From assembly GCF_014651635.1 (NCBI RefSeq), contig NZ_BMXG01000003.1, positions 62,001 through 126,000 on the forward strand: DNA of 64,000 bases, read 5' to 3'. Each line of letters begins with the position of its first letter. Within the stretch, counting starts at the first letter, position 1. Under the pieces are notes generated by a model. That model saw only the letters and a list, made by a program, of their open reading frames with translations, was not told the origin of the DNA and ran no database searches. Shown here piece by piece: positions 1-64,000 of this stretch. The position numbers were made by a program, and so were the translations under genes. This stretch comes from Cerasicoccus arenae. GTDB taxonomy: Bacteria; Verrucomicrobiota; Verrucomicrobiia; Opitutales; Cerasicoccaceae.

Positions 1-2
1 TC

Positions 3-200
3 ATACGAGACATGAATGGCATTGGAGATCTTACAATATCCACAGGTACACCAGGCAGCTGGACAGTCTTGAAAGTCGACGAGCTCGAGCGTTTCGAGAG
101 TTGGAAAATGCATGTCGTCGATCTCGACACACGCTATTTGCGATTCACGCGAGCCGACGGCCAAGCAAACTTTTCCGAAGTAGTACTCTATGGAAAATAG
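3..200 (+). CDS. C-terminal end of a discoidin-like (F5/8C) secreted protein, cut by window edge
   Basis: An open frame enters from the left edge without a stop (codons before the ATG at 12 read Ile-Arg-Asp), so this is the tail of a longer gene. The visible 65 residues contain a segment reading RYLRFTRADGQANFSEVVLYG, the usual last strands of F5/8 type C or galactose-binding domains found at the ends of secreted carbohydrate-active proteins. Its position beside a secreted esterase fits a role in polysaccharide or glycoconjugate degradation, but the catalytic part is outside the window and no activity can be assigned. Family call by motif only. Confidence 0.6.
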   Translation: MRDMNGIGDLTISTGTPGSWTVLKVDELERFESWKMHVVDLDTRYLRFTRADGQANFSEVVLYGK

Positions 201-270
201 TCCATCCACAGTAACGAATCGATGGCTACTTCTCCCTCCTGGAGACTAGCCAGAAGATAAATTCAAATTG

Positions 271-296
271 GGTGATCACCTTAACAGGTGGTCACC
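271..296. promoter_or_regulatory. Tandem palindrome upstream of the secreted esterase
   Basis: GGTGATCACC (271-280, a perfect palindrome) is followed after TTAACA by GGTGGTCACC (287-296, one mismatch from it). Together they also form an inverted repeat. The site lies about 50 bp before the chosen start codon, where an operator would be expected. The binding protein is unknown. Confidence 0.35.
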
Positions 297-348
297 TGAT
301 TTGCATCCACATACGCCCTTGAATACAACACACAAAAACTCCCTAGCT

Positions 349-3219
349 ATGCGTAATATAGTGATTCCCAGCTCAATGCTCCAAAGACGAACTTGTCTGT
401 TTGCCTCGCTCATCGCTTTTTCCATTTTCTCGGTGGCTTGCCCTAAACTTAGAGCTGACCCTGTTGCGGATTCCGTCCCGGGTTTCTTTTCTGGATTTGC
501 TGCGAACGGGGAAGTGAAATCCATGTATTACCGGATTTTTGAGGCAAGCGAGGCAACAGCGAGTAGTCCCAAGCCGCTAGTGATCTTTCTCCACGGTCAA
601 GGTGAGAGAACGGGAACAGAGCTTCAGCGAGATGGAACGGTCAATACGCTGCAGGTCAAATATCATATTCAGGACCTCATCAGTGAGCTAGATACGTCAC
701 TACACAATGCCTACCTCCTCTGCCCTCAGGAATGGTACGGTGGTGATGCTGAAGCAGACGTAATTGAAGCAATGATCTACGCCATGATGCGCCGCTATCA
801 TATTGATCCGACGAAAATCTATATCACCGGGCTTTCCGCTGGAGGCGGCCAGGCCATTAAGTGCATCACCGATTCGCCCGGTTTGTATGCCGCAGCAGCA
901 CCACTGTCCGGTGCCAACGGATCAAGCGATCCAGCCGCCATGGTCTCAACTCCAACTTGGTTGATGTGTGGTAACAGCGACAGTTTTAAGGGCATATCGG
1001 ATGGACTCTATAACCAGATCGTCGATGCTGGCGGAACTCCAAGACTTACTCTGATCCCGGGCATGGGGCATGGTGGTTGGAACCATATTTATAATGATGA
1101 GCCGGCTTATACGGGCTTCTATGAAGGTGGCGATCCCGCCTACGATTCGACTACAGGCTTCTATGACTGGCTCTGGGCACATGACAATGCCAGCCCGGTG
1201 CATAAGCAGCCCCTTTCGTTGGGCAAGACCGTCCTGATTGACCTCGGGGAGACCTACACAATGGTCACAACTCCCGATAGCTCTGGACGCTATTACAACA
1301 GCCCCGAACTCCGGGACACATTTATCAGCACGCCTGACTTCTCAATTTCCGGTGGTTTTGTAACCACGGATGGAGAGCGCATTGATATGGAATTGAGTAT
1401 ACCTCAAGGATTCACGAACGCAGCTGCTTCCGGCGTTCATTCCACCGCTTTATACGCAAATGATGCCGCTCGCGACACATGGTATGTTAACGCTGGCAGC
1501 ACCGCGGTAGTCAAATTAGCCGGTCTAACTCCTAACGGGAATTACCGGATTAAGCTGTTTGCGTCCCGTGAAAATGGTGCCAGCAGCTACTGGAGTCGCT
1601 ACTCGATCAACGGCATTAGCCTGGACCTCAATGCGAGAAACAACGTGTCCAGCACGGCTTTGTTTCCGAACGTCGTCGCTAATTCCGACGGCGAGATAAG
1701 CATTTCGACCAGCGTCGTCCCTGATTCTGGATCTCCACAAGCTCACTTAGGTATGATCGAAGTCACCAGAATTTCGAGTGGGGGTAGTGGCAATATTCCG
1801 CCACTAGCCATCAACGACACCGCCATCACCGATGAAGACGTTGACGTGAGTATCGACGTGCTCGCAAATGACAGTGATGCAGATGCCAGCCCACAACCGC
1901 TTTCCATTACAGGCGTGAGCACCCCTTCAAACGGGACCGCTCAGATCCTTAACGGAGAAATCCTCTACACCCCGGGCAGTGGCTACTTTGGCAATGACTC
2001 CTTCACCTATACCATCAGCGATGGAACCGATGAAAACACCGCCACGGTGAATGTCACCGTCAACGGCGTCATCGAACCGCCATCAGGCGGCACGTTGTTC
2101 AGTCAGGATTTCTCATCCTCAGACCTTGTCAGTGATTATGCCAACGCAGCACCCGCTGCCAATATCTTTGATGACATCAGTACCGAAGCCGATGGTGGTA
2201 CGTGGAGCATTACTTCAGGCGCACTGGTACTCGACCGCACCGGGTCTTCAAGCGCCAACAATGGAGCGGGTTTTGCAAGAATCACAGACATCGTCACTGA
2301 CCCAGACTTCGTCAAAGTCACCTTGAATTTGTCCATCGATGAAATGTCGACGACGTGGTCAACGCTCTATGCGATTGAATTAGGCAAGTGGACTTCCATC
2401 AGTGATTACAACGATGGGGGCAGCTACGCTAACCTCTTCGAACGCCTTCAGGTGAAAGGCTCGGGATCAAGTGGCTGGATCATCAATGTCGGAGGTGCAG
2501 CCTCCTCCCCCCTTCCCGCTGACGGCTCGTATCAGACCATCACTTGGTATGTAAACAACAGCGGATCAGCGACTAGCTATACCGGCCTGGACGGCCAGTC
2601 TCAAACTCTCGCAAATCTCTCCAATGACGTGTGGATTGGAAATACGCTCGCAATCAACGACTCGCCGCGCACGACTGGAAACGCGCTGGTCATTAATGAT
2701 TTTCGCGTGCGTGTTGATACCTCATTCGATGCGGTTTATGGCTTCGATGACATCAATATTTCCGATACGTTTGACGAAATACCGGTCACTCCCAAGAATA
2801 CATACCAAACCTGGCGTGAGGCGCGGTTCACACAGCAGGAGCTTGCTGATTTGTCGATCAGTGGCAACGACGCCGACCCCGATGGCAATGGCTGGGTAAA
2901 CTTGTTGGAATACGGCTTTGGCAATACGCCAAGCCAACGCGGTGGACACATACAAAATGTCGACGACGAGTTGATGTTTAGTTTTTCTCGCGACCCATCC
3001 CGAGTGGATCTGACCTACGAAATTGAAATGAGCACGACACTGGCTGAAGACAGCTGGGTCGTCATCACACGCAGTGTCGACGGCGCGCCCAGCGAGCTCG
3101 TCAACTCGGCACCGTTCAACCTCCAAGAATCCGGGGATGATCCAATTGAAGTATCCATTAGCCCACTCACGCAGGGGACCGAGACACGTTTCTATCGGCT
3201 AAGTGTAACAACCGACTGA
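349..3219 (+). CDS. Large secreted PHB-depolymerase-like esterase with cadherin-like and lectin-like modules
   Basis: I chose the ATG at 349 (956 aa) over the upstream TTG at 268 because a signal peptide follows directly (hydrophobic core about residues 18-31). Residues 60-300 form an alpha/beta hydrolase: oxyanion motif VIFLHGQGERTG, nucleophile elbow GLSAGGG (Ser163), likely Asp211, and His241 in GMGHGG. After a beta-rich linker comes a cadherin/VCBS-like repeat (about 485-590, containing DVLANDSDADASPQ), then a LamG-like region, then the Verrucomicrobia/Planctomycetes tail DADPDGNGWVNLLEYGFG with Ca-binding-like aspartates. It probably cleaves ester substituents of polysaccharides outside the cell. 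The catalytic domain resembles the smaller esterase at 61395-62177. The substrate is not deducible. Confidence 0.8.
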   Translation: MRNIVIPSSMLQRRTCLFASLIAFSIFSVACPKLRADPVADSVPGFFSGFAANGEVKSMYYRIFEASEATASSPKPLVIFLHGQGERTGTELQRDGTVNTLQVKYHIQDLISELDTSLHNAYLLCPQEWYGGDAEADVIEAMIYAMMRRYHIDPTKIYITGLSAGGGQAIKCITDSPGLYAAAAPLSGANGSSDPAAMVSTPTWLMCGNSDSFKGISDGLYNQIVDAGGTPRLTLIPGMGHGGWNHIYNDEPAYTGFYEGGDPAYDSTTGFYDWLWAHDNASPVHKQPLSLGKTVLIDLGETYTMVTTPDSSGRYYNSPELRDTFISTPDFSISGGFVTTDGERIDMELSIPQGFTNAAASGVHSTALYANDAARDTWYVNAGSTAVVKLAGLTPNGNYRIKLFASRENGASSYWSRYSINGISLDLNARNNVSSTALFPNVVANSDGEISISTSVVPDSGSPQAHLGMIEVTRISSGGSGNIPPLAINDTAITDEDVDVSIDVLANDSDADASPQPLSITGVSTPSNGTAQILNGEILYTPGSGYFGNDSFTYTISDGTDENTATVNVTVNGVIEPPSGGTLFSQDFSSSDLVSDYANAAPAANIFDDISTEADGGTWSITSGALVLDRTGSSSANNGAGFARITDIVTDPDFVKVTLNLSIDEMSTTWSTLYAIELGKWTSISDYNDGGSYANLFERLQVKGSGSSGWIINVGGAASSPLPADGSYQTITWYVNNSGSATSYTGLDGQSQTLANLSNDVWIGNTLAINDSPRTTGNALVINDFRVRVDTSFDAVYGFDDINISDTFDEIPVTPKNTYQTWREARFTQQELADLSISGNDADPDGNGWVNLLEYGFGNTPSQRGGHIQNVDDELMFSFSRDPSRVDLTYEIEMSTTLAEDSWVVITRSVDGAPSELVNSAPFNLQESGDDPIEVSISPLTQGTETRFYRLSVTTD

Positions 3220-3289
3220 CGTGCTTGGGCCCCTTTGAACGCGACCACTTGAACTGACTGTATTTGGCCTTTATGAAAGGACAGATATC

Positions 3290-3553
3290 ATGAAACGAGG
3301 ACGCCGAAAAACCGAAGACATCATCCGTATTTTACGCGACAGCGAAGGCTTGAGCGTTGATGAAGCTTGCCGCAAGCACGGCATTAGCCAAGCAACATTT
3401 AATCGCTACAAGAAGCAGTTTGGCGGTATGAGCGTGAAGGAAGCCCAACGCCTGCGTGAGTTGGAGAAGGAGAACGCCGAGTTGAAGAAGCTGCTTGCAG
3501 ATCAACTTTTGAAGGCTAGGACCTTGGAGATTGCTTTGGAAAAAAACGTCTGA
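3290..3553 (+). CDS. IS3-family transposase OrfA
   Basis: The 87-residue protein has an N-terminal helix-turn-helix (EACRKHGISQATFNRYKKQF) and a C-terminal leucine-zipper-like helix (LRELEKENAELKKLLADQ), the normal layout of OrfA of IS3-group elements, which binds the IS ends and frameshifts into OrfB. It starts at an ATG with GAAAGGA upstream. OrfA looks intact, but OrfB just downstream is wrecked, so the element should not transpose by itself. It sits between the secreted esterase and the IclR cluster. Confidence 0.88.
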   Translation: MKRGRRKTEDIIRILRDSEGLSVDEACRKHGISQATFNRYKKQFGGMSVKEAQRLRELEKENAELKKLLADQLLKARTLEIALEKNV

Positions 3554-3811
3554 GCCCGGATCGCCAGCGCAGCACTGCCGCTAAGGTGGTTGCTGCGCTT
3601 CGGTGTTTCGGGAGAGCCGTTTGCCGTTGGCTGAGCATGCACCGATCGACTTATCACTATCGTCCCAAGGGCGTTCAACCGGGAACTCATCTACACGCTC
3701 TCGGAGGCACGGTTCATCTTTAAGGAATGGATGAACTTTTATAACAACATCAGACCGCACCGTTCTCTGAGCTTGCTCAGCCCAGCTCAGTTCGCACAAT
3801 CAATCACATAA
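3550..3811 (+). pseudogene. Internally deleted IS3-family OrfB (transposase) remnant
   Basis: Right after OrfA, one frame (from 3550) reads LSPDRQRSTAAKVVAA... followed by RRACR-like and RSTYHYRPKG sequence, the OrfB N-terminus. About 40 codons in, homology jumps to another frame (near 3678-3811), reading SEARFIFKEWMNFYNNIRPHRSL and ending SPAQFAQSIT, the OrfB C-terminus with the last acidic residue of the DDE triad. The roughly 190 residues between, including the two catalytic aspartates, are missing, and the halves are out of frame. It is a dead transposase produced by an internal deletion. Confidence 0.85.
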
Positions 3812-3836
3812 GGCGACTTCGATTAACCTTGCTGTG

Positions 3837-3875
3837 CTGATCACTTTCTGTGACGTAAAGACTGACAGTGATCAG
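3837..3875. repeat. Inverted repeat downstream of the IS remnant
   Basis: CTGATCACT (3837-3845) and AGTGATCAG (3867-3875) are perfect 9-bp arms around a 21-nt loop. It may be an IS-associated end, an operator or a hairpin; there is no T-tract. The rest of 3812-4175 holds no convincing gene. The short frames there lack start signals and family motifs, and the stretch looks like degenerated coding or mobile DNA. Confidence 0.45.
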
Positions 3876-4175
3876 AGAACATATCTCACGCGGAAGCCTC
3901 GTCCTCTCGTCCCACGAGCCTAGACCGACTGCCGTGTTCGACTTCCTTTGTGCCCTGTTTTGATGTTCAAGGTTCTGGTGCTTCAACGCTTGTTCGGTCT
4001 GAGTGACGAGGCTACGGAGTTTCAGATTCTGGACCGTTTCAGCTTTCTTCGATTCCTGGGGCTACTTTCTGGTGACGCCGAAATCTGCTAATTTGTGCCA
4101 CATACGAAGTGAAGCAATTACAGCAATACCTATAGATCGCCTCAATGGCTGCACCATTTTACCTGAACAGGCCCT

Positions 4176-4207
4176 AGCCCGGCCCCGTTATTGCGACCGG
4201 GCTTTTT
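4176..4207 (+). terminator. Rho-independent terminator ahead of the IclR gene
   Basis: AGCCCGG (4176-4182) pairs with CCGGGCT (4197-4203) around a 14-nt loop and runs into TTTTT. It would stop transcription arriving from the IS remnant before the IclR promoter. No intact plus-strand gene now precedes it, so the original gene may have been lost. Confidence 0.7.
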
Positions 4208-4247
4208 CGCGCTGTCCAATCAAGGCCTTTCAACACGGATCGCCTCA

Positions 4248-4302
4248 ATGTTCTAGTATATAGAACATAAACACTTGACCAATTCGTTCTACATGCTAGA
4301 AC
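4248..4302 (+). promoter_or_regulatory. Promoter with twin operators of the IclR-type regulator
   Basis: Two copies of one inverted repeat precede the gene: ATGTTCTA-GTATA-TAGAACAT (4248-4268) and GTTCTA-CATGC-TAGAAC (4286-4302), centres 36 bp apart. TTGACC at 4275-4280 can serve as -35; with a 16-bp spacer the -10 becomes TAGAAC (4297-4302), the right arm of the second operator. The start codon follows only 8 bp later, which implies leaderless or near-leaderless translation. The arrangement fits autorepression. The repeats are seen directly; the regulator assignment is inference. Confidence 0.7.
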
Positions 4303-4310
4303 ATTGAGGC

Positions 4311-5066
4311 ATGAACAACACGTTAACCAATGGCTTGGGACTCTTATCGCTGGTGGCGAACACCGGACGGGCCCACGGGGTGACGGAGCTGGCAAATATG
4401 GCAGAACTGCCCAAAAGCCACGTGCACCGCCTGCTACAGTCGTTGGTTGAAGCACGCTATCTGGAAAAGGATCACCAGAGCCGTTACAGCATCAGCGTAG
4501 GCGCGCTGCGCCTTGGACGCGAGCTCTTGCGCAATATCCCAGTCCGCCGGATGGCACTACCGGAAATGATGCAGCTCGTCGGTGAAGTAAAAGCCGCCCT
4601 GTCCCTTGCTGCGCCATTCGGACACGAAGCGATATCCATTGCCCACATCACGCCTGACGGCAATCTGCGCGGCTCAATGGAATCACTCGGCTCAGTGCTC
4701 AGCGCACATGCCTCAGCCAGCGGCAAACTTTTCCTGGCTTATCTGCCCGAGGACGAAGTGGGCGAAGTGCTCGCTCAATTGGACTACAGCGGCGGCGGAC
4801 CAAATGCCCACCGCAACGCTGAGAGCTTGAAAGCCGAATTACCACAGATCCGGGCGCGAGGTTACAGCATTAACAACCTGGAAAGCGGGGCGAATATGAA
4901 CAGCTTCGCCGTCCCCATTCACAACCAAGATGGCAAAGTCTTTGCCGCCCTCGGCGCTTCAGCTCAGGCCAACGAACTCAGCCTAAAACGCATAGCCGAA
5001 CTGGCCCCCATTTTACTCGAATCCGTTCAACGCATTGAATCCACCATCAAAGAGGAAAACCCATGA
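4311..5066 (+). CDS. IclR-family transcriptional regulator
   Basis: A 251-residue protein of normal family length. The N-terminal winged helix-turn-helix (about 5-65; GVTELANMAELPKSHVHRLL) is followed by a linker helix and an IclR effector-binding domain (ISIAHITPDGNLRGSMESLG, then SASGKLFLAYLPEDE and the C-terminal SINNLESGANMNSFAVPI segment). Family members bind small metabolites and control neighbouring catabolic operons. The stop codon overlaps the next start by 4 bp (ATGA), so the dioxygenase gene is translationally coupled to its likely regulator. Twin GTTCTA-N5-TAGAAC operators lie immediately upstream. The effector is unknown. Confidence 0.92.
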   Translation: MNNTLTNGLGLLSLVANTGRAHGVTELANMAELPKSHVHRLLQSLVEARYLEKDHQSRYSISVGALRLGRELLRNIPVRRMALPEMMQLVGEVKAALSLAAPFGHEAISIAHITPDGNLRGSMESLGSVLSAHASASGKLFLAYLPEDEVGEVLAQLDYSGGGPNAHRNAESLKAELPQIRARGYSINNLESGANMNSFAVPIHNQDGKVFAALGASAQANELSLKRIAELAPILLESVQRIESTIKEENP

Positions 5067-5938
5067 TCACCGCGACTGAATCCAAAGCCAACGACCTGAT
5101 GACCGAGGCGCATATCCGCCAATACTGGGAAGAAGGTTACACCATTGTGAAGGGCGTCTTTAACGAAGCCGAGCTCAACCAAATGCGAACCGCGTGTGAC
5201 CACTGGAAATTCATGGGCGACCTCCTGGGCCGCACTTGGCGTAAGCAAAACACCGTCATCTGGGTAGATGAAGACCAAGATGTCGGCACCACCGTACGCG
5301 GCATGCAATGGCCATCCTATCACGATGCCGTGATGGATAAATACCGCACCGATCCGCGCATGCTCATGCTCATCGAGCCACTCATCGGCAACAACATCAA
5401 GCAGATCATCAACCAAGTACACTGGAAGCGCCCCGGCTCACGCACCAGTTGGCCGCTCCACCGCGACGTGCGTTCGCGCCAACCCAGCAGCGATTTTTTC
5501 GACCTCTACGAATCCTGGGTACAGACCGGTATCGGAATTGACCCGCACATGAAGGACAACGGCGCAATGCAGCTCGTCCCTGGCAGCCACAAAGACATCC
5601 CACACGACCCGGACGACAAGTCCTCCTGGCAGGCCACCCAATACGCCAACGACAACCGCATCAAAGACATGGTCCTCGAACCCGGCGACGTTGGTCTGTG
5701 GAGCGCTTACACCGTCCACGGCGGCGGCTTCAACACGACAAAATATCTCGACCGCCGCCTGTACATCAACGGCTTCGTGAAGGCCGAGAAATGCAAACGC
5801 GGCGAATGGGCCTGGAAAGACGGCCGCACAGTCCACCTTTACGGTGAGCCCGCGCTAATCCAATTCGACGAGGTCGACGAAATCCGCCACGCCTTCTACG
5901 CCGCCGAACTCAACCGCAAAGAACTCATCCGCGACTAG
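5063..5938 (+). CDS. Phytanoyl-CoA dioxygenase (PhyH) family Fe(II)/2-oxoglutarate oxygenase
   Basis: A 291-residue cytoplasmic protein of the PhyH fold. The Fe-binding facial triad is visible as His133-x-Asp135 (SWPLHRDVRSRQ) and His219 (YTVHGGGFN); Arg231/Arg232 is placed to bind 2-oxoglutarate. AMQLVPGSHKD is a typical PhyH strand before the distal histidine. It overlaps the IclR gene by 4 bp, with GAGGA as ribosome site. Environmental PhyH proteins hydroxylate varied small substrates, and proximity to an MFS transporter and OprB porin suggests sugar-derivative or osmolyte catabolism. An 8-G run begins 1 bp after the stop codon (5940-5947). Confidence 0.9.
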   Translation: MITATESKANDLMTEAHIRQYWEEGYTIVKGVFNEAELNQMRTACDHWKFMGDLLGRTWRKQNTVIWVDEDQDVGTTVRGMQWPSYHDAVMDKYRTDPRMLMLIEPLIGNNIKQIINQVHWKRPGSRTSWPLHRDVRSRQPSSDFFDLYESWVQTGIGIDPHMKDNGAMQLVPGSHKDIPHDPDDKSSWQATQYANDNRIKDMVLEPGDVGLWSAYTVHGGGFNTTKYLDRRLYINGFVKAEKCKRGEWAWKDGRTVHLYGEPALIQFDEVDEIRHAFYAAELNRKELIRD

Positions 5939-6102
5939 AGGGGGGGGAAAGGCGAAGTGCGGTGCTCCCACCGGAGCGATTCGTCACGTTAGAGCAAGAC
6001 AAGCAATGACGGGGTAGGATACTGAGCTTTATTTTCGGACGCTCTAAATTTACTTGGAACATTGGCAAATCGCTGACATTCTTATGGTTAAACAACCCCA
6101 CT

Positions 6103-7689
6103 ATGAGTCGTGAAACCCCCTCCCCCCCTCCTACTTCCGCGAAACCATTGAATGCCGCTTTTGTGGGCGGCGTTGCTGCGCTCTCCGGCGTTCTTTTTGG
6201 CTTCGACGCATCCATTGCCGCATCAGTCGGTAGTGCGGTAAACGTGCACTTCGGACTCACCGAACAGCCTTTTCTGCAGGGTCTCTGGGTCGGAGCTGTG
6301 CCCTTGGGTGCCTTATTTGGTGCATTGTTCGGTGGTTTTGTTTCCAGCCGCTTTGGCCGGCGCAACGGTTTACTGTTTAATGCCACATTGTTCATTGTCG
6401 GAATTGTCCTAAGCTTCCTTTCACCAAGCTTTACGGTGTATGTCTTTTCCCGCCTGCTCATGGGGCTAGCTATTGGTAATAGCGCCGTGATTACGCCCAT
6501 GTATATGGCTGAGGTGGCACCGCCGGAATCTCGTGGTCGCATTCTTTTTCTTTACCAACTTTCGATCGTGATCGGCATCCTCGTCAGCTTCCTTGTCGGG
6601 GTGACGGTGGACGCGCTTATCAAGGATACCGATATGAGTTGGCGGGTCATGATCGCATGCGGCCTAGTACCGGCGGCCCTGTTTTTCATTGGCATGCTCA
6701 ACATGCCACGCAGCCCACGCTGGCTGGTTGAGCAAAACCGGCACGACGAAGCACGACAGATTCTCCACCGTATGGTTGGTAGTAAAAAGGCCGATGAGAC
6801 GATGAAGGAAATCGAAACCGCGGCATCTCGCAAAACCGATGTTGGGCTGTCAGCGATTTTCGGGAAAACAATCCTCCCGGTCATTGCACTGGGTTTCTTT
6901 TTACAGTTTTTCCAGCAGTCCACCGGCATCAATGCCGACATGTATTTTGGGCCGGAAATATTTCGTGAAGGCGGGTTCAGCAAAACCGCGAGCATGTGGG
7001 CTCAAGTCGGTATGGGGCTGACGAACCTCATTGCGACAATCGCTTCGATCTTCATGGTCGATAAACTTGGCCGCCGAAAGCTGATGTTCATCGGTGTATC
7101 CGGCATCGTCGTCATGCTCGGTGTGCAGTCCTTTCTATTCCATCGCTACAACAACGAAGTCGCGGCCAAAGCAGCCATCACCCAATCATCGACAAGCCAT
7201 ATCATCAGTGATCCATCCAACCAACGCCATGTGCTCCCTAATGCCGGTGTCTCCGTGGCGCACGAATCGATTGCTGACGCACGTGATGTGGCTACCGACC
7301 AGAGCCAAGCCGTCACTCATGGAACTTCGACAACGACCTACCTCATCTTTGGCTCGATTCTGCTCTACATTATATTCTTTGCGATCAGCGCCGGCCCACT
7401 CTGCTGGCTCATGATATCCGAGGTGTTTCCGATTAAATTCCGCGGCATTGGTATGTCGATTGCCGTGGCGGCAAACTGGCTGGTCGACTACTTCGTCAGC
7501 CAACTATTTCCCGTCATGAAAGACGGCTTGGGCATGCCCACGACCTGCCTTATCTACGCGGGCTTTACGCTCTTGGGGTTAGCACTCGCAGTGAAATTTC
7601 TCCCAGAGACCAAAGGTGTGCCGCTGGAAGAAATCGAGGCCAACATCTATGCTGGCAAACCACTGCGCGAAATCGGACAACCGAAGTAG
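6103..7689 (+). CDS. Sugar-porter-type MFS transporter
   Basis: A 528-residue inner-membrane protein with about 12 transmembrane helices. Sugar porter signatures are present: RFGRRNGLLF after helix 2, APPESRGRI after helix 4, QFFQQSTGINADMYFGPEIF in helix 7, DKLGRRKLM after helix 8 and FLPETKG at the end of helix 12. The homologues are proton-coupled sugar or polyol symporters. An odd hydrophilic insertion of about 60 residues (about 348-405, rich in Ser, His and Ala) lies between helices 9 and 10, probably periplasmic. It lies downstream of and co-directional with IclR-PhyH, 164 bp away, so it may have its own promoter. Confidence 0.9.
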   Translation: MSRETPSPPPTSAKPLNAAFVGGVAALSGVLFGFDASIAASVGSAVNVHFGLTEQPFLQGLWVGAVPLGALFGALFGGFVSSRFGRRNGLLFNATLFIVGIVLSFLSPSFTVYVFSRLLMGLAIGNSAVITPMYMAEVAPPESRGRILFLYQLSIVIGILVSFLVGVTVDALIKDTDMSWRVMIACGLVPAALFFIGMLNMPRSPRWLVEQNRHDEARQILHRMVGSKKADETMKEIETAASRKTDVGLSAIFGKTILPVIALGFFLQFFQQSTGINADMYFGPEIFREGGFSKTASMWAQVGMGLTNLIATIASIFMVDKLGRRKLMFIGVSGIVVMLGVQSFLFHRYNNEVAAKAAITQSSTSHIISDPSNQRHVLPNAGVSVAHESIADARDVATDQSQAVTHGTSTTTYLIFGSILLYIIFFAISAGPLCWLMISEVFPIKFRGIGMSIAVAANWLVDYFVSQLFPVMKDGLGMPTTCLIYAGFTLLGLALAVKFLPETKGVPLEEIEANIYAGKPLREIGQPK

Positions 7690-7791
7690 TATCCTTAAAC
7701 GTGAGCGCTGAATCTGGGCGCGTATGCAGACAAGTTAACTGAGCAACAGTTCTTGAATGACTTCGTGAAATGAAAAGCGCTGAGCAAGACT

Positions 7792-8262
7792 CTACGGCTT
7801 CTGCTTTTTCTTAAGAATAGCCTGTAGCTGCAGCCCCGTCTGATCGTCCACTTTCGTCAAATTCAGAATGGTTGTCTTGGCACCAGCCGCCGCAGCGTTG
7901 TTAGAAAGAAAATAAAACAGCCGGCCATTCTCTAGCTTGATCACGTCGCGGCCTTTGCCTCTGCCACTAGATCCGAGGTAGATCCAGCCCGTTTCGCGGT
8001 CCAAGAAACCGTTTTCAAACTGCGGACCAACGACGGGGTTAAAATCCTTGTTCCATAGGTAGTAGAAAAGGCGGTAAGTGGTGTTGCTCCCGTCTAGAGG
8101 CTGGATGAACATGAGCATCTTCTGATGCTGAGTCCGCCCGTTGATCGTAACCGGCGAAAAGGTGTTCGTCACCCAATAGCCGTTAAAGCCGCTTTGCGCA
8201 TTTACTGCGATAGGACTGATGAACAGGAGCAGGAAAAAAGTGAGGCTTGATAAATGTTTCAT
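7792..8262 (-). CDS. Small secreted protein of unknown function
   Basis: The ATG at 8262 (156 aa) is chosen over the upstream TTG because a clear signal peptide follows (LTFFLLLFISPIAVNAQS, cleavage after Ala). The mature part is beta-rich: an N-terminal GYWVTNTFSPV strand, a WIYLGSSGRGKGRDVIKLENG segment and a basic C-terminus KKKQKP. The pattern vaguely recalls lipocalin-like or DUF2147 periplasmic proteins, but I cannot assign a family. It is divergent from the porin gene, and the 167 bp between them should hold both promoters. Confidence 0.75.
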   Translation of the reverse strand: MKHLSSLTFFLLLFISPIAVNAQSGFNGYWVTNTFSPVTINGRTQHQKMLMFIQPLDGSNTTYRLFYYLWNKDFNPVVGPQFENGFLDRETGWIYLGSSGRGKGRDVIKLENGRLFYFLSNNAAAAGAKTTILNLTKVDDQTGLQLQAILKKKQKP

Positions 8263-8429
8263 CGGACAAATTTGCAATTGTAGGTATAAAAGAAACCGTA
8301 ATCATAGTCAACGTGCGACTGACTTACCCAGCAGTAAGATTTTCTCTCAGACTCTACTTTATTCTGGCGCTTACGAGCGCTCTTTTCTCCAGCCAAACTT
8401 ATGGTCGACCCCCGAGGTAAATAAACGCC

Positions 8430-9716
8430 ATGCGTCACTTACTCGCCTTACTCATGCTGGCTGCTGGGCCGACGTTCGCCCAAACCGAAGATACACCGGA
8501 GCAGACGCCCGCGATCAATGTCGTTAGCGGTAACCCCGCGGCAGTCAATATCGACGCTGGCACGGGGCAGCTCGGTGAATTAATCGGCCTGACGCCCGAC
8601 ACTGGTTTTCGCCTCGGCGGTGTCCTCTTGGCGGACTTCAATTGGTTGGTTACGGGCGGCAAAGAGCCGGGCAAAACTGGCTGGAATTTCCTCTTCATCC
8701 TTGGTGGTAATGTCGACTTGGATAAAACCATCGGCCTTCCGGGCGCGGAGGTCGGTTCGCAGTTTCTGCTCTACAAGGGCTACGATGTAAATGGCCAGGC
8801 CGGCTCCGTGCTCGGTTATAACAGCCTAGAGGCCTCCCCCCCCCTCGGTCGCACTGAGCTTTACCAACTCTGGTGGCGACAGGCGCTGCTGGACGACAGG
8901 CTTACCATTCGCGTGGGCAAGAGTGTGCCCACGATCGACTTCACTAATGTACTGGCCCCGATCCCAGTGGAAAACGAACCATTTCCCGTGCCCTCGCTAA
9001 GCGGGCTGATTTACACCCCGGCCTTTGTCAACCCAACCACTGAAGGTGCTATGCCGGGCTACTACGACAGCGCTTGGGGCGTCACTTTAAACATCACGCC
9101 CATCGAACAATTTTATGTCAACTGGGGCATATATGACGGCTCGCTTGCGTCGGGCTTCACGACGGGTGACCACGCGTTTCCGCACTTCAATGGCACCTAC
9201 TTCATGATTGCTGAAATGGGGGGCACATGGAAATTGGGCGAGGACGAACTCCTAGGCCGCGCGGGCTTCGGTGGCTGGCAGCAAACAGGCAACCTTACGA
9301 ACGGCACAATCACTGAAGACGGCACTTACGGATTTTACGGCTTCGCCGCGCAGACCATTTGGCAAGAGACAGGTCATGCCGATGAGTCTGGCCAAGGCAT
9401 TATCGGCTTTTTCCAGTGGGGTATTAACGACTCCGAAACCATGCCTTTTAACGGCTTTATGGGCGCAGGGGCCACAGCCTTTGGCGTCATTCCAAGCCGC
9501 CCGAACGACACGATCGGCGTCGGGGCAGCTTACGGTTGGCTCAACCCAAACAACTTCCAGCGCGACCACGAACTCATGCTCCAGACCTATTATCAGGCGC
9601 AGGTGTTCGACAACTTATTCGTCCAGCCGGTCGTCACCTACATTAAAGATCCCGGTGCCTCCCCCAGCTACAGCGACGCCTGGGCCCTTAGCTTCCGTGT
9701 GACGGTTCTTTTTTAA
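8430..9716 (+). CDS. OprB-family carbohydrate-selective porin
   Basis: A 428-residue outer-membrane protein. It has an 18-residue signal peptide ending TFAQ, then the OprB core with GNVDLDKTIGLPGAEVGSQF, LYQLWWRQALLDDRLTIRVGKS and GYYDSAWGVTLNITP. Alternating beta strands continue to a terminal Leu-Phe, the usual BAM recognition end. OprB porins admit sugars; with the MFS sugar porter and PhyH dioxygenase nearby it completes an uptake route. CGAGGTAA upstream is the ribosome site. A 9-C run (8836-8844) inside encodes Pro-Pro in frame. Confidence 0.92.
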   Translation: MRHLLALLMLAAGPTFAQTEDTPEQTPAINVVSGNPAAVNIDAGTGQLGELIGLTPDTGFRLGGVLLADFNWLVTGGKEPGKTGWNFLFILGGNVDLDKTIGLPGAEVGSQFLLYKGYDVNGQAGSVLGYNSLEASPPLGRTELYQLWWRQALLDDRLTIRVGKSVPTIDFTNVLAPIPVENEPFPVPSLSGLIYTPAFVNPTTEGAMPGYYDSAWGVTLNITPIEQFYVNWGIYDGSLASGFTTGDHAFPHFNGTYFMIAEMGGTWKLGEDELLGRAGFGGWQQTGNLTNGTITEDGTYGFYGFAAQTIWQETGHADESGQGIIGFFQWGINDSETMPFNGFMGAGATAFGVIPSRPNDTIGVGAAYGWLNPNNFQRDHELMLQTYYQAQVFDNLFVQPVVTYIKDPGASPSYSDAWALSFRVTVLF

Positions 9717-9841
9717 AGCCAATCAGACGTCGTTGCCACCACAGTCTTAAGCTGAAGAAGGCGTCTGGTTACGCTCAAAGTAGACCGTGAATCACGCCTG
9801 AAAGTTGGCTAGCATTGTTTTTCATGCATTGCCTCAAAGCC

Positions 9842-9894
9842 TGACAATATCCTGACAGGTTCATGACAATCCCTCCTGTGGTATAATGTATAAT
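9842..9894 (+). promoter_or_regulatory. Direct-repeat promoter upstream of the ECF sigma operon
   Basis: Three half-sites TGACAAT (9842), TGACAGG (9853) and TGACAAT (9864) repeat with an exact 11-bp period, followed by two overlapping -10 hexamers TATAAT (9882-9887 and 9889-9894). Eleven-bp direct repeats are the hallmark of PhoB/OmpR-type response-regulator sites; read on the minus strand the half-site is (A/C)(T/C)TGTCA, close to the enterobacterial Pho box. No good -35 is present, which fits an activator-dependent promoter. The rest of 9717-10040 holds only the hairpin described next. Confidence 0.6.
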
Positions 9895-9937
9895 CGCGCC
9901 AAAATCCAAGTTAACGGCCCGGCGCGAAAGTTTTTTT
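9894..9937 (+). terminator. Hairpin plus T7 tract just after the ECF promoter (attenuator or small RNA end)
   Basis: TCGCGCC (9894-9900) pairs with GGCGCGA (9921-9927) across a 20-nt loop, then AAG and seven T residues. It begins where the twin TATAAT promoter should start transcription, so it could be an attenuator in the sigma-operon leader or define a very short transcript. It is 178 bp past the porin stop codon, so it could also be a late terminator for that gene. Confidence 0.5.
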
Positions 9938-10040
9938 GGTGATATTTCTAAGGATGTCTTCGCGAGAGTGTCTTAATTTAAAAGGAGTAATTTAAACCAA
10001 TCTTATATGATCCTCTAACGCCCACGCTTTACCCACCTGA

Positions 10041-10577
10041 ATGAAACGCGACCTCGCCAGTGAGCCAGAGCCAAGGCTGAACTTAGGGGACCTCTTCGAT
10101 CAACTCGAAGCGCCTTTATTGCGCTTCGCCTATAAACTCGTGATGAATGCCGAAAACGCACAGGATCTGGTCCAGGAAGCCTTTATTCGCTTGGTTCCCC
10201 ACCAGACCGAAGTGAAGAAACCCCGCGCCTGGCTTTACACAACGGTGCACAATTTGGCAATGAACCAACTCAGGGGCCAAAGCAAGGTCGTCTCCCTGCA
10301 AAGTACTGTTGGCGGCGAGGATACCACCACCCCTGACTCCCAACTGCTTCCCATCGATGTTCTCGAACAACGTGAGCGCATGGGGCAGATCCGCGTTTGT
10401 CTGAAACGCCTGCCAGAGCGCGAGCGGGTGCTGATTCAGCTCAAGTATCATCAAAATTGTTCTTATCGGGAAATCGCTCAGCAAATGGGCATAACCGTGA
10501 GTAATGTCGGTTACTCGCTGCATCACGCGCTGAAGTCGTTGGAAATCGAACTGCGCCAGGAGGGCATCGCATCATGA
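10041..10577 (+). CDS. ECF-type RNA polymerase sigma factor
   Basis: A 178-residue sigma-70 family protein with only regions 2 and 4. Sigma2 is LEAPLLRFAYKLVMNAENAQDLVQEAFIRL (two runs around residue 30-55); sigma4 ends LIQLKYHQNCSYREIAQQM and GITVSNVGYSLHHALKSLE, the -35 recognition helix-turn-helix. It is the first gene of a three-gene set, and the next gene starts within its last codons (ATGA, 4-bp overlap). That gene's N-terminus looks like an anti-sigma domain, so this factor is probably held at the membrane until a signal is sensed. Confidence 0.93.
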   Translation: MKRDLASEPEPRLNLGDLFDQLEAPLLRFAYKLVMNAENAQDLVQEAFIRLVPHQTEVKKPRAWLYTTVHNLAMNQLRGQSKVVSLQSTVGGEDTTTPDSQLLPIDVLEQRERMGQIRVCLKRLPERERVLIQLKYHQNCSYREIAQQMGITVSNVGYSLHHALKSLEIELRQEGIAS

Positions 10578-13297
10578 GCGACCAAAAACCGTTACGCGAG
10601 GAACTCGAAAGCCGGATCATCGCCCAGCTCAGCGGTGAGCTTACCTCCGCTGAAAGCGAGGAACTGGAGGCAGTTGTCGCCCACGATACCGAACTTCAAC
10701 AGTTTCGCGAACGTATGCGCAGCCTGATTGGAAGCATTGGCGAGGAAGCGGAATTTTTTGAACTGTCAGACGAAAATGAGGCTAATGCACCGAGCCGTCT
10801 AAGCAAAGAACGCCGGGCGCATGTACACGCTTTGATTTCGGAAAATGAACCAGCAGAAAGCAAAAAGAGACGCAGCCTTCGATTCCATTCACCGATTGTT
10901 CGAGAAGAATGGAACGCGCGACGTTTGCTGACTCACGCCGCTGTCTTGATCGTCTTGATCGGGATTCTCGCGGCTATCCTCATTCCCACTGTTGGCGGTG
11001 CCCGTAAATCAGCCCATCGAGCTGCGGAAGAAGCGGAACAAATTTACTTTTCGATGGATTCCGAAACTGAGCGTCCGTCTGCCCCGGCTTTGAGAATGCC
11101 GCCTAAGGCTTCAACACCGCCATCCCCTCGAGAGGATAACAAGCCAGGCGGGGCCTTAAATCAATTCAAGGACTACAACGCCCTATTCCAAAACGATGAG
11201 ATTGTAACGCCACAGTCGGGGCCTACACGTCAGTTGGCAGGCAAAGAAACAGAAGCTTCAGCTATCGGTGGTTTCAAACCTGAAGGTCAAGGTCAGTCCG
11301 TCGCGTCCAGTGCTTCTGAGGTGCGCGATGGCTTTATCGGTAACCTTAACAGATCTGGTAGATTCGATTATGAAACGGAATATGTATATCGTAGCAAAGG
11401 CCTCGTTACTGATAAGCTTTCACCGTCTGCGGAAATCGAGTTAGGCTACATAGCAGATGATAAATCGCTGAACGGCGTGTTTTTCGGGGACCGGACTGAT
11501 GGTGATGCTTTAATAGCGGGCAATCAGGATTACCTAATTTCTGAAGCCAAGCCTGCCGAACAACCCGCACGGGGTTGGAGTGGCGAAAAATTGGCCGAAA
11601 AAGATGCACATGTCTCCAGCGGGTTAGCATTAGCCAAAGAATCCACCTATGGATTGTACGCAGATTCTACCGAAAAAAAGCGCGATGGTTACGACTATTA
11701 TTCCCCTAAGGATTCCAGTTCCGCTTCCACGCTCAACGATATGGCAAGCGCACCAACCGTTACCACAGCGCCAGCAGCTCCACGAACAATACCAGCGCCG
11801 GTGCTCACGGGAACGCTCGTTCTGGAAGAATCGGAACCTAAGAAGCAAAAAATCGGTGCTGACCAATCGATACTAGTCGCTGGTGAGGCAATGAAACTTC
11901 TCGAAAACACTAAACGGCGCAATAGAGTCATTCCAAGCCGCACCAGCGTACAAACGGGGGTACCTCTGCCGGAGAAAACTGCTGTCGATGCCCCCTTCTC
12001 TACCTTCTCGCTGAACGTCAGCGATGTATCCTTCCGCCTCGCAGAAGCAGCGCTGGAAAGACACACCTTGCCATCTGCCAGCGAAATTCGTGCGGAGGAA
12101 TTCATCAATGCGCTTCCTCCCGAGATGCCTACCACCGCTGCTGCTCAGGATGTTCGCTTTGACTGGGAACTGTCGGACTATCCTTTTGCCCATAACCGAC
12201 AGTTGCTGCGCTTCGCGGTGCAAGCGGCCTCCACGGGGCGCCTGCCATCGCAGCCCGCAAACCTCGTGCTCGTCGTGGATTGCTCCGGCTCGATGCAGCG
12301 CACTGACCGACAGGAGATATTGCGCGATTCCTTGTCAGCACTCGCGGAGAAACTGGGGCCACAGGACCGGCTCAGCGCCGTGGTTTTTGCGAGCACCGCT
12401 CGAGTGGTTGCAGATGGCACCAATGGAGCGGCGGTGGCCGATGTCATTAACCGCATCCTGACGCAGCGCCCCGAAGGCGGCACCAATCTGGAATTGGCCT
12501 TACAAGAAGCTTACGCACTGGCTCAGCGGAATCAGGTCGCTGGCGGGATCAACCGCGTGGTGCTGCTAACGGATGGCGCGGCCAACCTAGGAGAAGTCAA
12601 CGCCAACGCCCTCAACAAACTCGTCACAACCAACCGCCAACGCGACATTGCCTTGGACGCCTTTGGCATCGGTTGGGATGGCTACAACGACACCCTACTC
12701 GAAGCGCTCACCCGCAACAGCAACGGGCGTTACGCGTTTCTGAATTCCCCGGAATCCGCAGGGGAAGAATTTGCGAACAAGCTCGTCGGCGCGCTCAATC
12801 TTGCCGCCGCTGACGTCAAGGTGCAGATCGAATGGAACCCAAGCCGCGTGATCAGCTATCGGCAACTCGGCTACGAAAAGCATCAGCTCAAGACGGAAGA
12901 TTTTCGCAATAATGCGGTCGACGCCGCTGAGCTTTCCGCCGCCGAAGCAGGCCAAGCGCTCTATGTCGTGCAGCTGCGACCCGACGCTATTGGCGGCCTT
13001 GGCACGCTACGCGTTCGCTATTTGGACCCGCATTCCGGCCAGTATGAGGAGCTTGCCTGGCCGCTCGAATACCCCGCAAATATCACCGCGCTGGAAACCG
13101 CATCGGCCTCACATCGTTTGGCCACAGCGGGTGCCCTGCTCGCGGACAAACTTGCCCAAACGCCGAACGCTGAAGCCTACGAGCTACGCGAAGTCGAAGC
13201 CTTAACTGCCAATCTGCCACCCAGCTACAGTCAGAACAACGTAACCCAGCGGCTGCGCACAATGATACGCCAAGCCCGTCAAATCCTTTCGGAATAA
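10574..13297 (+). CDS. Membrane-anchored anti-sigma-like / von Willebrand factor A protein (YfbK-like)
   Basis: A 907-residue protein. Residues 1-55 (IIAQLSGELTSAESEELEAV) resemble the cytoplasmic N-terminus of anti-sigma factors but lack zinc-finger cysteines. One transmembrane helix at about 119-140 has a sequence (GILAAILIPTVGGARKSA) strikingly like a type IV pseudopilin N-terminal helix. A long Ser/Pro-rich linker follows, then the domain preceding VWA in YfbK-type proteins (about 475-560; NVSDVSFRLAEAAL), a VWA domain with MIDAS DCSGS (Asp569, Ser571, Ser573), GGTNLE and LLTDGAAN, and a DUF3520-like C-terminus. It likely senses or assembles extracytoplasmic partners and controls the sigma factor; the latter is inferred from gene order. 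Confidence 0.85.
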   Translation: MSDQKPLREELESRIIAQLSGELTSAESEELEAVVAHDTELQQFRERMRSLIGSIGEEAEFFELSDENEANAPSRLSKERRAHVHALISENEPAESKKRRSLRFHSPIVREEWNARRLLTHAAVLIVLIGILAAILIPTVGGARKSAHRAAEEAEQIYFSMDSETERPSAPALRMPPKASTPPSPREDNKPGGALNQFKDYNALFQNDEIVTPQSGPTRQLAGKETEASAIGGFKPEGQGQSVASSASEVRDGFIGNLNRSGRFDYETEYVYRSKGLVTDKLSPSAEIELGYIADDKSLNGVFFGDRTDGDALIAGNQDYLISEAKPAEQPARGWSGEKLAEKDAHVSSGLALAKESTYGLYADSTEKKRDGYDYYSPKDSSSASTLNDMASAPTVTTAPAAPRTIPAPVLTGTLVLEESEPKKQKIGADQSILVAGEAMKLLENTKRRNRVIPSRTSVQTGVPLPEKTAVDAPFSTFSLNVSDVSFRLAEAALERHTLPSASEIRAEEFINALPPEMPTTAAAQDVRFDWELSDYPFAHNRQLLRFAVQAASTGRLPSQPANLVLVVDCSGSMQRTDRQEILRDSLSALAEKLGPQDRLSAVVFASTARVVADGTNGAAVADVINRILTQRPEGGTNLELALQEAYALAQRNQVAGGINRVVLLTDGAANLGEVNANALNKLVTTNRQRDIALDAFGIGWDGYNDTLLEALTRNSNGRYAFLNSPESAGEEFANKLVGALNLAAADVKVQIEWNPSRVISYRQLGYEKHQLKTEDFRNNAVDAAELSAAEAGQALYVVQLRPDAIGGLGTLRVRYLDPHSGQYEELAWPLEYPANITALETASASHRLATAGALLADKLAQTPNAEAYELREVEALTANLPPSYSQNNVTQRLRTMIRQARQILSE

Positions 13298-13320
13298 ACA
13301 ACTAGAGCCAAAGACCTGCC

Positions 13321-16300
13321 ATGAGAACACGCACACTCGTTTATCGTATATTTTCATTAATATACTTAATAATTAACGTTAATATCGCTCACGCCGCGCA
13401 GGCGAATGACTTCCCCATCGAGTCCATGGCAATCAATGGTGAAGCCAAAGACGGACAAGGCGTCTTGCAGTTCATCGCACGCTTACTCCCCCCCCCCGGT
13501 AGCGAAGATAAGCAGCCAATTATTTACACCTTTTCGATGGACTCCAACGTCACCGTCGAAGCTGATCGGCTTACGCAGATCACGGAGTTCCGCGCCGACG
13601 TAAAAAGCGGCAAGCTCGAAGAACTCGTCATCGACGTGGCGGGCAACGCCGAGCTTCTCGATGTGACCGGTGATGGAATCGAAAGCTGGAGCCAGCGCCA
13701 GTTAGCCAACAGCTCAAGCAGGCAACTCGTCATCAAGCTCAAGGAGCCAATGAAGTCTGGCGGAATTCCCTTCAAGGTCACCCATGAGCAGCGCTGGGAA
13801 AAGCTTCCGGCTACAGCGTCACCGATTGCCTTTAACCTAGCCGACCCTGGTCTCCTGCATGGGCAACTAAGCGTGAAGCCCAGTGCAAACGTCAGCCTCC
13901 GCGACTGGCAAAGCTCTGGCCTCAAAACTATCGATTCAAATTCGGAAAAGCCCGAGCAAGGGCGGGACTTTATCACTGATGGCCAAACGTATTCGCTAAC
14001 ATTCACCGTGGCACCGCCCACGAATTCGCCAAGCCGCCTCATTGATTTTCAACTCACGGGACAGTGGCAGCCAAACGCTATTGAGTTCAAGCTGACTGGA
14101 GAAATAGTCGTCGACGATCCCGATGGTGCCGATCTGCTGCTGCTATCCGGCGATGCCGCCTTTACCAAGTTACCCAATATTGATGCCACCGAAATTGTTT
14201 ATCGCAATGGCGCGTACCGATTCGTCTCAAAGAAGGCTGGACGTTTCCCCATCGATAGCAACTTCGTGGCCAGTGTAAACAAACAACCCGGCAAGCGATC
14301 CGTGAAGTTTGGCCTAGCATCCAGCGCCTTGCGGCCCGTTCGACTGCTTGACATGCCCGCATCGCCTCAGCGCGTCGAACTCGGCAGCGCGCCCGTTGAG
14401 GCCAAGGACAATGCCTACCTCGGCTATCTGCCACCTACGGGGGCATTCAATCTCCAATGGACTGACCCCGCCTGGCAGGACGATCCAGCAGATCAGGCCA
14501 AGTTATTTTTCACCGCAGAAAACGTGATCGACACCGTCTTGAGCGTTGGGCTTCTACGCCAATCGCAAACGGTTAAAATCAACGTCCTGCAGGGCGCGAT
14601 GTCGTCCCTCAAGCTATGGCTCGATGGCGATGGCGAGATAACCAGCGTCACCGGGCCAGCGGTATTAAACTGGGAGATCGGGCAGCCCGAGCCACAGCAT
14701 TCCGGGCAACGCGCCATCACCATTCGCTTCAACCGTCCGCAAACCGAAACAACGCAAGTTGAAGTCGCCCTGCAAACTGCCTTGGGCGAGTTTCCATTTA
14801 CCGTGGCCCCAGCCCGGTTGACCGTCGACGAAGCGATACGCACCGGCGGTTTCTGGAGTTTGCGCAACGCTGGTGCCGTCGAGCTGTCACCTCAGTCGGT
14901 GCAGAACCTCGCCCAGATCGCCCCGGAATTCCTCCCCCCCTCCCCCCAGCGAGAATCTGCCAAACAGGTCCTCGCCTATCGTTTTGCCGGTAACCAATAC
15001 AGCTTGGGTTTGCTCGTGGACAATATCCTTCCAGAAATCGCCGTGTCAGAAATACTGCTTTATCGACTGGAAGAAAACGACCAAAGCATCAGCGCCGAGT
15101 TCGAGTGCGACATTCGCCGGGCACCCGTGCGCGATTTCCATATTTCACTGCCAGCTGGCTACTCGCTGGCGCAAGTCGACGCTCCAGCCTTAGCCGATTA
15201 TTTCGTGGCGGACGAAGTGCAAGGCCAGAGCGAACTGCGCCTCGTTTTCAGTCAACCGCTTGAGGGAAAACGTGTCATCCGCCTACAGCTTGAGCGTAAT
15301 GATCCACTACCGGAAACAGGCTGGGCGTTGCCCTATCTCGCACCCTTGGGCGTCAAGAGTGTGCGGGGTCACATCGGCGTGGCGGCGGGACCCGGCTTAC
15401 GCCTGTCAGTCGATAACTTGACGGGCCTTGCCGAACAAGTGACCACTTATTTCCCGCAACGCATTAACGACCTGCGGCTCGCCTTACGCTTGCGGCAGCC
15501 AGATTGGTCCGGCCAACTCGGCATCGAAAAACTCAGCCAAAGCGTGCAAGCAGAATCCCTGCACTTGATCACGTTGGCAGAGGGCGCGCTCTACGGCAGC
15601 ACGGTTATCAACTACGCCATTGGTGATGCCCCAGTGGAGTCCTTTCGCATCCGTATTCCCGCCGAATATCAAAACATAAATTTCTCTGGGCCAAATGTCC
15701 GGTCGTGGAAAGTGCTGGAAAACAACGAGTATCTCATCGACCTGCAACGCGCCCAAACCGGGCCCTACACGCTCCTCGTCACCTTCGAATCCAAGTTCAC
15801 CCCGCAAGGCGCACGGTTGAGTTTTGGTGGCGTAGAGCCGCTCGGCGTAGAATCCGAACAAGGCTATGTGGTGGTTACCAGCGATTTCCCCTTCGACATC
15901 TCGTCGATTGAACAATCAACCGGCTTGCTCATGTTGGAACCCAACGAAATCCCGGCGGAGTTCCGGCTGCTTTACGAATCGCAAGTCCTCGCCGCATATC
16001 AGTACACCCGCCGGCCTTTTACATTGAGCTTCGAAGTGGCACCTTTCCAACAAGGCCAAACGGTCAACCAAGTCGTCGACTACACTGAGCTGAGCACTCA
16101 AGTTTCCGGCGACGGCGAACTGCTAACCACCGCGGTTTATCAACTAAAGTCCAAGGGACATCCGCATTTCCGAATGACGCTACCAGCCAACTCAAAATTG
16201 TGGAATGTCACCGTGGCCGATCAAAAAGTCACCCCCGCCGCTGATGGCGAGGCGATTCTGATTCCACTACCAGCCGGGCGAGAAGCCGACACTCCGATTC

Positions 16301-19300
16301 CCGTTCGCTTGCAATGGGCATCCCGCGCCGCCGATCCCCAGTATCTAAAACTCGTGGCACCCAACCTAACCACTCCCGCTCTCATGGTAAACTGGTCAGT
16401 CAGTGTAGATCCTGGTTTCAGTTTGCGCTTTGAGGGTGGCGATCTTCAACCCAGCCAAGTCATCCAGCCAACCGGCGCGTGGTCATGGTTTCGCGATATT
16501 CTGTTCGGCGATTCTTGGCTGGTCAAAATTGGCGCTCTAGCGTGTGTCATGTTCCTCATCACGGGCGTCATTTGCCTGACCAGATTCAAGCAACACAATA
16601 AGCGAACGCTGCTACTCAAGTTTTGCGCAACACTCGCGATTGTGATGGCAATAGTGGGGGGGGTAATTCTCTTGATGACGTATTCGGGAGAGGTTACACA
16701 TGTGTCCACGCTGGACTTTACAACACCGCTGGAGCAATCAAGTACTCCGATGACGATCAGCATCAGCAATCGGCCCGTAGACGATCACGGTGGTAATCCA
16801 ATTGGCTGGATCGGCCTCGGAATCAGCGTGCTCGCACTCGGATTCTGTACTTGGCGCAACCGCGCCGAGTCGGCGATTCCGCTACTCGAAATTGGGGCTT
16901 GGCTGCTCATGCTTTGGAGCGCGCTGCATCTAAGCGCCTCACCGATTTTCTTTGGACTGGTCATCCTCGCCGTCATGGTTCGCTACCTGTATGTTCCGGC
17001 GCGCTCCATGTCCAGAGCGACGGCTGCCGTGACTATCATTACGCTCGCGCTTTTGGGCTTTGCCTCGCCACAAACGATTGAAGCCAAAAGTATTGCGCCG
17101 CCCGTCGAGCTAACGGTTGTCGCGGAAGCAAGCCAGCGCATCGCAGTGGAAAACGATGTAGCCAACGTCAGCGCCACGCTTGTATGGGACGCCGCTGACG
17201 ATGCCACGATTCCGCTGCTATCACACCCAGCTGTCCTGCAAGATATCGACCTGCCAGCAAACATTGAGCTGCGTCTCGATAAGGCAAACAATGCGGAGCT
17301 TTTTGCCAACAAGGCCGGGCGCTACACATTAATTTTGTCATACAGAGTCCCCGTCATCCAACAAGGCAACGAGCGATACATCGAGCTGCCATTGACCCCA
17401 GCGCTGACGAGTCGCGGCACCTTCTCCTTTCCTGGAAAAAATGTTGTGGTCGAATGCAAGGAGGCGGTCTCCTTTACTACGGACACACAGGGCGACCAAA
17501 CGCAGACCAAGCTGGTTTTCCGTCCATCGCCCAAAGTTACGCTGCGCTGGTCGCCGGAAACCCGGGATGTGAGCAAGGAAGAGCGGGTTTACTTTGCCGA
17601 GAGCTACGAAGTTTATCAGCCCATGGCGGGGATCGTCGAGGGCTCCCACCAGATCGAAGTGCGCCCCGCTCAAGGTGTGATCGAGCAGTTGACCATTGCC
17701 ACGCCCGATGCGCTAACCATTACCTCCGTCGACAGCAAGAACCTCAACAACTGGCGCTTTGACCCGGAAAAGCAAGTGGTGGAATTGTTCTTTCAGCCCG
17801 GGCATTCGTCTAACTTCAATGTCGCCATTCGCTCGCAGTACACCAGCCAGTCCCTACCCTACCAACAAGCTGTGCGACCACTTTCCTTGCCTGAGGCAAG
17901 CAGTCAGATTTCACTCGTCGCACTGGCCACGGACTCGGAAGTCCACATCGGAGAAATCAACCTGAAGCAGAATTCCGCAATCAATCTGGAAGACTTCCCG
18001 CTCAGCGCCTTGGAACTGCTAAAGCACCCCGGCAATACGCCGGTGATCCGCCGGGCCTACCGCTGGGGGGGGGGGGCAGAATCGCAATTGAAATTTGAAG
18101 CACTGGCGGTTAAGCCCGACACCCGCGTCAAGAGCGAGAGCCGCATCTCCTATGGCGAAGACCGCACGCTGTTAAACGCCGTGCTCAACATCGAAGTGAA
18201 TCGTGCGGGCGTGTTCCAGCTCAGCTTTGATGTGCCGGAAAACTTTGATATCGAATCGATCAGCAGCCCCTTCCTTAGCCACTGGAGCGAAAGCACAAGC
18301 GAAGATGCCGGACGAGTCGTCACGATGCAGCTCAAACAAAAACTCCTCGGCAACACCCAATGCACAATCACGCTTTCCGGCCCCGGCTTGGCTGGCCAAA
18401 GCGAAGTTACTGCACCACGAATCCTATTGCGGGAGGCCAATCGCCAATCCGGCACGGTGCTGTTTTCCACTGAGCTAGGGTATCGCCTGACGCCCACCGT
18501 GCGTAGCATGGTGACTCAACTCGACCCTAAGGACTATGGCGTCCGCGACGCCCAGGCGCAGTTTTTCCGCTACTTGAGCGAGAAGTCCGAGCTGCAATTT
18601 AAAGTCGATGTCATCCCGCCATGGATCGAGGCATCGCAACATCAGGCTGTGTCTTTTCGTTCGGGCATGATCGAGAATCATGTGCGCATCGAGCTCTCCG
18701 TGGAGAACGCGGGCGTCCGTAAGTTAACCGTTAAAATGCCCACCGACAGCCTCGGCGTGCGCTTCAATGGTGAAGCCGTGGATCGCTTCGAGCCCGTGGA
18801 AGGCCAGGCTGGGCAGTGGGCCGTCTATCTCGATCGCAAGCGAATCGGCAAATTCATGATCAACGTCGAGTATCAACGCTCCACCCCTCAACAACCAGAG
18901 AATGAGACCATCACTGGTTTCCAACTGATGGGCATTGATCAACAGTCCGGTGCCCTGTCGCTCACAGCCCAGGGGCGGCTGGAATTAAAAATCCCCCAGA
19001 TTCCAGAGTCCCTGCAAGATGCTGAGAGCCAGATGATTCCAGCCAAGTTACGGTTCCCAGTCAGCGAGCAAGGGGTCGCACAGGTCTTCCGCGTGCTCAG
19101 TCCCGATTTTTCGTTACCAGTAGAGCTCATTCGCCGCGAATCCGCCGACACCCTTCCCGCCCAAGTCCATGGCGCACAGCTGCTCACCGTGATCAGCGAC
19201 AGCGGCGCGGCGCTTACACGGATGCGGATCAATCTCGACCCCGGTTCCAAGCGTTTGCTGCGGCTGAAGCTCCCGCCTCAAAGCGAATTCTGGTACGCAT

Positions 19301-20220
19301 TTGTGAATCATCAGAGCGCTTGGCCTTGGCGTGAGGGCGACGACCTGATCTTGCAGTTGGAGGCCAGTGCCGTGGACCCCGAATCCTCGCAAGTCGAGTT
19401 TTTCTATTCCAGCAAGCTTCCAGTTTCAGGGAGACGCTTGAACCAAAATCTCGTCGGGCCGCGCGTCGACTTGCCGATGGAGGCCATCGAATGGGAAGTC
19501 TATTATCCAGACTCCTGGAGCGTTAATGAATGGGCGGGTAACATGACCCAAGAGGCAACAGAGACGCCCAGCAGCGAACTATTTTCTCTGATCTCCTACA
19601 CCGAAAGAAGCCGCAAATCCACGGACGAGAAAACCGAGGAAGCCAAGTCCATGCTCGCCGCCGGCAACGTGTTGCTGGAATCGGGTCGCCAAGAAGACGC
19701 CCGCCGCGCCTTTGAGGGTGCCTATAAGCTATCCAGCAACGACGCCGCCTTCAACGAAGACGCCCGCGTCCAGTTGCAAACCCTGCGCGAGCAACAGGCC
19801 GTGGTTGGTCTTTCCCAACGGCGCAATGTCTGGTCCGACAGTCAGATGGAGTCGCAAAGCGCCGCACAAAGCAAAGTGGACATCATGAACTATCGCCAGA
19901 AAGACGCCCAACAACTGCTCCAAGCCAACAGCATTGATGACAACGCGGCTCTGCGCGAAGTCGCTCAGGAACTGCTGCAACAGCAGGAAGCCGCCCTCAT
20001 CCGACCACAGGCGCTACTGACCACCATTCCCGAACAAGGTAAATCGGCTCGCTTTCTTCGCTCCTTGCAGGTCGACGATCAAGCCGATTTGCTGATCAGC
20101 TTTTCCGGGCATCGCCAACAGTTTGGCCAATTCTGGACCAACCTGGGTGCTTTTGCCGCCTTGGTGTTCTTCGTGTTCCTCCTCGCTGGAGCCAATCGCC
20201 TGATGCGGAGAAACGCATAA
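13321..20220 (+). CDS. Giant (2299 aa) membrane protein with internal duplication, ECF/VWA cluster
   Basis: The signal peptide is at 1-26 (LVYRIFSLIYLIINVNIAHA). A long beta-rich exported region follows to about 1055. Transmembrane helices cluster at about 1060-1120 and 1160-1247, a second beta-rich region spans 1250-2090, a TPR-like helical stretch lies near 2100-2150, and a final helix sits at 2272-2293 followed by RRNA. Residues about 241-520 and 1260-1530 look like copies: both carry KAGR(F/Y), an (L/V)xLxW..P strand, then F.AE and an IT.V..LNW/NNW segment in the same order. The gene starts 23 bp after the VWA gene, so one operon is likely. No enzymatic motif is visible. In-frame C10 (13488-13497) and G12 (18065-18076) tracts occur. 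Function unknown; a cell-envelope role is probable. Confidence 0.85.
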   Translation: MRTRTLVYRIFSLIYLIINVNIAHAAQANDFPIESMAINGEAKDGQGVLQFIARLLPPPGSEDKQPIIYTFSMDSNVTVEADRLTQITEFRADVKSGKLEELVIDVAGNAELLDVTGDGIESWSQRQLANSSSRQLVIKLKEPMKSGGIPFKVTHEQRWEKLPATASPIAFNLADPGLLHGQLSVKPSANVSLRDWQSSGLKTIDSNSEKPEQGRDFITDGQTYSLTFTVAPPTNSPSRLIDFQLTGQWQPNAIEFKLTGEIVVDDPDGADLLLLSGDAAFTKLPNIDATEIVYRNGAYRFVSKKAGRFPIDSNFVASVNKQPGKRSVKFGLASSALRPVRLLDMPASPQRVELGSAPVEAKDNAYLGYLPPTGAFNLQWTDPAWQDDPADQAKLFFTAENVIDTVLSVGLLRQSQTVKINVLQGAMSSLKLWLDGDGEITSVTGPAVLNWEIGQPEPQHSGQRAITIRFNRPQTETTQVEVALQTALGEFPFTVAPARLTVDEAIRTGGFWSLRNAGAVELSPQSVQNLAQIAPEFLPPSPQRESAKQVLAYRFAGNQYSLGLLVDNILPEIAVSEILLYRLEENDQSISAEFECDIRRAPVRDFHISLPAGYSLAQVDAPALADYFVADEVQGQSELRLVFSQPLEGKRVIRLQLERNDPLPETGWALPYLAPLGVKSVRGHIGVAAGPGLRLSVDNLTGLAEQVTTYFPQRINDLRLALRLRQPDWSGQLGIEKLSQSVQAESLHLITLAEGALYGSTVINYAIGDAPVESFRIRIPAEYQNINFSGPNVRSWKVLENNEYLIDLQRAQTGPYTLLVTFESKFTPQGARLSFGGVEPLGVESEQGYVVVTSDFPFDISSIEQSTGLLMLEPNEIPAEFRLLYESQVLAAYQYTRRPFTLSFEVAPFQQGQTVNQVVDYTELSTQVSGDGELLTTAVYQLKSKGHPHFRMTLPANSKLWNVTVADQKVTPAADGEAILIPLPAGREADTPIPVRLQWASRAADPQYLKLVAPNLTTPALMVNWSVSVDPGFSLRFEGGDLQPSQVIQPTGAWSWFRDILFGDSWLVKIGALACVMFLITGVICLTRFKQHNKRTLLLKFCATLAIVMAIVGGVILLMTYSGEVTHVSTLDFTTPLEQSSTPMTISISNRPVDDHGGNPIGWIGLGISVLALGFCTWRNRAESAIPLLEIGAWLLMLWSALHLSASPIFFGLVILAVMVRYLYVPARSMSRATAAVTIITLALLGFASPQTIEAKSIAPPVELTVVAEASQRIAVENDVANVSATLVWDAADDATIPLLSHPAVLQDIDLPANIELRLDKANNAELFANKAGRYTLILSYRVPVIQQGNERYIELPLTPALTSRGTFSFPGKNVVVECKEAVSFTTDTQGDQTQTKLVFRPSPKVTLRWSPETRDVSKEERVYFAESYEVYQPMAGIVEGSHQIEVRPAQGVIEQLTIATPDALTITSVDSKNLNNWRFDPEKQVVELFFQPGHSSNFNVAIRSQYTSQSLPYQQAVRPLSLPEASSQISLVALATDSEVHIGEINLKQNSAINLEDFPLSALELLKHPGNTPVIRRAYRWGGGAESQLKFEALAVKPDTRVKSESRISYGEDRTLLNAVLNIEVNRAGVFQLSFDVPENFDIESISSPFLSHWSESTSEDAGRVVTMQLKQKLLGNTQCTITLSGPGLAGQSEVTAPRILLREANRQSGTVLFSTELGYRLTPTVRSMVTQLDPKDYGVRDAQAQFFRYLSEKSELQFKVDVIPPWIEASQHQAVSFRSGMIENHVRIELSVENAGVRKLTVKMPTDSLGVRFNGEAVDRFEPVEGQAGQWAVYLDRKRIGKFMINVEYQRSTPQQPENETITGFQLMGIDQQSGALSLTAQGRLELKIPQIPESLQDAESQMIPAKLRFPVSEQGVAQVFRVLSPDFSLPVELIRRESADTLPAQVHGAQLLTVISDSGAALTRMRINLDPGSKRLLRLKLPPQSEFWYAFVNHQSAWPWREGDDLILQLEASAVDPESSQVEFFYSSKLPVSGRRLNQNLVGPRVDLPMEAIEWEVYYPDSWSVNEWAGNMTQEATETPSSELFSLISYTERSRKSTDEKTEEAKSMLAAGNVLLESGRQEDARRAFEGAYKLSSNDAAFNEDARVQLQTLREQQAVVGLSQRRNVWSDSQMESQSAAQSKVDIMNYRQKDAQQLLQANSIDDNAALREVAQELLQQQEAALIRPQALLTTIPEQGKSARFLRSLQVDDQADLLISFSGHRQQFGQFWTNLGAFAALVFFVFLLAGANRLMRRNA

Positions 20221-20239
20221 AGCAATTGGGCGTTTTTCG

Positions 20240-22255
20240 TTAGAAAAGCACCGGAGGGGGGGGGGCTAGGCCAACGAAAATCACGATGCCATCTCCGCCT
20301 GGATTGTCACCTGCGTTGTCGATGTCGAAGTCGGGCTTCCAGTTGTTGACCGTCCAGATGTTGCCCGCGGCGTCAATCTGGAGGCTCGTCTGGCGCATGA
20401 GCGGCGAGAAGCTGGGTGGGCCATCGGGGCCATAAAGTGGTTCATTGTTGGCTAGTAACACTTGGTCACCCGCGGAAGGCACGGTGAACCCGGTGTCAGG
20501 CGACAAAGGATCACCTAGCGTTTTACGGCGTGGCCAAGAATCTGGATTGGCCCCACAAATCTTGCTAATACCACCGTCGGTAAAGTTGCTTCCGCTTTCG
20601 AGCGGGCCAAAATTCGAGATCCAGACATTGTCTTCGCCGTCAATAGCCAATCCCCATGGGCCATTAATTCCGCCGCCCGAGAAAGCGCCTAGCACAACGC
20701 CTTCGGGGCTGATGCAATAAACAGTATCATTGCCTTGAGAGGCCAACCAGGCGTTACCTTGAGAGTCAGAGACAACAACCTTCAGCGTGTCACCAATTGG
20801 TAACAAAATCGTTTGCTCCAGTTCGCCAAAGGCATTCAGTTTAACTTTGGCCAAGCTGCTGGTAAACTGGCCGTCCAACCCGCCGGAATCGGCAACCCAT
20901 GCGCTGCCGTCAGGGTTAATCGACAGGCCAAAGGGCCGGCTGCCATTGTATTGCTTGAGGCTCACGGCATTATCCGGATCGCCGTCTTTAAAGACCACAA
21001 CACTGTCGTTCTCGAAACTGGAGACCCAGACATTGCCGTCGGCGTCTATCTCGATGGCCTGTGCCCGCCAAACGCCGCCGAAAAATCCATCTGGATTGGA
21101 AAGGACTTCGCCGTCCTCTGCCTTAACGAGGGAAACACTCCCTGTGCCGTTGCCAATTGGGCTATCGGGGGTTTGAGACGGGTAATAATCGGGTCCGCCC
21201 CAGCCAAAATTAGCGACCCATACTTGGTCTTGCGCATCAATCGCCACGCCCCAGCCGCCGCCGTAAATACCACCACCAGTAATCGGAGAGACCGGGCTGC
21301 CGTTGGTCCCATCAGCCGGTTGGCCATTGGGCTGCAGCACGATGAGGTAGTCACCGGAATTCGGCGAACCCTGAGGCACATTGTTGGGAATCCAAGCGTA
21401 ACCCCAGGCGTCAAAGGCAACATTAGCCGGGCCGCCGAACTGCATAGTGTCGTCATTACCCGAGTGGTTAACCTTCACTGTTACCGTCCAGGCGTCAGGC
21501 ATTTTTTCCAATGCTGGAGTGAAGGCGGGACGAAATTTGGATAAGCGATATAGATGAGAGACATTCTTGCCGGGATCACGGGCGAGATTGGCCAAGGCGA
21601 CCGCGGTGTTTGCGGGCGAAGGCTTGCCGTATTCCTTAGTCGAGCGTATCAACGACGCAGCAATGTAGGGATTGATCGCACAACGGTGCAGCAGGCTCGC
21701 CAAGGAGCGCGTCATGCGAAGCGAATTGGTCTGATCGGCATTCGGAGAATTCAGCAGCACGGGCGAAGATTCCCCCGTTGCTGGCGTCACGATGTTATCA
21801 TTCATCATGGCGGCAATCGTCAGGGCAAAGGGGTCGCCGGAAATTTGGCCTGACCGATAAAATTGAGCCATCGAATAAGACGAAGCCACGGTGGTCAGCT
21901 CGTTGATGGTCGTTTCAGCGGGTAATTCCGGGCCCAAAACCGTAACGAATCTAACACGTGGCCGCAGATCTGCCGTCACAAAGAAAATGCTGTCGGTCGC
22001 ATCAACGTCCGTCTCAATGAGAAACTGCCCGGAGCCGTTGGTCTTCGCACTCCCGCGCTTGATTGGGGCTGCCTCCGTCGCTTCGTAGAGCGTTACATTG
22101 ACGTTTGAGATGAGACGGCTGCTCGTCGCACCGCCTAATTCAAGTGTCCCAGCAAGTTCTGCCGCTTGCGCGACACTCAGACTGCCTGCAAGCAACGGGA
22201 AGATAAATAATCCGGCAAACGTCCGGGCCGTTTTTTGATAAAAAAGCTTCATCAT
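20240..22255 (-). CDS. Secreted NHL/Vgb-like beta-propeller protein
   Basis: A 671-residue protein with a signal peptide (GLFIFPLLAGSLSVAQA). Residues about 35-130 look like a carboxypeptidase-regulatory-like beta domain. From about 250 on, repeats with the pattern D..G..WV(A/S)N(F/S) recur (IDAQDQVWVANFG, IDADGNVWVSSFEN, INPDGSAWVADSGG, DSQGNAWLASQGND, IDGEDNVWISNFG, IDAAGNIWTVNNW), typical of NHL or virginiamycin-B-lyase-like propellers. It is probably periplasmic or surface-bound and acts in binding; no catalytic set is evident. It is convergent with the giant ORF, with 19 bp between stops. A G10 run (20256-20265) encodes the last Pro residues, four codons before the stop. Confidence 0.82.
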   Translation of the reverse strand: MMKLFYQKTARTFAGLFIFPLLAGSLSVAQAAELAGTLELGGATSSRLISNVNVTLYEATEAAPIKRGSAKTNGSGQFLIETDVDATDSIFFVTADLRPRVRFVTVLGPELPAETTINELTTVASSYSMAQFYRSGQISGDPFALTIAAMMNDNIVTPATGESSPVLLNSPNADQTNSLRMTRSLASLLHRCAINPYIAASLIRSTKEYGKPSPANTAVALANLARDPGKNVSHLYRLSKFRPAFTPALEKMPDAWTVTVKVNHSGNDDTMQFGGPANVAFDAWGYAWIPNNVPQGSPNSGDYLIVLQPNGQPADGTNGSPVSPITGGGIYGGGWGVAIDAQDQVWVANFGWGGPDYYPSQTPDSPIGNGTGSVSLVKAEDGEVLSNPDGFFGGVWRAQAIEIDADGNVWVSSFENDSVVVFKDGDPDNAVSLKQYNGSRPFGLSINPDGSAWVADSGGLDGQFTSSLAKVKLNAFGELEQTILLPIGDTLKVVVSDSQGNAWLASQGNDTVYCISPEGVVLGAFSGGGINGPWGLAIDGEDNVWISNFGPLESGSNFTDGGISKICGANPDSWPRRKTLGDPLSPDTGFTVPSAGDQVLLANNEPLYGPDGPPSFSPLMRQTSLQIDAAGNIWTVNNWKPDFDIDNAGDNPGGDGIVIFVGLAPPPPVLF

Positions 22256-22444
22256 AATTTTCTACAATAGGTTATAATGGGAAAAATCGGGGCACTGGCA
22301 TGCAGTCCGCGTAGCAGTTTAAAAGTCAACGTCGCTCGTGGCTAATAAGCCGTCTACTGGGTGGCAGACGTCATGCGTCAGAATAGGAGTATAGTACCCT
22401 TAATTTATTCCCGGAAAGCTTGTCCTAAATCACCCGCTAAGGGG

Positions 22445-22789
22445 TTACTTCGCCAAAATTTTTTCCAGCGCTTCTTCTTCGGTGTCAGCCAGGACAAAGA
22501 TCTGATCCAACTTGGCCAAACGAAGCGTCTCCGCAACGAGGGGCTGGGTTTTGACCAGGGCAATCTTACAGCCTTGGGCCTGAAGGCTCTTGGCTGCGCC
22601 CAGAAGCATGCGAATGCCCAGCGAGACCACGAAGGTCACTTCGCTCATATCGACGATTGTGGGCTTATGCCGACTGGCAGTGCTGGCGAGAAACTTGAGC
22701 TCAACGACTGAAACACCGTTGTGGTCCATACGGCCAATGAGCGCAATGTGGGATACTTCGTCGTCTGCACGAATGACTTTCAATTCCAT
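22445..22789 (-). CDS. STAS-domain anti-sigma factor antagonist
   Basis: A 114-residue single-domain STAS protein (SpoIIAA/RsbV type). The conserved phosphorylation region reads VDMSEVTFVVSLGIRMLL, with Ser56 at the position phosphorylated by partner kinases; the C-terminal helix is LVAETLRLAKLDQIFVL. It would act in a partner-switching cascade, but no SpoIIAB-type kinase or PP2C phosphatase is in the window, so its partners are elsewhere. It is divergent from glgC with 150 bp between, an interval that should carry both promoters. Confidence 0.88.
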   Translation of the reverse strand: MELKVIRADDEVSHIALIGRMDHNGVSVVELKFLASTASRHKPTIVDMSEVTFVVSLGIRMLLGAAKSLQAQGCKIALVKTQPLVAETLRLAKLDQIFVLADTEEEALEKILAK

Positions 22790-22939
22790 GAAGTCGAAGC
22801 GTGCCGTATTCCCTTAATTTGGGCAAGTCCGTGTTTTCAAAAATGACAACCACGTCAAATCTGGCGCTTTCTCATAAAAGAGTCTGGATTTTTCGACGGG
22901 CATTGCCCACCGTGGGTAAAACCTCTTACCCTTACTGCC

Positions 22940-24220
22940 ATGAATCAAAACGTTATCAGTGTCATCATGGGCGGCGGGCGCGGCACGCGCCTTTACCCGC
23001 TTACTAAAGAACGTTGCAAGCCGGCAGTGCCACTGGCTGGCAAATACCGCTTGGTCGATATTCCGATCAGTAATTGCCTCAATTCCGGTATTAACCGTAT
23101 TCACCTGCTCTCGCAGTTTAACACAGCTTCGCTGCACAATCACATTCAGTCCACCTATCAATTTGACCCCTTTGGCGGTGGTTATGTGGACATCATGTCG
23201 GCCGAGCAGACCGATAAGGGCGAGGGCTGGTATCAAGGCACAGCGGATGCCGTCCGGCAAAACCTGCACCACTTTAATTTCGGTAAGAACGATCTCTTCC
23301 TGATTCTCTCTGGTGACCAGCTTTACCGCATGGACTTCCGGAAGATCATTGATCACCACAACTCCCTTGGCTCCGATGTGACCATTGCAGCCAAGGCCAT
23401 GCACAAGTCTGAAGTCGAAGGCCTCGGCGTGATGCGCGTGGATGATGACTATTCGATCCAAGAATTCGTGGAAAAACCGACCGATCAAGCTGTTATCGAC
23501 AGTCTCGTAATCGGCGACAAGCTTCGCGCCACTCTTGATGGCAACCCGGAAGACGTCGTTTTGGCCTCCATGGGTATTTATGTCTTCTCCGCTCAGGTGA
23601 TGATCGATGCCCTTTCCGGCGACGAGACCGACTTCGGCAAGGAAATCATCCCCGGTCTCCTCGGCAAAATCAGCCTCAACAGCTACATTTTTGACGATTA
23701 TTGGGAAGATATTGGAACCGTAGCGGCGTTCTTCGACGCAAATCTGGCCCTGACCGACGACATACCGCCATTCAACTTCTTTGACAGCGCACCGATCTAC
23801 ACCCGCGCCCGCTATTTGCCGGCCACCAAGGTCAACGGTGCCCAAGTCGAACGTGCCCTCTTCGGCGGCGGCAGCATTATCTCCCATGCAAAAATCAAGC
23901 ACTGCATCATCGGCGTGCGCAGTATTGTCGGCGATGGTTCGGAATTGACGGATGTGGTGATGATGGGCGGCGACGAATATGAAATGCCGGAAGACCGCAA
24001 GGAAAACGCCGAGCTCCAGCGACCCAACATAGGGGTTGGTAAAAACTGCAAAATCAACCGCGCCATTATTGATAAAAACGCCCGTATTGGCGATGATGTT
24101 GAGCTATCTCCCGAAGGTAAGCCCGACGGTTGGAGCGAAGGCGATCTCTACGTTCGTGACGGCATCATTTTGGTCATGAAAAGCGGCGTAGTGCCGAGCG
24201 GTACGAAAGTTCGGCCATAG
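22940..24220 (+). CDS. glgC: Glucose-1-phosphate adenylyltransferase (ADP-glucose pyrophosphorylase)
   Basis: A 426-residue enzyme making ADP-glucose from ATP and glucose-1-phosphate, the committed step of glycogen synthesis. The nucleotide-binding motif GGGRGTRLYPLT is followed by KPAVPLAGKYRLVDIPISNC, then LSGDQLYRMDF with the catalytic Asp, and VEKPTD. The left-handed beta-helix C-terminus carries NARIGDDV and ends VVPSGTKV. Length and motifs are standard. No other glycogen gene is adjacent. An 11-bp hairpin follows 20 bp downstream. Confidence 0.97.
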   Translation: MNQNVISVIMGGGRGTRLYPLTKERCKPAVPLAGKYRLVDIPISNCLNSGINRIHLLSQFNTASLHNHIQSTYQFDPFGGGYVDIMSAEQTDKGEGWYQGTADAVRQNLHHFNFGKNDLFLILSGDQLYRMDFRKIIDHHNSLGSDVTIAAKAMHKSEVEGLGVMRVDDDYSIQEFVEKPTDQAVIDSLVIGDKLRATLDGNPEDVVLASMGIYVFSAQVMIDALSGDETDFGKEIIPGLLGKISLNSYIFDDYWEDIGTVAAFFDANLALTDDIPPFNFFDSAPIYTRARYLPATKVNGAQVERALFGGGSIISHAKIKHCIIGVRSIVGDGSELTDVVMMGGDEYEMPEDRKENAELQRPNIGVGKNCKINRAIIDKNARIGDDVELSPEGKPDGWSEGDLYVRDGIILVMKSGVVPSGTKVRP

Positions 24221-24239
24221 CCATCGTATCGTCCTACGC

Positions 24240-24272
24240 TGAGTAACCACCGATTGTCCCCGTGGTTACTCA
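24240..24272. terminator. Strong hairpin after glgC (no T-tract)
   Basis: TGAGTAACCAC (24240-24250) and GTGGTTACTCA (24262-24272) form a perfect 11-bp stem with an 11-nt loop. Without a following T run it is not a classical terminator; it may protect the glgC mRNA 3' end or be a protein-binding dyad. The remainder up to 24389 shows nothing else. Confidence 0.5.
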
Positions 24273-24389
24273 ATGGGCAAAATCACGGCCAAAGGCGTTG
24301 ATTTTGTCGAATAATGAAGGCCAATTGATCCACACGTAGCAGATTCTTTTTACTTTAATCTTTGAGCGTTAATCTTTTTACTAAGTCTT

Positions 24390-24533
24390 ATGTATCCACC
24401 ATTTGAGTTCAACAACTTGCTCGGGCCGCTGATTGTGCTGGGCGCTATCGCCACCGCAGTCAAGCTGCTCGCCTTGCTTGCCGTTTACTCTGAGTATCTC
24501 AAGCGTCAGGAAGACTCCTGGGCAAAATCCTGA
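24390..24533 (+). CDS. Small single-span membrane protein (47 aa)
   Basis: ATG at 24390 to TGA at 24531 encodes 47 residues: a short acidic/aromatic N-terminus (MYPPFEFNN), one hydrophobic helix (LLGPLIVLGAIATAVKLLALLAV) and a charged tail EYLKRQEDSWAKS. It ends 17 bp before the next membrane-protein gene in the same direction, so the two may form an operon. The charge pattern (positive/charged tail after the helix) suggests an N-out small membrane protein. Function unknown. Confidence 0.6.
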   Translation: MYPPFEFNNLLGPLIVLGAIATAVKLLALLAVYSEYLKRQEDSWAKS

Positions 24534-24550
24534 GGCGCTAAGCGCACATT

Positions 24551-25081
24551 ATGACCACTCGTTCCACTCTTGGCGTTATTGCTGCAATTTTCGGTCTGTT
24601 CGGCCTGGTTTGTGGCGTGCTGGAGTGGTTCCTGCAGATTTTCATTCTGCCAGATCTTGATTGGCCGGATAGTCTTGGGAGTATCTCCAATTTGTGTTGG
24701 CTCGGTCATATCGGTTTCTATGGCCTCGGTGTCATTTTGGCAGGCATCGCAGTATCGCTGCCGATTAAGGCCGAAAAAAGCGCTGAGAATAAAGCGCAGG
24801 TGCAGATCCCACCATTGCCAATAACGCCACCGACCATCGCTTCCGAACCGCCTATTACGGCGAAACCTATTCCCGTCGAAGAAACCCGGAGCGCGGAAGA
24901 TCTTTGGCAATCGGCCGACGCGCCATTTCCCGCACCTCCCAGCATTGACCACCCCTCCTCAGGGCCCTCACTTTGGCAGTCTGATCAAGCGCCATTTCCC
25001 AAGGTGGACATCCCCGAAGAAGACAGCGATGCGAACAATCAAGAAGCGGACGACAACGAAGCGGCCCGACGGGGAAATTAG
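24551..25081 (+). CDS. Two-span membrane protein with Pro-rich acidic tail
   Basis: A 176-residue protein with transmembrane helices at about 8-32 and 50-70 and a long cytoplasmic tail rich in Pro, Glu, Asp and Ser. The tail carries a repeated 9-residue motif: LWQSADAPFP (about 117-126) and LWQSDQAPFP (about 141-150). Such repeated aromatic/proline motifs often bind partner proteins. No family recognised. It follows the 47-residue membrane protein at 24390-24533, 17 bp downstream. Confidence 0.7.
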   Translation: MTTRSTLGVIAAIFGLFGLVCGVLEWFLQIFILPDLDWPDSLGSISNLCWLGHIGFYGLGVILAGIAVSLPIKAEKSAENKAQVQIPPLPITPPTIASEPPITAKPIPVEETRSAEDLWQSADAPFPAPPSIDHPSSGPSLWQSDQAPFPKVDIPEEDSDANNQEADDNEAARRGN

Positions 25082-25220
25082 TTGGTTCAAAGTTGTAAGC
25101 CTAGTCAGTCTAAGGAACTTACAAACTTAACCGCCCAAGCCATTTCACCATTTTCTCGGCGGTTCCGCTTGTTTTTACGCGGGAAGCGGCGTAGTCTGTA
25201 TCGAAACAAAGGACAACCCC

Positions 25221-26078
25221 ATGAAAAAGATACTCGCCTGCACCGACGCTTCAGATTACGCTCGCACCGTTTGCCGCTACACTGGCTGGCTAGCTGGACT
25301 CACCGGAGCTAGCGTTGACGCGCTCTATGTTTCCAATCTATGGGAGTTTGAGCTGCCTTTCCTGCTCGATTTGGGCGGCAGTATCGGTGCCTCCCCATAT
25401 CATGGCATGACCGATGCCCTGGAAGAAATTGAAAACAAAAAGGCCAAACTCGTCGAGCAGGCAGTCAGGCGCGAAATGGCCGATGCCGGTGTCGAAATGG
25501 ATAAGCTTGCGATTCAGCATGAAACCGGACTTTTGGTCGACGCTGTTGACGCCTACGAAACCGGCGATTCCCCCGTCGACATGGTAGTGCTTGGCAAACG
25601 CGGAGAAGGTGCTGAACAGGCGAAAGACCACTTGGGCGGTAACTTGGAACGCGTTGTTCGCGCCGCACGGCAACCCTGTCTCGTCACCAACCTCGAATAT
25701 CGGGAAATTAAAAAGGCCGCCTTGGCCTATGATGGCAGCGCCAGCGCTCAAAAGGCCGTCGATTGGCTGATTGCCGAAACCGCATTGCGCGACATTGCCT
25801 TGAGTGTTGTGACTGTCAGCGATGGCCACGGCGACAATGAATCTGCTCACTCCCTGCGCGTAGCAGAAGGCCGTCTGGAAGACGCTGGTATTTCAGCGGA
25901 AGCTCATTTACTCACGGGTGATACCGAAGACGAGATTGCGAAGTTTGTGGAAGGTAACGACATTGATTTACTCATCATGGGTGCCTACGGCCACAGCCGT
26001 ATCCGCGAGCTTTTGATCGGCAGCACGACCACGGATCTTATACGCCGCTGCAAAATCCCCGTGATGCTCTTCCGTTAA
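25221..26078 (+). CDS. Tandem-domain universal stress protein (UspA family)
   Basis: A 285-residue cytoplasmic protein with two Usp domains. Domain 1 (1-150) begins ILACTDASDYARTV and ends VLGKRGEGAEQAKDHLGGNL. Domain 2 (about 165-285) contains ALAYDGSASAQKAV and ends with the ATP-binding signature MGAYGHSRIRELLIGSTTTDL (G-x2-G-x9-G-S/T). The second copy has the fuller nucleotide signature and is more likely to bind ATP. Tandem Usp proteins respond to stress or growth arrest. A small membrane protein gene follows after 16 bp, so an operon is likely. Confidence 0.93.
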   Translation: MKKILACTDASDYARTVCRYTGWLAGLTGASVDALYVSNLWEFELPFLLDLGGSIGASPYHGMTDALEEIENKKAKLVEQAVRREMADAGVEMDKLAIQHETGLLVDAVDAYETGDSPVDMVVLGKRGEGAEQAKDHLGGNLERVVRAARQPCLVTNLEYREIKKAALAYDGSASAQKAVDWLIAETALRDIALSVVTVSDGHGDNESAHSLRVAEGRLEDAGISAEAHLLTGDTEDEIAKFVEGNDIDLLIMGAYGHSRIRELLIGSTTTDLIRRCKIPVMLFR

Positions 26079-26094
26079 AGGGATATCCTAAGCG

Positions 26095-26367
26095 ATGAAC
26101 AGTGGCCCTAAGCACATTTACCGCCACGAAATCCGCCAAAGCCTTTGGGCCACACTGATTCTTGTTTTCGTCTCTTTGTTCATCCTTGATGGCGGCTATC
26201 TGAATACAGTCGTGGTCATTGCTTGCACAGCCTTCTGGGTGGGCGCGATATTGCCCATTTTAAGAAAGAGCCGCCGCCGTTCAGATCAAATTTACCTGAA
26301 CTACGGCCTGCTGTTGATGCTTGCCGTATCATTCTTGGCCGCATCGATCGTCACGGCCAAGAGCTAA
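26095..26367 (+). CDS. Small three-span membrane protein
   Basis: A 90-residue protein starting 16 bp after the UspA gene. Hydrophobic stretches at about 17-33, 36-53 and 67-87 are separated by a basic loop (RKSRRRSDQ). No family signature. It probably sits in the inner membrane and is co-transcribed with the stress protein; function unknown. Confidence 0.65.
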   Translation: MNSGPKHIYRHEIRQSLWATLILVFVSLFILDGGYLNTVVVIACTAFWVGAILPILRKSRRRSDQIYLNYGLLLMLAVSFLAASIVTAKS

Positions 26368-26383
26368 GATACCACATTCTAGA

Positions 26384-26644
26384 TTAGCTAGCGTACATTC
26401 CAGAACTTTGCGGCATCAACACTGCCCCTATGATGTAAAAAGGGATCGCCAACAAACCGCGTAGGAACGGTGACTTGGCGTCTTCCCAATGTACAATTAC
26501 GAAAATCAGCGCCACAAATGGGATAAATATGTAGCCCAAGCCCCAGAGCAGTGACGTCTGGAAAGCCAAAATAAGCAGCTTAATGCCGTATATTAGCGCA
26601 ATGACAAATCCGACTAGAAAGAATACGAGTGCAACAATTTCCAT
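26384..26644 (-). CDS. Small three-span membrane protein
   Basis: An 86-residue, very hydrophobic protein: helices at about 3-20, 24-50 and 63-80 with a short charged loop HWEDAKSP. It resembles generic small inner-membrane proteins (DUF-type) with no identifiable motif. It is convergent with the preceding gene (16 bp apart). Function unknown. Confidence 0.6.
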   Translation of the reverse strand: MEIVALVFFLVGFVIALIYGIKLLILAFQTSLLWGLGYIFIPFVALIFVIVHWEDAKSPFLRGLLAIPFYIIGAVLMPQSSGMYAS

Positions 26645-26962
26645 AATAGAGTTTAGATAGGGTTTAAAGTATAGCTGAAAAAATTGTGTGAGGACGCAAG
26701 ATGAAATATTAGCATGTGGCTCGAAAAACTGATAGGCAAGCCCTTACAAAGAGCCGATTGCCAGTGATCCATATTACGTAAAGGCCCGTAGAGACGTCGA
26801 GTAACTGCCTGTAGTCAGTGCTGATGGTGGGTTAATAAACTGCAAGCTTCTAAGGTGTTCTACTAAGCTTGTTTACAGAACCGTCTATCCTTTGCATGAA
26901 CGATAATAGGGCGGCCAAAAACTTGTCAATCTGGCTCAGATTCCGCTATAGTCTATGCCATC
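26645..26962. other. Intergenic region, nothing identified
   Basis: About 320 bp between a minus-strand and a plus-strand small membrane protein gene. I see no ORF with supporting features, no strong hairpin and no well-spaced promoter pair. It must contain two divergent promoters. TTGTCA (26933) and TATAGT (26947) are too close together to be one. Confidence 0.5.
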
Positions 26963-27202
26963 ATGAAGGGCTCCATACAGACCGAAGAATCAGCTGACAC
27001 AACGTGCTTTGCCAAAGCTTTGATCTTCCTGTCGCTCGGATTCACCATCAGTTGGTGCTCGATTACAAACTGGGATTTAGGGCAAACACAGATGCTCGTT
27101 TCCGGGTTTCTCGGCATCGCGCTGGGCGCTCGATATCTGCTTCTCTACACAAAGGCAGCTGAGCAAGAACACGCTTTTGCCACAAGTCAGATACCGCGCT
27201 AA
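26963..27202 (+). CDS. Small two-span membrane protein
   Basis: A 79-residue protein with an N-terminal polar stretch, hydrophobic segments at about 17-35 and 43-63, and a polar C-terminus. No recognised family. It stands alone, with no co-directional neighbour closer than dnaN (420 bp away). The start codon is an ATG with no clear ribosome site, so confidence is moderate. Confidence 0.5.
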   Translation: MKGSIQTEESADTTCFAKALIFLSLGFTISWCSITNWDLGQTQMLVSGFLGIALGARYLLLYTKAAEQEHAFATSQIPR

Positions 27203-27622
27203 CCGGAAAACATCCAACAAATCGCCTTTTTGCGGTACTCTTTATGGTAGCCTCAACTCCAGTATTGCGGATTGAAGCGGTATACGTAGCATTCAATCAC
27301 ACGATTTTGCACGCTGGAAAATTGATTGAAAGCACCACAGAAATCTTCTGGAAACACGTCCGAAACACCCTCGGAACAACTTGCTGGTAACTGTGGGCAT
27401 AAGCGTGAATAACCAACTACTTACCGACATGTTGATTCTTGTTCTTTCTTGCACTCAGAGTTATCCGCAGTCAAATTGACCCGCAAGCTGTTAGTCCCAA
27501 GGGAGTTACAAGCTTGTTACGCTCATTCACCGCCTATAATAGGGAATAGTGTTATTTATAAAATAAATTCATATTAATCTAACGTTGCCAGTAAGTCCGA
27601 AAATACCCACTTTTGCTACCCA
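27203..27622 (+). promoter_or_regulatory. dnaN upstream region with DnaA-box-like site and 11-bp repeat
   Basis: No gene is seen in these 420 bp. A near-consensus DnaA box TTATCCGCA lies at 27461-27469 (one mismatch to TTATCCACA). GTTACA (27505-27510) and GTTACG (27516-27521) repeat at 11-bp spacing, the hexamer and period also seen before phoB, followed by TATAAT at 27535-27540. An AT-rich run covers about 27550-27580. One DnaA box is too few to call an origin, so this is best read as a regulated dnaN promoter. Confidence 0.4.
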
Positions 27623-28750
27623 ATGAAGTTCAAGATTCACCGTGATCATTTCGCCACCGGCCTGCAGCAGGTGCTCAACGTGGTGGGCTCTCGGGCCACA
27701 ATGCCAATTCTGAGCAATGTGCTGATTCAAGCCGAGGGGAACCAACTCTCTCTCACCACTACGAATCTCGACCTGGGAATCCGCTGTCGTATCCAAGCGG
27801 ATGTCGAGGTGCCGGGCGGCATTACGCTGCCTGTCCGTAAGCTGGCCACCATCGTTCGTGCCCTGCCAAACGCAGAGGTCGAGTTTGACGCATCCTCCGG
27901 CAATCAGGCTAAGATCACCAGCGGTGGATCGCTCTTCCGCATGATGGGTATCAGCGAGGACGAGTTCCCCCCCCTCCCCTCCTTCGCCGATCAACATATT
28001 TTCAATCTTCAGCAGGACGAGATCGTTGGCATGCTCAAGAATGTGTCCTATGCCCAGAGCAAGGACGAGAACCGCTACATCCTCAACGGCGTGTTCTTCC
28101 AATTCAAAGAAAACCAGCTAACCTTGGTCGCCACCGATGGTCGACGCCTCGCTCTTTGCAGCAAGGAAGTCGAAGTTGCGGAAGGTAACGCGGGTGATTT
28201 AATTTTACCGGCAAAAACCGTGGATGAGCTCCAGCGTCTGCTTGGCCAAGGCGACACGGTGAAGATCACCTTTAGTGACCGCCAAGTTGCCTTCGAAATC
28301 CAAATCGCTAAGGACGACGACAGTGGCTTGGTTGACTCGATTTACTTAGTCTCGAAAATTGTCGAAGGTAAGTATCCTGACTATAAGCAGGTCATCCCGA
28401 AGGAGACGGAAAATCGCATCAAGATCGAACGCGAGCTTTTGGCCGAATGTGTCCAACGCGCCGCTCTTGTCACCAGCGATAAAAATAACTCCGTCAAACT
28501 TAAGCTGACAAATAATCTTCTGGAGATCACGGGTTCCTCGCCAGAATATGGCGACTCACACGAATCAATGGCCATTAGCTATGAGGCGGCTGAAGTCACG
28601 GTAGCCTTCAATCCACAGTTTCTCCTTGATCCGCTCAAGGCACTGGCTCAGGACGAAGTTTACTTTGAATTTAAGGACGAGCTTAGCCCAGGTGTCTTTA
28701 AGACCTTGGACAGTTTCCTGTGCGTTATCATGCCGCTTCGGCTGAACTAA
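27623..28750 (+). CDS. dnaN: DNA polymerase III beta subunit (sliding clamp)
   Basis: A 375-residue clamp protein of normal length. It has [17 protein letters not shown] at the N-terminus, [13 protein letters not shown], the domain 2 motif [12 protein letters not shown] and [12 protein letters not shown], and the C-terminus [12 protein letters not shown], matching the conserved (Y/F)xxxMPxR end. It encircles DNA and tethers the replicase. dnaA and recF are not adjacent, so the classical dnaA-dnaN-recF operon is broken here. A C8 run (27967-27974) encodes Pro-Pro in frame. Confidence 0.97.
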
Positions 28751-28812
28751 GGAATATGTACGGTTGTCGAGTGATGGAACTTAATACCCATCTTCGACGT
28801 CTATAGCCTTTG

Positions 28813-29694
28813 ATGTCCATTGCCATTCAGATTGTTCTTGGCTTGTTAATCTTCTCTCTGGGGATCAGCTACGCCAACAGCCATTTTCAAAGTCCTCTTC
28901 TGTTTATTTTAAACCGTTGGCTACGGTGGCTTTTATTTGCGTTTACAATATCGGCCGCGGCCCGTGAATTTGAGTTATCTGAGCGTCCGTTCTGGGTGCT
29001 GGCAGGGGTCGCGTTCCTCGGTTGGTTCTTATTCGAGACGCTTTATAATTGGCTTAAGGTTTGCGCCGTGAGTCGTGGGCCGATTCCATTGTTTCCTCGG
29101 TTTCGACAGAATTTTGAGGGTGATGAATGGCCTGCTGATAAGCGTTTCATTCTCCTCCGTGATTGGCTTCGTAGCACCGGTTTTAAAAAACTGGAATCGC
29201 TGAAGGCAGATTTAATTAGTGATTACGTTATTCGCTCGAGCATTTATCAGGATGAGCAAGGGCTGGTTCGCTTGCAGGTTATTTTTTTCCCGCAAGGCGT
29301 GAGCTCACACGAGGTCAACTACGTGCTCATTACGAAAACGCAGGAGGGGGAGCGCGTAATAACGTCGAATCTCAATATGCCTTTCGGCGGATATTATCCC
29401 GACAAGTGGTTTATCGTGCGTAAGCCACTCATGAGGTCGCTTGATAAGTTGTTGCGATTCCACCGACGTCGTCTGCTCCGCGAAGGAGTCAATGTGCAAG
29501 TGTGGGAAGATGATGCGCCGCTGGATGACCTAAACCGTCAGCAGACGAATTTGGAAATCGCTAACATGGAGTCTGGCTACTTACTCAAACGTGAGTTTCA
29601 GGAAGAGCATGGTCGGCTCTCCTTTGAAGGGCGTTACCGCCTGTGGAAAGAACATTGGCTGATCAGTTACCTTGGCCGAACGGTCCAGTATTAA
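28813..29694 (+). CDS. Conserved membrane protein of unknown function
   Basis: The ATG at 28813 (293 aa) is preferred over the in-frame TTG one codon earlier. Transmembrane helices lie at about 4-20, 30-48 and 58-76, followed by a soluble domain of about 210 residues with alternating strands (YVIRSSIYQDEQGLVRLQVIFFP, SSHEVNYVLITKTQEGERV) and a C-terminal basic region. The layout loosely resembles membrane-bound proteins with a cytoplasmic alpha/beta domain, but no family motif is evident. It lies 62 bp after dnaN and may be co-transcribed. Confidence 0.7.
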   Translation: MSIAIQIVLGLLIFSLGISYANSHFQSPLLFILNRWLRWLLFAFTISAAAREFELSERPFWVLAGVAFLGWFLFETLYNWLKVCAVSRGPIPLFPRFRQNFEGDEWPADKRFILLRDWLRSTGFKKLESLKADLISDYVIRSSIYQDEQGLVRLQVIFFPQGVSSHEVNYVLITKTQEGERVITSNLNMPFGGYYPDKWFIVRKPLMRSLDKLLRFHRRRLLREGVNVQVWEDDAPLDDLNRQQTNLEIANMESGYLLKREFQEEHGRLSFEGRYRLWKEHWLISYLGRTVQY

Positions 29695-29798
29695 GTTTCG
29701 ATTTTTCTTATTAGAATGAATCGAATAGATGGCAGGCTTAGTCTTGCCAAAGCGAAAATTAGGAATTACCATTTTCTAAATCTCTACTAGGCAAGGTT

Positions 29799-30347
29799 AT
29801 GAAGAAGCTCAAAAAAGGTCAGCTCGCACGCAAGTTAAAGAAGTATCTCCGTGATCAAAAGGTGAAGACCCGCGATTACCACGAGGACTTATTGTCAAAG
29901 ACATGTGACGCGTTGACGGGAATCTTCAATACCGCTTATGAGCTTTCCTCGCCAGTAGTGGAAACGATTGAGGAGAACCTTAGCCGGATCCACGAAACTG
30001 TGTTCTCCGAAGAAGCTGCCGCTGAGGCTGATGCCGCCGCTCAACCTAAAAAATCGAAAAAGAACAAAGTTAAGAAAGGTAAAAGTAAGGCAAAGGCCAA
30101 GAAAGCCGACGTCGTGGAGCCAGCAATCCCGGTCGCTAAAAAAGTTGGAAGAAAAAAATCTACGGCAAAGAAAGCTGCACCTAAAAAGAAGATTGCCACT
30201 AAGAAGGCTGCAAAAAAAATAGTGAAGAAAGCAGTCAAGCGAGCCGCCAAGAAGGTTACGGTAAAAAAGAAAGCCACTAAAAGAACGGTTAAGAAAGTAG
30301 CTAAAAAAACGGTCAAGAAGAAGACTGCGGCAAAGAAAGCTCAGTAG
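29799..30347 (+). CDS. Histone H1-like lysine/alanine-rich DNA-binding protein
   Basis: A 182-residue protein. Residues 1-85 are a mixed helical domain (LKKYLRDQKVKTRDYHEDLL); from about 88 on the sequence is almost entirely Lys, Ala, Val and Thr in KKA/KKV repeats (KKAAKKIVKKAVKRAAKK), like eukaryotic H1 C-termini and bacterial HctB-type proteins. It should bind and condense DNA non-specifically. Codon use is AAG/AAA heavy. Proteins of this type often vary in repeat number between strains. Confidence 0.8.
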   Translation: MKKLKKGQLARKLKKYLRDQKVKTRDYHEDLLSKTCDALTGIFNTAYELSSPVVETIEENLSRIHETVFSEEAAAEADAAAQPKKSKKNKVKKGKSKAKAKKADVVEPAIPVAKKVGRKKSTAKKAAPKKKIATKKAAKKIVKKAVKRAAKKVTVKKKATKRTVKKVAKKTVKKKTAAKKAQ

Positions 30348-30466
30348 ATTCAAGCTGATTATTTGTTGAAGTTAGAGTGAGAACTGTCAGAAGGCCCAAC
30401 CGGTTTTAATATACGCACTTGCTAAGCGCTAATCCTTGGCATAAGCTATGCTCTGGAACAAAGGCC

Positions 30467-31159
30467 ATGAAGCTCGTGCAACCAATATGTCGCGATGGGC
30501 TGACAAACGCAGACCTTGCGTTTTTGCAGTCTGTCTTGACGCCCGACGGCTCAGCCGCCGAGGCACTTCTTACTTTAATTGCTGATCCAGCCATGCGCGA
30601 TGAGCTACTGGATCTCCCTGAGGTTTTTCAGGCTGTTCTTGAGCAACCACTGCCAATTACCATTTCTCCACGGCTGTATTTCTTTGTGCTCGTGCGGCAT
30701 CGTTTTGTGGAATCTGGTCTCGAAGACCGAGAGTTGGCCGATTATGTGGCGTCGCTCATGGCCAATTCTATGGCAACTTCCCGCGTATTCGACACTGGCC
30801 AAGGCAATGCCCGGCAAGCACCATTCTACGCAATCGACGACATGTCGCGCATTCAATCAGCAGGTTTCTGCGAGCGTTTTTATCTAACGGTTTGTCTTGC
30901 CGAAAAATCCTTGGTCGTAACGGGACTATTTCGTCCACACTTGGATTACCGCGCTACTTATCGTGGAGCGCCGAACCTCCGTTATTACGAAAATATCGGG
31001 CAAGCACATTACCGCGCCGCAGGCGGGCATCATCTTGCGCAAGAGTATTGCCTATCCGATTGCTATCAGGCCCTCGCAGCTCGCTTCACTGAAGCCCGTA
31101 GGGCTCTCAATTACGTCGCAGAAACACTTACTTTCATGGGCCAAGATGGCCCAAACTAG
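30467..31159 (+). CDS. Conserved hypothetical protein
   Basis: The frame extends upstream to a TTG at 30419, but the ATG at 30467 gives a natural start (230 aa, MKLVQPICRDGL). No transmembrane helix or signal peptide; mixed alpha/beta with ISPRLYFFVLVRHRFVE, FCERFYLTVCLAEKSLV and LRYYENIGQAHYRAA. I do not recognise the family. It ends 48 bp before the tail of the convergent SNF2 helicase gene. Confidence 0.7.
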   Translation: MKLVQPICRDGLTNADLAFLQSVLTPDGSAAEALLTLIADPAMRDELLDLPEVFQAVLEQPLPITISPRLYFFVLVRHRFVESGLEDRELADYVASLMANSMATSRVFDTGQGNARQAPFYAIDDMSRIQSAGFCERFYLTVCLAEKSLVVTGLFRPHLDYRATYRGAPNLRYYENIGQAHYRAAGGHHLAQEYCLSDCYQALAARFTEARRALNYVAETLTFMGQDGPN

Positions 31160-31207
31160 AGTTAGTTGCCAACATTCAAAGACGTCGGATCTGAACAAGG
31201 TCTGCTT

Positions 31208-33700
31208 TTATTCGTCTAGCAATGCCTTCATATCGGCGAAGCCGATCTTAGCATTTGCTGCTTCACTTGCTTCGAATAAATCCTTGAGCAATGACGCTTT
31301 TTCTCGCTGCATGCTGAGCACGCGTTCTTCCACTGAGTTGCTCACAATCAGCTTATAGCTCGTCACCGTACGTGTCTGACCAATACGGTGCGCTCGGTCG
31401 GTGGCTTGAGCTTCGACGGCGGGGTTCCACCATGGGTCGTAATGCACCACAGTATCGGCACCGGTCAAGTTGAGGCCAGTGCCGCCAGCCTTCAGCGAGA
31501 TCAGAAACACAGGAATGGAATCATCTTCATTAAACCGCTCGCAGAGCGAAGCGCGGTTCGGTGTCTGACCATCTAGGTAGTAATACGGCAAGCCCTGCGA
31601 CTCCAGCTCTTCCTTAAGTAACGCCAATGCTTTGGTGAATTGAGAAAAGACCAACATGCGATGCCCGCCATCAAGCGATTCCTCGAGTAGTTCACGGAAT
31701 GCATCCAGCTTGGCTGAAGCGACGGCGTCTGCCGCCTCTTCGTCGATCAAACGAGGATCAATACAAGCCTGCCGCAAGCGAAGCAGTTGCTGGAAAGTAG
31801 CCACGCGCAGGCGGCCTTCGGAAGCGTTGGCCATCTCCAGTTCGAATACTTCGCGTCGTGCCTTCTCTTCAACTTTGCGATACAAAGCTTCTTGAGTCGG
31901 ATCGAATTCGCAGTAGAATACTTGTTCAATTTTCTCCGGCAATTCTGGTGCGACTTCGCGTTTGGAACGGCGCAAAATATATGGTGCCGCACGGTCTCGC
32001 AGTCGCTGTGCGTGCCAATCTCGTTCTTCGCGAGAAACTCCCGTGGGTGGTGGCTGCACGTAGCCAGGTAAAACGAATTCAAACAGCGCAGCGAGGTCGT
32101 CGAGTGAGTTTTCCACGGGCGTGCCCGTTAATAAAAAGCGTCTCTGGGTCATCAGTCCTCGCAATGCCTTTGCATTTTGCGTCTGCCGATTTTTCACGTG
32201 TTGAGCTTCATCACCAATCACGACTGCAAATGACGCTGCATGGAACAGATCCGAATCTCTCGCTAATGTGTTATAAGACGTTACAATGATGCCGAATTCC
32301 GCTGCATGCTCGGTGTCATTTAAACGGTGTTCACGGTGATGTGCGAACACTCTCAAACTCGGGGTAAATTTACGGGCTTCGCGTTTCCAATTCTCAACGA
32401 GTCCGGCCGGGCAAACGACGAGGCAGGGCTTTTTTGTCTGCGCATGTACGGCGGACAACAATGTGAGCGCCTGGACGGTTTTGCCCAAACCCATTTCGTC
32501 GGCCAAGATACCACCCAGCTTGTTGCAATATAGGTGCCAAAGCCAAGCCGCCCCAATGGTTTGATAAGGACGCAGCATGTTGAGCAATTCCTTGGAAGCT
32601 GGTGGGGGCGTAAGTGCAGTTAAGTCATGCAAAGCATTGCTCCGACGCTTCCATTCTTCGGGGGCTTCGATGGCCAAGTCGAGCGCTTCCATCTGCGTGC
32701 TAATCGAGGCGGCTTCAGCGCGGGACATCCGTTGCGTCACGCGAGTAGTTAGTAAGCGATCTGCCTTGCCCGTCAATCGACGTTGAGCCTCCTCCAATCC
32801 CTTCAACTTCGCGGCATCTAGCAGGAATACGCCCTTGTGCGTCTCCAAGTAAGGTTGTCCTTTAGTCAGAGCCTGTGCGACCTGAGCCGAATCAATTCCG
32901 GGTGCCGAGAGCTCGGCCTCGGCAATAAAATCGTCGCCATCTGCACGCACTCGCACGTGCGCTTCGAGGGAGCGTAATTTTTTGGTTCGCTTGATGAAAC
33001 TCGGTGTAAACTTTGCGCGGTAATGAGTTTTTAGTCGGTCCCAATGCTCGGCCAAAAATTGCAGCGCCTTGTGTCGATCCCGCAGCCACCATTGACGATT
33101 CGAAGGTTCGAGTTTGAAGCTATGACTTTTAAGCAACTCAAGTGCTTCCTCGTAAACAATGCTTTCGCGCGAAGGCAAGCTGATGGCTAGAAAATGCGTG
33201 GACCCGTCTACCACCATTCGTGTGAGGCCTTTTTCGTCTGCGCGCTTTTTCTCCTGTTCTTTGCTCGGTGATGGCGCTGAAACAACGGGTGCTGGTGCGG
33301 GCTTCGCTACCGCTAGGTGCGTGTGAATGTCGGGCAACTTGCCATCGACCCAAGTCATCGGGTTCTTTGGCGAGCGAAAGGAAAAGACCGCCGTCTCATT
33401 CGTCAATGGCAGTAGCAGTTGGCTCAACTGATCGCGCGTAAGCTGCATCATGCCAGGCGCTTTTCCACCGTTCCAATTCTCCACCAAAAGCGCGGCAAAC
33501 AAGTGTGGAGGTTCCAGCCAATATTCTTTAGCAGGTAAACGCTCTGGCGGAAAAATTTCGTTGCCCGTCTCCGCCTCCAACTTCACCGGAATGCGGTCTT
33601 TCGGCGCACACTGGGGCAGATTTGGTGGGAGCAGCAAACGCCAACGAAGCAGCTGACCATCAGGTGAGATTTTAATGCTTTGCAGGTTGGGTCCGTCCAT
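31208..33700 (-). CDS. SNF2-family DNA helicase/ATPase
   Basis: An 830-residue protein. The N-terminal 370 residues are a bacterial SNF2-associated region. The two RecA-like lobes follow: motif I DEMGLGKT (Lys407), motif II DEAQH (Asp497), motif III LTGTPVENS, then motifs V-VI GGTGLNLTGAD and ATDRAHRIGQ. The family uses ATP to move along double-stranded DNA and remodel DNA-protein complexes, for example clearing RNA polymerase (RapA) or in defence systems. No restriction or methylase gene is nearby, so a housekeeping or repair role is likelier. Confidence 0.95.
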   Translation of the reverse strand: MDGPNLQSIKISPDGQLLRWRLLLPPNLPQCAPKDRIPVKLEAETGNEIFPPERLPAKEYWLEPPHLFAALLVENWNGGKAPGMMQLTRDQLSQLLLPLTNETAVFSFRSPKNPMTWVDGKLPDIHTHLAVAKPAPAPVVSAPSPSKEQEKKRADEKGLTRMVVDGSTHFLAISLPSRESIVYEEALELLKSHSFKLEPSNRQWWLRDRHKALQFLAEHWDRLKTHYRAKFTPSFIKRTKKLRSLEAHVRVRADGDDFIAEAELSAPGIDSAQVAQALTKGQPYLETHKGVFLLDAAKLKGLEEAQRRLTGKADRLLTTRVTQRMSRAEAASISTQMEALDLAIEAPEEWKRRSNALHDLTALTPPPASKELLNMLRPYQTIGAAWLWHLYCNKLGGILADEMGLGKTVQALTLLSAVHAQTKKPCLVVCPAGLVENWKREARKFTPSLRVFAHHREHRLNDTEHAAEFGIIVTSYNTLARDSDLFHAASFAVVIGDEAQHVKNRQTQNAKALRGLMTQRRFLLTGTPVENSLDDLAALFEFVLPGYVQPPPTGVSREERDWHAQRLRDRAAPYILRRSKREVAPELPEKIEQVFYCEFDPTQEALYRKVEEKARREVFELEMANASEGRLRVATFQQLLRLRQACIDPRLIDEEAADAVASAKLDAFRELLEESLDGGHRMLVFSQFTKALALLKEELESQGLPYYYLDGQTPNRASLCERFNEDDSIPVFLISLKAGGTGLNLTGADTVVHYDPWWNPAVEAQATDRAHRIGQTRTVTSYKLIVSNSVEERVLSMQREKASLLKDLFEASEAANAKIGFADMKALLDE

Positions 33701-33722
33701 GGATTAGCTTTGCAGTGCAAAG

Positions 33723-34718
33723 TTAAAGGGAAAAGTCGCCCGTGACAATCACCTTGCCATCGCGTCCACCCGATTGTGCTGCTTCAAATGCCGCGATCCC
33801 ATCCTTGAGGGCGAAATGCTCTGAAACACTCATGTTGAAGACACCCTGACGGATCAGATCGTTAACCGCGTGCTGCATGAAACCACGTGCTGATGCATCC
33901 GCCTGACGCGACCAGCGGTCCATCCAGAAACCGCGCAATACTATGTCGTCAAAAATCAGGTTACGGGTGGGGAACCGTACCTTGTCGCCAACCATTCCGC
34001 CAAAGGTAACCACCACTCCGCTTTCAGCCATCGAGCGAATCATCTTGATAACGCTATCGCCGCCCACGGAGTTAAGGCCGAGGGATGCTTTTTGACCTCC
34101 AGTGATTTCGTCAACGACCTTGAAGAAGTCGTCGCCATCGGCGAGCACGGCATCGGCTCCCATCGCCTTGAGCGGGTCAGTCCATTTTGCCACGTCGCGG
34201 GCGAGGTTGATCGTGTGGAGGCCGCGGTGCTTTGCCAAGCCGATCACACATTGGCCAACAGCAGAGTTCGCCGCGTTTTGGATAATCCAATCGCCGGGCT
34301 GTAATTCGCCAAAATCTTGTAGTAGGCGATAGGCAGTCGGCGGGTTGAGGAACGCCATCGCCGCTTGGTCCAGAGGCAGATCAGCTGGAGCTTTCTCCAG
34401 AGAGTCGGCGTCGGCCAAACAGGCGTCGGCCAATACGATTTCCTCGGGTAATCGCACACGATCACCCAAGGCTAGACGCTTCACGCCGGGACCCACTGCA
34501 AGCACTTCGCCTACACCTTCACGTCCGGCTACAGCAGGCAGGGTGCGGAGATTTCCATAGGTACCGCCAACTAGCCCTAGGTCGGACGGGTGCAGCACCG
34601 CCGCGCGTAACGCGACAAGCGCCTCTCCCGGCCCAGGATTGGCCAGTTCGAGGTTATCCAGGCGGAGCACGTCGGACGGGTTGCCGTGCTCATGATATCG
34701 CAGGGCCGAAATTTTCAT
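33723..34718 (-). CDS. MDR-family NADPH-dependent reductase (trans-2-enoyl-CoA reductase-like)
   Basis: A 331-residue medium-chain dehydrogenase/reductase without zinc ligands. The N-terminal GroES-like domain reads LRAAVLHPSDLGLVGGTYG and GREGVGEVLAVGPGV; the Rossmann part begins GDWIIQNAANSAVGQCVIGLAK, the AxxSxVGQ pattern of the MECR/Etr1 group. It probably reduces an enoyl thioester or quinone-like substrate with NADPH. It ends 22 bp upstream of the helicase start codon on the same strand, so the two may be co-transcribed. Substrate unproven. Confidence 0.85.
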   Translation of the reverse strand: MKISALRYHEHGNPSDVLRLDNLELANPGPGEALVALRAAVLHPSDLGLVGGTYGNLRTLPAVAGREGVGEVLAVGPGVKRLALGDRVRLPEEIVLADACLADADSLEKAPADLPLDQAAMAFLNPPTAYRLLQDFGELQPGDWIIQNAANSAVGQCVIGLAKHRGLHTINLARDVAKWTDPLKAMGADAVLADGDDFFKVVDEITGGQKASLGLNSVGGDSVIKMIRSMAESGVVVTFGGMVGDKVRFPTRNLIFDDIVLRGFWMDRWSRQADASARGFMQHAVNDLIRQGVFNMSVSEHFALKDGIAAFEAAQSGGRDGKVIVTGDFSL

Positions 34719-34831
34719 CTATCCAAACCAAGCCATACATAGGCTCTTGGCAAAGGTGAAATTCCGCCCCCGGATCTTAATAAGCAATGCTCAGGCAGCA
34801 ATAAACGTAACGCCGTTTGGCCAAGGGCGGA

Positions 34832-35650
34832 TTAGCGTCGGCAAGAGAGCCGACGACGTGTTAGCGTGACGCCGAGGACAGTGACACCGAACATTAGGGC
34901 TATCATGCTAGGCTCAGGGATTGAAGTTGGAGAAACCTCTACATAACCACCACCAATATCAGTTACTTCCAGTCCGTTGCCCAAGCCATCCAATATCTTC
35001 GAGCCAATCATTGCTTCTGCGGCGGCTATAGTGGTCTGCAATTGCACGGCCGACGCAATGTTAGTGAGCGTAGTCGTACCACCGCTCGCTGAAAAAATCT
35101 GAGAAACACTGGTGCGGACAGTCACGTCCTCGAGAATGAAACCTAACGAACCAAAGCCACTAACGGCGGAACCAAGTGAAAGTGTGCCGCCCCCCGTTAA
35201 AGTTACAATCTTGCTGTTTTGATAATAGCCGCTCACGAAGAGGGTATTGCCATCTCCAATGGTCCAAGTGGGATTATAATTCTGGTTAACAGTGAATGCA
35301 CTGCCCGAAGCACCCTGTATGATGGAATTTGTACCAGCTCCATGGCTCTCAAAACTACCGAGGCCATTGAAATGACCACCACTTAGGGTCCAACCTGCAG
35401 TCTCAAAAAGAAGGTGGGCGACTTTACGACTGCCGTAAGTAATCTCGGACGGCGTGGCGGTTGAGTTAAACACTGCGGTGTCAGCGTAGTCATTATTACT
35501 AGGAGCAACGCCACCAACCCAATTGCCATCTGTGGCATATAGGTCGTCTCCAGCGAGACCGTTCCATACGATATTAACAGCAGAGGCTGTTGTGGGCAAA
35601 GAAACGGCGAATACAGCTAAGGCTGCGAGATTAATTAATTTGTTAGGCAT
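34832..35650 (-). CDS. PEP-CTERM-anchored beta-repeat protein
   Basis: A 272-residue secreted protein: signal peptide LAALAVFAVSLPTTASA, then a beta-repeat (autotransporter-like solenoid) region beginning NIVWNGLAGDDLYATDGNW, and a PEP-CTERM tail: IPEPSMIALMFGVTVLG followed by TRRR. PEP-CTERM tails are recognised and cut by exosortase, releasing the protein for export or surface attachment, often with exopolysaccharide. A C8 tract (35667-35674, G on plus) lies 16 bp before the start codon and could vary expression. Confidence 0.87.
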   Translation of the reverse strand: MPNKLINLAALAVFAVSLPTTASAVNIVWNGLAGDDLYATDGNWVGGVAPSNNDYADTAVFNSTATPSEITYGSRKVAHLLFETAGWTLSGGHFNGLGSFESHGAGTNSIIQGASGSAFTVNQNYNPTWTIGDGNTLFVSGYYQNSKIVTLTGGGTLSLGSAVSGFGSLGFILEDVTVRTSVSQIFSASGGTTTLTNIASAVQLQTTIAAAEAMIGSKILDGLGNGLEVTDIGGGYVEVSPTSIPEPSMIALMFGVTVLGVTLTRRRLSCRR

Positions 35651-35928
35651 AATGCAACTGAGTTGAGGGGGGGGTTAATCAAGTGACAGGTATGTCTCCT
35701 GAATATACATTAAACACGCCCTTCAGTCTATAGTCATATCTGACCGATGGCTGGTCTTTTTCTGACTGATATCCGATGGACAACGACACGATACAAACGA
35801 ATCAGTCAGATTTTGACGTATATCGATCATAGTTTAACTACTGTCGTCTCCATAACGACCAATGATGTCGTGATTGCGCTGTCGCTTCCACAATTGACTT
35901 CGGGCGCTGGGTGCATCTCCTTATTGGC

Positions 35929-38073
35929 ATGAGCCAGCCAGAGCCACTGCCACATCCTTTTCTTGATCCAACCTTTCACGTTTCCTGGAGTAGCTTGGAT
36001 CCAGCGGCAATTGAGGGGGACATCACGTTGGCCTTGGCCAACGCCCAAGAGCGAATCGATGCGATCGCCAACCAAGATCCCGCCGTCGCGACCTACGCTA
36101 CGACCATCTTGGCTCTGGAAGACGCTGCCGAGGAGCTTTATCGCGCTTGGGGATTTGCCGACCACTTGACCAGCGTGTGTGAGGGGCCAGCCATCCGCGC
36201 GGCGTTTAACGCCATGTTGCCGAAGGTCACGGAATTCAGCACCCGCATTTATCTTAATGAAAAGCTCTGGCTCGTCGTTAAGGCCGTCGCCGAGCAGCCC
36301 GCGACCAAGGCCCTGACTGGCATCCATCAGCGCTTAGTCGAGGACACCTTGCGCAGCTTCGTCGATCATGGCGCGGACTTGCATGCCGACCGCCGCGCGG
36401 AGTTTGAAGCGATTTCCTGCGAACTCTCCAGCCTGACTCAGAAGTATTCCGAGAACGTCCTCGACTCGACCAACGCTTGGGAGCTGATCGTCAACGACGA
36501 GGCCGAGTTGGCGGGCCTCCCCGAGAGTGCCCGTGAAGGCGCGCGCGAAAATGCATTGGCCAAAGGCCATGGTACAGAAGAAGCGCCGAAGTGGCGTTTT
36601 ACGCTGCACTCGCCCTCCGCGTTTCCCGTTATGCAATACGCTGACTGCGAATCTTTGCGCCGCAAAGTGTGGGAAGGCAGCACGACCATTGGTCGGACCG
36701 AGGCCAACGACAACACGCCGCTCGTTGGCAAAATTCTTCGCTTGCGCCAGCGCAAGGCCGAGCTCCTCGACCGTAAGGACTACGCCGAGCTGACGCTGGC
36801 CCCGCGCATGGTCAAAAGTGGAACCGCCGCGCTGGAATTCGTGGAAACTTTGCATGACAAGGTTAAGGGTGCTTTCCAGCAGGAAGTCGCCGAGCTTCAA
36901 GCCTTTAAGGCTGAGCACACGGGCGGTTCGGCCGAAGACTTGCTCCAGCCGTGGGATGCCTCTTACTGGGCAGAGAAGCGTCGACAGGCGGAATTTGATT
37001 TTGATGAAGAAGAGCTGCGCCCCTACTTCCCGCTACATAACGTAATCGACGGCTTGTTCGCACTGACTGAGCGCCTCTTCGGTGTGACGATTGTCAAACG
37101 TAGCACCTATTATGTGAACCCGGAGACCGGGGCCGAGCAACATGCTGACGAACCGGGTGACATGGAGCCCGTCGAAGTTTGGCACTCCGATGTGCGTTTC
37201 TATGATTTGCTCGACGACGACGGCACGCACCTCGGCTCATTTTACGCCGACTGGTTCCCCCGCGAAAGCAAACGCGCTGGTGCCTGGATGAACGCCTTGC
37301 GCACCGGCGGTCCGCGCAAGAACGGCTTTGCCCCGCACTTGGGCCTGATGGCTGGCAACATGAGCAAGCCTACGGGTAACAAGCCCGCGCTGATGACCCA
37401 CCGCGAAGTCGAAACCATCTTTCACGAGTTCGGCCACCTGCTCCACCACCTGCTGGGACGCGTGGAAATCCGCTCACTCAACGGCACCAATGTCGCCTGG
37501 GATTTTGTCGAGCTACCTTCGCAAATCATGGAAAACTGGTGCTGGGAGCGCAACGCACTGGACCTCTTTGCCCGCCACTACGCCGACGGAGACGTGATCC
37601 CCGATGAGCTTTACGACAAGATGATGGCCGCCCGCAATTACATGCAGGGCGCTGCCACCATGCGCCAGTTGGCCTTTGGCAAGCTCGACCTCGAGCTTCA
37701 CATCAAGCACGCCAAGGATGCTGCCGATCAAGATCTCGATGCCTTGATCGACGAAATCCTCGACGGCTACACCGCCCAATACGCGACCAAGCCGCCCTCG
37801 ATCATACGCCGCTTCACGCACCTGTTCTCCGATCCTGTAGGCTACGCCTGCGGATACTATTCCTATAAGTGGGCCGAGGTGCTGGAGGCCGATTGCTTTA
37901 CCCGCTTCCAGAAAGAAGGCGTGCTCAACGGCGAAACTGGCCGCGCCTTCCGCACCGCAATTCTGGAAAAAGGCGACAGCGAGCCGCCAGAAAAATTATT
38001 CCGCGACTTCCTCGGCCGTGACCCCGATGCCGACGCCCTCTTGCGACGCGCCGGTCTGTTGGCCAAGGTGTGA
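35929..38073 (+). CDS. M3-family zinc oligopeptidase (PrlC/OpdA-like)
   Basis: The ATG at 35929 (714 aa) is preferred to the upstream GTG at 35911. The protein is cytoplasmic and follows the thimet oligopeptidase fold: zinc site HEFGH (His499, Glu500, His503), then the third ligand region WDFVELPSQIMENWCWE. The substrate loop (GYACGYYSYKWAEVLEADCF) and terminal FLGRDPDADALLRRAGL match oligopeptidase A. It degrades peptides and cleaved signal peptides in the cytosol. It is convergent with the gene at 38105, separated by 31 bp. Confidence 0.94.
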   Translation: MSQPEPLPHPFLDPTFHVSWSSLDPAAIEGDITLALANAQERIDAIANQDPAVATYATTILALEDAAEELYRAWGFADHLTSVCEGPAIRAAFNAMLPKVTEFSTRIYLNEKLWLVVKAVAEQPATKALTGIHQRLVEDTLRSFVDHGADLHADRRAEFEAISCELSSLTQKYSENVLDSTNAWELIVNDEAELAGLPESAREGARENALAKGHGTEEAPKWRFTLHSPSAFPVMQYADCESLRRKVWEGSTTIGRTEANDNTPLVGKILRLRQRKAELLDRKDYAELTLAPRMVKSGTAALEFVETLHDKVKGAFQQEVAELQAFKAEHTGGSAEDLLQPWDASYWAEKRRQAEFDFDEEELRPYFPLHNVIDGLFALTERLFGVTIVKRSTYYVNPETGAEQHADEPGDMEPVEVWHSDVRFYDLLDDDGTHLGSFYADWFPRESKRAGAWMNALRTGGPRKNGFAPHLGLMAGNMSKPTGNKPALMTHREVETIFHEFGHLLHHLLGRVEIRSLNGTNVAWDFVELPSQIMENWCWERNALDLFARHYADGDVIPDELYDKMMAARNYMQGAATMRQLAFGKLDLELHIKHAKDAADQDLDALIDEILDGYTAQYATKPPSIIRRFTHLFSDPVGYACGYYSYKWAEVLEADCFTRFQKEGVLNGETGRAFRTAILEKGDSEPPEKLFRDFLGRDPDADALLRRAGLLAKV

Positions 38074-38104
38074 GATAGATTGGGAACGCTGGTGCTCGCG
38101 GTGC

Positions 38105-38500
38105 TCATTTCCAGCTATACCAAGCGACCGAGCCATCAGGGAATCCATAATGGACGCCTTCATCCCATTGCACAGTGATGAGAGGAATCTGCATTTTGGC
38201 GTATTTCGTGGGCGTGTATTCAGTCGATAAGGGCGTGTAGATTAGCCGATTGGAGTTAATGAATTCTCTCACCAATTCATTCTCCAATATCCGAGGATTG
38301 AAGTTAATTAGATCCTCCAACGTTGGTGGATATTGCCCTTTCTTGCTCAGATATATACTGCCCGATAGCAAGAATTGGCGAATTGCGGAATGCTCGGGAG
38401 GCATATTATCCATCTGACGCAAATTGTAATAAAAGGCATAGCCATACCCCACCACCGCAAGGAGGACGACGAAACCCATCCACCTTGTTACACGTCTCAT
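38105..38500 (-). CDS. Single-span membrane protein coupled to the GntR regulator
   Basis: The ATG at 38500 overlaps the GntR stop codon as ATGA, giving 131 aa; the longer reading frame upstream runs inside the GntR gene and is rejected. One N-terminal transmembrane helix (MGFVVLLAVVGYGYAFYY) is followed by an exported domain with a pilin-like shape and an end reading FPDGSVAWYSW, reminiscent of the DGSV strand of pseudopilin-like proteins. No family assigned. The tight coupling suggests it is produced with the regulator. Confidence 0.65.
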   Translation of the reverse strand: MRRVTRWMGFVVLLAVVGYGYAFYYNLRQMDNMPPEHSAIRQFLLSGSIYLSKKGQYPPTLEDLINFNPRILENELVREFINSNRLIYTPLSTEYTPTKYAKMQIPLITVQWDEGVHYGFPDGSVAWYSWK

Positions 38501-39180
38501 GGCCCAACACTCGCCAATTCCTGGCGTCCGGCACGGAGAGCTTCGAGGATGCGGTCTTCCTTCAGGCCAATGTGGTTCCACATGAGCTGGCGCGCGGTTT
38601 CAGACTGGCGAGCAGCAATGGCGGCGACGATGGCCAAGTGCTCGGCGGAGACTTCGGCCGGGCTGGTGCAGATGCCTAGATCGATGCCGTAATAGATGGG
38701 CTGCTGATCTTTGTCCAAAGCTGACAGGATCGCTTCTTCCAGCAGTAAATTGTCGATGCTGGCGGCAACGGCGGCGTGAAAGGCGCGATTGGCCTCGCAG
38801 TAGATCCGATGGCCGTCAGGGTCATCCAGCTCAGCGTTGACCGTGGCGGCGCGGCGCATGTCGTCGATGTCCTGCGCGGTGGCGCGCTCGGCGGCAAGGG
38901 CGGCGGCTTGGGATTCCAGCACACGGCGCAGCTCGCAGATGTTTTTAAAGCTTTCCTCGGTCAACGGAGCGACGCTGAACCCGCAATTCGTTTTTAACAT
39001 AACGAGCCGTTCGCCGGACAAGCGATTGAGCGCCTCGCGCAATGAGGTCCGCGACACTTCGAGCTCCTCGCAGAGCGCCTTTTCGATCAAGCGCGAGCCC
39101 GGCGGCAACTCGCAGCGGAGAATGCGGCGCTTGAGCTCGGCATAGAGCTGGTCGGATAAGGCTGCGGGCTTAAAGGACAT
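38497..39180 (-). CDS. GntR-family (FadR/FCD) transcriptional regulator
   Basis: A 227-residue protein. Residues 5-75 are a winged helix (LYAELKRRILRCELPPGSRL, then LCEELEVSRTSLREALNRLS, the GntR recognition helix). Residues 90-220 are an all-helical FCD effector domain with metal-type ligands (DDMRRAATVNAELDDPDGHR and the later HLAIVAAIAAR). FCD regulators respond to small carboxylates or amino acids. A palindrome GATTGTCAGACAATC lies 60 bp upstream, and a longer version occurs before gcvP, so it may control glycine cleavage as well as itself (inference). Confidence 0.92.
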   Translation of the reverse strand: MSFKPAALSDQLYAELKRRILRCELPPGSRLIEKALCEELEVSRTSLREALNRLSGERLVMLKTNCGFSVAPLTEESFKNICELRRVLESQAAALAAERATAQDIDDMRRAATVNAELDDPDGHRIYCEANRAFHAAVAASIDNLLLEEAILSALDKDQQPIYYGIDLGICTSPAEVSAEHLAIVAAIAARQSETARQLMWNHIGLKEDRILEALRAGRQELASVGP

Positions 39181-39239
39181 GAACGATCAAGGGTGCCCTT
39201 AATAACGAACCCACAAGCTCGTCTAAGTCAATATCGTAT

Positions 39240-39254
39240 GATTGTCAGACAATC
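39240..39254. promoter_or_regulatory. Candidate GntR operator, copy 1 (own promoter)
   Basis: GATTGTCAGACAATC is a perfect 15-bp palindrome of the GntR/FCD type TTGT-N3-ACAA. It lies 60 bp before the regulator's start codon and overlaps the stop codon of the metalloprotease gene. Fits autoregulation. Confidence 0.65.
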
Positions 39255-40351
39255 AGATTCGTTCGGCGGCGACGCCAAGCCATCAACCCCAGTGCGAGAC
39301 CACCGGCCAGGAGCGCGAAGTGCGCAGGCTCGGGAACGACGTCGAAGCCAATGACATCAAAGGCTGCGATGTCGTCGGGGGTAAAGTTCGTTAGAACGCC
39401 CGCGGCTAAATTAGAGTTCATGAGTCGGACCTCAGAGCTGGTGAACCAATGATCGGCGCTGCCCAAGCCATGAATCGGCCCCACAGCAAACTGGGCAAGT
39501 TGCGTGGCCCCGCCATCATAGGAAAAGAACACATCCCTTTGGATATTGTTGACCACGGGATTGCCCCAAGCGAAGTCCGCCACTGGTTTGAAGACACCCG
39601 ATGTCGACTGAGCCAGCGCCATGCTGGCAAGTGATTGTCGGAAGAAATCGAGGGGCCGAGCCCAAATTTTGCTGGGGTCGACTACGCCGGCGCTGTCCAC
39701 GTTCACCACGCCACTCAAGAAACCCAACGCGTGCCCAATTTCGTGCATGAGCGTGCCCACAATATCGTAAAGGCCGGGTTGGATACCGTCGCTGCGATCA
39801 AAGTCCCAGTCAAACCCAGTCGAAACATCCATTCGCCCATCCGATGCGGCATCATCGCCAGCGAGCATCCCCAATGCCTTTGCATTGGCGCGTGAAACCA
39901 GCATTGAGGAATTAATCGCCGTGACGCCCATATTGACCGGGCCGCGCACTGCCGAATTGCCGTTCAGGTTGCTTGTAAACATGAAGCCCGCTTGGATGGG
40001 CAAATTTTGCAGCGCAATGGCATCGCGTTCCGAGGTTTCATCCTGCTGCATCCAATAGCGAACGTTGGTCGTCGCTGCGGTGGTGTAGTTGGTGTAGGTC
40101 GAGGCCAGCGAGCTAGTCCCAGGCTTGATGTCGTAGGACAGATTAACCGTCATTGAATCGTTGAACTGCGCCGACCAATTATTCGCCGCCTCTTGGATCG
40201 CACCCGTGTATTTGGCATAGAGCGCAGGGTCGGTTGACTGTAAGGCCGTCAGATTACTCCCATACTGGAAATTGAAGTTCAGTTCCGCGTGCGCCAAATT
40301 CGTCAACAGCAAGCTGGCCCCAATCAAGATAGTGGATTTTGAAATAGTCAT
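39245..40351 (-). CDS. PEP-CTERM secreted metalloprotease
   Basis: The ATG at 40351 is chosen (368 aa) because a signal peptide follows (TILIGASLLLTNLAHA). The zinc site HEIGHALGF (His203, Glu204, His207) sits after VGTLM and before SGVVNVD, the HExGHxxGF pattern seen in metzincin-like proteases. The C-terminus is a PEP-CTERM sorting tag: VPEPAHFALLAGGLALGL, then WRRRR. It would be exported, processed by exosortase and act outside the cell. It is divergent from gcvP, with 251 bp between, and its 3' end runs into the GntR promoter. Confidence 0.88.
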   Translation of the reverse strand: MTISKSTILIGASLLLTNLAHAELNFNFQYGSNLTALQSTDPALYAKYTGAIQEAANNWSAQFNDSMTVNLSYDIKPGTSSLASTYTNYTTAATTNVRYWMQQDETSERDAIALQNLPIQAGFMFTSNLNGNSAVRGPVNMGVTAINSSMLVSRANAKALGMLAGDDAASDGRMDVSTGFDWDFDRSDGIQPGLYDIVGTLMHEIGHALGFLSGVVNVDSAGVVDPSKIWARPLDFFRQSLASMALAQSTSGVFKPVADFAWGNPVVNNIQRDVFFSYDGGATQLAQFAVGPIHGLGSADHWFTSSEVRLMNSNLAAGVLTNFTPDDIAAFDVIGFDVVPEPAHFALLAGGLALGLMAWRRRRTNLIV

Positions 40352-40554
40352 GTTTCGGTTTAAAAGATGATCACTAATGACTTTTATTCCCGAGCTTAAT
40401 TGCAATCTAGAAAAGATGGGTCGTCAATTACTAGCTGAGTAGAGAGTAGAAGGTCATTGCAACGAAGCCGATCTTTCGAAAATTTCTATTTCGCGAATAA
40501 ATGCTTTTTTGAGGCAATACTTCCGTTAACGCTTGAAATACCGCTGAAGTCGTT

Positions 40555-40583
40555 ATTGTAAGATTGTTAGACAATCCGACAAT
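40555..40583 (+). promoter_or_regulatory. Candidate GntR operator, copy 2 (gcvP promoter), nested dyad
   Basis: The inner palindrome GATTGTTAGACAATC (40562-40576) is flanked three bases out on each side by ATTGT (40555-40559) and ACAAT (40579-40583), giving a 29-bp symmetric array ending 19 bp before the gcvP ATG. A TTGAAA (40533-40538) with TTGTAA (40556-40561) at 17-bp spacing is a weak promoter overlapped by the dyad. Binding here should block transcription. Confidence 0.7.
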
Positions 40584-40602
40584 TTTCTAAAGCCGTAGTT
40601 TC

Positions 40603-43549
40603 ATGTCATATTTGAGCGATAATCCACGCGAATCAGCCCGCCACTACATTCCTGCTGGGGACGCCGATACCGCCGCCATGCTGGCCAAACTCGGCCTAAA
40701 CACGCTCCGCGACCTCTATCGACACATCCCCCCCCCCTCCTTCCATGAGGGCGAATTAAAGCTCCCCCCCGAATTGGGCTACACCGAGACGCAGGAGAAG
40801 ATGTCGAGCATTGAGGCGAAGAACATCATCCGGGCAAATTTCATTGGTGATGGCCTCCCCGACTACTCAGTGGACCCGATTGTGCCTTATGTCTGTGGCA
40901 TCCGCAATCTTGCCACAGCTTACACGCCGTACCAGCCCGAGCGCAGTCAGGGCACGCTTATCACGCACTGGATCTACCAATGCGCGCTCACGCAGCTGAC
41001 TGGCTTCGAGGCGATCAATTCCTCCCTCTATGACCGGGCCACAGCGCTTTTCGAGGCGATCTGCTGTTCGATTCGCCTAGCGCGCAAGGCCGACACCGCC
41101 TTGGTCGCGGGCAATCTCTACCCCGGGGATCTCGAAGTGCTGCAAACCCTGATCGCCGAGACCGAGATCAAGGTGGAAATCATCGATGCGGATCCCAAGA
41201 CGGGCCTCCTCGACGCAGGAGTCGTCCAAGCCCGCGCCACTGCACTTGGCGACAAGCTCGCCGCGGTGGCGTTCCCTCAGGTCAACAACCTCGGCTTGCT
41301 GGAAGATGTTGACGCGTTGACAGATGCCGTGCATGCTGCTGGTACGCTGGCAATTGCAGTTGTTGATCCGATCCTGTTGGCCGAAGGAGGGCTCAAGCCA
41401 CCGAGTGAATTTGGCGCTGAGGGCGCAGATATCCTCGTGGGCGAGGCGCAGCATTTGGCTATCGGGCCAAATTTTGGCGGGCCGGGCCTAGGCCTTTTTG
41501 GTGTGCGGCAAAATGAAAAGGCGAAGAACAACGTCCGCGCAACACCAGGCCGTTTCGTTGGGTTGGCCAAAGACGAGGCTGGCCGCGAATGCTGCGTAAT
41601 GGTGATGTCCACCCGCGAACAACACATTCGCAAGGACAAGGCCACGTCTAACATTTGCTCCAACCAAGCCTTCATCGCCACGTTGGCGGGTGCATCTCTG
41701 TTGGCCCGCGGTGACGCTGGGCTTGGCTCAATGATCGCGACTGGACGCCAACGGGCCGAGCAATTTGCTGATGCCTGCGCCACCAAACTCGCCTTCCCAG
41801 AGGCACCCTGCTTCAACGAGGTTACGATTGTCGTGGACGACGCTAAGGCCTTTATAGAAAAGGGCCGCACAGCCGGTCTCTGGGCGGGAGTGGACGTGAG
41901 CGATCGCGTAAAAGACGGCCGTCAGCTCGTTAAAATCAGTTTTTCGGATCGTCAGAGCGAGGAAGATGTCGCCAAGCTGGCGACGATCGTTGACGGAGCA
42001 AAGGGCGGATCGTTGCCCCTGATTCCAATTGAGCTTTTACGGGGTAAGGCACCGATGATCCCGGCCTTTTCGCAGGCAGAACTGCAGACGTATTACCAAC
42101 GCCTCGGGGAGCTCAATGTTTCCCCGGACGATGCCTGCTATCCGCTTGGCTCCTGTACGATGAAGTACAACCCCGCGCTCAACGAATGGGCGGCGGACCT
42201 TCCCGGCTTCACTGACGCACACCCGCAAGCGCCTGCCGCCGATATGCAGGGCTGCCTAGAAGTGCTTTACGATGTGCAGGAGTGGTTCAAGGCGATCACT
42301 GGTTTGCCGGCGGTCACCACGCAGCCAGTTGCTGGTGCGCAAGGTGAGCTGGTCGGTTTGAAGCTTTTCCAGGCCTACCACCGCAAACGTGGCGAAGCTC
42401 ATCGCGATGTGGTCTTCATCCCGCGCAGTGCTCACGGAACGAATTTTGCCACCGCCTCGATGGCGGGCTTGGCCACAGGCAAAGTCGACGGAAAAATGCG
42501 CGGCATTGTCCTGCTCGAAGACGGCGAAGATGGACGCATCGATCTGGCTGATTTCGAAAAGAAACTCGCCGAGTTTGGCGACCGCCTCTGCGGGGTGATG
42601 ATCACCAACCCCAACACCTGCGGCCTGTTCGAGACTGATTTCCGCCTGATCGCGGACAAGGTTCACGCCGCTGGCGGCCTTGTCTATATGGATGGTGCCA
42701 ACATGAATGCTATCGCCGGCTGGCTCGACCTCGACAAGCTAGGCGTTGACGCGGTGCACAACAATTTGCACAAAACCTGGACCATCCCGCATGGGGGGGG
42801 GGGGGCCTGGTGACGCCATGGTCGCCGTCAGCCAAACGCTCATCGATTTCTTGCCCGGCTATCAAATCGAGAAGCAAGGTGGCGAGTTTGTGCCGGTTAA
42901 ACCCAAGCACAGCATCGGCTCGTTCCATCGGCACTGGGGGAATTTCGCGCACAAGGTGCGGGCCTATACTTACCTGCTACGTCTGGGCAAGGAAGGCGTC
43001 CGCCGGATGTCGGCGATGTCGGTGCTGTCCGCCCGCTACCTGCTCAGCCGCTTGCGCGAACGCTACCCTACCCTGCCCGCTGGTGCTCCGGACGCGCCCC
43101 GTATGCACGAGTTCATCCTTACACTAAGCGAGGACGACTTTAAGGGGCTAGAAGCGGCTGGTGTGCCGCGCGCAATGGCAATTACCCGTGTGGGCAAGCT
43201 CTTCCTGGACTTCGGGTTCCACGCGCCGACAGTCGCTTGGCCGGAGCAATTCGGTTTAATGATCGAGCCAACGGAAAGCTATACCCAGGCCGAACTGGAC
43301 CGCTTTGCTGACGCCGTCATCCGCATCAAGGACGTGATCGAGCAGCACCCGGACGTTCTCAACAGCGCACCACGCTTCACGCCGGTTGACCGGGTGGACG
43401 AAGTCGCCGCGAATCGTCAGCTCACGCTTTCAGCGCCGCTGACCGGCTTGCCTGCGATTCACGAAAACCGCCTCTCGCCGCGCATCATCGCAGAAATGCC
43501 GATAGACGATATTTTCGAGCGTGTGACGGGCTGTTGCGCAACAGTCTAG
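40603..43549 (+). pseudogene. gcvP: Glycine dehydrogenase (decarboxylating), frameshifted by a 13-G tract
   Basis: P-protein of the glycine cleavage system: PLP-dependent decarboxylation of glycine, passing aminomethyl to lipoyl-GcvH. The single-chain form is seen, with N-half PPPSFHEGELKLPPELGYTE (motif near residue 45) and C-half GSCTMKYNPALNEWA, AGANMNA-like DGANMNAIAG and PLP lysine Lys724 in NNLHKTWTIPHGGGG. At 42793-42805 thirteen G residues put the frame into Ala-Trp-stop; with twelve the sequence would read GGGGPGDA and continue to 43549, giving about 981 residues, normal length. Either the gene is off, is rescued by slippage, or the tract is misread. GcvT and GcvH genes are not adjacent. 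Confidence 0.93.
42793..42805 (+). repeat. 13-G homopolymer that breaks gcvP
   Basis: Follows CCGCAT and precedes CCTGGTGAC. The tract encodes the Gly-rich loop immediately after the PLP lysine. Twelve G restores the conserved frame. It is one of the two longest tracts in the window. Confidence 0.9.
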
Positions 43550-43728
43550 AGAGCACGATAGGCCGCAAAGCGGTTTCACCTCACTAGTCCCCGATCGCAA
43601 AAAGATCCTCGGCGGATAGTCCGCAGAGGCGGTTCGCAGTGTTTATGCAACGCCTTGTGCTCGAGCTATTTTTACCGCGGTGTATTCATCGGGGGGGCTG
43701 TGCAAAGGTGTTTTGTGTGGGCACAAAG

Positions 43729-43759
43729 AAGCCTCCGGGGAATAGTCCACCGGAGGCTT
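43729..43759 (-). terminator. Terminator downstream of tRNA-Gly
   Basis: On the minus strand AAGCCTCCGG pairs with CCGGAGGCTT (10 bp, 11-nt loop) and is followed by CTTTG. It starts 6 bp beyond the tRNA CCA end and would end the tRNA transcript. Confidence 0.75.
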
Positions 43760-43765
43760 AGAAAT

Positions 43766-43841
<76 letters not shown>

Positions 43842-43872
43842 ATTTGAAAAAAGAAAATGAGATAGTGGAAGA

Positions 43873-44733
43873 TCAGGCTCCTTTGTCAAGCTCTACCAAC
43901 ATTCTTTTTCGAACATTTTCTGGAAGTGGCACAAAGCCTTCTCTTTCAAAGGCTTCCGCTTGATCTTGGCCCAAAAGTGTGCGCAAAAGTGGTTTTAGCT
44001 CTTCTTGTTTCTCACGTGGAAAAACGATGTAATAGCTCAAGCGCAACGGATATTCACCATAGTGAACGTTTTCCGGGGTTGGGCCAAAGGCAAACTGGTC
44101 TTCGCCCGAGACAGCGAGCGGGCGAATTTTGTCTTTTAGAATAACTTTGTTCGTCAACGCAATGGAGCCGGAATCACTGGAGATGAGCTCCATTAACCGC
44201 AGGTTACTGTTAACGCGAATCACGTTGGGCTTGAGCGAGCCGCTGTCGAGCACCTTGAACTTGAAGAGTTCCAATACAACCGTGGAGTCATTATCGATCG
44301 CTAGCGGCTGGATTGAGCGCGAAGCAATTGGGCCTTGGAGGCCGAGCTCGCCCCAACGGCTATAGTTTGCTACCGAACTGCTGCCGTAGATGGCCCCCAA
44401 TTGATCCATGGATATTTCGGTGAGCGGGTTGAGCTTATCAACCACGACAAAGGCGACTTCGTAAGCGATGGGTATCGAGCGGTAGTCACCAATGGGCAGA
44501 TGGCTGTCATCTGGTGCAGCCAACAGGGCGAGAGTGGCTTGCTGGTTCTTTAGTTTCTCTTTCCCGGGCACACTGCCAATAAAGTCTGTCTTGATCTCCA
44601 AGTTGTTGTGCTTGGCGAATGCTTCGACAATCGGCTCCACCGCGGGTGCTAGCAAGTCCGAGCCGACGACTGTCCAATCGGCCATCGTCCACAGAGGTGA
44701 AAAGAGCGCAAGCAGGAGTAAAGTATTTCGCAT
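43873..44733 (-). CDS. PstS-like phosphate (substrate)-binding protein
   Basis: The ATG at 44733 (286 aa) is chosen over the TTG at 44805, since a signal peptide follows (MRNTLLLLALFSPLWTMA). The periplasmic binding fold begins WTVVGSDLLAPAVEPIVEAF and includes GEYPLRLSYYIVFPREKQEELK, typical of PstS-type proteins, though the usual phosphate-binding SGT signature is weak (GSDLL; later DNDSTVVLELFKFK). It is an orphan here: no pstCAB. It lies on the same strand as phoB-phoR and trmB, which suggests a phosphate-related sensing or scavenging role. Confidence 0.78.
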   Translation of the reverse strand: MRNTLLLLALFSPLWTMADWTVVGSDLLAPAVEPIVEAFAKHNNLEIKTDFIGSVPGKEKLKNQQATLALLAAPDDSHLPIGDYRSIPIAYEVAFVVVDKLNPLTEISMDQLGAIYGSSSVANYSRWGELGLQGPIASRSIQPLAIDNDSTVVLELFKFKVLDSGSLKPNVIRVNSNLRLMELISSDSGSIALTNKVILKDKIRPLAVSGEDQFAFGPTPENVHYGEYPLRLSYYIVFPREKQEELKPLLRTLLGQDQAEAFEREGFVPLPENVRKRMLVELDKGA

Positions 44734-44876
44734 AAGCTGGATAAGACGTTTCAGTAAAAGAGGCAGAGGCGAGCCAATCAATGAATTTCTTGGCCTTAGC
44801 TGCAAGGTGAAGAACGGTTTCGTCTGTAAATGTTCCTTTCCTCAGCTCCCAAATCTGAAAAGTCAGCTCTGCGCTC

Positions 44877-45473
44877 TTATCGCTTCACCTTCACCGCCAC
44901 CAGCGAGCGCCATGAGTCCATCAGTTCTTGGAAGAAGGAAGTTTCTTCGAGCGGCCATTCGGCATTGGCGTTGATGGCCCAGCCTGGGCTTTGCTCTAGA
45001 TGCTCTACTGTCCAGGCGAAGAGGTCCTCGTGGTCAGTGCGAAAACAGAAGTCTGCCTTGGGGGTTGTAATCTCCGTGAGGCGACGCAGGAAGGCGGGTT
45101 GGATCATGCGGTTTTTGTGGTGACGCTTTTTGGGCCACGGATCGGGAAAGAGCATGAAGACACGATCAAACTGAATTTCCGGCGGCAAGGCTTCGAGGAA
45201 TTCGCTCAGCTCGGCCTTGAGGAATTTCAACTGCGTGAGGTTGCGTTTCTCGGCTTTAGTGGTGGCCTTCTCAATGCGTTTGGTTACGAGGTCAATGCCC
45301 ACGCAGTTCTGCTTGGGATTCGCCGTGGCGTAAGCTGTGAGGAAGTGGCCGTGGCCGCAGCCGATCTCCAGGACACGTGATTCTGCGCTGGCCAAGTGCT
45401 CGGTGCACCAGCTCGTGAGCCGTTCCACGCGTTCGGCGCGCAATTTCAAAGCCTGCAGATAGCCTTCGGACAT
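44877..45473 (-). CDS. trmB: tRNA (guanine-N7-)-methyltransferase
   Basis: A 198-residue SAM-dependent enzyme that methylates G46 of tRNAs. It carries the SAM motif VLEIGCGHGHFLTAYA and the TrmB signature FPDPWPKKRHHKNRM with the RPxFL-like region AFLRRLTEI. It is at the short end of the family and looks complete. The ATG at 45473 has no strong ribosome site. It lies between phoR and the PstS-like gene on the same strand. Confidence 0.95.
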   Translation of the reverse strand: MSEGYLQALKLRAERVERLTSWCTEHLASAESRVLEIGCGHGHFLTAYATANPKQNCVGIDLVTKRIEKATTKAEKRNLTQLKFLKAELSEFLEALPPEIQFDRVFMLFPDPWPKKRHHKNRMIQPAFLRRLTEITTPKADFCFRTDHEDLFAWTVEHLEQSPGWAINANAEWPLEETSFFQELMDSWRSLVAVKVKR

Positions 45474-45570
45474 GGGAATTTAAAGGGCGAAAATTATAGG
45501 TTAGGTGATGGGCGACGAGCATGCTGTGGACAGGCAGTCCGTCTACACTTTTATTTTTCGCAAGGTAATC

Positions 45571-46887
45571 TTAATCGATTAAGTCTGCTGCCATCAGGTT
45601 GAGGTCGCCCTTGAGATGAGGTGGCTTCATTGGAATACGGCAGGTAATGCGTAGGCCACCGCCGGTTACGTTTTGCGCGGCAATCGTGCCGCCGTGTAGC
45701 TGGATGACGTGCTTGACGATGCTCAGGCCTAGGCCTGTGCCGCCCAGCTCGCGCGAACGCCCTTTGTCGACCCGGTAGAAGCGCTCAAAGATGTGTGGCA
45801 TGTCCTTATCCGGGATGCCGCAGCCGTCGTCCTCAACCTCCAGTAGGAAGTAGCCCCCGTCTCGTCCAGTACGGACAATGATGCGGGAGAAGCCTTTGGC
45901 GTAGCGCATCGCGTTGTCCAAGGTGTTTTGTAGCACCTGAGAGAATTTGATCGGATCGATGATGACCTCGTCGAGTTCGGAATCGAGGTCGCAGATGAGG
46001 GTTTGCTCATCAAGATTGAGGCGCGGCAAGAAGTTTTCCGTAATGTCGTGGATGAGCTTGCGAACCGAGCAGGATTGACGGTTGAGCGTGATCGCCTCGC
46101 CTTCCAAGCGCGAGAGCGTCAACAAGTCTTCAAGTAGCAGGTGCAGGCGCTCGACGTTCTTGGAGATTTTGTTCAGGAAGCGCAGCTGCTCATCGGAGCG
46201 CAGCTGTTCGTGGTCCTCAATGAGCGTGTCGGTAAATCCCTTGATGACAGTCACTGGCGTGCGTAATTCGTGGGAGACGTTGGCAACGAACTCTCGGCGG
46301 ACGTTTTCTAGCTTTTTGAGCCGGGTAATGTCGTGGAGCACGAAGAGGGTTAATGGGCGGCCCTCGGAGTCACTCTCTGGAATGCGCGCTCCAGCGACCT
46401 CCACAAACAAGTTGTCACGACCCCGTGAGATTTCGATCTCCTGCCAAGCAGGTGCAGAGCCGGCTTCGGCCAATTCCATGAACTCTAGGAAGCCTGCGCT
46501 TTTGAGCAGGCCCTCAAGGCGTCGCCCTTCGCAATTGGGCTCCAGCCCGAGCAGCTCGCGCGCGGCATGGTTGGCCATGACCAAGGCACTCCGATCATCT
46601 ACGATCAGTACGGCCTCGGTTAAATTACTGAGTGTCGTTTCGATTTGCCTCAGGTAGCCGATCTCTTGTCGCGAGGAGCGTTCATGCTCGGCCAGAAGCT
46701 CATTAACCAGTTTGGCGAGGCGATCCAGCCCGATGCCCTTCGCCCAGTTGCCATCTTCCTCAAATAGATACGGGCGGCGGTCCTCAATGGCGTCCACCAC
46801 TGTTAGCAACAGCCGTCGTACCCGTCGGTGGCGGAAGTAGTAAAACGCTGCAATCGCAGCAAATAATATGCTCAGGAAAGTCGTCAT
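45571..46887 (-). CDS. phoR: PhoR-type sensor histidine kinase
   Basis: A 438-residue inner-membrane kinase. One N-terminal helix (residues 3-18) is followed by a PAS domain (about 80-190), HisKA with NVSHELRTP (phospho-acceptor His206), and the ATPase with N-box NTLDNAMRYA, G1 DDGCGIP, F-box FERFYRV and G2 GTGLGLSIV. One helix and no large periplasmic domain is the PhoR layout, which senses phosphate through transporter/PhoU contacts. The start codon lies 12 bp after the phoB stop, so the two genes form an operon. The PhoR call rests on layout and the partner regulator. Confidence 0.88.
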   Translation of the reverse strand: MTTFLSILFAAIAAFYYFRHRRVRRLLLTVVDAIEDRRPYLFEEDGNWAKGIGLDRLAKLVNELLAEHERSSRQEIGYLRQIETTLSNLTEAVLIVDDRSALVMANHAARELLGLEPNCEGRRLEGLLKSAGFLEFMELAEAGSAPAWQEIEISRGRDNLFVEVAGARIPESDSEGRPLTLFVLHDITRLKKLENVRREFVANVSHELRTPVTVIKGFTDTLIEDHEQLRSDEQLRFLNKISKNVERLHLLLEDLLTLSRLEGEAITLNRQSCSVRKLIHDITENFLPRLNLDEQTLICDLDSELDEVIIDPIKFSQVLQNTLDNAMRYAKGFSRIIVRTGRDGGYFLLEVEDDGCGIPDKDMPHIFERFYRVDKGRSRELGGTGLGLSIVKHVIQLHGGTIAAQNVTGGGLRITCRIPMKPPHLKGDLNLMAADLID

Positions 46888-46899
46888 TGGCGGCAGGCA

Positions 46900-47607
46900 C
46901 TAATGCCCATCAACCGCACGATAGCCAACACCACGGACCGTTTCAATAATTCCTGCTTCCGGACCTAGTTTTTCCCGTAGGCGGCGGATGTGCGTGTCAA
47001 CTGTGCGCGTTTCGATGTCTGCCTCGTAATTCCATACATTGACCAGCAGATGCTCGCGGCTCTGCACCCTGCCCTTACGCTCCATTAGTAGGCGGAGGAG
47101 CTTAAATTCAGTCGCGGTCAGCTCAACAGGTGTTCCCGAGAGCGTGAGTCGATGTTTTTCCACATCAAGCATGACATTGGAGATCAACAAGGTGTTGCCC
47201 GGCTCATCGCTGCTGGGCCGCTCCATGCGCCGAAGTACAGCGGAAACACGAAGCAATAGTTCGCGCGAATCAAAGGGCTTGCCGATGTAGTCGTCTGCGC
47301 CTGTCTCCAGACCCTTCACGCGGTCTTCTGCCTCGCCCCGCGCCGTCAGAAAGACGATGGGGATGTCGCACATGCTTGGGTCCGCACGAAGCATCCGGCA
47401 AATTTGAATGCCGCTCAACTCGGGCATCATGATATCGAGGATAATCAAATCTGGCTGAAATTCACGCGCCCTGCCCATAATGAGCAGCGGGTCGTTGATC
47501 GTTGCCACGCGGAAACCCGCTTGGCGCAATTTATATTCCACCAACTCGGTGACATCGGGTTCGTCATCGACTACAAGTATTCGCTTTTCACCATCCTGGC
47601 TCATCAT
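46900..47607 (-). CDS. phoB: PhoB-type response regulator (OmpR family)
   Basis: A 235-residue regulator. The receiver domain (1-125) has acidic pair Asp14/15, phosphorylation site Asp58, Thr88 and Lys110; the C-terminal winged helix (about 140-230) has LTATEFKLLRLLMERKGRVQ and RTVDTHIRRLREKLG. It would activate phosphate-starvation genes when phosphorylated by PhoR. Direct repeats GTTACG with 11-bp period lie about 150 bp upstream of its start codon. The PhoB name is from domain pattern and partner; other OmpR-type roles are possible. Confidence 0.88.
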   Translation of the reverse strand: MMSQDGEKRILVVDDEPDVTELVEYKLRQAGFRVATINDPLLIMGRAREFQPDLIILDIMMPELSGIQICRMLRADPSMCDIPIVFLTARGEAEDRVKGLETGADDYIGKPFDSRELLLRVSAVLRRMERPSSDEPGNTLLISNVMLDVEKHRLTLSGTPVELTATEFKLLRLLMERKGRVQSREHLLVNVWNYEADIETRTVDTHIRRLREKLGPEAGIIETVRGVGYRAVDGH

Positions 47608-47687
47608 GCGGCCTGAATTAGGCGAATCAATTCACCTGGGCCAACTACTAAAGTAAGACTGATCAACAACTTGTCGATAAAACATTG

Positions 47688-47783
47688 TTACGGCGATCCG
47701 TAAGTCGTTGCTTGAAAGTTGTTTATGTTGAATTATACAGTTTAGCAAAATCTCGGTTACGGCCGGGTTACGCTCGTGTTACG
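47688..47783 (-). promoter_or_regulatory. phoB upstream region: 11-bp direct repeats and a palindrome
   Basis: GTTACG occurs at 47756, 47767 and 47778, exactly 11 bp apart; on the phoB coding strand this reads CGTAAC three times. Nearer the gene, TTACGG-CGAT-CCGTAA (47688-47703) is a palindrome sharing the same core. Eleven-bp direct repeats suit a dimeric OmpR-family regulator, so autoregulation by PhoB is the simplest reading. Confidence 0.6.
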
Positions 47784-47834
47784 GCGGCACCGGCAACGTC
47801 ACATTTCATTGAAGAAAAGAGCATTTGTCCTCCA

Positions 47835-49769
47835 CTACTCTGCTGCTGACGCTTGAAGTGAAATGAGCAAGAGGCTTATGTCTGCCGGATTGACACCGCT
47901 GATACGGCCAGCCTGAGCTAGTGTCTGCGGACGAACCTCATTCAGCTTGACCGCGCTTTCCTTGCGCAAGCCACGTACTTTTAAGAAATCCAAATCACGC
48001 GGAAGTTTGATTTTCTCCAAATTTCGGAGCCGGGCAATGTGCTTGGATTCACGCTCCAAGTAGCCACGGTATTTTACGCGATAGATGACCTCGGCCTGAA
48101 TCGGCTGACTTAAGAGCAGGAAGTTGGGTGGTAGCTGGATGGTCGCGAGATCGTCTGTCTTGCGGACTAAGTCACCGGCCAGGCCGCCTTTGATTCGGAT
48201 GCGCTCCAGCTCCTCTGTCCAATGGTGTACTGCCCGTGATTTTTCCGCGATTCGCTCAGCACGCACATTATCGACAAGCCCAAAGGCACGGACTTGATCT
48301 AGGAGGCGAATCTCTGCGCTGCCGTGATTAAAAAGTAATCGATGCTCGGCACGGCTGGTAAACATGCGATACGGCTCGCGGGTTCCTTTGGTGACGAGAT
48401 CATCAATGAGCACGCCAATGTAAGCCTCGTCGCGTCCAATGATGAGCGGGGCCTCGTTACGTATTTTTGCGACGGCATTAACGCCAGCAACTAGGCCTTG
48501 GGCCCCAGCTTCTTCGTAACCCGAGGTGCCGTTGATCTGTCCGGCAAAGAAGAGGTTTTCCACTTTCTTCGATTCGAGGGACGGAAAAAGCTGTGTGGGT
48601 GGAGCAAAATCATATTCCACCGCATAGGCCGGGCGTAGCATGACCACATTTTCCAAACCTTCGATACTGCGAAGCATATCGAGTTGAACGTCAAAAGGAA
48701 GGCTAGTACTGACCCCATTTACATACCATTCGTCCGTACAGCGCCCTTCAGGCTCCAAATAGACCATGTGGGACAATTTGTCCTCAAATTTGACGTATTT
48801 GTCCTCGATGCTCGGGCAATAGCGTGGACCGACCCCTTCGATCGCTCCTGCATAGAGTGCTGAACGGTGTAAATTGGAGCGAACGACCTCTGCAGTCTGG
48901 GCTGTCGTGCGTGTGGACCAGCAGGAAACTTGATCGCTGCCTGGATGCCAGCCTACCTTCCGTTGGCCAAATTGTTCCACGTGGAACAATTCCTCGGCAA
49001 TGTCCCCTGCCCCACCTTGCGATTGTTCCACGTGGAACAGTTCCCGGCCTAAACGTGTATCGTAAAATGCGAACAGTGTTGGCACTGCATCACCGTCTTG
49101 GCGCTCGCACTGCTCAAAATTGATGCTCGAACCAATGATTCGCGGCGGTGTGCCCGTTTTGAGGCGTTGAAGTTCAATTCCGGCCTCCAAAAAGCTCGCC
49201 GATAGCCCTTTGGCGCTAAAGTCGCCTAAACGGCCGCCTTCATTTTTCTTGTCGCCGATGTGCATTAGCCCTCGGAGGAAGGTTCCAGTTGTCACGACGA
49301 CCGTTTTTCCGTAAAACTCGGTGCCAAAACTCGTTTTTACACCCACGACGCGGTCGCCCTCGAAAATCAGGCCTTCGACCATCGCTTGAAACAGCGTCAG
49401 CCCAGACTGTAGCTCGATGGTGTGTTTTAGGCGGAATTGATAGGCCTTTTTGTCGCATTGTGCCCGTGGGGCTTGGACGGCTGGTCCCTTGGATGAATTA
49501 AGCAAACGAAATTGGATGGCAGTCGTATCGGCATTCACGCCCATTTCGCCGCCCAGAGCGTCGATTTCCCGCACCATGTGGCCTTTGGCCTGGCCGCCAA
49601 TCGCTGGATTACAGCTCATTTGGCCGATTGTATCGACGTTTCCGGTTAGTAAGAGCACATCTGCGCCGCGGCGCGCCGCCGCTAATGCGGCTTCACAGCC
49701 AGCGTGGCCTGCGCCACAAACGATCACCTCGTAAGGTGAATTAGGTCCAAATTTGAGCGGTGGTTTCAT
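47835..49769 (-). CDS. mnmG: tRNA uridine-5-carboxymethylaminomethyl modification enzyme
   Basis: A 644-residue FAD enzyme (gidA) that with MnmE makes cmnm5U34 in certain tRNAs. ATG at 49769 overlaps the mnmE stop as ATGA. FAD motif [77 protein letters not shown] and [11 protein letters not shown] are all present. Residues about 240-279 form an insertion relative to the usual sequence, containing LFHVEQ twice (244-249, 261-266); both are encoded by perfect parS palindromes. The C-terminal helical domain is complete. Confidence 0.96.
48973..48988. other. parS centromere-like site 1
   Basis: TGTTCCACGTGGAACA, a perfect 16-bp palindrome matching the ParB-binding parS consensus TGTTNCACGTGNAACA; with flanks the palindrome extends to 20 bp (48971-48990). 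It lies inside the mnmG coding region. parS sites nucleate ParB partition complexes near replication origins. parA and parB are not in the window. Confidence 0.85.
49024..49039. other. parS centromere-like site 2
   Basis: A second identical TGTTCCACGTGGAACA, 51 bp (17 codons) after the first and in the same reading frame of mnmG, so both encode the same LFHVEQ-type residues. Two sites this close are typical of a parS cluster. Confidence 0.85.
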
Positions 49770-51124
49770 TTTCCTATACAAAATGCAGCAAATAGCTTAT
49801 CGAGCATGTCTTCGTTATCGACCTTGCCAATCACTTCGCCAAAGCAGGCTAGTGCGTCACGTAGCCCTGCGGCAGCTAATTCAGCGGGGCAATCATCCCG
49901 TAAGCCAGTGCGGGCCTCGTCAATGGCAATGCGTGCCTGTCGTAAGGCGTTCGCATGGCGGGTGGAGACCATTAATTCGTCTGGGCCGGGTGCCATGCGG
50001 TCACTTTCCAGTGTTTGCTGGATGCGCGTTCGCAATTCGCTCAGGCCAGCGCCCTCAGTCAAAGACACGCGCACACGCGGATGGCCGGGCAGGACGTCGA
50101 TGAAGGCGGGGTGGGGAGGTAGGTCGATTTTGTTCTCTACGACGAGCACGCGATGCTCCAGTAGGCGTTTCTCGACAACATCGGGGAAGTGTGGGGCAGG
50201 GGAGGACTGATCGACAACAACGAGCAGGAAGTCAGCGTCCTGGACCTGCTGGAGTGTTTTCGCAATGCCTTGGCGCTCAATGTCAGCAGATGTCTCACGC
50301 AGGCCGGCGGTATCGACCAATTGTAGACCGTAGCTGCCGATCATGATTCGCTCGGTAAGAAAATCGCGTGTTGTGCCGGGCTCTGCACTGACAATTGCTC
50401 GGTCTTCGCCCATGAGAGCATTGAGCAGGCTGCTTTTGCCGGCATTGGGCTCCCCCATGATCACCGTGCGGATGCCTTCATGGAGCAACGTTTTGTAATG
50501 GCTGGTTTCGATGAGCTCTCCGAGTTCGCAAGAGAGGGCAGCAAGTGCGGACGTTGGCCCTGCCTGGTCTTCGGGTGGTAAATCCTCTTCAGGGAAATCA
50601 ATGTAGGCTTCGATTGCTGCGATGACCGACAAGAGGCGATCGGTCAGCTCCAGCATTTTCCGCCCAATTGCTCCGTCAAGTTGTCGCCGGGCAACCTGTA
50701 ATGCCTGATCGCTCCGCGCAGATATCAAATCTGCAACCGCCTCTGCCTGGCTGAGATCCAGCTTGCCGTTGAGGAAAGCCGTGCGTGTGAATTCGCCTGC
50801 TTCAGCCATGCGGCAGCCGCGGGCCAAGAGGTCTTCAGTCACGTTTTGTACGATAAGCGGGTTCCCGTGTAGGGATAATTCCAAACAAGGCTCTCCAGTA
50901 TAGCTGCGTTTTTCGGGGAAATAAACAGCGAGGCAGTTGTCTAAAATATTGCCAGTCAGCGACTTGTAATTAACCAGGCAGGCTTTTCGTGGATTGGCGG
51001 ACAATTCAGGGCCCAAGCAATCGGCCGCGAGTTGCGGGCAAAGTGGTCCTGATATGCGCACGACAGCGAGCGCAGATTCTCCGTAAGGTGTGGCTGAAGC
51101 CACGATGGTATCACCCATAGGCAT
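49766..51124 (-). CDS. mnmE: tRNA modification GTPase
   Basis: A 452-residue GTPase (452 aa if it starts at 51124, 450 aa from the next ATG at 51118). The N-terminal formyl-tetrahydrofolate-binding domain contains [20 protein letters not shown] and [19 protein letters not shown]; the G domain has the P-loop GEPNAGKSS (224-232) and G3 DTAGLRE; the protein ends in CIGK, the family's catalytic cysteine motif. It acts with MnmG, whose gene overlaps by 4 bp on the same strand, so it is the first gene of the operon. Confidence 0.96.
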
Positions 51125-51169
51125 GGCGGCGCATTAAAGCAGCGCCTGCGGAAAGTTCACGCTTAAAGA

Positions 51170-51487
51170 TTAATTAGCTGGCCAACCCCAAAGGCGAGGG
51201 AGGAGCAGTTGTAGGTAAATCAGGGTCAGGAGCGCACAGTACTGGCAGACTTGGCGATGACGAGACTCGTGATTTTCGCGGTAAATGGACCGTGCACCAT
51301 AGATGATTGCGAGTATCCCGATGACGAGCAAGAGGGGGGGGGAGCAGAGCATGGCGCTTCCTGACCCCCAATAAACCGCGAAGCTGAGCATGACATAGAG
51401 GCTTGGCGCGAGCATGACTGGCAAAAGCCAGTCACGGCGTTGGGGAGTCGTGATCGGAAACGGATGCTTACTGACGACGGCGCTCAT
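51170..51487 (-). CDS. Small membrane protein
   Basis: A 105-residue protein with hydrophobic segments at about 20-40, 45-65 and 82-97; no family recognised. It lies between recA and mnmE on the same strand. A 9-G run (51334-51342 on plus) encodes Pro-Pro within the second helix and keeps the frame. The start codon ATG at 51487 follows AT-rich DNA. Function unknown. Confidence 0.6.
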   Translation of the reverse strand: MSAVVSKHPFPITTPQRRDWLLPVMLAPSLYVMLSFAVYWGSGSAMLCSPPLLLVIGILAIIYGARSIYRENHESRHRQVCQYCALLTLIYLQLLLPRLWGWPAN

Positions 51488-51559
51488 GTTATAGATAATA
51501 TAACTCAGTTTTCGGTGAGATCAACTTCAATAGCGCGAGTCGTGGCTAAATATGAGCGC

Positions 51560-51572
51560 GGGGGGGGGGGGG
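51560..51572. repeat. 13-G homopolymer directly after the recA stop codon
   Basis: The tract touches the recA stop (CTA at 51573-51575 on plus). Length changes would not alter RecA but could affect the 3' end of its mRNA. On the recA strand it is C13. Confidence 0.85.
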
Positions 51573-52667
51573 CTAATTCTTCTCGTTTTCGCTGTCGGCA
51601 CTGTCTTCGTCGTCGAGGTTCGCAATTGAGTCACCGCCATGGACTTCGACTTTGCCGAGGATGATTTCGGTAATTTCCTTCATCGCTTCCGGGTGTTGGG
51701 CGAGGTATTCCTTGGCATTTTCACGGCCTTGGCCGATCAAATCGCCCTTGTAGCTGATCCAGGCACCCTTCTTTTCGAGCACTTTGTGCTCAATGCCGAG
51801 GTCGAGGACGGAGCCTGTGCGGGAGATGCCTTCATTATACATGATGTCGAATTCGCATTCGGTGAAGGGGGGGGCTACCTTGTTCTTCACGACCTTCATG
51901 CGCGTGCGGTTGCCGATGACGGAGCCATCAGTCGACTTGATCTGGCCAATGCGACGGATGTCCATGCGGACGGAGGAGAAAAACTTCAGCGCACGGCCAC
52001 CGGGGGTGGTTTCCGGGCTGCCAAACATAACCCCGATCTTTTCGCGTATCTGATTGGTAAACAGGCAGATGCATTGCGTGCGGTTGATGGCGGCGGTCAG
52101 GCGGCGCATGGCTTGGCTCATCATGCGGGCCTGTAGGCCGACGGTTGAATCACCAAATTGGCCGTCGAGCTCGTTCTTTGAAACCAGGGCAGCGACCGAG
52201 TCGATCACGATAATATCGACTGCGCCGGAGCGGATCAGCGTCTCAGTGATGTTAAGGGCGTCTTCGCCGGATTCGGGCTGGGCGACCATCAGATTTTCGA
52301 GATCCACACCAACAATTTTCGCATAACGGGGGTCGAGCGCGTGCTCCACGTCTACAAACACCGCATTACCGCCTTCACGTTGGGCTTGGGCGATGATGCT
52401 CAAACAGAAAGTAGTTTTACCTGAAGACTCTGGGCCATAAATTTCGCAGATACGCCCCTTGGGCAGACCGCCTACGCCGAGCGCCAAGTCGAGTGCGACC
52501 GAGCCGGTGGAAATGACTTCGATGTTCTTCTTGGCCGCCTCACCCATCTTCATGATGGCCCCGTCACCAAATTGCTTGTTGATAGCGGAAATCGCGAAAT
52601 CGAGCGCCTTGTTGTCGCGCTTGTCAGAGGTGAATTTTGTCGTGGTGGTTTTCTTTGCTGCGGCCAT
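51573..52667 (-). CDS. recA: Recombinase A
   Basis: A 364-residue strand-exchange ATPase. Walker [10 protein letters not shown] (78-86) and the loop regions [29 protein letters not shown] and [15 protein letters not shown] are canonical; the C-terminus is acidic ([13 protein letters not shown]), as usual. It drives homologous recombination and LexA cleavage. Upstream there is only a TGTGA-N8-TCACA dyad (52747-52764) and no clear LexA box. A C8 run (51867-51874) encodes Pro-Pro in frame. Confidence 0.98.
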
Positions 52668-52807
52668 GGTTCGTTATGTAATTGGTTATTTATTAAAGTA
52701 GATTATTGAGCAATTTTCCCAGATTTTAACGGGGACGCAAGTTCATTGTGACTTATTGTTCACATTATTTGCAATTCTTTGACCTGCAATGGTTTACGCG
52801 CTATTTT

Positions 52808-53254
52808 CTAGCGAAGTGCGTGTGGATGACGTAAAAACAGCACGGTTGGGGCCTGGATGAGCGCCGTGAAAATCATCAGGCTTTGGCAGGCTGGCGGAGC
52901 TGGTTTCAGGCCCGCTTCCGAGGCGTAAAGGTTCTGAAACATCAGGTCGATCACCATCAAAAAGGCAAAGCCCGCCGAGAGCACGGCTAGCAGCGTAAAG
53001 AGCGTGCGCCAGAGCATTTTTCCCGTGATTTTGCGCCACGGCAGAATGAGCAGCACACCGTAGACCAAGAAGTAAATGGCCTCGGCGTTGAGCAGGGCGG
53101 CGGGCGGCTGATGCCCTCCCCAGCGCGCGGCGTTGAACGGAACCAGAGCGATCAAGAACAGCCCCACGGCAACTCCAGCAGCGCGGGAATAGGCGAGCCC
53201 CTTGCGTGTTTCGGCGGGGATTTCGCTGTTTGAATGAAACGTGGCGGGCGTCAT
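52808..53254 (-). CDS. Four-span membrane protein of unknown function
   Basis: The ATG at 53254 is used (148 aa); a GTG six codons upstream (53272) is an alternative. Helices lie at about 27-44, 57-73, 85-105 and 122-137, with a cytoplasmic linker WRKITGKMLWR. No family motif. It stands alone between recA and queG, and downstream of it on the minus strand is the recA promoter. Confidence 0.6.
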   Translation of the reverse strand: MTPATFHSNSEIPAETRKGLAYSRAAGVAVGLFLIALVPFNAARWGGHQPPAALLNAEAIYFLVYGVLLILPWRKITGKMLWRTLFTLLAVLSAGFAFLMVIDLMFQNLYASEAGLKPAPPACQSLMIFTALIQAPTVLFLRHPHALR

Positions 53255-53417
53255 CGAGGGATTAGCGTTCACTCAATCAACAGAACAGGCTTTCAAAAAT
53301 CGGCAACACCCAACCACAGGTTCAAGGGAGTTTTTTGCGCAGCGGCGCGTGGCCAGACGGTAGAATAAGGGTATTATCGGTGCTAGGAGGATCGGTTTTG
53401 GGGAGAGGCAGAGGTGC

Positions 53418-53444
53418 GGCGCGGGGACGCGCCTGCGCTACCTT
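53418..53444. repeat. Dispersed GC-rich hairpin repeat, copy A
   Basis: A 27-nt sequence here is the exact reverse complement of 63290-63316. It contains GGCGCG-GGGA-CGCGCC, a perfect 6-bp hairpin with a 4-nt loop, followed by TGCGCTACC. Intergenic, as REP/BIME-type elements are. The copies are 9.8 kb apart and in opposite orientation. Confidence 0.75.
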
Positions 53445-53480
53445 CGATGTCTTTATGCCGGGGAGATTTGCCAAGGGGAT

Positions 53481-54503
53481 TTATCCGCACAATGCGTTTG
53501 CCCGGTCTTCGATCTCCTTGATTGCCCATTGTGCATGTTCGGCGGCGAGGGCGTCGTCTGAGTCGGCGATTTTTCTTAGCGTGGGTAAATCATCTGTCTC
53601 GCCGATGTTGCCCAAGGCAACGCAGACATTGCGCCGCCAGCGGCTGAGGCCAGCGCGCTTGATCGGCGTGCCAGCGAAGGTGGCGGTAAAGTCGTCTTCG
53701 GTCCAGCCGAGCATTTCGTGTAGGTCAGGGTAGGGGCGGGGGGCGAACTTTGTTTCTTGGGTGATGCGGGCCCAGCGATTCCACGGGCAAACGTCCAGAC
53801 ATTCGTCACAGCCGTAGATGCGGTCACCGATTGCGCGGCGAAACTCCAGCGGGATTGCCCCTTTGTGCTCAATGGTCAGGTAGGAAATGCAGCGGCGGGC
53901 ATCAAGCTGGTAGGGGCCGGTAATGGCTTGCGTGGGGCAGGCGTCGACGCAGCGCGTGCACTTGCCGCAGTGTTCGCGGGCGGGTTCGTCGGGGGGCAGC
54001 TCAAGCGTGGTGAAGATGAATCCGAGGAATAGCCAAGTGCCATGGTCGCCATTGAGGAGGATCGTGCTCTTGCCCTGCCAACCTAAGCCAGCCTGCGCGG
54101 CAATGGGCTTTTCCATGACGGGGCCGGTGTCGACGTAGGGTTTTTGATCGCCGTGAAATTCTTCCCGCATGACGCGGCATAGGCGCTTGAGCTTTTGCAG
54201 AACCGTCTTGTGGTAATCCGCGCCCAGCGCGTATTTGGCAATGCGGCCGCGGCGCTCGGGTTCGGGCTGATAATAATTTAAGCCCAGGCAAATAATGCTT
54301 CGCGCTTCGGGGATAATGTTTTCTGGTGCCAGGCGTCGCTCGTTGTTGCGCTCGAGCCAAGACATCTCGCCATGTTGCCCCTCAGCGATCCATTGCAGAT
54401 AATACTCCCGCCGCAACTCTGCCTCTAACGGCGCGACACCAAAGGCATCAAAGCCTTCCGCCTGCGCCAGCTCTTGGAGCCGCGTTTTGAGATCAAGGGA
54501 CAT
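53481..54503 (-). CDS. queG: Epoxyqueuosine reductase
   Basis: A 340-residue cobalamin/iron-sulfur enzyme performing the last step of queuosine synthesis in tRNA. Two 4Fe-4S clusters are visible: CGKCTRCVDACP near residue 180 and CDECLDVCPWNRWA near 230. The N-terminal GVAPLEAE and SWLERNNERR-type region and the C-terminal HEAT-like repeat (NVCVALGNIG) match QueG. The cytoplasmic length is normal. Four 7-bp tandem repeats lie 11 bp upstream of the start. Confidence 0.95.
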   Translation of the reverse strand: MSLDLKTRLQELAQAEGFDAFGVAPLEAELRREYYLQWIAEGQHGEMSWLERNNERRLAPENIIPEARSIICLGLNYYQPEPERRGRIAKYALGADYHKTVLQKLKRLCRVMREEFHGDQKPYVDTGPVMEKPIAAQAGLGWQGKSTILLNGDHGTWLFLGFIFTTLELPPDEPAREHCGKCTRCVDACPTQAITGPYQLDARRCISYLTIEHKGAIPLEFRRAIGDRIYGCDECLDVCPWNRWARITQETKFAPRPYPDLHEMLGWTEDDFTATFAGTPIKRAGLSRWRRNVCVALGNIGETDDLPTLRKIADSDDALAAEHAQWAIKEIEDRANALCG

Positions 54504-54513
54504 GGTTGGGGAA

Positions 54514-54541
54514 GGTTAAAGATTAAAGGCTAAAGGTTAAA
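54514..54541. repeat. Four tandem 7-bp repeats upstream of queG
   Basis: GGTTAAA, GATTAAA, GGCTAAA and GGTTAAA stand in direct succession (54514-54541), 11 bp before the queG start codon in the likely leader or promoter. Copy-number change could tune expression. The rest of the gap to 54686 shows nothing else. Confidence 0.55.
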
Positions 54542-54686
54542 GTAGGAAAAATAGTAGGTTCTAAATAGAAGGGGCAGACTTCTCGGCGGGAGGATGTCAT
54601 TGACTCTGGAATTTCCCCATACGTGAAATATTTTTAAAATAAGGTAGGCACTGGTGCTTTTTTTTATTCATGTGATAAGTAGAAGC

Positions 54687-54818
54687 ATGATTTGGATAGC
54701 AACATTGATCATTTTGGGCGGGGGCACTTTTCTGGCCTACGCCTACCAGCGCAAATGGTTTTTCCTGAGCGTTCTGGACGAAGAAAAATACGAACGCGAA
54801 AAGCCTCTGTTTAAGTAG
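54687..54818 (+). CDS. Small single-span membrane protein (43 aa)
   Basis: ATG at 54687 to TAG at 54818. One N-terminal hydrophobic helix (MIWIATLIILGGGTFLAYAY) is followed by QRKWFFLSVLDEEKYERE and a basic tail KPLFK. AGAAG precedes the start. Too small for reliable family assignment; the shape is that of a regulatory or assembly membrane peptide. Confidence 0.55.
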   Translation: MIWIATLIILGGGTFLAYAYQRKWFFLSVLDEEKYEREKPLFK

Positions 54819-55016
54819 GGCTGGTTGGCCGGTGCGTGCTTTCTGGCGATTTGCCGGGAGGATGGCGTTCTGCCGAAGGATTTTCGCCAGCGCCGGGTGC
54901 TTCTCATTACATCGCTTAATAAGAGCGTGAAGCAAATGCGGTTCTTGAGCCAAGTAAATTGCTGGCGGTAAATATAAGCGTGAAAAGCAGCGGGCGGGCG
55001 CGTAGGCTGCCAGACA

Positions 55017-56834
55017 GTGCAATCCTTAACACAAAAAGATTGGCCTAAAATCGCGCCGGCCGGTAGCCGATTATTCATTGGTAGCGGAGCCGCTTGCCCG
55101 CATGCCTTGGTGGATGCACTGCTTGCTGCGCAATCGCATTTGGCGGACATTGAACTGGCGCACATCAGGACCTATGGGCCAACACCCTGGATTGACGAAA
55201 AGCGTCGAAACACGTTTCGCGCGAATGCTTTTTTCATGGGCGAGAATATCCGTGATGCGGTTAATGAAGGCAATGCCGACTATACCCCGTGTTTTCTGAG
55301 CGAGCTTCCGTCCTTGTTTCTGGAAGGGGTGGTCCCGCTGCGGGCTGCGTTGGTGATGGTTTCCCCGCCGGACAGCCAAGGCTATTGCTCGCTGGGTGTC
55401 AGCGTTGATGTGGTTCATGCCGCCTGTCGCGCTGCGCAAGTGGTCGTGGCACAGATTAACCCGCGCCTCCCGCGCACCTTTGGCGAAACGTTTTTGCACG
55501 TCAGTGAAATTGATTACATGCTGGAGTCCGAAGCCGAGTTGCCCGAATGGGCACCGGAAGGGCACGAGACCGTAGCGAAGAAGATCGGTGAGTACCTTGC
55601 TCAACTGGTAGAAGATGGCTCCACGCTTCAGGTTGGCATTGGCGACGTGCCAGACCGTGCAATTCGCGCCCTGAAGGATCATCGCCATTTGGGGGTGCAC
55701 ACCGAGATGTTCAGTGACGGCATTCGCGAACTCATTGAGGCTGGAGCGATCGACAACTCCGAAAAAAAGCTTAACCGCGGGCACACGGTGGCGTCTTTTT
55801 GCGTGGGCTCGCGGCAGCTCTATGACTTCGTCCACGAGAATCCGCATATTTCGTTTCGGCCTACGGAATATACCAACAACATAGCCCAAATTGCCAAGAA
55901 CCACAAAGTCGTGGCAATCAACAGCGCAATGGAGGTCGATTTAACCGGGCAAGTCGCGGCCTCGGTGGACGGCAAATTTTACAGTGGCATCGGCGGGCTG
56001 ATGGATTTCACCCGTGGTGCTGTGCTAAGCCCGGATGGCCTGCCGATCATCGCACTGCCGTCCACTGCGCAAGGCGGCGCGAAGTCGCGCATTGTCCCCT
56101 TTCTCTCGCAAGGGGCAGGGTTGGTAGGCAGCCGGGCAGATATTCATTTCGTGGTGACGGAGTTTGGAATCGCGACCCTGCGTGGTCGTAATGTGCGTGA
56201 GCGCGCCTTGGAACTTATCCAAGTGTCGCATCCTGATTTCCGTGAAGAATTGCTTCGTAATGCGCGTGAAAGAAAATTAATTGCCGCTTATGAAAAGCTC
56301 GTGCCACGCCCAGTAAAAGAAATTGGTGGAATTGAATTTGAGCGAATTCGCACGAATGAAAATGACTATGTTCTTAGGCCTCTTCACCCATCTGATGAGC
56401 GTCATTTGCAAGAGTTCTTTTATTCGCATTCAGCGGAGACCATTCATAAACGCTATGGCTACAGCGTGCAGCGCATGTCGCGTGAACGCGCTAGCGAACT
56501 GGTCGGCGTTGATCAAGAAAGCAATCTTGCACTCGGTGTATTTGAGCGGCGCGGTCCGCGTCAGCGCTTGCGCGCAGTGGGGCGATATTATTTGGATGAT
56601 AATAGAAAAACGGCTGAAGTGGCGTTTGTCGTCGATGAATCTGTCCGCCGACAAGGCTTAGGGAGTTTGTTATTGAAACGCATGATGGTGATTGCAAAAC
56701 GCCGTGAGTTGAAGTCCCTGTGGGCCTTCGTGGCTGCCGATAACTTGCCTATGCTACGTCTTTTTGAAAAACATGGCGGGCGACGCGAAGGTGGTTTGAC
56801 TGATAACATGGCGCATATTCGCATTACTCTTTAA
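55017..56834 (+). CDS. Acetyl-CoA hydrolase/CoA-transferase fused to a GNAT acetyltransferase
   Basis: GTG start, 605 aa. Residues 1-440 are the acetyl-CoA hydrolase/4-hydroxybutyrate CoA-transferase fold: LVMVSPPDSQGYCSLGVS, SFRPTEYTNN (with the likely catalytic Glu), KFYSGIGGLMDFTRGA and VTEFGIATLRGRNVRERAL. Residues 449-605 are a GNAT domain with DYVLRPLHPSDE and the acetyl-CoA loop VDESVRRQGLGSLLL. The fusion joins CoA-thioester exchange with protein or small-molecule acetylation, so the second half may regulate metabolic enzymes. The GNAT part is visibly more AT-rich than the first half, suggesting a later join. Confidence 0.9.
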   Translation: MQSLTQKDWPKIAPAGSRLFIGSGAACPHALVDALLAAQSHLADIELAHIRTYGPTPWIDEKRRNTFRANAFFMGENIRDAVNEGNADYTPCFLSELPSLFLEGVVPLRAALVMVSPPDSQGYCSLGVSVDVVHAACRAAQVVVAQINPRLPRTFGETFLHVSEIDYMLESEAELPEWAPEGHETVAKKIGEYLAQLVEDGSTLQVGIGDVPDRAIRALKDHRHLGVHTEMFSDGIRELIEAGAIDNSEKKLNRGHTVASFCVGSRQLYDFVHENPHISFRPTEYTNNIAQIAKNHKVVAINSAMEVDLTGQVAASVDGKFYSGIGGLMDFTRGAVLSPDGLPIIALPSTAQGGAKSRIVPFLSQGAGLVGSRADIHFVVTEFGIATLRGRNVRERALELIQVSHPDFREELLRNARERKLIAAYEKLVPRPVKEIGGIEFERIRTNENDYVLRPLHPSDERHLQEFFYSHSAETIHKRYGYSVQRMSRERASELVGVDQESNLALGVFERRGPRQRLRAVGRYYLDDNRKTAEVAFVVDESVRRQGLGSLLLKRMMVIAKRRELKSLWAFVAADNLPMLRLFEKHGGRREGGLTDNMAHIRITL

Positions 56835-56969
56835 TGAGTGAAATCATAGCGCATGCTTCACATTATTAAATAGGCATATGTGGTTTAAAGTTTAAAATAT
56901 GGCTTGCGAACATACTCAATTGCCTATTTTTCTACACACTTTACCCGAGTCTAACCTAAAAGTAAAACC

Positions 56970-57365
56970 ATGGAAATAGCTGACCAATTAAAAGCGCTTG
57001 AAGCAGAAAAAAAAGCGCTAGCTGCTCGAGAAAAAGAGCTGAAAGAACTTGCCAAAGAACAGAAGGCTGCCGCTCAAAAACTTGAGCAACTCGTGAAGGC
57101 GAGTGAATACGAAACGCCCAAGGCTCTAGTTGAAGCACTTATTGAGCATTATGGCATTACGTTCCGTGGTCGTAAAAAGGGTAGCGGGGCCAAAAAGGCT
57201 GATGGCGCTCCACGCCGTCGCCGCACGAAGGTCACCGCAGAACTTCGCGACGCCATCAAGAATGAAGTTGCAGGCGGTACCTCAATGAACAAAGTGGCCA
57301 AAGCTCGCGAGATCAGCTACTCGGTCATTGCCAAAATTTGCAAGGGCGACTACGATAAAGTTTAA
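56970..57365 (+). CDS. Coiled-coil, helix-turn-helix DNA-binding protein
   Basis: A 131-residue protein. Residues 1-50 are a strongly charged coiled coil (LEAEKKALAAREKELKELAK), followed by a basic linker (RGRKKGSGAKKADGAPRRRR) and a C-terminal helix-turn-helix (about 95-125; GTSMNKVAKAREISYSVIAK). The layout suggests oligomerising nucleoid or H-NS-like regulation, but no family match is certain. A rho-independent terminator follows 18 bp after the stop. Confidence 0.7.
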   Translation: MEIADQLKALEAEKKALAAREKELKELAKEQKAAAQKLEQLVKASEYETPKALVEALIEHYGITFRGRKKGSGAKKADGAPRRRRTKVTAELRDAIKNEVAGGTSMNKVAKAREISYSVIAKICKGDYDKV

Positions 57366-57383
57366 TCGTATCCTTCCCTTAGA

Positions 57384-57414
57384 AAGCCCGGTTCGATAAG
57401 AGCCGGGCTTTTTG
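57384..57414 (+). terminator. Terminator of the coiled-coil HTH gene
   Basis: AAGCCCGG (57384-57391) pairs with CCGGGCTT (57403-57410), 11-nt loop, then a T run. It sits 18 bp after the stop codon of the preceding gene. Confidence 0.85.
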
Positions 57415-57514
57415 TTTAACACGACCTCACTGCAGCAAATCTATCTTCATTCAGTAAGCCCTTGACTGCATACTATACGCGAAATTGTTCGCTAGATGGA
57501 ATTGTTTGCCAAAA

Positions 57515-57979
57515 ATGATCACGAAGCTAGAAACATTGCCTTATCCGCAGATTGAGGATCTTGCGTGTGAATCCGAAACCGAAGGCTATCGGTTTCTAGG
57601 GAGGCTTTTAACTGAGTGGAACAACGGTGCCAACAGATTCCATAAAGAAGGAGAAGCGATTTACGCCTATTGGCGAAGACGCGAGCTGATCGCAATTGGC
57701 GGTATCAACATCGATCCATTCTTGGAAAATTGCTCAGTCGCTAGGCTTAGGAGATTGTACGTTAGAAGAGATCAAAGAAGACAGGGCATTGGAAGGGAAC
57801 TGGTAGATCACATCTTGAAAGAGGCATGCTTTAGCTTCAGGGAAATTACTTTGAAGACTGACTCTGAGCAAGCTAGCAAGTTTTACGAATCGATGGGATT
57901 CTCACGAATCACCGAGATTAGGCATGCCACTCATAAAAAAATTTTGGAGAGCAAGGCGTCACGGATTGCTCAGAGCTGA
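57515..57979 (+). CDS. GNAT-family N-acetyltransferase
   Basis: The ATG at 57515 is chosen (154 aa) over the TTG ten codons upstream. The GNAT core is visible: beta strand AIYAYWRRRELIAIGGINI, then VARLRRLYVRRDQRRQGIGRELVDH (acetyl-CoA pyrophosphate loop Q/R-x-x-G-x-G) and FYESMGFSRI at the end. Acetylates a small molecule or protein; the acceptor is unknown. Solitary gene. Confidence 0.85.
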   Translation: MITKLETLPYPQIEDLACESETEGYRFLGRLLTEWNNGANRFHKEGEAIYAYWRRRELIAIGGINIDPFLENCSVARLRRLYVRRDQRRQGIGRELVDHILKEACFSFREITLKTDSEQASKFYESMGFSRITEIRHATHKKILESKASRIAQS

Positions 57980-58093
57980 CCTGCGTCATGCACTTCTAGT
58001 GGAAGCCGTTTTGAGCTGAAAAGCTGTTGCGCTACTTAGGAACTTTAATCTTGAGCGGGCGCTCTCTGAGTGGCTGAGGTATTTGACCAAAGG

Positions 58094-58123
58094 AAAAGCG
58101 TCTTCCGGATGGAAGACGCTTTT
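58094..58123. terminator. Bidirectional terminator hairpin
   Basis: AAAAGCGTCTTCC (58094-58106) and GGAAGACGCTTTT (58111-58123) form a perfect 13-bp stem with a GGAT loop; A4 and T4 flanks make it work on both strands. Confidence 0.8.
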
Positions 58124-58133
58124 CGAAATTGAA

Positions 58134-58163
58134 GGCGGGCGGCCTACCCCTAAACCGCCCGCC
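58134..58163 (+). terminator. Second hairpin with T-rich tail
   Basis: GGCGGGCGG (58134-58142) pairs with CCGCCCGCC (58155-58163), 12-nt loop, followed by ATTGTTTTC. Ten bp after the first hairpin, so it could be a backup terminator. Confidence 0.6.
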
Positions 58164-58374
58164 ATTGTTTTCTACTTTATCTCGTTGCTTGTTACCCCAT
58201 CTCCCGTAGGAGAAATTTGATTATGTTGCTTAAGCTAGCTTCGTTTATGCCAATGTCAAATATTTTTCTAAAAAAAGCCTACTCCTCAAAAGAAAAGTGT
58301 GATTTATCGTTTATCTAGACTGAGATCCGCCTGACTTGTTCCGAAAAAAGGAATTTTTCTCATAAAAAAGATAG

Positions 58375-58917
58375 ATGATACGGACATGGATTGCAAAACG
58401 GACGAAATTCAGGCATATTAATGGTGTGAGTGGTAAAAAGAAGTGTTTGATTTGTGGCGAAGTGGCCAAAGTTTATGTCAACTTGGTCAAAACTGGTCAC
58501 ATGGCGCACAGCGCCTATTGCTTAGCACACGCTGAGGAGCTTGGAATTCTATCGCCAGGTGCATATGCGTTACTGGATGCCGAAAATGGTGCAGAGGCCG
58601 ATAGTCACTCCAGCTTGATGCGTTGCGCGAGCTGTGGTTTCAGCCTGCGGGACTGGAAACGAACTGGTCGATTTGGTTGTGCGGACTGTTACGATACATT
58701 TTCGGAAAAAATCGAACCAGCGCTCAAGCGACTGCATTTGGACACGGTTCACCGTGGAAAAATTCCCAAAGGTGCTTATAGCTCAGTTATAGTCGAGAAT
58801 CGCATACGTGATTTACAGAGGCAGCTCGAAAATGCAGTCCAAGAGGAGCGATTTGAGGATGCCGCGGCCGCTCGGGACCTGATGAGTGAGCTTAAGTCTT
58901 GGCAGCCGAGTGATTAG
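58375..58917 (+). CDS. McsA-like zinc-finger protein with UVR motif
   Basis: A 180-residue protein with paired cysteine motifs CLICGE, a Cys/His pair near HSAYCLAHA, CASCGF and CADCYDTF, and a C-terminal UVR motif (LQRQLENAVQEERFEDAAAARDLM, residues about 148-175). This is the domain set of McsA, the activator of McsB arginine kinase, and of clpC-operon regulators. No mcsB or clpC follows here, so the partner is elsewhere. It probably binds zinc. The N-terminus of about 20 residues lacks family similarity, so the true start may be further in. Confidence 0.85.
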   Translation: MIRTWIAKRTKFRHINGVSGKKKCLICGEVAKVYVNLVKTGHMAHSAYCLAHAEELGILSPGAYALLDAENGAEADSHSSLMRCASCGFSLRDWKRTGRFGCADCYDTFSEKIEPALKRLHLDTVHRGKIPKGAYSSVIVENRIRDLQRQLENAVQEERFEDAAAARDLMSELKSWQPSD

Positions 58918-59066
58918 GCTGATTTCCGGAGACTGACTGAATTGTTTCACTTAGCGAAGGTGTATATAGTGTGCGAAAACGGTGCAGATGTGTGGTTTTT
59001 GTTGTATTTATCTAACGCGCTGTTACTTAATACTGTTTAATTTCTAATTTCTTACCAAAATCGATT

Positions 59067-59324
59067 ATGATCGAGGGAGTCTTCTGGCTAACTTTTTCCA
59101 TCCTTTCCATTGGCTCAGCAGCCTTGGGATGCTTTCTGCTGTTTTCGCCGCGTGACGCTTTAGCGGTCCGCTACCAGAACTACATGTTGGCAAAGACCAT
59201 GCGCCCGCTCAAGGACGAGGACTTTAGCCATATGCCAAAGGTTGTTTGGGGACTTAAGGGCGCTGGCTTGGTCTGCCTCACACTGAGCGCCTTAATGTTG
59301 GTTGGTGTTTCCATTATTCGCTAG
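59067..59324 (+). CDS. Small two-span membrane protein
   Basis: An 85-residue protein with hydrophobic segments at about 6-24 and 62-84 and a basic middle (PRDALAVRYQNYMLAKTMRP). No family. Followed by a strong terminator 25 bp later, which supports it as a real expressed gene. Confidence 0.7.
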   Translation: MIEGVFWLTFSILSIGSAALGCFLLFSPRDALAVRYQNYMLAKTMRPLKDEDFSHMPKVVWGLKGAGLVCLTLSALMLVGVSIIR

Positions 59325-59349
59325 AGCCGCTAGCGGATCAGTAATGATT

Positions 59350-59379
59350 AAGGCCGATGGAAACCATCGGCCTTTTTTT
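59350..59379. terminator. Terminator between convergent genes
   Basis: AAGGCCGATGG (59350-59360) and CCATCGGCCTT (59364-59374) form an 11-bp stem with an AAA loop, followed by T7. It ends the small membrane protein gene and can also serve the minus-strand peroxiredoxin, whose stop is 34 bp away. Confidence 0.9.
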
Positions 59380-59413
59380 AATTGTCGTGGTTGTCAGTGA
59401 GGCTGCCCGTGTT

Positions 59414-59929
59414 TTATGAAGAGAGCTCGCTGATGGCCGCCTTAACGTCATCTGCCTGCTTTTGGGTTGAAGCCTTTTTGTCCAGCCATACCAGTTTGCC
59501 ATTGGCAAAGAGATAGGCTTGGCGAGAAGTGAAATTACCCATCATTGGCACACCAAAGGCTCCTGCCACCTCTGCTTTCTGGTCGGCCAGAAGCGTGAAG
59601 GGGAAATGGTTCTTATCCTTAAACGATTTCTGTGCCTCAGGACTATCTGTACTAACTCCGATAACGGTTACGCCCATGGCGGTCAGTTCTGTATAGGCGT
59701 CTCGCAAGCTACAACCTTGCTTGGTGCAGCCGCCCGTGTTGGCCTTTGGATAGAAATAAACCAACAAGTAAGGTTTATCGGCGTAATCGCCCAAATTTAC
59801 TTCGGCCCCATTTTCGTCAAGGACCGTGACGGCGGGTAGCTCAGCCCCTAATTTAAGCTCTTCCGCAGCGCAATTTACGCTAGCTAATACTAATAGTGCC
59901 CCTGCAAATGAGATAATAGATCGAAACAT
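59414..59929 (-). CDS. Secreted Bcp/AhpC-type peroxiredoxin
   Basis: The ATG at 59929 (171 aa) is chosen because a signal peptide follows (ALLVLASVNCAA); the TTG upstream is rejected. The catalytic region is YFYPKANTGGCTKQGCSLRD, with peroxidatic Cys68 and resolving Cys73 five residues on, the bacterioferritin-comigratory-protein pattern; the usual Pro before Gly-Cys is replaced by Gly. It would reduce peroxides in the periplasm with an extracytoplasmic thiol donor. Convergent with the preceding gene. Confidence 0.9.
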   Translation of the reverse strand: MFRSIISFAGALLVLASVNCAAEELKLGAELPAVTVLDENGAEVNLGDYADKPYLLVYFYPKANTGGCTKQGCSLRDAYTELTAMGVTVIGVSTDSPEAQKSFKDKNHFPFTLLADQKAEVAGAFGVPMMGNFTSRQAYLFANGKLVWLDKKASTQKQADDVKAAISELSS

Positions 59930-59980
59930 GACTCCCTTATACAAGGGAATCTTGAGGATCGCAAGGGCGTGCGAACGAAT

Positions 59981-60169
59981 TTACACGGTCTTCCGACCAA
60001 GGACGCGTCGGAGTAATCCAAGGCGAGAGGCGGGCTTTGATTCGACACCAGCCAGCTTCATCAATCCGACGGTTTGAACCGGCCGGGATTCATGATTTGA
60101 TACGCTGGTCTTTAGCGGCATGTGATTGAGCGCGGAGAGGTCTGGTCTTCTTTTCTGCATGGTTAACAT
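59981..60169 (-). CDS. Small basic hypothetical protein (62 aa), doubtful
   Basis: ATG at 60169 encodes MLTMQKRRPDL... and a basic C-terminus (RLGLLRRVLGRK). No homology features. It lies behind the peroxiredoxin gene on the same strand. It could be a real small protein or a chance frame. I see no ribosome site. Confidence 0.3.
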   Translation of the reverse strand: MLTMQKRRPDLSALNHMPLKTSVSNHESRPVQTVGLMKLAGVESKPASRLGLLRRVLGRKTV

Positions 60170-60249
60170 ACTCTCAAATTGTCGCCGATATATCAAAATA
60201 ATTCCTGATCGGGGATTCCCTATCTCTTTGAATAATAGATATCTAGGGA

Positions 60250-60394
60250 GATGTTTAATTCAGGTAAAAGGCATGGCTTAGCTAGAGTCGGCCCCCGGTC
60301 AGGATTGCTAGGGGGTAGTCTGTATATTGCTCTTTATATACGCCCCGGTCTCCAAAAATAGCGCCTTTGCAGGGTAGGCTACGAAAGGCTTTTT
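60250..60394 (+). ncRNA. Candidate structured RNA ending in a terminator
   Basis: No gene is seen in 60170-60509. Two hairpins stand in a row: GTATAT/ATATAC enclosed by GGGG/CCCC (60311-60346), then GCCTTT/AAAGGC (60363-60389) followed by T5 (60390-60394), a rho-independent terminator. Together they look like a small transcript or a riboswitch-like leader that ends 115 bp before the lipoprotein/mobA genes. I cannot match it to a known family. Its 5' end is uncertain. Confidence 0.3.
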
Positions 60395-60509
60395 ACTGGC
60401 TTTTACATTTGGCGTTAGTCACGCTGCTTCCTTCAGCCCCACTAGCCCTTGAGTCTAATATCGCCAATGCTGCAAGTAATGCCAGTGCCGAGTAATCAAT
60501 TCTTATCCG

Positions 60510-60746
60510 ATGCGACGTTTGGGTAAAAATTCCGTTGTGCTTGCACTTTTCCTTAGCGTATTGATGCAAACGGGTTGCCAAAGCACGTCGAATGCTCAAT
60601 CTGGGATAAACGCCACTGCCACTGTTCTGCCGGACTTTTCCCCGGAACGTGCGGAACGCGAAGCAGCATATTTTGATCCTTTAAAGTCCAAACCTGATTT
60701 CACCCAAATCGACGTCGTGACCATCGTCCCGGCGGGCGACCAATAG
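60510..60746 (+). CDS. Small lipoprotein
   Basis: A 78-residue protein. The signal peptide VVLALFLSVLMQTG precedes a lipobox ending in Cys (LMQTGC; Cys23 lipidation expected). The mature part is short, acidic and Pro-rich (PDFSPERAEREAAYFDPLKS) and probably sits on the periplasmic face of a membrane. It ends 10 bp before mobA, so the two are likely co-transcribed. Function unknown. Confidence 0.75.
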   Translation: MRRLGKNSVVLALFLSVLMQTGCQSTSNAQSGINATATVLPDFSPERAEREAAYFDPLKSKPDFTQIDVVTIVPAGDQ

Positions 60747-60756
60747 CACCCAAGCC

Positions 60757-61353
60757 ATGTCATTTGTGCAGGAAAATCTTTACGGCCTAGTCCTCGCAGG
60801 GGGGCGTAGCCGCCGCCTCGGTCGAGATAAAGCCACCCTTGTTTATAAAGGCCAATTGCAGCTTGATCGTAGCATCGGCATGCTCAAGCGTTATTGCGAA
60901 AAGGTCTTCATCTCCGTGCGCGAAGATCAGGGTTACACAGTTGGGGCGGAGCCCATCATCGACCGCATGGGAGAGATTGGCCCGTTGGGCGGCATTCTCT
61001 CGGCGTTCTTCTATCACCGGGACAAAGACTGGCTCGTGCTTGGGGTGGACATGCCCTTTATCAACATTTTCACCGTCAAGGAAATCCTCGACGCCCGGGA
61101 CAAGGATAAACTGGCCACGTGCTTTCGGACTCATGATGGTGGCCCGGAACCGCTTTGTACGATCTACGAAAACAGGTTCAAGGAACAACTCCTTAACAAT
61201 GCCAAGGCTGGGGAACGCTCCCCGAAGCGCATTCTTACTGGGCTAGAAGACGACGTGAAAATGGTTGATCCAAAGGACCCGAGCCACTTGGACTGCATTG
61301 TGACTGCTGAGGACTATCTCGCCGCGCAAACCCGGATGCTCGGCGGCAGGTAA
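60757..61353 (+). CDS. mobA: Molybdenum cofactor guanylyltransferase
   Basis: A 198-residue nucleotidyltransferase that attaches GMP to molybdopterin. The N-terminal motif LVLAGGRSRRLGRDKATLVY is the MobA signature; GPLGGILSAF, VLGVDMPFI and PEPLCTIYE follow in order. No other molybdenum genes are in the window. Starts 10 bp after the lipoprotein gene. Confidence 0.92.
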   Translation: MSFVQENLYGLVLAGGRSRRLGRDKATLVYKGQLQLDRSIGMLKRYCEKVFISVREDQGYTVGAEPIIDRMGEIGPLGGILSAFFYHRDKDWLVLGVDMPFINIFTVKEILDARDKDKLATCFRTHDGGPEPLCTIYENRFKEQLLNNAKAGERSPKRILTGLEDDVKMVDPKDPSHLDCIVTAEDYLAAQTRMLGGR

Positions 61354-61394
61354 GCTGAATAAACGGCTGACTACTAAGACGCTGAAAGGCGGGT

Positions 61395-62177
61395 CTATTC
61401 CTTGACTGAGGCTTGCTCATCTTTGGAGTGAGAGAGCAGCCAATCGTAGAGTGCATCGTTGCTGTAGGCGGGGTCCCAAGAATTATGGCCCACGCCTTCG
61501 TAGATGGTAAACTCTGGCGTTCCGCCGACACTGGTAACGGCATCAATGACTTTTTGCCCCTTTTCCAAGGCAACGGCTTGGTCCTGATCACCGTGGAAGG
61601 CCCAGATGGGCATGCTGGCGAGCTTTTCGTAATTCACTTCTGGGCCCCAGCCACAGACGGGGGCGATGGCGGCGAATTTTTCGGGGTTATTTGCGGCCCA
61701 GGCCCAAGTGCCATTTCCGCCCATACTCAGGCCGGTGAGGTAGACGCGGCTTGGGTCGATGCGGTATTTTTCCATTATGTCGTCGTAAAAAGCGTTCAGT
61801 AGTTCGGTGCTCCACCAGCCGCCATGTGGGCACTGAGGGGACACGATGATGAACGGAAATTCCTTACCTTGTTCGACGAGTTTAGGGGGGCCGTGCTTGG
61901 CAACTTTTTTCAGATTATCGCCCCGTTCACCGGAGCCGTGGAGGAAGATCATTAGCGGCCAACGCTTGTCCTGGTCTGCGTTGTAGCCCTCTGGAAGGTA
62001 GAGCAAATACTGGGCGCGAACGGTCTTTTTGATTTCGCGTTCAAAGGCTTCGGAGGATTGTTGAGCGAGCTCTGTTTCGGCTTGGGCAGCCGTTGGAGCA
62101 ATGGCGATCAACGCCAGGAATGCAGCGAAAACGCCGAAGGCGCGCAGGATGTGATCGAACTGAGGGCGAGCATGCAT
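61395..62177 (-). CDS. Secreted PHB-depolymerase-like esterase
   Basis: The ATG at 62177 (260 aa) is chosen; the TTG at 62213 is rejected because the signal peptide (GVFAAFLALIAIAPTAAQA) starts after it. Alpha/beta hydrolase with LMIFLHGSGERGD, nucleophile elbow GLSMGGN (Ser151), Asp197/199 in HGDQDQ and His231 in GVGHNSW. Related to the catalytic module of the giant esterase at 349-3219, without its accessory domains. It probably acts on polysaccharide-linked acyl or aromatic esters. Upstream are a candidate GntR operator and a G8 tract. Confidence 0.9.
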   Translation of the reverse strand: MHARPQFDHILRAFGVFAAFLALIAIAPTAAQAETELAQQSSEAFEREIKKTVRAQYLLYLPEGYNADQDKRWPLMIFLHGSGERGDNLKKVAKHGPPKLVEQGKEFPFIIVSPQCPHGGWWSTELLNAFYDDIMEKYRIDPSRVYLTGLSMGGNGTWAWAANNPEKFAAIAPVCGWGPEVNYEKLASMPIWAFHGDQDQAVALEKGQKVIDAVTSVGGTPEFTIYEGVGHNSWDPAYSNDALYDWLLSHSKDEQASVKE

Positions 62178-62566
62178 GGCCGGTATGTTGGCGAGCGGGG
62201 GGAAGTCTCGCAAGCGATAAAAACGCCCCGAAAACCGTCCCTTTTGTTGGGGAAATCGCGTCTTCGGTGGGCGGCGAAAATTGTCCGTTTAGTAGGGATG
62301 AGTTGAGGGGGGGGTATTTTGTTGCCTAATCAAGCATTCGCCTTCCAGGGCAATGACCAAGCGGGTCCTGGGCGATTGTCTGACAATTGGCCTGCGCGGA
62401 CAGGAAAAGCAAACTGATACTTTTATGCCCCATTTCGGCTATTTTTGCCCCCAAAATGGAAACTACAGCAAAGTTTGCGGACGCAGCAAAGCCCGGCGTG
62501 GAAAATGTGCAACTGGATAGTTGCGTGAATCAGGTGCGCGCCAGAAGCGACGAAGAAGGCCTAGGC
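62178..62566. other. Intergenic region with operator and poly-G
   Basis: 390 bp, no gene. It holds a G8 tract (62307-62314) and a GntR-type palindrome (62375-62387). A 17-nt string TGAGTTGAGGGGGGGGT also occurs upstream of the PEP-CTERM gene at 35659-35675. Confidence 0.6.
62375..62387. promoter_or_regulatory. Candidate GntR operator, copy 3
   Basis: ATTGTCTGACAAT, a 13-bp palindrome of the same ATTGT-N3-ACAAT type as at 39240 and 40562. It lies 198 bp upstream of the esterase start codon, further than ideal. Confidence 0.5.
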
Positions 62567-63208
62567 CTAGGATTCGTCTTCGATGGCGGCGGCTTGCTCA
62601 ATCGCTTTAGCGATGCCTTGGCCGATGAAGTCCATCTGCGCGAATTGGTGGATCTTCTTGCGGCAGTGGCTCAGTTCGTCGCGGACAAAGACCACGCGGT
62701 AAAGCTTGGTCGCCTCCATGAGCGCAATGATGGCCACATCGCGTGGGCCGGGGATCGCGCCTTCGGCCAGAATGGTCATGCGGATACGGGTGCGAACCTC
62801 GGTCTCCTCCTTACCATTAATCATCGGGTAAGTGCGCTCGCCCTTGATCCACAAGAAACGCTTTTCGCGCGCTTCGAGGATGCCTTTGTGGACGAGTCCG
62901 GCGAAAATGCGTGGCTCGAAATCTCCAGCCTTGGCAGCCAGCGCCTCAATGGCCGTCACAATCGATGGCTCCTTGCCGAGCCCCTTGAGAATGGACAATG
63001 CTTCGTCGAGCAGCGGGTCACCGGTGGGCTTGGCGTCCACAAGGGTCACATTTTCCGCATCAGTGTCGACTTGGTTCAGAAAGGCCAGCTCCATCGTCAG
63101 TGCCCCCGCAATGGCGTATTCATACGCGCGTTGGGAGACGGTGCGGTGCATGACACCGGTTTCGTCGTTAAGGGCAAGCAAAGTAATTTCTTCTGCGAAT
63201 CGGAGCAT
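62567..63208 (-). CDS. GOLPH3/VPS74-family (GPP34) protein
   Basis: A 213-residue protein with the family opening MLRFAEEITLLALNDETG, then YAIAGALTMELAFLNQVD and a helical core reading GILEAREKRFLWIKGERTYP. In eukaryotes this fold binds phosphatidylinositol-4-phosphate at the Golgi; bacterial members are of unknown function. It is cytoplasmic, with no signal peptide. The downstream neighbour on the same strand is the esterase, 390 bp away. The long antisense frame covering it is a shadow. Confidence 0.85.
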   Translation of the reverse strand: MLRFAEEITLLALNDETGVMHRTVSQRAYEYAIAGALTMELAFLNQVDTDAENVTLVDAKPTGDPLLDEALSILKGLGKEPSIVTAIEALAAKAGDFEPRIFAGLVHKGILEAREKRFLWIKGERTYPMINGKEETEVRTRIRMTILAEGAIPGPRDVAIIALMEATKLYRVVFVRDELSHCRKKIHQFAQMDFIGQGIAKAIEQAAAIEDES

Positions 63209-63289
63209 GCTGGCGTTTTATCTAATCACCGCCCTGCGGCAAGCGCAAAGCAAGCACACTGTCATAGGAGTCAGCCCCTTCCCTCACCA

Positions 63290-63316
63290 AAGGTAGCGCA
63301 GGCGCGTCCCCGCGCC
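63290..63316. repeat. Dispersed GC-rich hairpin repeat, copy B
   Basis: Exact 27-nt reverse complement of 53418-53444, again intergenic. Contains GGCGCG-TCCC-CGCGCC. It lies between the GOLPH3-type gene and the small secreted protein. Confidence 0.75.
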
Positions 63317-63356
63317 ACTCTAGAACGCCTAAGGTGATGTGCGCAGTGACCGCAGG

Positions 63357-63797
63357 TCACGGAGTTACATCCACCGATTTGTTCTGATTATTGGTTTCAT
63401 TCTGTTCTTTCCCGCAGTAGATGACTTTAAGTTCATCATCAATTTTCACCCATCGCGTAACCATTGATTCCATTTTGGTTTTCTTTGTTTCTGGAGAAAA
63501 CTCCAAGCGGTATACCATTATCACCCACAGTCCAGTAGAGCGCCTGACAATCGCTTGAAAAATTTCATTCTCTTTCTTTTCCCATCCGTATTCATTGCGA
63601 ACAGCATCAAAAGCAATAGTGTGGACACCCAAATTCTTTGCTATCGCAGTATAAAATTGGTCTGGATCTTTGTAGGTATCCAAAGGATTTATGCCTTCAA
63701 AAGACTTATCATGTTTTTCTTGAAAATATTCGAGTTCCTCAAGTCCTGAAGAGACTAATGGAAGGACAGATATAAAGGCTAATAGCAGAATTTTCAT
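63357..63797 (-). CDS. Small exported hypothetical protein, cassette-like setting
   Basis: A 146-residue protein with a signal peptide (MKILLLAFISVLPLVSS). The body is mixed alpha/beta, AT-richer than its neighbours, with the C-terminus NQNKSVDVTP. Flanking sequences at its end (63346-63384) and beyond its start (63808-63870) are related to each other and contain hairpins, as expected for a mobile gene cassette. No family recognised. The low GC and repeats suggest acquisition. Confidence 0.7.
   Translation of the reverse strand: MKILLLAFISVLPLVSSGLEELEYFQEKHDKSFEGINPLDTYKDPDQFYTAIAKNLGVHTIAFDAVRNEYGWEKKENEIFQAIVRRSTGLWVIMVYRLEFSPETKKTKMESMVTRWVKIDDELKVIYCGKEQNETNNQNKSVDVTP
63371..63384. repeat. 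Cassette-flanking repeat, copy 1
   Basis: CCACCGATTTGTTC at the 3' end of the small exported gene, preceded by GTTACAT and the hairpin GTGACC-GCA-GGTCAC (63346-63360). The same 14 bases recur at 63846-63859. Confidence 0.6.
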
Positions 63798-63845
63798 TTT
63801 TTCAGAACGATAAGGTGTGGCGACGGCGCGTTAGCGACGTTGCCA

Positions 63846-63859
63846 CCACCGATTTGTTC
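63846..63859. repeat. Cassette-flanking repeat, copy 2
   Basis: CCACCGATTTGTTC again, preceded by an imperfect hairpin GTGGCGACG ... CGTTGCCAC (63816-63846). Beyond it, the right edge of the window (63860-64000) shows no complete gene. Confidence 0.6.
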
Positions 63860-64000
63860 GCCTTGATTTGTTTCGGTTATCTAACACTTTCATTCAAGAT
63901 CATCAAATATTTCTTACATCCAGTAGAAATCGTCTAGCCCGAACCAAACTGTCAGAGGGAAATAGCTATTGAGCTGTAATATGGCAATGAAAAGTCCGGT

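Follow-up and report, generated by a model that had tools for sequence, protein, structure and literature searches.

Three genes on the forward strand of the window (the whole 64,000-nucleotide stretch of Cerasicoccus arenae DNA analysed here) raise the question of whether an ECF sigma factor, a membrane protein with a VWA domain and a giant membrane protein together make up a dedicated envelope system. The ORF positions agree with the original prediction that these genes overlap or nearly touch—the sigma and VWA ORFs share 4 bases, and a gap of 23 bp separates the stop of the VWA gene from the start of the giant (Table 1)—and all three fall within the span first assigned to the feature (9842–20220), the beginning of which is better placed at the predicted promoter (9946). 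Our preferred reading, to which we would give a probability of roughly 0.7, is that the cassette is a self-contained, apparently autoregulated sigma/anti-sigma unit for envelope sensing, with a role in surveillance and repair and a mechanism of sigma release as proposed below. A convergent gene (20240–22255), encoding a 671-aa exported NHL-repeat protein, adjoins the cassette; no such neighbour recurs in relatives.

Table 1. Features of the sigma–VWA–giant cassette, in window coordinates.
Feature	Position	Strand	Basis and remarks
Predicted ECF-type promoter, TTCTAAGGA-N13-GTGTCTT	9946..9974	+	66 bp upstream of sigma gene; motif match 16/16
ECF sigma factor, 178 aa (sigma2 + sigma4)	10041..10577	+	Pfam PF04542, PF08281
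Membrane anti-sigma / YfbK-type VWA protein, 907 aa (predicted)	10574..13297	+	ORF list, Pfam, hydropathy
Cytoplasmic anti-sigma domain, zinc-less variant, aa 1-60 (predicted)	10574..10753	+	Profile match to zf-HC2-bearing N-termini
Single TM helix, aa ~119-141	10928..10996	+	Hydropathy peak at aa 122
vWF_A domain PF12450, aa 469-546	11978..12211	+	Pfam
VWA domain, aa 563-725	12260..12748	+	Pfam PF00092, alignment; MIDAS D569-x-S571-x-S573 at 12278-12292
YfbK_C domain PF12034, aa 741-880	12794..13213	+	Pfam, E 3e-25
Giant membrane protein, 2299 aa	13321..20220	+	ORF; N-terminal signal peptide by eye
N-terminal array, five related domains, aa ~243-1048	14047..16464	+	AlphaFold2, VIA-align, hhalign; domains 2-4 saddle-modelled
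Six predicted TM helices between halves	16519..17082	+	Hydropathy; last may resemble a relic signal peptide
C-terminal array, five related domains, aa ~1268-2080	17122..19560	+	AlphaFold2, VIA-align, hhalign; domains 1, 3, 4 saddle-modelled
Helical TPR-like stretch, aa ~2091-2225	19591..19995	+	AlphaFold2, low confidence; weak TPR matches E 0.09-0.26
C-terminal TM helix, aa ~2271-2293	20131..20199	+	Hydropathy

Reading the cassette in the direction of transcription, we see that the first ORF carries the sigma2 and sigma4 regions (Sigma70_r2, E 1e-13; r4_2, E 2e-14) with no sigma3 region by Pfam, and also scores over the cut-off of TIGR02937, confirming its identity as an ECF sigma factor. The predicted promoter ahead of it, composed of the elements TTCTAAGG and GTGTCTT, is an instance of a shared motif (TTCYAAGGA-N13-GTGTCTT; spacing 13) that is perfect or near perfect ahead of the window's sigma gene and those of about a dozen relatives from several families. 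An unsupervised search for word pairs upstream of sigma genes recovers 8 loci, against at most 4 in shuffles; generic GGAAC-type promoter words show no enrichment there and were rejected. Within the window's 4.13-Mb genome the perfect motif has a single copy, before the cassette's sigma gene. Judged from sequence, the motif appears to track this sigma gene, with the promoter itself a prediction. Sigma–VWA pairs that lack a giant have, by eye, a sister motif (TTCTAAGAA then CGT).

The N-terminus of the second protein yields no match in a Pfam search, and its zinc ligand positions are occupied by V34, D38 and L41; in cassette homologues from distant families a canonical zf-HC2 finger occupies the same region (E as low as 4e-11), and hhalign relates a mostly zinc-less set of N-termini, the window protein included, to the zf-HC2 set at E 1e-11, the sets being small and the query set holding giant-free members and two mis-cut rows. 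Zinc ligands are often replaced in such anti-sigma domains, and what defines the class I kind is an ASDI domain at the N-terminus, whether or not it carries the Hx3Cx2C motif (PMC7406223); by homology, as opposed to structure, the window protein is predicted to belong to this class. The anti-sigma-like cytoplasmic N-terminus that had been proposed is thus supported, and hydropathy confirms the one membrane helix. Among relatives' loci a sigma gene stands just upstream of 81 of the 90 VWA ORFs. Three VWA proteins that lack this neighbour start with an export signal: a signal peptide in L054 and L057, which have lost the sigma gene and are nested among sigma-linked VWAs in the tree, and a lipoprotein-like signal in L201. 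The anti-sigma domain and a sigma neighbour thus tend to be present or absent as a pair; VWA orthologues without a sigma-binding region, which the original prediction had named as grounds for its own rejection, are seen where sigma is missing too, and so support the link between domain and sigma. Probably the membrane VWA protein keeps sigma in check by way of a sensor domain on the outer side of the inner membrane. The TM segment (10934–11038) resembles a type IV pseudopilin N-terminus (LIVLIGILAAILIPTVGGARKSAHRA), and over 35 aa it is 54% identical to a further ORF in this genome; the pseudopilin resemblance is not kept in orthologues.

The linker ahead of the VWA domain is long and varies among homologues. 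PF12450, VWA and PF12034 all score over cut-off, placing the protein in the YfbK-type VWA family (COG2304). All of the MIDAS ligands are present (D569, S571, S573, T637 and D667), and in an alignment of 47 giant-linked VWA proteins the DxSxS motif and the Asp are invariant (47/47), the Thr being found in 38/47; the MIDAS first noted at Asp569-x-Ser571-x-Ser573 is hence confirmed. By sequence, the vWF_A-VWA-YfbK_C module is placed in the periplasm and its metal site is intact, with metal binding a prediction.

The giant had been described as duplicated and as having no recognised domain. Duplication is confirmed by the match between its halves (aa 257–1042 against 1282–2075, E 1e-17), which strengthens at profile level. 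The remainder of the description holds for the sequence, with comparisons against Pfam and PDB sequences giving sub-threshold matches only and none that is credible, but not for the fold. AlphaFold2 models the N half with a pLDDT of 80.8 and the C half with 67 overall, rising to about 80 over its first 600 residues, which hold most of the domain array. Single saddle domains from these models align with the N-domains of M1 aminopeptidases (VIA-align Z 11–12.5, rmsd 3–4), and a two-domain stretch with ribophorin I (Z about 15), the high rmsd of the latter (20 or more) arising because the two domains are oriented differently. The well-modelled domains are thus predicted to share the saddle fold seen in ribophorin I (Ost1) and in the N-domains of M1 aminopeptidases, a fold that alone shows no function. 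Likeness ends there: identity is 8–12%, there are ten copies, and Pfam finds neither the ribophorin I family nor the catalytic zinc peptidase domain of M1 aminopeptidases in the giant. Other candidate relatives were rejected; Foldseek matches to integrin alpha legs (TM-score near 0.14, rmsd mostly 20–45) are so poor as to represent generic sandwich chains, matches to calmodulin are due to chance (E above 0.1), and neither DUF4139 nor the VWA core gave a convincing hhalign match to the saddle domains.

Comparison of the giant's domains by hhalign pairs each N domain best with its C partner (E 1e-18 to 1e-30); domains 2, 3 and 4 also match one another (E 1e-14 to 1e-19), and the links of domains 1 and 5 to the rest are weak. 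The six middle TM helices, together with the C-terminal one, would put both arrays outside the inner membrane, each of them anchored. The likeness of the last middle helix to a relic signal peptide suggests that the giant arose by a fused tandem duplication. In a related family (L048, L141–L150) a half-length giant-like gene (~1150 aa) is directly followed by a longer one (~1500–2600 aa). Members of that family have no sigma or VWA gene alongside, and the cassette's promoter motif is absent upstream of the pairs.

Is the order of the three genes conserved? A profile built from five giants finds matches in 84 of 388 sampled Verrucomicrobiota genomes. Neighbouring genes in the fetched loci were labelled with custom HMMs and, after setting aside two duplicates and six loci near a contig end, the 58 core giants leave 50 informative loci; in 44 of these, from many deeply diverged families across the phylum, sigma, VWA and giant follow one another in one direction (43 plainly, and L116 with a second VWA copy in between). 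The tandem VWA genes of L116 come one from each lineage of the VWA tree. The six exceptions are four gut Opitutales genomes (L066–L069), in which the giant is kept with no sigma or VWA gene alongside, L128 and L140. Flanks change from locus to locus, and no further neighbour family recurs beyond local synteny. The gene order is kept phylum-wide, which supports the conserved, operon-like envelope system originally suspected, and we found no description of it in the literature searched; sigma, anti-sigma-VWA and giant apparently form one self-controlled gene set across Verrucomicrobiota. On the VWA tree the giant-linked proteins cluster (4 label changes against 27.7 when shuffled), and one genome (G148) has both the giant-linked and the giant-free kind. 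The window's congeners (G002, G003) have the giant-free kind only and the VWA nearest to the window's own belongs to another family (G215, 56%), from which we infer that loss or transfer has occurred. No giant was found on a plasmid, and the GC content of the cassette does not point to a recent import.

Searching for further targets of the motif, we found no strong second one in the window's genome, where matches at up to three mismatches number 39 for the motif and 39 for the reversed control; no gene is evident behind the best-scoring looser match (L230), and the genome's own alpha-2-macroglobulin gene lacks the motif. Across 15 cassette genomes there are 18 matches at no more than one mismatch, the control giving 3: of the 18, ten lie before cassettes and eight elsewhere, seven of the eight being shortly upstream of a correctly oriented gene. 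These seven genes comprise two alpha-2-macroglobulins, two DUF4139-type proteins or operons, one VIT-VWA protein and two unknowns. A direct check of the families, using a PWM made from related sites (the first two DUF4139 matches belonging to one genus), adds two further DUF4139 genes (scores 19.0 and 12.5) and two further alpha-2-macroglobulin genes (19.6 and 15.2); the motif is carried by 4/22 alpha-2-macroglobulin and 4/8 DUF4139 genes, and none of about 246 background genes scores 10 or more. Motif-bearing alpha-2-macroglobulin, VIT-VWA and DUF4139 genes of Verrucomicrobiota lie at L273, L274, L276, L277 and L278. A regulon of such envelope proteins is accordingly a prediction for the relatives.

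Set against known systems, the cassette is partly familiar. Joining an anti-sigma domain to a VWA domain had been thought non-standard, wrongly: sigma genes paired with N-terminally extended YfbK-type VWA genes are frequent in the phylum without a giant, and pairs of an ECF sigma factor and a YfbK-type VWA protein also occur on Rhizobium and Azotobacter plasmids (L219, L223), there with a different, unrecognised N-terminal domain that gives no match to zf-HC2. The YfbK-type VWA is a known family, and the unit of sigma and anti-sigma-VWA is itself common and wider than first thought; what is new is the giant, the unit of three genes in fixed order and the regulon that is predicted for it, the whole being ECF sigma signalling to which a third, new component is added. 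In the open-licence papers searched we found no description of a VWA-type anti-sigma factor, of such a cassette or of such a giant. YfbK / COG2304 proteins share the PF12450-VWA-PF12034 architecture; PF12034 occurs in E. coli only among 14 control genomes, and enterobacterial YfbK genes, unlike the cassette's, have nuo genes nearby and no adjoining sigma gene.

Like SigW-RsiW and RpoE-RseA, in which an ECF sigma is paired with a class I membrane anti-sigma, the cassette has adjacent or overlapping sigma and anti-sigma genes, a single TM helix, an apparently autoregulated promoter and (in its homologues) a cytoplasmic zf-HC2-type domain at the N-terminus; it departs from them in its large extracytoplasmic vWF_A-VWA-YfbK_C metal-site module and its fixed, giant third gene. 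RsgI-type anti-sigma factors of cellulolytic Clostridia combine a cytoplasmic anti-sigma domain, one TM helix and an exported ligand-binding domain, a plan along which the VWA protein is also built, though with VWA as the exported domain, with three genes, and with no Pfam match to a carbohydrate-binding domain or, in the protein or its homologues' N-termini, to the RsgI N-terminal domain; we do not class it as RsgI-type. FecI-FecR-FecA comprises three genes ordered sigma, membrane anti-sigma and large envelope protein, an order that the cassette matches; it is not of the FecIR type, having no FecR domain (none in the VWA protein by Pfam at E 1), and in place of a TonB-dependent receptor its third protein is a membrane-anchored domain array.

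We propose that the anti-sigma domain of the VWA protein would hold sigma at the membrane until a change in what the MIDAS binds frees it; the simplest partner for the MIDAS would be the giant's domain arrays, or a ligand presented on them. Freed sigma would transcribe its own cassette and, in some relatives, the alpha-2-macroglobulin, DUF4139 and VIT-VWA genes as well. The job of the cassette is likely the surveillance and repair of the envelope. Against this reading stand the frequent sigma–VWA units that lack a giant, the giants of gut Opitutales without sigma or VWA, the lack of a strong second target in the window's genome, whose alpha-2-macroglobulin gene is without the motif, and the presence of the motif at only some alpha-2-macroglobulin and DUF4139 genes. 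It is very improbable that the VWA N-terminus is no anti-sigma domain and its sigma neighbour a coincidence; the absence of a Pfam match in the window's own N-terminus, and of a zf-HC2 match in those from Rhizobium and Azotobacter, would fit such a view, but zf-HC2 in homologous cassettes, the profile similarity and the 81 of 90 upstream sigma genes speak against it. If the sigma/anti-sigma pair were an ordinary one of the ECF type, unusual in its extracytoplasmic domain and simply co-transcribed with an unrelated envelope gene, this would account for the six loci where the giant stands without adjacent sigma and VWA genes; we consider it improbable, given that exactly these three genes have stayed side by side in 44/50 loci, from families that diverged deeply, whilst their flanks change.

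Rather than a part of the sensor, the giant may be an output, a structural or protective envelope protein induced by sigma whilst the VWA domain senses an unrelated ligand. Sigma–VWA units that lack a giant are widespread elsewhere, which shows that a giant is no requirement for the sensor. The other motif-bearing genes of relatives encode envelope proteins, of which the giant would be one more; against this, giant-linked VWAs form lineages of their own, which suggests adaptation to a partner, and the giant lies directly downstream in almost every locus. We rate the output role a serious contender, if somewhat short of an even chance. More speculatively, and on balance unlikely, the giant would be the envelope's sensing antenna, its ten saddle domains read by the MIDAS, such that damage or occupation frees sigma and induces alpha-2-macroglobulin, VIT-VWA and DUF4139 proteins.

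Taken as a sensing unit, the cassette would give the widespread Verrucomicrobiota a phylum-wide signalling unit undescribed in the literature searched, one that ties VWA metal-site recognition to the control of transcription and that adds a promoter motif, target genes open to testing and a new family of giant proteins whose fold is predicted; with alpha-2-macroglobulin genes among the predicted targets, their regulation too becomes testable. Should the giant indeed be an antenna, the cassette would be a bacterial envelope-defence circuit in which metal-site recognition of the integrin kind is joined to a sigma switch, and the induced alpha-2-macroglobulin, VIT-VWA and DUF4139 proteins would be its protease-trap and repair proteins.

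Follow-up and report, generated by a model that had tools for sequence, protein, structure and literature searches.

The single-chain glycine dehydrogenase gene (gcvP) of Cerasicoccus arenae is cut short, as assembled, by a run of 13 G's in the loop that follows its presumed PLP lysine. The preferred explanation is a plain and recent +1 slip in one of the many expanded G/C tracts of this genome, with a miscounted tract length as the alternative. The chances of the plain slip are put at about even. If a selected switch, in itself improbable, is counted along with it, a real slip of some kind becomes somewhat probable; a sequence error is a possibility of lesser weight. Across the genome, the pattern is one of G/C runs promoted by mutation pressure while selection preserves the reading frame.

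In what follows, "the window" is the whole stretch of 64,000 nucleotides that was analyzed. Positions without a prefix refer to it.

The interrupted gene

An earlier, sequence-only reading had claimed that a G13 tract at 42793-42805 interrupts gcvP, and the coordinates, exactly, and the frames agree. The 736-residue protein assembled from 40603-42813 ends in ...HKTWTIPHGGGGAW, where GGGGAW comes directly after HKTWTIPH and is followed by the stop. No frame is open across the entire single-chain protein; as assembled, it breaks at residue 736. The Lys724 of this motif is taken here to be the PLP lysine.

The 730 codons before the tract, four glycines and the 247 codons after it make 981 residues, which is the start-to-stop length of gcvP in all three congeners. 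This bears out the earlier claim that twelve G's would give four glycines and a protein of about 981 residues. The TIGR00461 profile is covered up to position 697 before the tract and resumes at 702 after it, so the frame is the sole loss. The extra G had also been called the only defect of the gene. Frames and congener comparison revealed no further stop or frameshift in gcvP besides G13, and the rest is open in the other frame.

The G13 run far exceeds what chance would give. Overlapping matches to nine G's number 22 in the window (8 runs, both strands), where shuffling gives an expectation of 0.49, and none of 100 shuffles reaches 22. G runs of at least 12 number three, whereas a first-order Markov estimate predicts 0.0024.

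A second tract in gcvP is C10 at 40728. Here the congeners have Ile-Pro-Glu-Ala-Ala or Ile-Pro-Ala-Glu-Ala, and the length is unchanged. No glycine riboswitch was found at gcvP, Rfam at gathering thresholds giving only tRNA in the window. A tRNA-Gly gene (anticodon GCC) lies downstream of gcvP on the opposite, minus strand, at 43766-43841.

Table 1 Coordinates of the gcvP features, of comparison tracts in the window and of tract-bearing core genes elsewhere in the genome.
Feature	Position	Strand	Evidence
13-G homopolymer; 12 of the 13 G's form four Gly codons, in the loop after the PLP lysine	42793..42805	+	sequence, congener comparison
gcvP upstream frame as assembled (736 aa), closed by a TGA shortly after the tract	40603..42813	+	GDC-P PF02347 E 2.1e-77
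gcvP remainder, other frame, 247 codons + stop	42806..43549	+	GcvP2_C PF21478 E 2.3e-22; pN/pS 0.083-0.095
Lys724 codon in HKTW, PLP lysine by position	42772..42774	+	aligned with lysine of NLHKT in PDB 4lgl
Second gcvP tract, C10, in frame (Ile-Pro-Pro-Pro-Ser)	40728..40737	+	codon comparison with congeners
Comparison tract G12, in frame, within 2,264-aa ORF	18065..18076	+	run scan, frame test
Comparison tract G13, directly after stop of minus-strand gene called 51573-52667	51560..51572	+	run scan
dnaA, in-frame C12	L174:3324-4724		Pfam
uvrA, in-frame G12	L154:1194-4013		Pfam
tsaD, in-frame G11	L157:3355-4386		Pfam
gatB, in-frame G10	L196:1841-3319		Pfam

Type of enzyme

Both halves of the gene match the glycine dehydrogenase P-protein family, in any of its forms. 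On the 730 residues before the tract, the NCBIfam gcvP profile TIGR00461 gives E 5.5e-116, which is below its whole-protein cut-off. The two pieces match profile positions 3-697 (388.4 bits) before the tract and 702-870 (96.7 bits) after it.

The intact gcvP proteins of two congeners (L085 and L086:1501-4443) also do not reach the TIGR00461 cut-off of 859.2, with 506.5 and 506.7 bits. The same two proteins pass the GcvPA cut-off of 364 (373.8 and 366.9 bits) and the GcvPB cut-off of 441 (490.9 and 489.1 bits). Because intact congeners pass these two and fail the gcvP one, the single-chain gcvP looks, by its profile scores, like a natural GcvPA-GcvPB fusion. The name gcvP is kept here for the single-chain form only, and the gene does not score as a TIGR00461 equivalog.

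Separate GcvPA and GcvPB genes were considered as a cause of the break and rejected: residue 736 falls inside the GcvPB-like half. The GcvPB profile matches over 37-282 before the tract and 287-486 after it.

The gene shares its order of parts with single-chain GcvP (PDB 4lgl, 6i33, 9uz6), and NLHKT-x-x-IPH could be aligned with 4lgl. It differs from these in being interrupted, and in belonging to a divergent branch. Members of the genus are 83-84% identical, 30 further genomes from the order 54-68%, and more usual GcvP 31-37%. The loop motif HK-x-x-x-x-PHGGGGPG is present when each side of the tract is translated in its own frame, and it is intact in all 23 relatives whose loop was read.

A second glycine dehydrogenase

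A two-subunit enzyme is encoded on another contig (C5:57023-59907) as a GcvPB of 486 aa and a GcvPA of 455 aa, both above family cut-offs. Also above their cut-offs are gcvT and gcvH, which have no inner stops. The glycine loop of GcvPB has the codons GGC GGC GGA GGT and no tract, while gcvPA bears an in-frame C11.

Among 54 genomes, both the single-chain and the two-subunit kind were matched only in the four genomes of the genus and in G004, from another genus of the family. G004 and the three congeners carry both enzymes with gcvP at full length. In the remaining relatives with the single-chain enzyme, no two-subunit kind was matched.

Relatives and selection on gcvP

These 54 genomes, C. 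arenae included, were searched for gcvP. The enzyme is found at 54% identity or more in 34 of them (33 relatives and C. arenae). Another 14 have no match, four have a more distant GcvP (34-37%), and two have a fragment or weak match. All 33 relatives have an open, full-length frame of 982-1083 codons; only that of C. arenae is short, at 740. The nearest named relatives by sequence, among the matches listed, are MAGs of Opitutae, Opitutales and Puniceicoccaceae at 56-58%, from a search that may omit records very near the window's genome.

For the loop codons, 39 loci of relatives were submitted, 29 from this 54-genome search and 10 from a set of 80 matches of a separate one, and 23 were read; the other 16 were in the opposite orientation or the motif was not found in them. 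The four glycines are encoded in all 23, none of which uses four GGG codons, and the tract is absent from the loop in each of them.

Measured against the three congeners, uncorrected pN/pS is 0.083-0.095 over the 247 codons after the tract, and higher, at 0.193-0.213, over the 730 codons before it. On this codon comparison, the part behind the tract is still under purifying selection. With such low values after the tract, gcvP is therefore no old pseudogene.

Another view is given by sites that are invariant in five other species. After the tract, C. arenae differs at 2 of 148 such sites, and the congeners at 0 of 146, 1 of 147 and 0 of 146. Before it, the counts are 4 of 404 for C. arenae and 1 of 401, 12 of 412 and 0 of 400 for the congeners. 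The two changes after the tract are the most of the four genomes, yet too few for showing decay. By these comparisons, gcvP was selected as a full protein until recently, or still is.

Genome-wide excess of G/C runs

Counted on either strand, the 4.13-Mb genome holds 455 G runs of at least 9, against 94, 5 and 52 in the three congeners, whose genomes are larger. Runs of exactly 10 number 144 (27, 3 and 17 in the congeners) and runs of at least 12 number 88 (13, 0 and 7).

These 88 runs are the highest count among the 288 genomes sampled from the phylum, followed by G117 with 78 and then G066 with 45. G117 is a distant genome of 3.0 Mb from another class of the phylum, and its 78 are likewise G runs of at least 12. 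The tract-rich condition is thus extreme, not unique. It may have arisen more than once, because G117 is so distant.

Within the window, which was not selected for tracts, G/C runs have a long-tailed distribution: 9 of length 6, 4 of 7, 6 of 8, 2 of 9, 3 of 10, 1 of 12 and 2 of 13. A/T runs have no such tail. In 486 kb (the window plus 80 stretches, the G/C part of this sample being chosen by tract), neither A nor T forms a run of 9 or longer. The long tail fits growth of runs once they are long.

An ORF of 2,264 aa in the window, at 13426-20220, holds three G/C runs of at least 8 (C10 near its called start, G8 and G12). It has no Pfam match at 1e-5.

Lost mismatch repair was considered as the cause of the tracts and rejected: mutS1 and mutL, the two genes covered by this check, are intact and above cut-offs.

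Frame keeping inside genes

Frames were tested on the window and 80 stretches, 79 of them around listed tracts, with 144 runs of at least 9 in total. Coding was called by a codon model trained on the same DNA, and is found on both sides of 46 runs. For the other 98 (65 coding on one side, 33 on neither) the frame test is uninformative.

The frame is kept at 42 of the 46 two-sided runs, where about one third would be expected if lengths were random. The other four are two gene junctions (L140 and L199), where the end of one gene overlaps the called start of the next, and two gene breaks (gcvP and L150). With the junctions set aside, 42 of 44 within-gene tracts are in frame. True breaks occur at 2 of 17 tracts of 12 bases or more and at 0 of 27 of 9-11 bases, so that the assembled length keeps the frame in 15 of the 17 longest.

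L150 (about 1900-2747, minus strand, with C16 at 2245-2260) is an apparently broken gene that seems to continue in another frame. Its protein has, by eye, a signal-like N-terminus, and the C16 lies in a proline-rich linker.

A Pfam scan covered 18 tract-bearing proteins, hand-picked from the 71 called genes that hold 82 within-gene runs of at least 10. Besides the genes in Table 1, it identified a membrane proton pyrophosphatase with a G10 tract. Orthologues were available for 10 of 14 picked tracts, each from one, two or three congeners. In none of these 10 does the length differ, the codons around the tract matching one for one. Differences from the congeners are either silent (GGC to GGG) or change amino acids; for example, GatB has Gly in place of Glu, UvrA Gly in place of Thr, and TsaD Gly-Gly-Gly in place of Lys-Thr-Lys. 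In one of the 10, an AAA ATPase, the congener G001 has the identical CCC CCC CCC run, and not every tract is therefore private to the species.

Nearly all the tract genes tested are in frame, a state that selection may be maintaining.

Placement, strand and assembly

Of the 74 listed runs of at least 12, 36 are intergenic. For shorter runs the intergenic share is 15-19% at lengths 4 to 7, 16 of 57 at 8-9, and 7 of 51 at 10-11. The intergenic excess is clear at 12 and above, weak at 8-9 and absent at 10-11. Such a distribution is in keeping with selection against the longest runs inside genes.

Within 100 bases upstream of predicted starts, 16 of 17 intergenic runs of at least 9 are poly-C on the gene strand and one is poly-G. 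Without the broken gene L150, the split is 15 C to 1 G. Within 100 bases past stops, it is 14 C to 11 G. One possible reading of the bias upstream of starts is a purging of G runs from 5' leaders; another is that C runs have a function at these sites. Long upstream runs, all intergenic and in the L133-L212 set, are found at L184:2223-2255 (C33), L159:2219-2246 (28) and L182:2257-2281 (25).

Tracts also tend to agree in strand along contigs. Among the listed exact-10 and at-least-12 tracts, from which these counts are drawn, 109 of 154 adjacent pairs are alike, as are 65 of 91 pairs more than 10 kb apart. Local GC skew is followed by 54 of the 74 listed tracts of at least 12. A drive tied to the replication strand was nevertheless rejected: runs of 5 (259 of 364) and of 6-7 (79 of 103) behave alike. 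Short runs also follow the skew, and the agreement therefore reflects strand composition and is no special signature.

Of the 74 listed tracts of at least 12 (88 in total), 9 have a contig end no more than 120 bases away, where 0.1 would be expected. Not one of 100 listed tracts with a length of exactly 10 (144 in total) is so close to an end. The contigs that end at long tracts are C1, C2, C4, C5, C7, C12, C14, C17 and C18. Long tracts have therefore troubled the assembly.

Possible explanations

Comparison shows that the four glycine codons of the loop became GGG GGG GGG GGG, a slippery run of 12 bases, which the sequenced genome carries, as assembled, at 13. The 13th G most likely came from replication slippage, in culture or shortly before. 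It would shorten GcvP from 981 to 736 residues with loss of the C-terminal part, and the single-chain enzyme would probably be off in those cells. The loss would be tolerable because a second, intact GcvPA/GcvPB enzyme remains; with GcvT and GcvH, whose genes are also present, it presumably is active. The change should be reversible through another slip. Counted against the plain slip are the contig ends at long tracts, the changes at 2 of 148 invariant sites, and the intact mutS and mutL.

Sequencing or assembly error is a serious rival. The cells would then carry 12 G's and an intact gcvP, and the 13th G may be an error of the consensus. The clustering of contig ends at long tracts, far above chance, agrees with this, as do the absence of clear relaxation in gcvP and the fact that both frame breaks sit at long tracts, G13 and C16. 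It is countered by the 15 of 17 two-sided coding tracts of at least 12 that keep the frame, which points to generally sound length calls even for tracts of 12-14 bases. Error was one of three options offered by the sequence-only reading, and the one that survives, beside a one-off slip. It ranks as a tentative second choice.

Phase variation was another option offered; in its adaptive form, selection would keep the tract as a switch that turns glycine cleavage on and off. Reading frames that contain a long G tract are the classic architecture of such switches, and G13 is indeed a homopolymer of at least 8 within a reading frame. In Campylobacter, poly-G tracts of at least 8 mediate switching (PMC6321876), and Akkermansia, of the same phylum, is described as having tracts of more than 8 bases in 17 genes (PMC3048395). 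But the gcvP tract is not common to the congeners, and similar tracts sit in dnaA, uvrA, tsaD, gatB and the membrane pyrophosphatase, which are unlikely contingency genes. The 42 of 44 within-gene tracts in frame also argue against switching, and any switch would be blunted by the backup enzyme. The option thus finds no support, and a dedicated switch is unlikely.

The poly-G contingency loci of C. jejuni are similar in that a long G/C homopolymer lies within a reading frame and a one-base change ends the protein early. The C. jejuni study (PMC6321876) gives a median of 20 phase-variable tracts per genome, against 455 runs of at least 9 in C. arenae, under differing definitions. Unlike the C. 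jejuni loci, the C. arenae tracts lie in core genes and nearly all those tested are in frame. According to the same text, the share of tracts that are on in draft genomes is closer to a neutral-drift prediction, and one origin of poly-G tracts is drift from three glycine codons to nine G's.

Orsi et al. 2010 (PMC2831843) describe homopolymeric tracts as a general route of gene inactivation in prokaryotes. Frameshift-prone runs inside genes are common to both cases, but there poly(A) and poly(T) are reported as overrepresented, whereas in C. arenae long runs are confined to G/C, with A/T runs all shorter than 9 in the 486 kb. In the Akkermansia capsule, phase variation is by inversion, and slippage may also occur, according to PMC13343947. 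Searches of the open full-text literature on phase-variable gcvP, on gcvP homopolymer frameshifts and on Opitutales homopolymers returned nothing on point.

It is also conceivable, though as improbable as the dedicated switch, that the several hundred G/C tracts serve a function across the whole genome and are not a burden left by mutation. Tracts in reading frames would then be unstable in living cells, as would the poly-C tracts (10-33 bases) just upstream of start codons, and both would set expression cell by cell. Many genes would be affected, core metabolism included, and gcvP would have been caught in its off state.

Fixed loss, with gcvP as an early pseudogene that is redundant beside GcvPA/GcvPB, is very unlikely. 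GcvPA and GcvPB are intact and the truncated protein lacks its last 247 codons, but gcvP has no other lesion, selection past the tract is not clearly relaxed, and the three congeners and G004 keep both enzymes with a full-length gcvP.

Least likely of all is the remaining option offered, programmed slippage or recoding that yields both full-length and truncated GcvP: a long homopolymer does lie shortly before the frame-0 stop with an open frame downstream, but the transcript would have to drop one G, or the ribosome to shift by +1, the slippery run is poly-G rather than A/T and is not conserved (0 of 23 relatives read), and the transcriptional insertions in homopolymeric runs of E. coli and Buchnera reported in PMC5574713 are all at A/T runs. 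Those runs are shorter than 13, reaching at most 9 in E. coli and 11 in Buchnera, where few are G/C; transcriptional deletions seldom coincide with runs (in Buchnera, 16 of 57 do), again according to PMC5574713.

Significance

A slipped homopolymer in a single gene is ordinary. Within the phylum sample, what is not ordinary is a 4.1 Mb genome with 455 G/C runs of at least 9, some of them in frame in core genes, and with mutS and mutL intact. For automated annotation, C. arenae is a warning as well: a single miscounted G would make a pseudogene of an intact gene.

The genome provides a natural test between long homopolymers that are spread by mutation pressure and filtered by selection, and those that are kept for switching. 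If mutation pressure is the right view, core genes should carry frame-keeping tract lengths, with rare accidental breaks like that in gcvP. If switching is, tract lengths should be mixed.
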